DNA from: a virus
Direction: 5' to 3' (one strand)
Virus record (IMG/VR): IMGVR_UViG_3300007344_000325
Span: 1-20,919 of that record
Length of the DNA: 20,919 bases
The notes beneath the pieces were generated by a model that worked only from the letters and a program-made list of their open reading frames with translations, did not search any database and was not told the DNA's origin. Position numbers and translations under genes: made by a program. This document shows positions 1 to 20,919 of the stretch, piece after piece. How positions within the stretch are numbered: position 1 is the stretch's first letter; every line of letters begins with the position of its first letter.

Positions 1-123
1 AGCCTTGATCTCACAGGAGCCCCCACAACGCTCCCAGACGGCTTTACGGACCTCGTCATATGCCCTCCTACGCGCCGCACCCTTGCGGCTCTCACGTCGC
101 ATCTCAGAGCGTTTCAACGCCAT
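1..123 (-). CDS. HNH endonuclease, N-terminal part (cut by window edge)
   Basis: Only the first 41 codons are in the window, reading from ATG at 123 off the left edge. The peptide begins with a strongly basic stretch (MALKRSEMRRES) followed by VRKAVWERCGGSCEI. A short helix, then Cys-Gly-Gly-x-Cys, is the usual entry into the zinc-binding beta-hairpin of HNH nucleases (typically R-x-V-x-x-R-x-G-G-x-C-x-x-C). The catalytic His and Asn lie outside the window, so activity cannot be judged. The start overlaps the end of the preceding gene (ATGGCGTTGA), which suggests translational coupling. In phages such genes are either homing endonucleases or packaging- or recombination-linked nucleases. The family call is fairly likely from the Cys motif; the role is unknown. 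Confidence 0.55.
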   Translation of the reverse strand, partial: MALKRSEMRRESRKGAARRRAYDEVRKAVWERCGGSCEIKA

Positions 124-266
124 CCTCGCAACGACCCTGGGTTCTTCCCAACCTTCCAGTCAGAACGCTTTCCCGAAGGGACACCACGAGAAGACGCCTT
201 GATAGCCTCAGAAGACCGTCGCAACTCCTTCTCCGCCTTCGCAACCATCCTGTCCCACTTCGTCAC
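114..266 (-). CDS. small basic hypothetical protein (50 aa)
   Basis: A 50-residue frame starts with GTG at 266, whose GTG overlaps the TGA of the preceding gene (GTGA), and ends with a TGA that overlaps the start of the HNH gene. This back-to-back overlap is the main evidence that it is real. The protein is rich in Lys, Arg and Ser with a C-terminal half containing SGKRSDWKVGKNPGSLRGW. No domain is recognised. It may be a small DNA-associated accessory protein of the nuclease that follows, but that is only inferred from position and charge. Confidence 0.5.
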   Translation of the reverse strand: MTKWDRMVAKAEKELRRSSEAIKASSRGVPSGKRSDWKVGKNPGSLRGWR

Positions 267-595
267 GCCAGTTCCGCCTCAGCCCTGTGAGCCGCCATCA
301 GCGACTGCAACGCCGACATCTGCGTACGCCGAGACCTTACCGCCTCCAAAGCAGTGTACCTAGTGCCCTCAGCCAGATCCAAAGCCCGCTTCAACTCTGC
401 AGTCTCAGCCTCAACATGAGCCTCACGCTGCGGCACCGTGCCCTTCGGAGCGTTCGTCCAGGCGATAGCCGTAGCCTTCCTCAGTTCAAAGTCCGCATGA
501 GCAGCCTCCTTCGAGGCTGCAGCCAGCGTCTGAATACCAGCATCAAGCAGCCCCGAAAGGCGCGTCATCTCTTCCGTCATCTCATAAAGGTTCAC
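263..595 (-). CDS. hypothetical coiled-coil protein (110 aa)
   Basis: The start is GTG at 595, preceded at good spacing by AGGAG and overlapping the TGA of the upstream gene (GTGA). The protein is Ala- and Glu-rich, nearly without Gly or Pro, with long heptad-like helices (for example EAHVEAETAELKRALDLAEG around residues 60-80). It is therefore likely an all-helical, coiled-coil dimer. No catalytic motif or signal peptide is seen. It lies between an unknown gene and the small genes next to the HNH nuclease, in the operon downstream of the replication genes. Function unknown. Confidence 0.7.
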   Translation of the reverse strand: MNLYEMTEEMTRLSGLLDAGIQTLAAASKEAAHADFELRKATAIAWTNAPKGTVPQREAHVEAETAELKRALDLAEGTRYTALEAVRSRRTQMSALQSLMAAHRAEAELA

Positions 596-882
596 GGGTG
601 CTCCTGAATCACCGAAGACTTCACATAATCAAGCATACCTTGAACTTCCCACGGGCGAAGGTCATGCGACCCGAACGCTAGAAGATGCATATGACCGTAC
701 TCGTCAATCACTTCGCCGATAACAATCGTGCGGCCAATCATGTAGTCACCAAACGGCGTGAAATGGTGGCACGGGTTTGACTGAAGAAGTTGTTTCATAC
801 CTTCGTCGATACGCTGATGATGCTCATAACATTCTCGCAGCATCTCGCGAAAATCTTCTTCTTCTTCGTCAGACTCAAACAT
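592..882 (-). CDS. hypothetical acidic protein (96 aa)
   Basis: ATG at 882 is chosen because GAGG lies seven bases upstream; an in-frame TTG at 885 would have no better site. The N-terminus is very acidic (MFESDEEEEDF), followed by a helix with two His-rich spots (YEHHQR, NPCHHF), and then a probable beta segment (GRTIVIGEVIDEYGHMHLLAFG). Cys and His residues in positions 36-42 could bind metal but no known finger pattern is met. It overlaps the resolvase-like gene upstream and the coiled-coil gene downstream, so it is part of the same transcript. Function unknown. Confidence 0.65.
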   Translation of the reverse strand: MFESDEEEEDFREMLRECYEHHQRIDEGMKQLLQSNPCHHFTPFGDYMIGRTIVIGEVIDEYGHMHLLAFGSHDLRPWEVQGMLDYVKSSVIQEHP

Positions 883-1195
883 CAAACAACCTCATAAAAT
901 CCTGCCCCGACATCGTAACATACCAGCCACCTGGACTTCCAACACCTCGCTTCTTATGCCAAACCACAGCCGGACGGCCCTCAGCATTCTCCTGAGCCTG
1001 ACGCAACCAGCCCGACAGATCCATACGGCCATGATCTTTCACCTCAATCGACACAGGAAGGTCAGTTACAATATCGTCACCACGTCGAGTGCCCGTCCTA
1101 GCACGGGTCGTTTCCGCATCCCACCCGTTCTCCTTTAAGAAGTTCACAACCGCACGCTCAGCACGTGAACCCTTCGCACGTTCCGCGGCACCCAT
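875..1195 (-). CDS. Holliday-junction-resolvase-like PD-(D/E)XK nuclease
   Basis: This 106-residue protein has the layout of small Hjc/VRR-type nucleases: an N-terminal helix with GSRAERAVVNFLKENGW (acidic residue E13), then TRRGDDIV (D40/D41), then the core VSIEVKDHG with E51-x-K53. These are the expected metal ligands and catalytic lysine of the restriction-endonuclease fold. The later helix (SGWLRQAQEN) and the strand PAVVWHKKRG complete the usual alpha-beta core. Proteins of this type cleave branched DNA during phage recombination or before packaging. The ATG at 1195 follows a strong GAGGAGG site, and TAATG couples it to the preceding gene. The fold call is strong; junction specificity is inferred. 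Confidence 0.8.
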   Translation of the reverse strand: MGAAERAKGSRAERAVVNFLKENGWDAETTRARTGTRRGDDIVTDLPVSIEVKDHGRMDLSGWLRQAQENAEGRPAVVWHKKRGVGSPGGWYVTMSGQDFMRLFDV

Positions 1196-1602
1196 TAATC
1201 CTCCTCTTCATCTAAGAAGACAGGCGTTGAAAAATCGATGAACGAAACAGGGATCTTGTTATGAGTGATAGCCCCAACCCAGGGAGAAACTGCCAGCCAC
1301 TCTTTAATAGACTGGATTCCCTTGCGTGCCCAGCGCCACACCGTCTTCTTATCGGTCGGCACACCACGCAGCCCTGAAATCACCTCCGCGGCTTCTTCAT
1401 ACGTGTACTGCGACATCACCGTCATCTGCACAGCAGACCGCTGCCACTCCGGCAACTGATCCACAAACTTCTCCACAACAAGACGAACCACATCATCGAC
1501 GCTTTCCCGTGTGAACGACTCCCCATCGTTCGCACTCAAAGCCCCGATCCCCCCAGACTCCAACAGGTCTGGGGGGACGAAGTTCACCTTGTTGTAGAAC
1601 AT
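1195..1602 (-). CDS. sigma-factor region 4-like DNA-binding protein
   Basis: Residues about 40-105 form a helix-turn-helix segment very like sigma-70 region 4: a helix ending LPEWQRSAVQ, then TYEEAAEVISGLRGV, then a recognition helix KKTVWRWARKGIQSIKEWL. No region 2 is present, so it is not a complete sigma factor. It may be a regulator that binds the host polymerase or a -35 element, or simply an HTH protein. The start is either GTG at 1605 or ATG at 1602; ATG is preferred because TGATG couples it to the stop of the ATPase gene. The tail is acidic (ends LDEEED). It sits beside replication genes, consistent with early control. Confidence 0.65.
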   Translation of the reverse strand: MFYNKVNFVPPDLLESGGIGALSANDGESFTRESVDDVVRLVVEKFVDQLPEWQRSAVQMTVMSQYTYEEAAEVISGLRGVPTDKKTVWRWARKGIQSIKEWLAVSPWVGAITHNKIPVSFIDFSTPVFLDEEED

Positions 1603-2333
1603 CACAGAGAAGACGGATACGCCACAGCAGAATCCTCACACGGACGCAACTGCGCAAGCACAGGACGAGGCGGCTCAGAATCTTTCATCTTCCGGCAGAT
1701 AGCCTGCAAAGTGTGCAAACCTGGATGCGTATAATCAGGAACAATCTCCCACGTAGCATCTGCCGCACCACGAATAGCACCCGAACCTCGCTCTGAACCG
1801 CCAGACTTTTGCGAGTGATGAACAACCAACGACGAACAATCATTCACACGATAGATAGTGTCCAGCACAGAGATAGCCATACCCATGTCTTTGGCAGAGT
1901 TCTCGTCACCACCGACAGAAGCACGGGCGAACGTGTCGATCACCACAAGTTTCGGTTCGTTCTTTGCGATCAGACTTTGAAAAGCCTCAGCAGACCGAGG
2001 GTCTAGCAGGTGCGGAGTCATAGGGATGACATTGAACTTGCGAAGGTCAGCCTCAGGATGGGCTTTGCGCCATGCCAGCACACGCTTACTGAACCCCTTG
2101 ACACCTTCACCAAGGCAGTAGATGACTTTGTTTCCGTGCGCTGCAACCGACGCAGCCCAATCCAGCACGACGAACGTCTTGCCAACACCAGGCTCTCCGT
2201 ACACCCACGTCTGCCCTTCAGGCAGCCGGTTTTCCAGCAGCCACTCAGGCTGCGGAAGTTCTGCAAGGTCTTCGACCGACAGCATCGGGAACGTGTCGGT
2301 AGGTGGCTTATCGTCAAACATCATCTGCAACAT
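1602..2333 (-). CDS. RepA-like AAA ATPase / DnaB-family helicase-like protein
   Basis: A single RecA-type ATPase domain is evident: Walker A GEPGVGKT at about residues 46-53, Walker B LVVIDT at about 129-134, and a later strand LVVHHSQKSG that fits the sensor strand of RepA/DnaB-like helicases (AAA_25 group). Length (243 aa) matches short phage RepA-like proteins, which are thought to act as replicative helicases or loaders. ATG at 2333 is chosen because AGGAG ends six bases upstream, whereas the ATG at 2339 abuts it. The gene follows a GC-rich hairpin that separates it from the SSB-like gene, and its stop overlaps the sigma-like gene. The ATPase call is strong; helicase activity is inferred. 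Confidence 0.85.
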   Translation of the reverse strand: MLQMMFDDKPPTDTFPMLSVEDLAELPQPEWLLENRLPEGQTWVYGEPGVGKTFVVLDWAASVAAHGNKVIYCLGEGVKGFSKRVLAWRKAHPEADLRKFNVIPMTPHLLDPRSAEAFQSLIAKNEPKLVVIDTFARASVGGDENSAKDMGMAISVLDTIYRVNDCSSLVVHHSQKSGGSERGSGAIRGAADATWEIVPDYTHPGLHTLQAICRKMKDSEPPRPVLAQLRPCEDSAVAYPSSL

Positions 2334-2346
2334 CCTCATCTCCTCT

Positions 2347-2400
2347 ATAAGACCAGCGGCCCCCCGACCGGGGGCGGGTCGGGGGGCGCTGGGGTCTTAT
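2347..2400 (-). terminator. long GC-rich intergenic stem-loop
   Basis: Positions 2347-2354 (ATAAGACC) pair with 2393-2400 (GGTCTTAT), and inside them GCCCCCCGACC pairs with the matching G-rich strand around a short loop. The hairpin fills the gap between the stop of the gene at 2405 and the Shine-Dalgarno site of the ATPase gene. No T-run follows on either strand, so it may act as an attenuator, mRNA stabiliser or processing site rather than a classical terminator. Confidence 0.6.
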
Positions 2401-2404
2401 GATA

Positions 2405-3061
2405 TCAGAAAGGCGCGGACTCTTCCACAGCCCCAAGGCTAGCGAACTGACCGGCGATCTGCATCGCCTGAAGAGCAGTCTTGCCATCACGCGACAGCGT
2501 GACCTTGACCTGACCGCCCGGCTCGAAGTCGACGTTCGCCAGAATCTGCTTACCCTGCATCGCAGCAGTAAGCGGCGAGTCCGACTTCGCTTTCACCTTC
2601 CCGACGCAGTACGACTGCCCACCGCCCTCAATGCCACGGTCACCAGTCCGGTCGTCGAAGACGACAACCTGCTCAGGGTCGATACCCAGCGCCGGCAACT
2701 TTTCCGTCACCATCTCGATCAGCCGCTGACGGGGAACCACCGAAGTGGGGAGGTACCGAAAGGAACCGGCACCGTTTGGCTTGTATGCAATAGGCCACGT
2801 TGCAGCATCAGCAGGGTTGACCCCACTGACCGGCGCAGCCGTCTGCTGCACGGCCGGCGCAACCTCGGCGCCACGCTGCTCCGACAGCGAATCAATCTTT
2901 GAAGAAGCAAAATCCACCAACTGGCTGTACACCAGGTCGGCTTCGAACCGTGCCTCATCAGGGGTGACCGGCGTATCGAACACGATCCGTGCCGTGACGC
3001 CAACCGTCTGATAGTTACGCGAGGGGCGAACCTCAACGTCGATGTGGGAAATGCTTGCCAT
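2405..3061 (-). CDS. hypothetical replication-associated protein, possibly SSB-like (218 aa)
   Basis: ATG at 3061 is chosen because AGGAG lies seven bases upstream; a TTG at 3079 in the same frame lies inside the preceding gene. The N-terminal 60 residues look like beta-strands with a helix (HIDVEVRPSRNYQTVGVTARI, split by a short turn), followed by an Ala/Pro-rich linker (about 60-85) and a C-terminal half containing ALGIDPEQVVVFDDRTGDRG and a strand-rich end. The acidic-aromatic end (VEESAPF) recalls the C-terminal tip of single-strand DNA-binding proteins. Placement between a nuclease and a RepA-like ATPase makes a ssDNA-binding or recombination-mediator role plausible, but no OB-fold signature is certain. 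Confidence 0.6.
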   Translation of the reverse strand: MASISHIDVEVRPSRNYQTVGVTARIVFDTPVTPDEARFEADLVYSQLVDFASSKIDSLSEQRGAEVAPAVQQTAAPVSGVNPADAATWPIAYKPNGAGSFRYLPTSVVPRQRLIEMVTEKLPALGIDPEQVVVFDDRTGDRGIEGGGQSYCVGKVKAKSDSPLTAAMQGKQILANVDFEPGGQVKVTLSRDGKTALQAMQIAGQFASLGAVEESAPF

Positions 3062-3071
3062 CCTGTTGCTC

Positions 3072-3569
3072 CTAGTCAAAGTCCCCCATCGGGGACAACT
3101 GGTCTTGTGCTACGAGACGAGTCGTCTGTGACTTGTCCCATCCTGCCGGCTGTGCGTACGGCCAAGCATCAGCCGCACGAACCCATCCTAGCAGAACAAT
3201 CTCTGAGAACGTCGGAGCCTCCGCATACGCCAACACCATACGCCGGTTACGCTCCGCATCCCGCTGCCTTACTGCAAGCGGATTCGACTTGGCACGAATC
3301 CTCCTCACCTCAACATCAGGAAACAAGTCAGGTTCAGCCTTGTGCTTAGAGTGTTCTGCCCGAGGCCAGTATGCACCAGCCCAATACATATTCAGCGCTT
3401 TTGCGGCAGCCATCTCGCAGCAGCATGATGCCTGGCCTGCGACAAGGTTGTCTTGCATACGGTGGACATCATAATGTGCAGCGTCACGCACTCCTTCGTT
3501 CGCAGCGTTGCGACGCTCAGCAACATGATATGCCCAGTCCAACTCCCACGGCTCTAAAGTTACGATCAT
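3072..3569 (-). CDS. hypothetical protein, possible EVR-type nuclease fold (165 aa)
   Basis: The start is taken as ATG at 3569; no clear ribosome site precedes it, and an earlier in-frame GTG (3599) lies within a hairpin. The protein has an N-terminal helical part, a CCCEMAAAKALNMYW helix with a conserved-looking Glu, then LFPDVEVRRI (Asp, then E-x-R), and later strands VLAYAEAP and IVLLGWVRAAD. That order (Glu helix, P-D, E-x-R/K, strand, strand, G-W-x-x-x-x-D) resembles a branch of PD-(D/E)XK-like phage proteins in which Lys is replaced by Arg. The resemblance is by eye only. It sits between the Cas4-like nuclease and the SSB-like gene. Confidence 0.55.
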   Translation of the reverse strand: MIVTLEPWELDWAYHVAERRNAANEGVRDAAHYDVHRMQDNLVAGQASCCCEMAAAKALNMYWAGAYWPRAEHSKHKAEPDLFPDVEVRRIRAKSNPLAVRQRDAERNRRMVLAYAEAPTFSEIVLLGWVRAADAWPYAQPAGWDKSQTTRLVAQDQLSPMGDFD

Positions 3570-3583
3570 GGGAGGAAACCTAG

Positions 3584-3615
3584 CCCCCCAGCCAGGCACG
3601 GATCTGGCTGGGGGG
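3584..3615 (-). terminator. perfect 12-bp GC-rich stem-loop
   Basis: CCCCCCAGCCAG (3584-3595) pairs perfectly with 3604-3615 around an 8-nt loop. It lies between the end of the Cas4-like nuclease gene and the start of the next minus-strand gene, where it would form in the transcript 15 bases before the ATG. With no T-run it may be a weak terminator or a translational control element for the downstream gene, which lacks an obvious ribosome site. Confidence 0.55.
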
Positions 3616-3674
3616 TGGGGCGGAGCACACGGGAGAGGAGGGTCCGGTGCTCAACGCCGTCCGACCTCTGACTC

Positions 3675-4532
3675 TCAGACGCTGGGGGCATCTGAGGTGG
3701 ATGCGGCAGAGATCGGAAGTCTGGTCGGAGAGAGAGAGCCGTCAACTTGGCATCCTTCGTAGAAAGCACACCACTTTCTCTGACACAAGTTCCAGTCCGG
3801 GTTAGGCCGGAACGCATTGTATTTTACCAGCACATCTGCTTCACGCAAGGAGGTGGACAACTTCTCCAACTGGCCAGGAAACATGTTTCCAGCAGACACT
3901 AGCCGTGTCTTACCAGTCTTCGGGGAAACAATATGCCATTCGAACGTGTACTGTGGCGCATCGTAGTTCTGCGAAACCATCCACAGGTAAGCGGACGCTT
4001 CGATTGACGGCGGCTGGTCGTACACCCACTTGCGGAACGACGACGCAGTCTTAAAGTCCACGACGGTAATCCCATACTCGTCACGGTACAGGCCATCGAC
4101 CGTACCCTGCAGCCCACGGTCGCTATCAGGATGGTCAGCCTCCAAGTACACTTCAGTACCTAGGCACTCCCGTCCTTCAGTAATCTTTTGAAGAGTTACG
4201 CCGCCCTTCACGTAAGGCTCTTCGTACCAAAGCCGGACAGCCTCACGAGCAGAATCCACAACCCACTGAGGATCTAGTTCGTGCTCAAACCAGTTGTCCA
4301 TAGGAAGAAGTTTAGCCTGCTTGAAAGCCGCATCTGCCGCAACATTCGCAACTTCTTCCTGGTCTGCTTCACGGCCAGAGTTCTCCCAATGCTCTACTCC
4401 TGCGTGAAAACCAGTACCTAGTGCAGTATATGGACTGCCATACGACGGAACATTATAGATCTTCTCCAACGCATACTGCCAAGAACATCCTTCCAGCAGA
4501 GACTTCAGTGTGCTCTTTCTCCAGCGTTCCAT
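3675..4532 (-). CDS. Cas4/RecB-family exonuclease with probable 4Fe-4S cluster
   Basis: A 285-residue PD-(D/E)XK nuclease of the PDDEXK_1 type. Visible elements: a conserved GTGFHAGVEHW helix (H43), GTVDGLY with Asp146, VVDFKT with D159-x-K161, and a helix EASAYLW in the place of the QxxxY motif. One Cys near the N-terminus (C16) and three near the C-terminus (C250, C255, C261, in LCQRKWCAFYEGC) match the Cys arrangement that holds a 4Fe-4S cluster in Cas4 and AddB. Such enzymes resect DNA ends during phage recombination. ATG at 4532 follows GGGAG and starts 21 bases after the tRNA-Lys gene, so the earlier in-frame start inside the tRNA is rejected. Confidence 0.85.
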   Translation of the reverse strand: MERWRKSTLKSLLEGCSWQYALEKIYNVPSYGSPYTALGTGFHAGVEHWENSGREADQEEVANVAADAAFKQAKLLPMDNWFEHELDPQWVVDSAREAVRLWYEEPYVKGGVTLQKITEGRECLGTEVYLEADHPDSDRGLQGTVDGLYRDEYGITVVDFKTASSFRKWVYDQPPSIEASAYLWMVSQNYDAPQYTFEWHIVSPKTGKTRLVSAGNMFPGQLEKLSTSLREADVLVKYNAFRPNPDWNLCQRKWCAFYEGCQVDGSLSPTRLPISAASTSDAPSV

Positions 4533-4553
4533 CTTGCTCCCTTCTATCGCGAG

Positions 4554-4626
4554 TGGGCCGGGAGGGAATCGAACCCCCAACTGTCGGATTAAAAGTCCGC
4601 TACTCTGCCTATTGAGTTACCGGCCC
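4554..4626 (-). tRNA. tRNA-Lys (anticodon TTT)
   Basis: Read on the minus strand, a 7-bp acceptor stem (GGGCCGG with CCGGCCC) closes a cloverleaf with a D-arm (ACTC...GAGT), an anticodon loop CTTTTAA (anticodon TTT) on a CGGA/TCCG stem, and a T-arm with GGGTTCGATTCCC. The discriminator is A, and CCA is not encoded. The anticodon stem is closed by a G-A mismatch. The gene lies inside the minus-strand operon just upstream of the nuclease gene and is probably co-transcribed. It reads AAA and AAG codons, which are common in the Lys-rich late proteins. Confidence 0.95.
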
Positions 4627-4633
4627 TGTTCAC

Positions 4634-4864
4634 TCAGATATCGTACACTGAGCGAACCATCTCGTCCATAAACTGCTCCCACAGTTCATCGTACAACTTC
4701 TGGTTATCTTCGGAATCGATGCCGAAGACGGTCTTTGTTTCCTTGTCGTAGTTGTCGTTGAGCCAATCCTCCCACTTGTACTCGTACCTGTCGTAGTCAG
4801 TGGTGGGTGGGTCGATGGGCAGGTCCCTGTCCCAGGGGTCGCTGGCGAAAGTCCAGCCGCTCAT
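4634..4864 (-). CDS. acidic, Trp/Tyr-rich hypothetical protein (76 aa)
   Basis: ATG at 4864 follows GGAGGTGAACGC and overlaps the stop of the upstream gene. The protein is acidic and aromatic (WTFASDPWDRDLP, YDRYEYKWEDWLNDNYD), with a helical C-terminus (LYDELWEQFMDEMVRSVYDI). No family is recognised. Small acidic proteins in early phage operons often bind host proteins or mimic DNA, but that is speculation here. It ends 8 bases before the tRNA-Lys gene. Confidence 0.65.
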   Translation of the reverse strand: MSGWTFASDPWDRDLPIDPPTTDYDRYEYKWEDWLNDNYDKETKTVFGIDSEDNQKLYDELWEQFMDEMVRSVYDI

Positions 4865-5049
4865 GCGTTCACCTCCCTTGTTCCACGGGGCGTAGCGATG
4901 CTAAACGAAACAAACCGAGGGTCATTAGCAACCTTATCGGTGATGAGTAGCATGTCAGAAATCTCTACTGCTTCATCGGCGCTGTTCGCCAGAATCTCTA
5001 CTGCCACAGAAACACGGTAAACATCCTTGCCATGATTGTATGCATCCAT
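4861..5049 (-). CDS. small beta-alpha-beta hypothetical protein (62 aa)
   Basis: ATG at 5049 is chosen over an in-frame GTG at 5058, because GAGGAG stands eight bases before it and the TGATG overlap couples it to the preceding zinc-ribbon gene. The N-terminal part (VYRVSVAVEILANSADEAVEI) has the pattern strand, then A-N/D-S-x-x-E/Q-A helix, seen also in the small genes at 5487-5636 and 5847-5993. Together these look like a diverged paralogous family. The last part (RFVSFSIATPRGT) would be a second strand. Function unknown. Confidence 0.65.
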   Translation of the reverse strand: MDAYNHGKDVYRVSVAVEILANSADEAVEISDMLLITDKVANDPRFVSFSIATPRGTREVNA

Positions 5050-5201
5050 CACTTGCACTCCTCACACATGTAGTAGGAACCGTACTTGTCCACATAACCT
5101 GACGCATACTCCTCGTTGTCAGGGTCAATCACTGCCGTGCACACAGCACACAGCATGTCACAAAACTGTGCGTCATACACAGACGTTTCAGTCCAAGGCA
5201 T
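5049..5201 (-). CDS. small zinc-ribbon-like protein (50 aa)
   Basis: A 50-residue frame begins with ATG at 5201 after GAGGGTAAGG and ends in a TGATG overlap with the next gene. It has Cys residues in two groups: CDMLCAVC near residues 14-21 and a terminal CEEC at 46-49, spaced as in small zinc ribbons (C-x2-C ... C-x2-C), with an acidic region and Tyr-rich segment (YVDKYGSYYMCEECK) between. Metal binding is inferred from the pattern. Its start lies 14 bases inside the end of the signal-peptide gene upstream, which is usual in this operon. Confidence 0.65.
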   Translation of the reverse strand: MPWTETSVYDAQFCDMLCAVCTAVIDPDNEEYASGYVDKYGSYYMCEECK

Positions 5202-5490
5202 CCTTACCCTCCATCATGTCACAAGGACCATTGTAATCTAGCCATGCCTCATCCAACACAGCCATAACATCGGCAGCATCCCAGTCTGCAGTAGGCCCGC
5301 CAAGAATCTCAATCACGCACCACTCCTGACCGTCAATAACTTCGATCTCTAACGGCACAGTAGTGTATTCGTATTCTAGAGAGCCTTTCGTTTCAATCTG
5401 AAACGTGTTGTACTCTGTCACGTGAGTGTGACGGTGCACTGCTGGGCCCGCAAGAAGCAGGCCCAGCAGCACACCAGCCGCAAACTTCAC
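5188..5490 (-). CDS. small protein with N-terminal signal or membrane segment (100 aa)
   Basis: The frame starts with GTG at 5490, with GAGGAG eight bases before it and GTGA overlapping the end of the preceding gene. Residues 2-18 (KFAAGVLLGLLLAGPAV) form a short positive start and a hydrophobic core that fit a signal peptide or a membrane anchor, with AGPAV as a possible cleavage site. The remainder is acidic and strand-rich (LEYEYTTVPLEIEVIDG) with two Cys. It may be exported to or anchored in the host envelope, but no family is recognised. Confidence 0.65.
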   Translation of the reverse strand: MKFAAGVLLGLLLAGPAVHRHTHVTEYNTFQIETKGSLEYEYTTVPLEIEVIDGQEWCVIEILGGPTADWDAADVMAVLDEAWLDYNGPCDMMEGKDALD

Positions 5491-5636
5491 TCTTCAATCT
5501 CCTCTGAGGTCTTATCAATAAGATACTCCTCTTCCATAATGCTGCCGTAACCATCGATAGCAAGATTAATTGCTTCTTGGTCATCATTAGCAGAAATCTC
5601 GTACACAGTCTTTTTGTGAATCTCATACACTCTCAT
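5487..5636 (-). CDS. small beta-alpha protein of paralogous family (49 aa)
   Basis: ATG at 5636 opens a 49-codon frame ending TGA at 5487, where it overlaps the GTG start of the next gene. The first half, VYEIHKKTVYEISANDDQEA, is closely patterned like the gene at 5847-5993 (strand with T-V-x-Y-E-I/V-S-A, then D-x-Q-A helix). The end is acidic (EEEYLIDKTSEEIEE). The pattern recalls short phage proteins with a strand-helix-strand fold that modulate host proteins, but the role is unknown. Confidence 0.65.
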   Translation of the reverse strand: MRVYEIHKKTVYEISANDDQEAINLAIDGYGSIMEEEYLIDKTSEEIEE

Positions 5637-5845
5637 GCTTGAACCACCTTTTCAATCCGAGCCTTAACGAACTCGTTGTTTAGCGGGTTAGTGCAACGCC
5701 GAACGTTGCACAGATAACCTTCATCCTCCCACTTTTCCAGCCAGTACGCAATCTGCTCAAACGTACCAACCTTCCACTCTGCAATGTCAGACTCAGGATC
5801 GCTAGGGTTAGCCCACTTCTGAGCCAAAACAACATACTCGTTCAT
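5633..5845 (-). CDS. hypothetical protein (70 aa)
   Basis: ATG at 5845 is preferred, with GAGG about seven bases upstream, over longer in-frame starts that would lie within the preceding gene. Residues include VVLAQKWANPSDPESDIAEW, a helix FEQIAYWLEKWEDEGYL and two Cys (CNVRRC, around residues 49-54), with a terminal helix EFVKARIEKVVQA. No known domain is recognised. The stop overlaps the start of the next small gene. Confidence 0.6.
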   Translation of the reverse strand: MNEYVVLAQKWANPSDPESDIAEWKVGTFEQIAYWLEKWEDEGYLCNVRRCTNPLNNEFVKARIEKVVQA

Positions 5846-5846
5846 A

Positions 5847-5993
5847 TCAGTACCTCGCATCCTCGATAGTGTGCTCCATATCAAGCACCTTGGCTTCATC
5901 CGATTCGTTATACACCAGGTCCAACGCCTGGTCCGTACTGTCAGCAGACACCTCGTACCACACAGTCTGCGTCACAATATATCTTGACATCAT
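5847..5993 (-). CDS. small beta-alpha protein of paralogous family (48 aa)
   Basis: ATG at 5993 follows a strong GAGGAGGAAT site, so the longer in-frame start at 6050, which lies inside the upstream gene, is rejected. The protein starts MMSRYIVTQTVWYEVSADST and then has a DQALDLVYNES helix, matching the gene at 5487-5636 in layout and key residues (Y, T-V, Y-E-V-S-A, Q-A). It is therefore probably a paralogue made by local duplication. Function unknown. Confidence 0.65.
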   Translation of the reverse strand: MMSRYIVTQTVWYEVSADSTDQALDLVYNESDEAKVLDMEHTIEDARY

Positions 5994-6001
5994 ATTCCTC
6001 C

Positions 6002-6310
6002 TCAAAACATAGCGTCTTCGATATCGACAATCGGATTCACGATTTCCCATGCGGCAGCAGCGTACCCTGCCATATCCGCATAGTTATCCTTCACGTGCCT
6101 GTCTTCCATGGTCCGTGCCATCTTCAGCAAGATCATCAGGTTGCACACATCGACACCGTCCAGTTGCTCGTACGGTGCTGTGCTGAGATACACGTTCCAC
6201 AGAGCAGCCGTACGCTGGTCCAGGTTGACACCCGGCGGACCATAGTCGCGGTTACGTGCACCAGAAACAATACCGGCAACTTCCTCTAACAGATCAGACT
6301 GCACTGACAT
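6002..6310 (-). CDS. DUF6378-like phage protein (102 aa)
   Basis: The protein has the conserved features I associate with DUF6378-type phage proteins: an N-terminal helix with AGIVSGARNRDYGPP, then NLDQRTAALWNVYLS, then the helix DVCNLMILLKMARTMEDRHVKDNYADMAGY. This all-helical layout with acidic residues (E, D) recalls MazG-like nucleotide pyrophosphohydrolases, but the ExxE..ExxD metal motif is not plain, so enzyme activity is not claimed. ATG at 6310 follows GAGGAG and overlaps the end of the gene upstream. Confidence 0.75.
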   Translation of the reverse strand: MSVQSDLLEEVAGIVSGARNRDYGPPGVNLDQRTAALWNVYLSTAPYEQLDGVDVCNLMILLKMARTMEDRHVKDNYADMAGYAAAAWEIVNPIVDIEDAMF

Positions 6311-6491
6311 AACTTCTCCTCTTCAGTTGGACTTCGAACTCTTCGTCTTCTCGTTCGAGAACATAATATCTGCGTAGATTCTGAGCAACAGTCACAGCAG
6401 TTTCCTGATCATAATACCTTTCGATCAGGAAAGGCTCGCCAGTTGCCCGTTCCACAACGATGACGTGATAGTCCTGTTCTTGCTCCTCCAT
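6294..6491 (-). CDS. hypothetical protein overlapping whiB (65 aa)
   Basis: ATG at 6491 opens a frame whose first 22 codons are read inside the WhiB gene in another frame, and whose end overlaps the DUF6378-like gene by 17 bases. The protein is strand-helix in pattern (YHVIVVERATGEPFLIERYY, then QETAVTVAQNLRRYYVL) with an acidic segment. A run of G/A-rich sequence (GAGAGAGGGACGC) precedes the start. It is unrecognised; the long overlap either marks a true overlapping gene or shows that the WhiB reading frame has been extended. Confidence 0.6.
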   Translation of the reverse strand: MEEQEQDYHVIVVERATGEPFLIERYYDQETAVTVAQNLRRYYVLEREDEEFEVQLKRRSYVSAV

Positions 6492-6691
6492 GCGTCCCTC
6501 TCTCTTGGAGACATCCCTCCGTACATTCCGTAGTCAATCGAATGACTGACTGCGTACAACAGGCACTGTTCCTGAACGTCGCAGGAATAACACACCTCCC
6601 TTACGAACGGGTCATACTGCATCCCATTCTCAGGGAAGAATATGCTTGTATCCATCCCACGACAGTTCGCATCATCTATCCAATCCCTCAT
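6425..6691 (-). CDS. whiB: WhiB-family iron-sulfur transcription regulator
   Basis: Four Cys at residues 10, 34, 37 and 43 (C-x23-C-x2-C-x5-C) match the 4Fe-4S ligands of WhiB proteins, and DYGMYGGMSPRERDAWR corresponds to the G-[VIM]-[WY]-G-G turn and following basic tail. WhiB-like proteins bind the host sigma factor region 4 and alter promoter choice or redox response; phage copies (for example mycobacteriophage TM4 WhiB) can repress host WhiB genes. ATG at 6691 overlaps the stop of the upstream gene (ATGA) with weak ribosome site, so translation is coupled. This is the best evidence for an actinobacterial host. The last 22 codons overlap the next gene. Confidence 0.9.
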   Translation of the reverse strand: MRDWIDDANCRGMDTSIFFPENGMQYDPFVREVCYSCDVQEQCLLYAVSHSIDYGMYGGMSPRERDAWRSKNRTITSSLWNGQLASLS

Positions 6692-6948
6692 CGTGCACCA
6701 CGCATAGCCCGTGTCACAGCACGCAGAGACTCACGGATAAGTGCAGTTCTCTGAACAGCCCGCATCTCCTGGTCTGTCAGAACGATATGCGTAGTCAAAT
6801 CTCCGGTAATGACCGGGATCTGCATCTCCACATACTCCTCCTCTTCCATCACATTACAGAGCGCCATCTCTGGCACGACAGTAATATTCATACCGTCTTC
6901 TGTAGTGAAGGAAATGCTGGTGATAAAGATACGCTGATACTTCTTCAC
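6688..6948 (-). CDS. hypothetical protein (86 aa)
   Basis: Starts with GTG at 6948, overlapping the TGA of the preceding gene (GTGA), and ends in an ATGA overlap with whiB. The N-terminal part is strand-like (YQRIFITSISFTTEDGMNITV), the middle acidic (MEEEEYVEMQIP), and the C-terminal third a basic helix (RAVQRTALIRESLRAVTRAMRG). No family is recognised. Being directly coupled to whiB, it could be involved in the same regulation, which is inference only. Confidence 0.65.
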   Translation of the reverse strand: MKKYQRIFITSISFTTEDGMNITVVPEMALCNVMEEEEYVEMQIPVITGDLTTHIVLTDQEMRAVQRTALIRESLRAVTRAMRGAR

Positions 6949-7091
6949 AGGTTACGCTCCTCTGCACGGTGGATCTTCCACTCTTCCAGCATACCTTCGG
7001 TCACCTCGTCCTCCAAATCTGAAGGACGAGGGCCGAAGATGATGTGAAGGGCCTGATTAACTGCTTCGATCTGCATCGCTAGATAATCCAT
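6945..7091 (-). CDS. hypothetical helical protein (48 aa)
   Basis: ATG at 7091 follows AGAGGAACCGTG and fits the operon spacing (12 bases after the amidotransferase gene ends); a longer in-frame start at 7130 would overlap that gene. The peptide is helical (YLAMQIEAVNQALHIIFG, then an acidic EGMLEEWKIHRAEERNL tail). No domain is recognised. It is the last gene between the amidotransferase and the whiB cluster. Confidence 0.6.
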   Translation of the reverse strand: MDYLAMQIEAVNQALHIIFGPRPSDLEDEVTEGMLEEWKIHRAEERNL

Positions 7092-7102
7092 CACGGTTCC
7101 TC

Positions 7103-7930
7103 TCATACAGGCGTGGAGAACTTCTTCCACTGCTCATCGGTCATGTTAGCGATACTGGTGTAGCAGGTGCAGTAATCGTCAGTCATGCTGCACGACTGGC
7201 AGATTTCGCACTCGTAACAGACACCGTCATACACGGACATGCCAGTGCAGAACTTGCACTGACCAATCGCCGGGTCTTCCTCGTACGTGTACGGGTCGAA
7301 GCCCTGCGTGCTGTCCGCCATAGACGGCTGCTGCCACTTAGCGTTCGGGTTGTACTTGGAGAACATACTGCTGACACTGCAGTACGACTTGTTGGAAAAC
7401 CAGATCGTCTTGACAGGATTCCAATGGCCCATGTGCTCGTTGGCAATATACGCACGGTCCCTGTTCTCCGTGCTAAGAAACACCAACTTGCTGTGCCCGA
7501 TGTACTCCTGAACCATGTCGAACAGGTAGTCGTCGTCAAGCCAGCCCTTCGGCAGTTTCGGAAGATACTCTTCCGTGAACACCCTGGTGTCAGACCGCTT
7601 GTCCTTCTTGTCGATTAGCACAGGGATAACACCATTGTGAATCATGGCAATGTTCTTGTTCACCATGAACGGATGGCAGTTGTACTCGTTGACCGTGCCA
7701 TGCGTAGCAATACGGAAGTGCACAAGCATCGGGCTGTGCTGACCGTGCATGTCCACAACACGCTCGTACTCTTCGAGCAGTCCCTTCAACTTCATCGACT
7801 TGAACGTGCAGACCTTGCCGCAGTCGTCGATGTATGCCAGGCCGCCGCCGTCAGGATTCGCATTCCAACTGTTGCGAATCTCCTGCTCAGTCAGCGTGCT
7901 GCCAGCATCCTGGTAGATGGCGATGCACAT
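7103..7930 (-). CDS. class II glutamine amidotransferase with C-terminal zinc ribbons
   Basis: The mature N-terminus after Met removal is Cys (MCIAIY), the nucleophile of class II (Ntn-type) glutamine amidotransferases. Further family marks are ANPDGGGLAY (26-33), VHFRIATHG (70-78) and IAMIHNGVI (94-102), which form the glutamine pocket. The enzyme would hydrolyse glutamine and deliver ammonia to a partner. The C-terminus (residues 225-256) carries eight Cys (CKFC, CYECEIC, C, C-T-C), fitting one or two zinc ribbons, which is not usual for the minimal domain. ATG at 7930 overlaps the amidoligase stop (TGATG) with GAGGAG just upstream, so the two are translationally coupled and probably form a complex. 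Confidence 0.85.
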   Translation of the reverse strand: MCIAIYQDAGSTLTEQEIRNSWNANPDGGGLAYIDDCGKVCTFKSMKLKGLLEEYERVVDMHGQHSPMLVHFRIATHGTVNEYNCHPFMVNKNIAMIHNGVIPVLIDKKDKRSDTRVFTEEYLPKLPKGWLDDDYLFDMVQEYIGHSKLVFLSTENRDRAYIANEHMGHWNPVKTIWFSNKSYCSVSSMFSKYNPNAKWQQPSMADSTQGFDPYTYEEDPAIGQCKFCTGMSVYDGVCYECEICQSCSMTDDYCTCYTSIANMTDEQWKKFSTPV

Positions 7931-9093
7931 CAGTCATTCTCCTCTACTGATCCGGTGATGTACTGGTAGATGGTAGCGTACTGCGGCTTGTCCGAAAGCC
8001 AGTTCTGATACTCGGACCAGTCAAGCCTGCCGAACAGGATCGACTGCACGGTGATAGTCCGTGTGTATTCGTACAACGAATCGACAAACTCTGCGACACG
8101 AACCAGCCCGTTCTTCGTCAGATTCGGACGGAAGTATCGCAACTCAATCGTCTCAGATGGTGTGATGTTGATGGCGGAATACCTGGAATGTCGGGCTGTA
8201 CGCTTCACAGCCTTCGACGGTTCCTTAGTAATCTCTACCATGTAATCGTTAGTCCACGATGCCCACTGCTCAGAGTCACGGCCAGCAACAGCCGTGCAAT
8301 GACCAGCGTTGACAGCCTGGAACTTCACGAACTTCCACATGTGCGAAGGTGTGAACGCAGAACGTGACACGTGAACGTGAAGGCCGCAGTTGCTGCGATG
8401 CCACGCACGTGCACCATTACTACGCAACCATTCGATCATGTCCCATGGCATCTTCTCACGGAACGCTTCGAGCGTCATAGGGTGAGTGACCATCTCTGCA
8501 CCAGACCATGACAGCGAACCGTCCGACTTGAAGTACACCGCGTCAGGCTCATACCAGGACTCGCCGAACCTTTCGCACGCCTGCTTCGCAAGCGTCGAAG
8601 CGTTCTCCATCTCAACTTCGAATCCCATGTACAGCCTGCCAGGGATCGGCAGATGCCGTGCACCGAGATCAGAGTGGAAGCGAAGCAGAGGACGCCACGA
8701 ATAGTTGTGGAGATCGTCCTCGTCTCCCATCCCACAGCACTCATCTCGGCTGTCTTCGTATGCGAAGATAGAACCGCAGTTTTCGCACGTGTAATCGCAC
8801 CCAGAGCACAGGTACATATCACCGTCTTCAAAAAAAGAAACCGGCGCGGAATACGCCATGCGTTCTGCATAGGCGAGACCCCACTGTGTTCTCAACTGGC
8901 GGTACACCGTATGTGGAAGGCCAATGCCTCCCATACGGCCGACGTGGTCGCAGCGTTCGCACATTGCGAACTGTTCGTTGTAGCAGTCCTCACATACGGA
9001 CTCCCACTGCGACTGCTCTGCGTCGTACTCCGTCAGTGTTGCATCACATAGCGTGCATACCAATCCGAGCAATGCTACCTGTCCAGCAGGCAT
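7930..9093 (-). CDS. amidoligase (Amidoligase_2-like) with N-terminal zinc ribbons
   Basis: The C-terminal two thirds match the ATP-dependent COOH-NH2 ligase (amidoligase) family related to glutamine synthetase: GFEVEMEN (157-164, metal-binding Glu), DGSLSWSGAEMVTHP (191-205), NCGLHVHVSR (235-244) and TIELRYFRP (315-323). Such enzymes join a carboxyl group to an amine; the substrate is not known. The first 120 residues hold twelve Cys, as CTLC, CEDC, CERC, CSGC, CENC and a CC pair, consistent with several zinc ribbons or treble clefs that may bind the target. ATG at 9093 is chosen because AGGAG lies five bases upstream; the longer in-frame version would be read through the leader hairpin. Coupled to the amidotransferase. 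Confidence 0.85.
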   Translation of the reverse strand: MPAGQVALLGLVCTLCDATLTEYDAEQSQWESVCEDCYNEQFAMCERCDHVGRMGGIGLPHTVYRQLRTQWGLAYAERMAYSAPVSFFEDGDMYLCSGCDYTCENCGSIFAYEDSRDECCGMGDEDDLHNYSWRPLLRFHSDLGARHLPIPGRLYMGFEVEMENASTLAKQACERFGESWYEPDAVYFKSDGSLSWSGAEMVTHPMTLEAFREKMPWDMIEWLRSNGARAWHRSNCGLHVHVSRSAFTPSHMWKFVKFQAVNAGHCTAVAGRDSEQWASWTNDYMVEITKEPSKAVKRTARHSRYSAINITPSETIELRYFRPNLTKNGLVRVAEFVDSLYEYTRTITVQSILFGRLDWSEYQNWLSDKPQYATIYQYITGSVEEND

Positions 9094-9138
9094 CTCTACT
9101 CCTCTCGGGTAACACCCCCACTCCACAGTGAGGGCGGG

Positions 9139-9246
9139 CTTGCCGGTCGGATCGTCCGGCGAACCGGGCAATAGCAGGCTGGCGGTAGCGCGCGAAGCGC
9201 GCTGCCAGCCTGCTATGCCAAGCAGCCGGACGAGACGACCGGCAAG
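9139..9246 (-). repeat. 108-nt extended hairpin in leader of amidoligase operon
   Basis: Outer arms 9139-9160 and 9225-9246 match at 20 of 22 positions; inner arms 9171-9183 and 9204-9216 pair perfectly over 13 bp; the tip 9187-9193 with 9197-9203 pairs over 7 bp around a 3-nt GAA loop. Most of the remaining bases form small internal loops. It lies between the Api92-like gene and the amidoligase start, so it would be in the leader RNA of that operon. It could be a regulatory leader, an insertion of a palindromic element, or an att-like site. Confidence 0.75.
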
Positions 9247-9275
9247 ACCTCCTCCACTCTGGCAAGGCATAGGGT

Positions 9276-9309
9276 GACGGAACGACCAGGCTTACGCCTG
9301 GCCGTCCGT
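9276..9309 (-). terminator. stem-loop after the Api92-like gene
   Basis: CCAGGC and GCCTGG flank a TTAC loop, with a partly matched extension (ACGGA...TCCGT) on both sides. It lies just past the stop codon of the minus-strand gene at 9318-9809 and before the large hairpin, where a terminator would be expected. No T-run follows, so strength is uncertain. Confidence 0.5.
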
Positions 9310-9317
9310 CAACCTCG

Positions 9318-9809
9318 CTACGCCGGATCGTGATGGTTCCGCTCAAACCCGTGCACCATGTCACCATCCTTCCAGATCATCTCACCATAGAACCCACCTT
9401 CCTCGTCCCACTCACAGTTCCAGTTGATAGTCGGATGATCTTGCGCCATCTTGTCAATCCACAGGGAAGGTGGACCCCATGGTGTGCGGAAATAATATTC
9501 GATGAAATCATCACCGATCTCGAACCGCTGATCACGCAAGTCCCACTTCACACCCCAATGGTTAGTGTTCCAGTCATACCAGTACCCATCGTACGGATAC
9601 TTGACCAGTTCCTCCCCTTCAGGGGCGTAAGTGTTCCACATCCACAGGTTCGGCTCAGGGTCAGAGACAACTACGCTTTCAGGCTGGTTGTTCTCATCCG
9701 TGCGCACCACCAGATACTCCTTCCGGCGGGCAAGAAACTTCTCGTGAAATCCTATCACATCCTTCATGTCTCCGCTAATGCGGAGCATGTTGTCACACCA
9801 GTTCGGCAT
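9318..9809 (-). CDS. Api92-like ferredoxin-fold phage protein (163 aa)
   Basis: The start MPNWCDNMLRISGD is the hallmark of the Api92-like/DUF1281 family (MPNWC-x-N, then a beta strand), and the aromatic segment WNTNHWGVKWD (about residues 80-90) is also typical. These proteins are common in phages, plasmids and their relatives and adopt a ferredoxin-like fold; their role is unknown. Trp and Asp/Glu are unusually common (a Trp-rich C-terminal half). ATG at 9809 follows GAGGAGGAAGACG. It precedes the amidoligase operon, but two hairpins lie between. Confidence 0.8.
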   Translation of the reverse strand: MPNWCDNMLRISGDMKDVIGFHEKFLARRKEYLVVRTDENNQPESVVVSDPEPNLWMWNTYAPEGEELVKYPYDGYWYDWNTNHWGVKWDLRDQRFEIGDDFIEYYFRTPWGPPSLWIDKMAQDHPTINWNCEWDEEGGFYGEMIWKDGDMVHGFERNHHDPA

Positions 9810-9820
9810 CGTCTTCCTCC

Positions 9821-9991
9821 TCAGTTAGTCACAGCGATGCGACGCATCATTGCAACGCGAGCACCCTCCATGAAGGAGGATGCCAGTTTGATCAGGGTCT
9901 CCGGGTCTACATCGTCGAAGATCTCGCCGAGCAGAACCAGAGTGATGGTGCCCTGCTCGTCAACGAGCAGAGTGTTGTCATGCTTCTGCAT
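9821..9991 (-). CDS. hypothetical protein (56 aa)
   Basis: ATG at 9991 is chosen for GGAGG six bases upstream; a longer frame exists but would overlap the gene before it. The protein has a strand-rich start (TLLVDEQGTITLVLLGEIFDD, split by turns) and a helix (VDPETLIKLASSFMEGARVAMM). It may be small regulatory or structural; no family is recognised. It overlaps the preceding gene by 14 bases. Confidence 0.6.
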   Translation of the reverse strand: MQKHDNTLLVDEQGTITLVLLGEIFDDVDPETLIKLASSFMEGARVAMMRRIAVTN

Positions 9992-10133
9992 AGTAGTCCT
10001 CCGTGAACCTGGCGTTCGCCATCTGAGCAGCCTTGCGATACTCGCGCTGCTCCTCACGGAGCCGCTCGATCTCACGCTCAGCCTGCTCAACCTTACGCAT
10101 CCAGTAGATACGCTCCCAAGATTCCGTGCTCAT
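9978..10133 (-). CDS. small coiled-coil protein (51 aa)
   Basis: ATG at 10133 begins a 51-codon frame, ending TGA at 9978. It consists almost entirely of a charged helix (KVEQAERE, IERLREEQREYRKAAQMANA) with heptad-like spacing and a short acidic, Tyr-rich tail. The start codon overlaps the stop of the upstream gene, as do the other starts here. No function is recognised. Confidence 0.6.
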   Translation of the reverse strand: MSTESWERIYWMRKVEQAEREIERLREEQREYRKAAQMANARFTEDYYAEA

Positions 10134-10348
10134 CAGATTTCTCCTCGCTGCCGAGCGGCATCGACATCCTCTTCAAGCGACAACATCTTACTACGAATAC
10201 GGTCCGCAGAAGCGGTGATCTCCAGCCTCATACGCGCGTGATGGTGGACGAACCTGTCGTCCTCCACCCAGGCGAATGACCTGGCAACATCATCCATATG
10301 CTGAAGCAACTCGTTCAGCACGACGATCTGGTCTTCACGGCTGGACAC
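10133..10348 (-). CDS. hypothetical helical protein (71 aa)
   Basis: The start is GTG at 10348, with GGAG seven bases upstream, inside the end of the preceding gene. The predicted peptide (VLNELLQHMDDVARSFAWVE, then HHHARMRLEITASADRIR) is mostly helical and ends with a coiled-coil-like, charged tail. There is no visible motif. It belongs to the run of small overlapping genes of the operon. Confidence 0.6.
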   Translation of the reverse strand: MSSREDQIVVLNELLQHMDDVARSFAWVEDDRFVHHHARMRLEITASADRIRSKMLSLEEDVDAARQRGEI

Positions 10349-10466
10349 GGTCAAACTCCAGCACCAGAACGTCCTCAGCGAAGTGGAGCGCCTCTCCTAC
10401 AGGCATCAGCGCATCCAACATATCCTGACCTTCAACGGTCAGGTGCAGCACCACACGGTACTTCAC
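10335..10466 (-). CDS. small beta-type hypothetical protein (43 aa)
   Basis: GTG at 10466 is preceded by GGAGG at seven bases and overlaps the TGA of the preceding gene (GTGA). The protein is short (YRVVLHLTVEGQDMLDALMP, then HFAEDVLVLEFDRVQP), with a strand-helix-strand pattern like the small family at 4861-5993, though the match is weak. Function unknown. Confidence 0.55.
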   Translation of the reverse strand: MKYRVVLHLTVEGQDMLDALMPVGEALHFAEDVLVLEFDRVQP

Positions 10467-10654
10467 AGCACCACCTCCGTCCTGCGCTGCGCGAGCAGGT
10501 GCTTCGCGGTCACGGTGCGCAGCATGTCCGCCGTCTTCTGGCAGAGCAGCGACGCCTCCGAGTCTCGCGACTCCTGTGCCCACGCGCTCAGGTCATCCAG
10601 CAGCATCGCGACGTGGATCATCAGCGTCGCGTCATCCACATTGGACAGGTCCAC
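10463..10654 (-). CDS. hypothetical helical protein (63 aa)
   Basis: GTG at 10654 has AGGAGG seven bases upstream and is the best start; a longer frame reaches into the tRNA-like element. The protein (LSNVDDATLMIHVAMLLDDL, then ESRDSEASLLCQKTADMLRT) is helical with a single Cys, and ends basic (LAQRRTEVVL). No family is recognised. Confidence 0.6.
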   Translation of the reverse strand: MDLSNVDDATLMIHVAMLLDDLSAWAQESRDSEASLLCQKTADMLRTVTAKHLLAQRRTEVVL

Positions 10655-10690
10655 AGCATCTCCTCCTCTAGGTAGCAGGATGCTACCAGC

Positions 10691-10730
10691 GCCCCGTCGG
10701 GACTCGAACCCGTAACAACCCATTCGGGGC
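10691..10730 (-). other. truncated tRNA-like minihelix (acceptor stem plus T-arm)
   Basis: On the minus strand, GCCCCG (10725-10730) pairs with CGGGGC (10691-10696), and between them a T-arm CGGG-TTCGAGT-CCCG is formed. The order linker, T-arm, 3' acceptor strand is that of a tRNA 3' half, but no D-arm or anticodon arm fits in the 11-nt linker. It is not a working tRNA. It lies right after a stop codon. It may be a decayed tRNA or an attachment core copied from a host tRNA 3' end. Confidence 0.6.
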
Positions 10731-10737
10731 TGACCAA

Positions 10738-11016
10738 TCAGATCAGAGCGTTAGGGTTACGACGCAGCAGATCTGACACCAGCACCTTCAACTCCACATA
10801 CAAGGTGCCGAACTTACGAACCATCTCCTTATCGGACTCATCGAACGAAGCCCAGTCCGACATATCCATAAGGACCTGCACCGCATAAGCGGCGAACTTC
10901 AGATCATCAAAGAAAGAAACTTCATCCTGAAGATGATCCCAAAACTCAGAGAGGGGAAGGTCCAGCCCGTGACGCTCCAAAGCGTCATACACACGGGCAT
11001 CCACATCCCGTTCCAT
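10738..11016 (-). CDS. hypothetical helical protein (92 aa)
   Basis: ATG at 11016 follows AAGGGGTGGTG and overlaps the stop of the tiny gene upstream (TGATG), so the longer in-frame start is rejected. The protein is acidic and helical (DARVYDALERHGLDLPLSEF, LKFAAYAVQVLMDMSDWASFD, ELKVLVSDLLRRNPNALI). It has no catalytic motif that I recognise. It ends directly before the tRNA-like element. Confidence 0.65.
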   Translation of the reverse strand: MERDVDARVYDALERHGLDLPLSEFWDHLQDEVSFFDDLKFAAYAVQVLMDMSDWASFDESDKEMVRKFGTLYVELKVLVSDLLRRNPNALI

Positions 11017-11105
11017 CACCACCCCTTCCTGCTCAGCACCAGGCCGAGCGTAGCCAACAGCGGACAGAACACCAGCAGAACAGCAACATCGACACCGTCG
11101 ATCAC
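11016..11105 (-). CDS. tiny single-span membrane protein (29 aa)
   Basis: GTG at 11105 with AGGAGG five bases upstream opens a 29-codon frame that ends at TGATG, overlapping the next gene. The peptide has a 20-residue hydrophobic stretch (VAVLLVFCPLLATLGLVLS) after an acidic start (DGVD) and before a basic end (RKGW), which fits an N-out, C-in single membrane span. Its shortness keeps confidence moderate. A role such as envelope or superinfection-exclusion peptide is possible but not shown. Confidence 0.5.
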   Translation of the reverse strand: MIDGVDVAVLLVFCPLLATLGLVLSRKGW

Positions 11106-11182
11106 GGCGTCCTCCTCTCCGGAGACACACGGCCTCCTCCAGACTGACAACGGCCGATCAAGAACTTACGGCAGAGGCCCGA

Positions 11183-11217
11183 GGCGACCCCGGCCCCCCG
11201 AAGGGGGCCGGGGCGCC
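11183..11217 (-). terminator. GC-rich stem-loop after the high-GC gene
   Basis: CCCCGGCCCCC (11188-11198) pairs with 11203-11213 around a CGAA tetraloop, and GGCG/CGCC extend it. It is placed eight bases beyond the stop codon of the minus-strand gene at 11225-11536, as a terminator would be. A poly-T tract is absent. Confidence 0.6.
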
Positions 11218-11224
11218 GTCGGCC

Positions 11225-11536
11225 TCAGCCGACGAGCGACGCCGTCGGGACGGCGACCTCGGCGTGCGCGATCCGCGCGACCGAGGCCGAGCCGGCCCGG
11301 TTCAGCCGCAGGGTGACGCGGACCGCGTCACCCGCGGCGAACCGCGCCTCGTCGCCCTCGCCGAGCACGAGGGCCTCGCCCTCGGGCAGCGGCGCCTCCC
11401 ACCAAGGGAGGCTCTGGCGGACGCCGTTCGCGTCGCGCAGGACCAGGCGGGTGAACTTCTGCCCCGCCTTGTCCTCGCGCTTGAACTCGCCCGTGGTGAT
11501 GCCGGCGAGGATCGTGAGGAACGAGAACTCGAACAT
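11225..11536 (-). CDS. high-GC hypothetical protein, OB-fold-like (103 aa)
   Basis: ATG at 11536 is supported by GGAG ten bases upstream; the longer in-frame version would be read through the large inverted repeat. The protein has strand-rich character (FTRLVLRDANGVRQSL, then AVRVTLRLNRAGSASVARIA) with a short PWWEAPLPEG turn, resembling a small beta-barrel such as an OB-fold. Nucleic-acid binding is only a guess. It is the first gene of the leftward arm, directly next to the structured intergenic region, and its GC content is much higher than that of its neighbours. That suggests it and the repeat were acquired together, or share a base-composition bias. Confidence 0.65.
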   Translation of the reverse strand: MFEFSFLTILAGITTGEFKREDKAGQKFTRLVLRDANGVRQSLPWWEAPLPEGEALVLGEGDEARFAAGDAVRVTLRLNRAGSASVARIAHAEVAVPTASLVG

Positions 11537-11542
11537 AGCGAA

Positions 11543-11736
11543 CTCCGTGCTAGCGTCGCAGCCCCGCAGGGCGACCCGGCTGGTGCCGGTGCGACGGGGG
11601 GACAACGGCAGGCCAGGCGAGCGGCCGCAAGGCGGCCGCGGCCACACCGCCCAAGGGGCGGTGTGCCGGCCTGCCAAGTTGCCCCCCTCGCAACCCGGCA
11701 CGCCGGGTCGCCCCAGGGGGGCGACGCAGCACGGAG
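11543..11736. repeat. 194-bp near-perfect inverted repeat with two internal hairpins
   Basis: The left arm 11543-11614 pairs with the right arm 11668-11736 along almost its whole length. The paired blocks are 11543-11551 with 11728-11736, 11553-11559 with 11721-11727, 11569-11580 with 11702-11713, 11583-11594 with 11688-11701, 11596-11601 with 11682-11687, 11603-11606 with 11678-11681, and 11607-11614 with 11668-11675. The 53-bp centre holds two hairpins, 11621-11628 with 11632-11639 and 11643-11652 with 11656-11665. The structure could extrude as a cruciform. It begins seven bases from the start of the leftward gene. Confidence 0.85.
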
Positions 11737-11842
11737 GAGCGACGTTCGCGTTCGAGGACGAACGATCCCGCGGCTTCGCCACGGGAGCGTTCGCGAGGAC
11801 GGGGGCAGGCCCCCGCCTCGACGCGAACGGAGGAACCCGCCA

Positions 11843-11945
11843 GCCCGCCAGCCACCCGGCTGGCGGGCGACGGGGCCGGACCGGCGCGGCTCGATCCCGG
11901 CGGCTAGATCGCCGGGGCGAGCCCCGCCGGTTCCCCCGGCGGGCT
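11843..11945. repeat. cluster of three further GC-rich hairpins
   Basis: GCCCGCCAGCC (11843-11853) pairs perfectly with 11858-11868 around ACCC; CCCGGCG (11896-11902) pairs with 11910-11916; and 11920-11930 pairs with 11936-11945 with one bulged C. Their close spacing, together with the inverted repeat to the left, shows that the whole centre is structured. They might stop transcription from both sides. Confidence 0.65.
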
Positions 11946-12060
11946 CCTCCGCGTTAGTGATGTCTGGCGGTGTATTTTTTGGGGTTTTGGGTGTGGGGCG
12001 TTTGTTTGGGTTTGTCGGCCACGTGTGGGGCTATTTGTAGGGCCTATTTGGAGGTTGGTT

Positions 12061-12717
12061 ATGGCGTCTGGTTTGTTGCGGGCTGCGTTGCGGTCTGGGA
12101 ATGTTCGGCAGTTGTTGGCTGCTTCGCGGGCTGCGTCTCGGCGTCGTCGTGGGGTGCGGGAGATGAATAGGTCTATTCAGCGTGGTGGTGGTGGGCGTGC
12201 GTTGGGTTTGGATGGTGGGGATCGTGCTAAGTATGGCGCTGAGGATTATTTGAGGCGTCAGGGTCGGGATGTTGATCCGTGGGAGTCGATGGATCAGGAT
12301 CGTAGCCATTTTTCTTCGCCGTCTGCTGGTGGGGCGCGGCCGTTGGCTATGCGTGATTTTGATTCTGGGCGTCGTGTGGTGTTTCCGCCTCAGGATATGG
12401 GGTCGCCTGTTGTGGCTCCGTATGAGGGTTTTAGGGTTTGGCCGTATCGTGCGGAGTCTGGTGTGCCGTTTGCGTATAATCGGGTTCCTGAGTGGCGTGG
12501 GCGCGGGGCTGGTCGTCCGGCGGATTATATGGGTACTGAGGTTTTTGATGAGGTGTATGCGCCGGGTGGTACTATGCCTGGCGGGTGGTTTACGGACCGT
12601 TTGGGTCGTATTTATGATAGTACTTCTCGTCCTGTTGAGGGGATTGAGGAGGTTCCGTTTTATGGGCGGTCGCTTGGTAGTTGGGATTCTGGTGGGTCTA
12701 ATTTTAGGTTTGGTTGA
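12061..12717 (+). CDS. hypothetical Gly/Arg-rich late protein (218 aa)
   Basis: ATG at 12061 follows GGAGGTTGGTT; a longer in-frame start at 12025 lacks a site. The first 40 residues are very basic (SGLLRAALRSGN, SRAASRRRRGVRE), and the remainder is rich in Gly, Arg, Asp, Pro and aromatics with PFAYNRVPEWRGRG and a DRLGRIYDS segment. No domain is recognised. Codons strongly favour G or T at the third position, unlike the terminase and capsid genes, so the gene may be newer or under different mutation pressure. It is the first gene of the rightward arm and may be a minor structural or DNA-binding protein. Confidence 0.7.
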   Translation: MASGLLRAALRSGNVRQLLAASRAASRRRRGVREMNRSIQRGGGGRALGLDGGDRAKYGAEDYLRRQGRDVDPWESMDQDRSHFSSPSAGGARPLAMRDFDSGRRVVFPPQDMGSPVVAPYEGFRVWPYRAESGVPFAYNRVPEWRGRGAGRPADYMGTEVFDEVYAPGGTMPGGWFTDRLGRIYDSTSRPVEGIEEVPFYGRSLGSWDSGGSNFRFG

Positions 12718-12741
12718 TTGGTTGGTAATTGGACTGCCTGC

Positions 12742-12771
12742 TTGACGTGCGTTTCCCAGGGTACCTAGGGT
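12742..12771 (+). promoter_or_regulatory. candidate sigma-70-type promoter for the late small-gene/terminase block
   Basis: TTGACG (12742-12747) and TAGGGT (12766-12771) are 18 bases apart, a fair match to actinobacterial sigma-70 promoters (-10 TANNNT). It stands in a 107-bp gap after the first rightward gene. Transcription would start near 12778, just at a strong hairpin. Predicted by eye only. Confidence 0.45.
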
Positions 12772-12817
12772 TAGACCGGGCGTCGAACGTAAGGTTCGAC
12801 GCACTAGGGTAGACCGG
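12765..12817 (+). repeat. hairpin flanked by CTAGGGT(T)AGACCGG direct repeats
   Basis: CTAGGGTTAGACCGG (12765-12779) and CTAGGGTAGACCGG (12804-12817) form direct repeats that differ by one base, on either side of a 9-bp perfect hairpin (12780-12788 with 12794-12802, loop GTAAG). It lies between the candidate promoter and the start of the first basic gene. It could be a 5'-UTR stabiliser or a binding site for a phage regulator. Confidence 0.65.
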
Positions 12818-12824
12818 AGTAAAG

Positions 12825-13007
12825 ATGGCTACTAAGAAGAAGTCGATGAAGGTTGGTGGTGGCGGTCGGTTTGAGAAGTTGTCGAAGGATTTGGCGAAGA
12901 AGGGTGTGAGGGATCCTAAGGCTTTGGCGGCGTCTATTGGCCGTAAGAAGTATGGGGCGAAGAAGTTTCAGACTATGGCGGCGAAGGGGCGTAAGCGTGC
13001 CCGCTAA
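12825..13007 (+). CDS. Lys-rich small phage protein (60 aa)
   Basis: The protein is very basic (MATKKKSMKVGGGG, then LSKDLAKKGVRDPKALAASIGRKKYGAKKFQTMAAKGRKR). The segment PKALAASIGRKKYGAKKFQ is common in short phage proteins, in which an Ala-rich helix carries IGRKK-x-G. Its ATG at 12825 follows GGAGTAAAG. It is likely DNA- or RNA-binding. It is first of a run of three small basic genes in front of the terminases. Confidence 0.75.
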   Translation: MATKKKSMKVGGGGRFEKLSKDLAKKGVRDPKALAASIGRKKYGAKKFQTMAAKGRKRAR

Positions 13008-13290
13008 GAAGCCTGATTCTCGTCTGAAGCGTGCCGGGGTGTCCGGGTATAACAAGCCTAAGCGTACGCCGAATCATCCGAAGAAGTCGCATATTGTTGT
13101 TGCTAAGCAGGGTTCGCAGGTGAAGACGATCCGTTTTGGCGAGCAGGGTGCGAAGACTGCTGGGAAGCCGAAGGCTGGTGAGTCTGCGCGTATGAAGACG
13201 AAGCGTGCTTCGTTTAAGGCGCGGCATGCGAAGAATATTGCTAAGGGTAAGATGTCGGCAGCCTATTGGGCTGACCGTGTCAAATGGTGA
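12997..13290 (+). CDS. basic conserved phage protein, FKARHAKNI-type (97 aa)
   Basis: The start is GTG at 12997, inside the end of the preceding gene; the earlier in-frame ATG would give a long overlap. The protein is very basic, with HPKKSHIVVAKQGSQVKTIRFGEQGAKT and a C-terminal FKARHAKNIAKGKMSAAYW followed by ADRVKW. I recognise this tail from many small proteins near the terminases in phages of aquatic bacteria; function is unknown. A nucleic-acid-binding or packaging-related role is a reasonable guess. Confidence 0.8.
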   Translation: MPAKKPDSRLKRAGVSGYNKPKRTPNHPKKSHIVVAKQGSQVKTIRFGEQGAKTAGKPKAGESARMKTKRASFKARHAKNIAKGKMSAAYWADRVKW

Positions 13291-13300
13291 AGGACTGATT

Positions 13301-13450
13301 ATGCCTAAGGTTGGTGGGAAGAAGTTTCCGTATACGGCTGCGGGTAAGGCTGCGGCGGCGCGTGCTCGCCGGGAGAGCCGTTCTGGTGCGGCGTTGCGGC
13401 AGGCTGGTGCTGCTCCGAAGAAAAAGAAGGCTGCTAAGAAGAAGAAGTAA
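13301..13450 (+). CDS. Lys/Ala-rich small protein (49 aa)
   Basis: ATG at 13301, with GAAGGACTGATT just upstream, begins MPKVGGKKFPYTAAGKAAAARARR, a pattern common in phage basic proteins, followed by a tail of Lys and Ala (PKKKKAAKKKK). The stop TAA overlaps the ATG of the small terminase gene (TAATG). Charge suggests DNA binding; its position directly before terS suggests packaging, but that is inference. Confidence 0.75.
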   Translation: MPKVGGKKFPYTAAGKAAAARARRESRSGAALRQAGAAPKKKKAAKKKK

Positions 13451-14025
13451 TGGCGAATATTCCTAAAACGTCGGTCAAGTATGAGTATGCTACTTGGCTG
13501 GCTACGCCGTCCCGTTTAAAGACTTCTTTTGGTCTTCCTACTACGAAACGGGATTTCGCACATCTTAAGGGTGTGAATCCTCGTACGTTGTCCCGTTGGG
13601 AGGCTCAGGAGCCGTTTCAGGAGTTAGTGAGACAGCGTCGGATCGAGGTGTCTCACTCCGCACCGAATTCGACTGTGTCGGCCATTGGCGGTCCGAAACC
13701 TGCTTCTCATGGTAATGCTTTGAAAAAATTCGAGACGCCCGCTTTGACGGTGTCTGACGATCCTGTGTGGGACGAGTCGCTGTCGGAGGACGAGCAGCGG
13801 TACCAGCAGGTGAAAGACACGCTGGTCAGGATGGCGATGGATGGCAACCAGGGCGCTATCGACATGTACATGAAACATTACGGGAAGCCTTTTATTGAGG
13901 CTGAGCAGAAATCTGGCAACATGTTCCCCGATATATCTGATGAAGACCTGGTTGGGGAGGTGTGCCGGCTTATCGGGATGGACGCGATGACCGGCTGGAT
14001 GTCGTTGCAGGTTGCTCCGGCGTGA
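13450..14025 (+). CDS. terS: terminase small subunit
   Basis: The N-terminal part has a helix-turn-helix pattern (RLKTSFGLPTTKRDFAHLKGV, then NPRTLSRWEAQEPFQELV), as in phage small terminases that recognise the packaging site. The middle is a low-complexity linker and the C-terminal third is helical (YQQVKDTLVRMAMDGNQGAIDMY), as for oligomerisation. Its position directly before the large subunit with a GTGA overlap supports the assignment. Length 191 aa is normal. The first codon shares its A with the stop of the basic gene before it. Confidence 0.8.
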   Translation: MANIPKTSVKYEYATWLATPSRLKTSFGLPTTKRDFAHLKGVNPRTLSRWEAQEPFQELVRQRRIEVSHSAPNSTVSAIGGPKPASHGNALKKFETPALTVSDDPVWDESLSEDEQRYQQVKDTLVRMAMDGNQGAIDMYMKHYGKPFIEAEQKSGNMFPDISDEDLVGEVCRLIGMDAMTGWMSLQVAPA

Positions 14026-15743
14026 ACCAGCGTCGCCGTGCCGCCTTGGAGCAGGCTTACGCCGAGTTGAAGTGGCGCCAATACCGGGACGATCCGGCGC
14101 TTTTCTTCGAAGAGTGCCTGCAGATCCCTGCCGGCGAGATTATGGGTGGGACTTCTGGCCGTACAAACTTCGAACTGTTCGACTACCAGCGTGAGACGCT
14201 CGATATCTTCCGTTCGGAACGGTATGTGGTTGTTCTGAAGGCCCGCCAGTTGGGACTTACGACGCTTGCTATGGCGTATGCGCTGTGGATGCTGATGTTC
14301 CGGCCCGGTTCGAACATCGTAATGGTGTCTCGTAGTCAGACTGCAGCCGATAAAGCGTTGGAAATGATCGATTTCATGTGGTCGTTCCTGCCAAAATGGG
14401 TGTTGGAACGCGGCCCGAAACTGGACAACGACGCGGCAAAACACCATTCGTACAAGTTTTCTGACGGTATGGTGTCCCGCATCACGTCGTACGCGGCTAC
14501 TAGGACGGTGGCAGCCGGTCAGACGGCGACGCTGGTGCTGTGGGACGAGGCTGCTCTGGCCGAATATCAGGACGATGCGCTGCGTACGCTGCTTCCGACG
14601 ACCGACGCGGGCGGTTCAATGATCGTTTTCAGCACGGCACGTGGCGGCCACAACTCTTTCGCGCGTCTTTACCGTGACGCAGAACGTGGAGACAACCAGT
14701 TTGTTCCGATTTTTCACCCGTGGTACGTGTCCAGGTTTATGAACCCGGCCGTTTCACGTGAAACAATCGACTACACGCACTATGATGCGAAGAAAAAAGC
14801 GATGGCGTCGGAACCTTGGCTGTTTTTTGCCGAGTATCCGTCGTCCGCTGAGGAGGCTTTTAGACAGTCTGGCCGTTCCAGGTTTGTAGATCTGCCTGAT
14901 GTGGAAGAATTTGAGGACTTTCCGCTTCGCGGCGACCTTGTAAACGACGATTATGGCAATGTTACGTTCAAACCTGATAGCGAAGGGAACTTCAGGTTCC
15001 GCGAAGACGCCCTGATTGGGGTGCCTGACGGTTGCAGGGCGGTAATTTCCCTTGACCCAGCGTCTGGGACGGGCGGCGACTACACGTCGATGTGTATAGG
15101 GTGGGTCGATCAGGATGGTGTGCCGCAAAGAGTAGGGTTCTGGCACTCAAACATGGTCGAACCGGCCGAATATACGGTTGATGCGATGCTTACCGGACGT
15201 TTCTTTGCCGATTCTGCCGGCCGTGACGCGCTGATGGTCGTCGAACGGCAAGGCGGGTACGGCGAAACTGTCGTTCATATTATGAGATCCGAAGGTTACA
15301 CGAACCTGTACGTCCACAGGTACACAGGACACCGTAAATACCGGCAGGAACAGATGTACGGGTTCCCTATGACCGCAACGCGGCGTCCGCTGGTCGTTGA
15401 CACGCTAGCAAAATGGCTTGATTTTGAGAATGAGACGGTCATGGGTGGCGTTGATGCGATGTTGCGCCGGGAACTTGGCGCTTTCGTTGTCAAACCTGAC
15501 GGGAAAGTCGCGGCAGACGTTGGAATGAACGACGACCTAGTCATGTCAACCGCAATCTGGGTTTATGTGGCTGAGCAGAACGCTCCGAAGGCCACAAACA
15601 GCCATATGGATGGACTTGTCGACAACATGCAGGTGTTCACGGTAGGCCACATCTTCGATGAGGCGGCTGCGATCTGGCGGCAGCAGGACCGTGACAACCA
15701 AAGTTATGCCAGGAGAATGCGGAGAGCCGGCTCATGGCGGTAA
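14022..15743 (+). CDS. terL: terminase large subunit
   Basis: GTG at 14022 is chosen because it overlaps the terS stop (GTGA); the longer in-frame ATG would lie well inside terS. The ATPase has a Walker A-like KARQLGLTT (73-81), followed by a Walker B LVLWDE (171-176), and the nuclease half has LDPASG (Asp345), VVERQG (Glu408) and NDDLV (Asp504/505), the usual RNase-H-like metal ligands. This fits an intact DNA-packaging motor (573 aa). It packages DNA into proheads at the portal. The stop overlaps the portal start by 10 bases. Confidence 0.95.
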   Translation: MNQRRRAALEQAYAELKWRQYRDDPALFFEECLQIPAGEIMGGTSGRTNFELFDYQRETLDIFRSERYVVVLKARQLGLTTLAMAYALWMLMFRPGSNIVMVSRSQTAADKALEMIDFMWSFLPKWVLERGPKLDNDAAKHHSYKFSDGMVSRITSYAATRTVAAGQTATLVLWDEAALAEYQDDALRTLLPTTDAGGSMIVFSTARGGHNSFARLYRDAERGDNQFVPIFHPWYVSRFMNPAVSRETIDYTHYDAKKKAMASEPWLFFAEYPSSAEEAFRQSGRSRFVDLPDVEEFEDFPLRGDLVNDDYGNVTFKPDSEGNFRFREDALIGVPDGCRAVISLDPASGTGGDYTSMCIGWVDQDGVPQRVGFWHSNMVEPAEYTVDAMLTGRFFADSAGRDALMVVERQGGYGETVVHIMRSEGYTNLYVHRYTGHRKYRQEQMYGFPMTATRRPLVVDTLAKWLDFENETVMGGVDAMLRRELGAFVVKPDGKVAADVGMNDDLVMSTAIWVYVAEQNAPKATNSHMDGLVDNMQVFTVGHIFDEAAAIWRQQDRDNQSYARRMRRAGSWR

Positions 15744-17608
15744 AGATTCAGCCTTACTCGTTGACGCAGATGCAGGACCTTGTCCGCCACTCTGTTGCGA
15801 CGATGGACGAGCGCCACCGCCGCTGGCGGCTTATCGAAGCCCTGTACCGAACCGGGTCGCTTCGTCAGGCTGAGCAGGTCCAGGCTGGGAAACTGACCGA
15901 CTTCTTCCCGCACCTGTCTGAGCATGTTGTCAACATGATTCTGCCACATATTAACATCATTCTTGCGTCTGTCGTTTCGCGAGACCCGCAGTTTGTTGCA
16001 GTGCCGTACGCCGGAGGGGAAGAAGCCGAACTGAACTCCGAAGTTGCCGACGCTGTTATCAACTACTTCTGGAAGCGGCTCCGGACCACCCGCGAACTGC
16101 GTGATGCGACCGCCGACGCGGTCCGCCTTGGCTCAGGGTTTGTCAAGGTCGGTTGGACTCACATCGAGGAAGAAGCCGAACTTGACGGTTCGGCTCGCCG
16201 TGAGATCGCTTTGGACAAGTACAACGACGAACGCCTTACTGCCATTTTGGAAGACCGCGATTTCGACGGCCGTATCGAAGTCATGGAACGTTCTGTGCCA
16301 TCCAGCATGATGCGCGTCATCCGGTCGGAGCCGTTCGCAGAGTACGTGTCCCCGTACGACATTTTTGTCCCGAACAACGCCCGACGTATCGAAGACGCGC
16401 AGTGGGTCGCTCACCGTATCACAATGCATGTCGACGAAGTTCTCGCCAACCCGGAATTTGACGTCAATGAAGACACTGTTGTTCGTGACGGGGCGACGGT
16501 CAACCCTGCCGATGAGTATCAGGCCGAGTGGCGACGTCAGGTCGAAGAGGTTCAGGGCAGCCACTATTCCGACTTGGCCCTTGACACTGCTACCTACTGG
16601 GAGTTCTACGACATGCGAACCCGGCAGTTGTCCGTGTTCCAGTTGGAGTCCCCCGACCCGCTGTGGCAGGGTGACCTTCCTTGGTCGCACCGCTACCCGC
16701 CGTTCGTCCACGTCCGTAACTTCACTTCGAGCGGGAACGACTTCTGGGGTTTTGGCGACATTGACAATGTTGCTTCGCTGCAGGAGATGATGAACGAACT
16801 GATCACCGAACAGTTCGAGAACGCGCGCCGGGCCGGACAGAAGTATCTTGTTCGCAAGGACGCCGTGACCGAAGAGTTGATCGCCGCGCTGGAGTCGTCC
16901 GAGTCGGACGTTGTTGCGCAGGTCGAAGTTCCTAACGGTGAACCGCTGGACCAGATTATTGTTCCTGTGTTCCGCGCCGCTTTGGCAAACGACATTTATG
17001 CTGCTAAAGCCGAAATTCAGGCGTACATGCAAGAAGTTCTTGGTATCAACGACTTCCAGTCCGGCGGTATGGGCGCCGACCGTATGTCCGCTACGGCCGC
17101 TGCTGTCGTTGAGGGTGTCGCTACGTTGCGTGCGCAGGACAAGATCCAGTCGGTTGAAGAGGCTGCGGCGCAGATCGGAACGCTCATGTTCCTTCTCTGC
17201 CAGGAGTATCTGGACGAGCCGACGGCTATCCGAGTGGCAGGGTTCGAGGGGGCGCAGTGGCCTGAGGTTTCGAAAGAAGACCTGTACGGCGAGTTCCTGA
17301 TTAGCATTGAGGGTGGTTCGATGAAGGCGCTGAACCCTGCTACGAAAGAACAGCAGGGGCTTCGTACGTTGAACCAGGTTGTCCCGATGCTGACTCAGTT
17401 GGGGTTTGACCCGCAGCCTGCGTTGCGTTCGGCGTTGCGCGATCTTGGGTACAACCCGGATGAGATGCTTGTTCAGGCTCCGCAGCAGGCGCCTGTGCCT
17501 GGTGGTGCTCCGCAGGGCGGGGCGCCTTCGAACGGTGATCTGATGGCTGCGATGGGTGGTCCGCCGCAGCCTGCTGAAGCGCAGGCTTCAGGGAACGTGG
17601 CGCTCTAG
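15734..17608 (+). CDS. portal protein
   Basis: This 624-residue protein lies directly after terL. The N-terminal part has helices LRHSVATMD-type and a conserved segment MILPHINIILASVVSRDPQF; then AVRLGSGFVKVGW (about 135-147), which is common in portals; later the wing and stem have helix-rich parts (EMMNELITEQFENARR), GINDFQSGGMGADRMSATAAA, and a low-complexity Gln/Pro/Gly-rich tail. Position, length and the GxDRMSATAA motif (often G-x-x-P-x-SATE-like in podoviral portals) make a portal very likely. It would form the dodecameric vertex ring. Confidence 0.88.
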   Translation: MAVKIQPYSLTQMQDLVRHSVATMDERHRRWRLIEALYRTGSLRQAEQVQAGKLTDFFPHLSEHVVNMILPHINIILASVVSRDPQFVAVPYAGGEEAELNSEVADAVINYFWKRLRTTRELRDATADAVRLGSGFVKVGWTHIEEEAELDGSARREIALDKYNDERLTAILEDRDFDGRIEVMERSVPSSMMRVIRSEPFAEYVSPYDIFVPNNARRIEDAQWVAHRITMHVDEVLANPEFDVNEDTVVRDGATVNPADEYQAEWRRQVEEVQGSHYSDLALDTATYWEFYDMRTRQLSVFQLESPDPLWQGDLPWSHRYPPFVHVRNFTSSGNDFWGFGDIDNVASLQEMMNELITEQFENARRAGQKYLVRKDAVTEELIAALESSESDVVAQVEVPNGEPLDQIIVPVFRAALANDIYAAKAEIQAYMQEVLGINDFQSGGMGADRMSATAAAVVEGVATLRAQDKIQSVEEAAAQIGTLMFLLCQEYLDEPTAIRVAGFEGAQWPEVSKEDLYGEFLISIEGGSMKALNPATKEQQGLRTLNQVVPMLTQLGFDPQPALRSALRDLGYNPDEMLVQAPQQAPVPGGAPQGGAPSNGDLMAAMGGPPQPAEAQASGNVAL

Positions 17609-17617
17609 GAGGCTGCT

Positions 17618-17821
17618 ATGGACGAAGAAATGATGGACATGATGGCGATGGAAGAAATGATGGGCGGTTCTCCGATGGGTGGCGGGATGCCTCCGATGGG
17701 GGACGAAGGGGATGAGGGTGTGACAAATGTCCCCGTTCCGAACTTTGCTGTTGCCGCCGTTTTGGAACTTATCGCTATGTTGGAAGAAGAAATGATGGCC
17801 GGTCAGGGTGTGCCGTTCTAA
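17618..17821 (+). CDS. Met-rich acidic hypothetical protein (67 aa)
   Basis: ATG at 17618 follows GGAGGCTGCT. The first third is almost only Met, Glu, Asp and Gly (EEMMDMMAMEEMM, then GGSPMGGGMPPMG), followed by a hydrophobic helix (FAVAAVLELIAMLEEEMMAG). It sits between the portal and the scaffold-like gene, as small linker or assembly proteins often do. No family is recognised. Confidence 0.65.
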   Translation: MDEEMMDMMAMEEMMGGSPMGGGMPPMGDEGDEGVTNVPVPNFAVAAVLELIAMLEEEMMAGQGVPF

Positions 17822-17931
17822 TCAAATGTCCTGTTTCTGCCACAAAAACGTTTATATGTGACCGACCGAATACGGCCCAGGAACCCAAGTAGGGCAATCT
17901 GAGAGGGTCATTCGATGGGAGCAAACTGACA
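17822..17931 (+). promoter_or_regulatory. possible promoter region before the scaffold gene
   Basis: This 110-bp gap is A/T-richer than its surroundings. TTTATATGTG (around 17850-17860) is a -10-like sequence, but no convincing -35 was found. GGGAG followed ten bases later by the ATG at 17932 serves as the ribosome site. Capsid genes often have an extra promoter here; this is a weak call. Confidence 0.3.
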
Positions 17932-18969
17932 ATGGAATTCCGCGAGGCTTTTGAAGAATCGCTCGCTGCGCTAGGTATCGACAATCTCGACGACAACCCT
18001 GACGACATCCCCGTCGGGACCGTTGAAGAAACTGAAGACGAATCGCCCGAGGATGAGGCTGAGGCGTCTGAGGAGATTGAAGAGCCTGAGGGTGACGAGG
18101 ACGGCCAAGAGTCTGAGGATTCTGACAAGACTACGCTGATTGACATTTCGGAAGGCGCAGAACTTCGACTGCCTGACGGGACGGTTGTTCCGGCAGACAA
18201 AGCGATTCTGATGCAGGCCGACTATACGCGTAAGACTCAGGAGTTGGCTGAACAGCGCAAGCAGTTCGAAGCCGACATGGCTGAGTTTGAGCAGGTCTCT
18301 GTTGAGGTTAACGAGACGTACGAGAACATGCGAAACTGGTATGAATCTCGTGCCGCCAACCCTTCGGGGTGGATTGCGGAAATCGCCTCGCAGGCCGAAG
18401 ATGCTACTGCCACTATCGCCAAAGCGTTGTACGACCTGGCGCAGGCAGGTGTTCTTGACAAGAAGTTTGTTGAGACGTTCGGTATCGAATCCGGCGAAAT
18501 CGCAGAAACCGCTCAGCGCAGTAAAGTCGAATCAGAAATCGCCGAGTTGCGACGGTCTTTGCAGGACCGCGAAACTGCCGAACAGGAACGTGAACGTCTC
18601 ATCCGACAGCGAGAACTGGTAGAAAAGCGTGCCGCAATCTACGAGCAGGAATGGGAGCAGATCAAGGCTAATAACAGCCTGCAGTTTGCTGACGTTGCTG
18701 AAGAGACGAATGCGAAGCGTGAACTTCTTCAGTTCGCTTTGGATAACAAGTTGGGCCGATCGTTGATCGACGCTTACGATCTGTTGAATGTGCGCAAGTC
18801 AAAGTCGGGTTTGCTAAAGGGGTCCGAGCCGGACCCTGAGGTCGCTGCTAAAAAACGAGCATCTAGGGCTGTAACTCCGAAAACGTCTGTTTCGGCTTCG
18901 TCGCCGCGTAAGAAGAAGATTTCTGACCGCGAGGCGATTCTTGAGGCGATGGAGGGGTTGGCGCTCTAG
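17932..18969 (+). CDS. capsid scaffolding-like protein (345 aa)
   Basis: The first 65 residues are extremely acidic (TEDESPEDEAEASEEIEEPE and similar). A long helical coiled-coil part follows (ELAEQRKQFEADMAEFEQVS, later EIAELRRSLQDRETAEQERE), and the end is basic (SASSPRKKKISDREAILEAM). This is typical for scaffold proteins, which shape the prohead inside and leave before DNA enters. It is directly upstream of the major capsid protein. An acidic, Asp/Glu-rich head and a basic, capsid-binding tail also fit. No protease motif is seen, so it is not a fused protease. Confidence 0.8.
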   Translation: MEFREAFEESLAALGIDNLDDNPDDIPVGTVEETEDESPEDEAEASEEIEEPEGDEDGQESEDSDKTTLIDISEGAELRLPDGTVVPADKAILMQADYTRKTQELAEQRKQFEADMAEFEQVSVEVNETYENMRNWYESRAANPSGWIAEIASQAEDATATIAKALYDLAQAGVLDKKFVETFGIESGEIAETAQRSKVESEIAELRRSLQDRETAEQERERLIRQRELVEKRAAIYEQEWEQIKANNSLQFADVAEETNAKRELLQFALDNKLGRSLIDAYDLLNVRKSKSGLLKGSEPDPEVAAKKRASRAVTPKTSVSASSPRKKKISDREAILEAMEGLAL

Positions 18970-18989
18970 CCTAACCCGGAGAATGAATA

Positions 18990-19982
18990 ATGGCTGCACT
19001 CGGAGCATCTGCTTATACTGAGTTGGTCGCCTCTACGCTTGAGAAGATTGAGCCGCAGTTGGTCGACCAGATTTTCACCCGTCATCCTACGCTTGACATG
19101 TTCAAGCAGTATGTGAAGTCCTACACTGGGCGTAGCATGGTGCTGAACGTTGAGGCGGCGGAGGACGACAACACTGTCGTGACCGACGCGAGCGGTACGT
19201 TCGCGACGACCAAGTCGCCCGACATCATCGGGGCGGCGGAGTACAACTGGTCCTCGCCGTACGTCTCGAAGGTCCGCATCGACTGGTACACGCTCCAGAA
19301 GAACACCGGCAAGGAAGCGATTGTTAACCTGCTGGAGGCTCACCTGGAGAACGTGAAGAAGTCGCACGCGAAGCGCATCGTCACCGGCCTGCACAAGGCT
19401 GCTGGCAGCGTCGGCGCTGGCGAGTTTTCTTCGCTTGACCAGATCGTTGGCACTCACGCTGACACGGCGACCGTCGGTGGCATCACCGCTGCGGACGCCG
19501 ACCACTACTGGAACGCGACCCGTCTGACCATCCCGGTTTCGACCGAGGCTGGCGGTCAGGACATCCGTAAGGCGTTCCGCACGATGCGTAACGAGTTGAT
19601 GGTGAACACGTCGGCTGACGCCAACGTGACGCACATCATCGCCGGGCGTAAGGTCTTCGAGGAGTTCGAAGACTCGTTCGACGACAAGGTTCGTTACATG
19701 TCGTTCGGTGACGGCCAGACGAAGTTCCGTGGCGTGTACGACGGCGACATCGAGGTCCGGTTGGACCCCGACTGCCCGGAGGACCGCGCGTACTTCCTGG
19801 ACGTTTCGGCCTGGCGGTTCGGCCACCTGAACGGCAACTTCATGAAGGTCCAGCCGGCGCAGACCATCGTCGGCACGCTGGACTTCATCACCCCGATTGC
19901 TTCGGTGCTGTCGGTTGGTGTGAACCAGCGCCGTAACCAGGGTCTGTTGATCCGCACGGGCGGCGTTTACGACGCTTCGTGA
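18990..19982 (+). CDS. major capsid protein
   Basis: This 330-residue protein follows the scaffold-like gene and a good GGAGAATGAATA site. It starts with an amphipathic helix (AYTELVASTLEKIEPQLVDQ), then strands and loops, with YVSKVRIDWYTLQKNTGKEA and an A-domain-like C-terminal part (AQTIVGTLDFITPIASVLSVG). I read it as an HK97-fold major capsid protein by position, size and pattern. Its codons are richer in C (GAC, ACC, GTC) than neighbours, as expected for the most abundant protein. A strong hairpin follows its stop. Confidence 0.8.
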   Translation: MAALGASAYTELVASTLEKIEPQLVDQIFTRHPTLDMFKQYVKSYTGRSMVLNVEAAEDDNTVVTDASGTFATTKSPDIIGAAEYNWSSPYVSKVRIDWYTLQKNTGKEAIVNLLEAHLENVKKSHAKRIVTGLHKAAGSVGAGEFSSLDQIVGTHADTATVGGITAADADHYWNATRLTIPVSTEAGGQDIRKAFRTMRNELMVNTSADANVTHIIAGRKVFEEFEDSFDDKVRYMSFGDGQTKFRGVYDGDIEVRLDPDCPEDRAYFLDVSAWRFGHLNGNFMKVQPAQTIVGTLDFITPIASVLSVGVNQRRNQGLLIRTGGVYDAS

Positions 19983-19988
19983 CGTTAC

Positions 19989-20020
19989 CGCGGGAGCCGG
20001 GGTGATCCCCGGCTCCCGCG
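19989..20020 (+). terminator. 14-bp perfect GC hairpin after the capsid gene
   Basis: CGCGGGAGCCGGGG (19989-20002) pairs perfectly with 20007-20020 around a TGAT loop. It starts six bases past the capsid stop codon. There is no T-run, but the stability and place suit a partial terminator or mRNA-stabilising element that keeps capsid mRNA abundant. Confidence 0.65.
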
Positions 20021-20041
20021 CGTCGCGGGATAGGAACCGTT

Positions 20042-20362
20042 ATGGCTATGGTTAAGGCTGCCGCTAAACTTGCGAAGAAAGCAGGTAAGGCTGCAAAGAA
20101 AGCAGGTAAGGCGAAGACTCGTCGTAAGGCTATCAAAGGATGGGATTACGACGTTGAAGAAATGCGCGGTGAAATTCGCCGTAAAGTTAACGCTGACGTT
20201 GCAAAGAAAAAGAAAGACAGTAAGCGCCGCAACGCTGTTAAACGCGCAAAGGAGTGGGACGCTGCTGTGACTCGTCGCCGGCCAATTAAGGGCTGGGATA
20301 CGAGTAGGACTTCGCCGCCGACTGGTCCTAAGGGGTTTTTGGATCCGCGTGGAAAGAAGTAA
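20042..20362 (+). CDS. histone-like basic protein, paralogue 1 (106 aa)
   Basis: ATG at 20042, with AGGAACCGTT upstream. The N-terminal third is Lys/Ala-rich (MAMVKAAAKLAKKAGKAAK), with a 21-bp tandem duplication (20072-20092, 20093-20113) coding AKKAGKA repeats, like the tail of histone H1. Two copies of IKGWD occur (AIKGWDYD, PIKGWDTS), and the end is PKGFLDPRGKK. The neighbour at 20365 has the same start and the same GFLDPRG end, so they arose by duplication. DNA binding or capsid interaction is likely but unproven. Confidence 0.75.
   Translation: MAMVKAAAKLAKKAGKAAKKAGKAKTRRKAIKGWDYDVEEMRGEIRRKVNADVAKKKKDSKRRNAVKRAKEWDAAVTRRRPIKGWDTSRTSPPTGPKGFLDPRGKK
20072..20113 (+). repeat. tandem 21-bp repeat coding AKKAGKA
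   Basis: Two adjacent 21-bp units (20072-20092 and 20093-20113) that differ at two positions code the Lys/Ala-rich heptad twice inside the basic protein gene. It probably arose by slippage and can change in copy number. Confidence 0.65.
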
Positions 20363-20364
20363 TT

Positions 20365-20751
20365 ATGGCTATGGTTAAGGCTGCGGCAAAGATTGCTAAG
20401 CGTACTGCGAAGCGTGCAGGTAAGGCGAAGAAGGCCCGCAAGAAGGCTGTTAAGCGGGAAGTTCGTCGTGAAAACAGCAAGAATGCGTGGGCTGCTGAGT
20501 CTGGCGCTGACCGCGAGTACGAGTTTATGCGTGAAGGGTTTGACGACAATGGTTACGAAGAGGCTTGGCGGCGCGACACTGGCCGAACTGCTACTAAGCG
20601 TGGCACTAGCGCCCGTGGTGATAAGCGTCGTTCGGCCCGCGAAAAAGGCTATCCAAAAGAAAAGCGTGTTTTGACGAAGAAGAAGATCCGCCAGTCTAGT
20701 AAGGCTTGGAAGAAAAGCGGCGGGTTTTTGGATCCGCGTGGGCGTGGTTGA
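20365..20751 (+). CDS. histone-like basic protein, paralogue 2 (128 aa)
   Basis: ATG at 20365 (AATTATGGCT) begins MAMVKAAAKIAKRTAKRAGK, nearly the same as the preceding protein, and the end SGGFLDPRGRG also matches it. The middle is different, with an acidic-aromatic section (ESGADREYEFMREGFDDNGY, EEAWRRD) and further Arg/Lys. The layout, a conserved head and tail with a replaced middle, suggests duplication followed by divergence. Its stop overlaps the methyltransferase gene. Function unknown. Confidence 0.75.
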   Translation: MAMVKAAAKIAKRTAKRAGKAKKARKKAVKREVRRENSKNAWAAESGADREYEFMREGFDDNGYEEAWRRDTGRTATKRGTSARGDKRRSAREKGYPKEKRVLTKKKIRQSSKAWKKSGGFLDPRGRG

Positions 20752-20919
20752 AACTAACGTTTCGTCGGACGGGGTCACCTACACGGTGGCCCTTTCCGAT
20801 GTTAACGACCATATTCAAAAGCATCTTCTTACAGGTGAGCCGTATGAGCACAAAATGGTTCGTGATATTCGGAACCGCACTGACGGTCTGGTGGTTGACG
20901 TTGGGGCTAATATTGGGAA
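20744..20919 (+). CDS. FkbM-family methyltransferase, N-terminal part (cut by window edge)
   Basis: The frame starts at GTG 20744 (or 20738) inside the end of the preceding gene and runs off the window after 58 codons. HLLTGEPYEHKMVRDIRNRT is followed by LVVDVGANIG, the glycine-rich SAM-binding motif I (V-D-V-G-A-N-I-G) of FkbM-type methyltransferases. Such enzymes act mostly on sugars or peptides of cell-surface or natural products. Why it lies in the head/tail module is unclear; it might modify a virion or host surface component. The family is convincing; the start and substrate are not. Confidence 0.7.
   Translation, partial: MVETNVSSDGVTYTVALSDVNDHIQKHLLTGEPYEHKMVRDIRNRTDGLVVDVGANIG

Follow-up and report, generated by a model that had tools for sequence, protein, structure and literature searches.

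A paired amidoligase and class II glutamine amidotransferase with cysteine-rich ribbons in a phage sequence: a candidate two-gene amidation system of mobile elements

Do an amidoligase (AL) and a class II glutamine amidotransferase (GAT), encoded by adjacent phage genes and each fused to a cysteine-rich ribbon, form a dedicated enzyme system, and what would such a system modify? The question arises from a locus within a 20,919 nt viral sequence (IMG/VR record IMGVR_UViG_3300007344_000325, positions 1 to 20,919; hereafter the window). Annotations of phage amidoligases go back years, and the open-licence literature searched yielded neither a substrate nor an experimental test of a phage AL-GAT pair. 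The locus described here is a minimal two-gene version, nearly always paired and carrying conserved, putative docking segments, which makes the substrate question testable; the pair is also carried by mycobacterial plasmids and by phages whose mycobacterial hosts can be cultured. Should the target prove to be a protein, this pair would give mobile elements a way to amidate proteins post-translationally.

Gene layout and predicted enzymes

Both genes lie on the minus strand. AL occupies positions 7930-9093 (387 aa, with its ATG at 9093) and GAT occupies positions 7103-7930 (275 aa); the AL stop codon and the GAT start codon have one base in common within a TGATG sequence (7928-7932), an arrangement through which the two genes are likely to be translationally coupled. 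Shine-Dalgarno-like AGGAG sites precede the AL start (9099-9103) and, within the end of AL, the GAT start (7939-7944). The same one-base overlap is found in 6 of 43 non-redundant loci selected by GAT and in 2 of 31 selected by AL. A longer AL beginning at 9270 (446 aa) was rejected: its leader hairpin, described below, would be translated, and the start at 9093 has the AGGAG site. A preliminary description of this DNA had proposed these coordinates and the TGATG overlap, together with twelve N-terminal cysteines in AL, eight C-terminal cysteines in GAT and intact catalytic motifs in both; the reading frames, the shared base and the cysteine counts are all confirmed, and the motifs are intact.

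AL is predicted to be an ATP-dependent carboxylate-amine ligase of the Amidoligase_2 family with a fold like that of glutamine synthetase and glutamate-cysteine ligase (GS/GCS). It scores 28.6 bits against PF12224 (Amidoligase_2), above the cut-off of 22, and matches amidoligase PHROGs, including PHROG 2443; the alignment used for AlphaFold2 modelling and conservation holds 52 sequences from viral relatives, 49 of which match PF12224 at E ≤ 0.01. The catalytic domain (residues 129-387; positions 7933-8709, minus strand) is modelled mostly at pLDDT > 85, and Foldseek matches the model to YbdK (5.9e-6), glutamine synthetase (5.9e-4) and a plant glutamate-cysteine ligase. The active-site motifs are GxExE (157-161), KxDGS (189-193), ExV..P (200-205), GxHxH (237-241), R272, N309 and TxExRxF (315-321). 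Within them, G157, E159, E161, K189, D191, E200, P205, G237, H239, H241, R272, E317, R319 and F321 are invariant across all 52 sequences, so that the GxExE, GxHxH and ExRxF residues are fully kept, and S193, V202, N309 and T315 are at least 96% conserved. In four related loci (L036, L040, L051 and L065), the region upstream of the main AL holds another amidoligase-like ORF, which is shorter (about 268 aa).

GAT is a predicted glutaminase of the class II (Ntn) type with Cys2 as its nucleophile. It matches PHROG 25883 (1.7e-30) and a GlmS profile (7.6e-10), falling below the Pfam cut-offs for PF13230 (GATase_4; 20.0 versus 23 bits) and PF13522 (GATase_6; 20.4 versus 27 bits); these cut-offs are operational and do not define class II enzymes, and the assignment rests on fold and active site. 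Moreover, 52 of the 55 viral relatives aligned for AlphaFold2 modelling and conservation match GATase_4 at E ≤ 0.01. The catalytic domain (residues 1-182; positions 7385-7930, minus strand) is again modelled mostly at pLDDT > 85 and matches the glutaminase domain of GlmS (1xff, E 6.4e-8). Invariant in all 55 sequences are C2, R73, N84-H86-P87, H98-N99-G100, D114 and S179-N180, and W177 is 98% conserved. These residues include the marks of a class II enzyme, namely a catalytic Cys directly after the initial Met, the glutamine-binding Arg (R73), the Asn-Gly pair (N99-G100) and the Asp (D114). Overall, the family memberships proposed in the preliminary description hold for AL by both Pfam score and predicted fold; for GAT, the window protein itself does not reach the Pfam thresholds, and the claim stands on its GlmS-type predicted fold and the matches of its relatives.

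The folds also admit a different reading, resembling EgtA-EgtC, in which the GCS-fold ligase would attach an acyl group, glutamyl or another, and the Ntn enzyme would later take it off; GAT would then serve a small-molecule or peptide pathway as a hydrolase instead of donating ammonia. YbdK and GCS are the nearest matches to the AL fold, and the GAT model also hits EgtC (4zfk, E 6.1e-5), with a weak NCBIfam EgtC match (0.013). GlmS is nevertheless the better structural and profile match for GAT, the pairing of AL and GAT is immediate and limited to two genes, and no further pathway genes were recognised in the window or its sister contig, making this pathway a rather improbable one for the pair. 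AL and GAT could still act in successive steps instead of transferring ammonia.

Cysteine-rich ribbons and conserved pairing

The AL ribbon (residues 13-120; positions 8734-9057, minus strand) precedes the catalytic domain and contains twelve cysteines with five CxxC motifs (C13, C16, C34, C37, C45, C48, C96, C99, C103, C106, C119 and C120); all of these except C120 are conserved, at 73-92% across the 52 ALs. The GAT ribbon (residues 225-256; positions 7163-7258, minus strand) lies at the C-terminus and has eight cysteines (C225, C228, C238, C241, C244, C247, C254 and C256), which are 67-87% conserved across 55 GATs. Their spacing in the window is C-x2-C-x9-C-x2-C-x2-C-x2-C-x6-C-x-C, and most of the 55 relatives follow C-x2-C, a variable spacer, C-x2-C-x2-C-x2-C, a short spacer and C-x-C. 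Among 72 non-redundant loci with both genes, at least two CxxC motifs are found ahead of the AL catalytic domain in 58, in the GAT tail in 53, and on both proteins in 45. Because some related GATs lack a C-terminal ribbon, it is not strictly required. Across 42 independent pairs, dN/dS was 0.18 for the AL catalytic domain, 0.28 for the AL ribbon, 0.09 for the GAT catalytic domain and 0.24 for the GAT ribbon; with all four segments below 0.3, both ribbons are under purifying selection, less tight than that on the catalytic domains.

The ribbons may bind zinc. Both are predicted at low pLDDT, and the proposal is therefore drawn from the spacing of their cysteines; the LIM and zinc ribbon profiles of Pfam gave no match above cut-off for AL or GAT of the window, and LIM was matched by 2 of the 52 ALs (best 3.9e-7). 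If the ribbons instead bind DNA or RNA, the pair could modify nucleic acids or nucleotides. Phages are known to modify their own DNA, and the ribbons weakly resemble Zn-ribbon RNA-binding proteins, with compositional bias in the matches (best E 0.011); against this, no thymidine or deazaguanine modification genes were recognised among the ORFs examined, and we regard a nucleic acid target as highly improbable.

Evidence that the two genes belong together comes from viral contigs, which were searched separately with AL alone and with GAT alone, leaving the window's sister contig out of the counts. GAT is directly downstream of AL on the same strand in 78 of 79 AL-selected loci, the exception being a contig that ends inside AL, and AL is directly upstream of GAT in 73 of 78 GAT-selected loci. 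When the loci are made non-redundant at 70% identity, the same arrangement holds in 30 of 31 AL loci and 38 of 43 GAT loci. Further, the AL and GAT distances are correlated (Mantel r 0.871, a value reached by 0 of 5000 permutations), a two-gene comparison that also reflects shared phage ancestry in part.

The named relatives include cluster S mycobacteriophages such as Marvin, Methylophilales phages, the podovirus ctgrD200 and mycobacterial plasmids, and both plasmids read carry the double ribbon. Within bacterial genomes, the best match comes from a short contig of Microbacteriaceae (39% identity). Most of the others are from Clostridia, where a ribbon-bearing AL adjoins a GlmS-like GAT without a tail ribbon, so the pairing persists even when the partner is very different; GAT lies within the fetched stretch in 74 of 80 loci. 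The system is not confined to actinobacteriophages: related pairs are present in marine phages of Methylophilales, in plasmids of mycobacteria and in clostridial genomes with relaxase/resolvase genes nearby. Ribbonless ALs in C. difficile phages (L007 and L250-L257) have no GAT within 5 kb, a single examined lineage that cannot establish a rule. A RimK/ATP-grasp-like protein lies near AL in 5 non-redundant loci (for example, L096, 1026-1802).

The surroundings of the clostridial pairs bear on what the pair might do. Among 37 non-redundant loci, DUF960 is near-upstream in 20 and a resolvase is downstream in 16, and relaxase-like and NikA-like genes recur nearby. Loci L228, L235, L226 and L191 have the order DUF960-AL-GAT-serine resolvase (some without DUF960) in differing chromosomal surroundings, and the arrangement is possibly a small mobile cassette. 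The pair might act in counter-defence or establishment by altering a protein of host defence or restriction, and its wide occurrence in phages and other mobile elements would then have an explanation. Consistent with such a role, the clostridial copies adjoin DUF960, serine resolvase and relaxase genes, a gut phage copy adjoins DUF3846, and some clostridial copies are near restriction or helicase defence genes. Those defence neighbours are anecdotal, however, as they come from hand-picked loci with no background rate, and the pair itself has no PADLOC match; we accordingly hold a counter-defence function to be unlikely.

The regions flanking the pair in the window were also analysed. A long, GC-rich nested hairpin with inverted arms occupies the AL leader (9123-9262, minus strand), and RNA folding of 9094-9330 gives a stability far beyond that expected by chance (z -11.9). 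The leader of the sister contig has a z of -10.5, L051 has a z of -9.6 with a different hairpin, and the other loci are weaker. Folding the 240 bases upstream of AL in 67 loci identified no counterpart in relatives, although one located farther upstream could be missed by folds of this length. The sister contig has 7 differences from the window in 11 kb, none of them within the hairpin, and it is too similar to show compensatory changes. The hairpin had been put forward as part of the system; it is real and exceptionally stable, and the folded loci give its membership in the system no support.

A WhiB-like regulator gene (6425-6691) lies downstream of AL and GAT and shares their strand, and such a gene follows the pair in 27 of 69 related viral loci. 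WhiB regulators are typical of Actinobacteria, and its presence here makes an actinobacterial host likely for the window phage. The only Rfam match in the search was a tRNA; the window has a tRNA-Lys (TTT) at 4553-4626 on the minus strand. The structural half of the window showed no DNA similarity to phages.

Overall, AL and GAT are almost always adjacent and in one order, they diverge in a correlated way, their active sites are conserved and their ribbons are constrained, all of which supports a dedicated two-gene system. The two-component system of the preliminary description is thus supported in part, through its enzymes, cysteine-rich segments and synteny, and its leader hairpin is not supported as a component.

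Predicted reaction and candidate targets

The fixed order, the overlap and the constraint on both proteins support joint action of AL and GAT, and family membership suggests the chemistry. The N-terminal Cys2 of GAT would hydrolyse glutamine to supply ammonia, AL would activate a carboxylate with ATP to an acyl phosphate, and the ammonia would react with the activated carboxylate, leaving a primary amide on a target macromolecule that is most likely a protein. The ribbons on the two enzymes would be putative zinc-binding docking modules that join the subunits or hold the target. We judge joint carboxylate amidation by this two-gene phage enzyme system to be reasonably probable; complex formation, ammonia transfer, zinc binding and the nature of the target are further predictions of the same scheme, and the cysteine-rich ribbons favour a macromolecular target.

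The bacterial cell wall is another candidate target, where the pair, like MurT-GatD and AsnB/LtsA, would turn a precursor carboxylate of peptidoglycan into an amide and, by changing the envelope, block superinfection or tune lysis. PMC10580990 reports a suggestion (Iyer 2009) that the amidoligase and GATase of phiEco32 alter the cell wall and in this way prevent superinfection, and MurT-GatD is a case in which an ATP ligase with a glutaminase can amidate peptidoglycan (PMC3267633). One ORF of the sister contig (L261, 11043-11858) also reads as an amidase-type endolysin when its sequence is inspected. Nonetheless, no signal peptide or membrane segment is evident by eye, an enzyme with a soluble precursor as its substrate would not usually carry cysteine-rich ribbons, and related pairs occur in phages of both Gram-positive and Gram-negative hosts, in mycobacterial plasmids and in clostridial loci with mobility genes, a distribution and architecture that leave a wall target with a low probability.

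Amidation of a protein carboxylate can be extended to a broader and more tentative proposal, namely that the double-ribbon AL-GAT pair is a widespread and so far unrecognised amidation system of mobile elements, whose matching ribbons on ligase and glutaminase recruit a common macromolecular target and which converts host-protein carboxylates to amides, possibly disabling defence. This wider picture is conceivable and, in our estimation, doubtful.

Comparison with known systems

AL-GAT pairs are already known from the literature on Marvin, phiEco32, LUZ24-like phages and OM43 phages. The islands of phiEco32 and LUZ24-like phages resemble the window in combining an amidoligase with a class II GAT, and in phiEco32 AL is directly upstream of GAT. 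They differ in also encoding an ATP-grasp enzyme and a GGCT/YtfP-like protein, and UFV-P2, which has AL, GAT and ATP-grasp together (PMC3890496), adds a COOH-NH2 ligase; further, the phiEco32 AL has no CxxC and its GAT is about 677 aa. No ATP-grasp was found among the window ORFs scanned and the 29 kb sister contig gave no match to GGACT (PF06094); its further ORFs, by reading sequence, look like virion genes and an amidase-type lysin. The window is therefore a minimal two-gene form in which the island genes of phiEco32 and LUZ24 were not recognised, within a genome that may be incomplete.

Functional analogues such as MurT-GatD, asparagine synthetase B and GlmS likewise have a glutaminase that supplies ammonia to a synthase, whereas their synthase folds are unrelated to AL. 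The glutaminase of MurT-GatD also belongs to a different class from GAT.

Closer in architecture are the clostridial DUF960-AL-GAT-resolvase loci, in which a ribbon-bearing AL is also directly upstream of a class II GAT; that GAT is from a GlmS-like clade and has no C-terminal ribbon, and the loci lie in bacterial genomes with relaxase or resolvase genes. The Methylophilales (OM43) phages MEP401 and MEP402 and the podovirus ctgrD200 have AL followed immediately by GAT and a cysteine-rich AL segment, as in the window, and differ from it by a GAT without the 8-Cys ribbon, a longer AL N-terminus and different hosts.

The window pair is of the type found in Marvin (cluster S), whose gp105-gp106 are an adjacent AL and GAT on one strand, with a ribbon N-terminal in AL and an 8-Cys ribbon C-terminal in GAT. 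Compared with the window, the Marvin proteins are about 30% identical, their genes are separated by 79 bases where those of the window overlap, and the Marvin AL has an extra C-terminal segment. According to PMC10580990, the Marvin pair was suggested (Mageeney 2012) to have a part in secondary metabolism or phage-host interaction. To these known pairs, the present analysis adds the conserved double-ribbon architecture, the quantified linkage of the two genes, and their presence in mobile elements other than phages.
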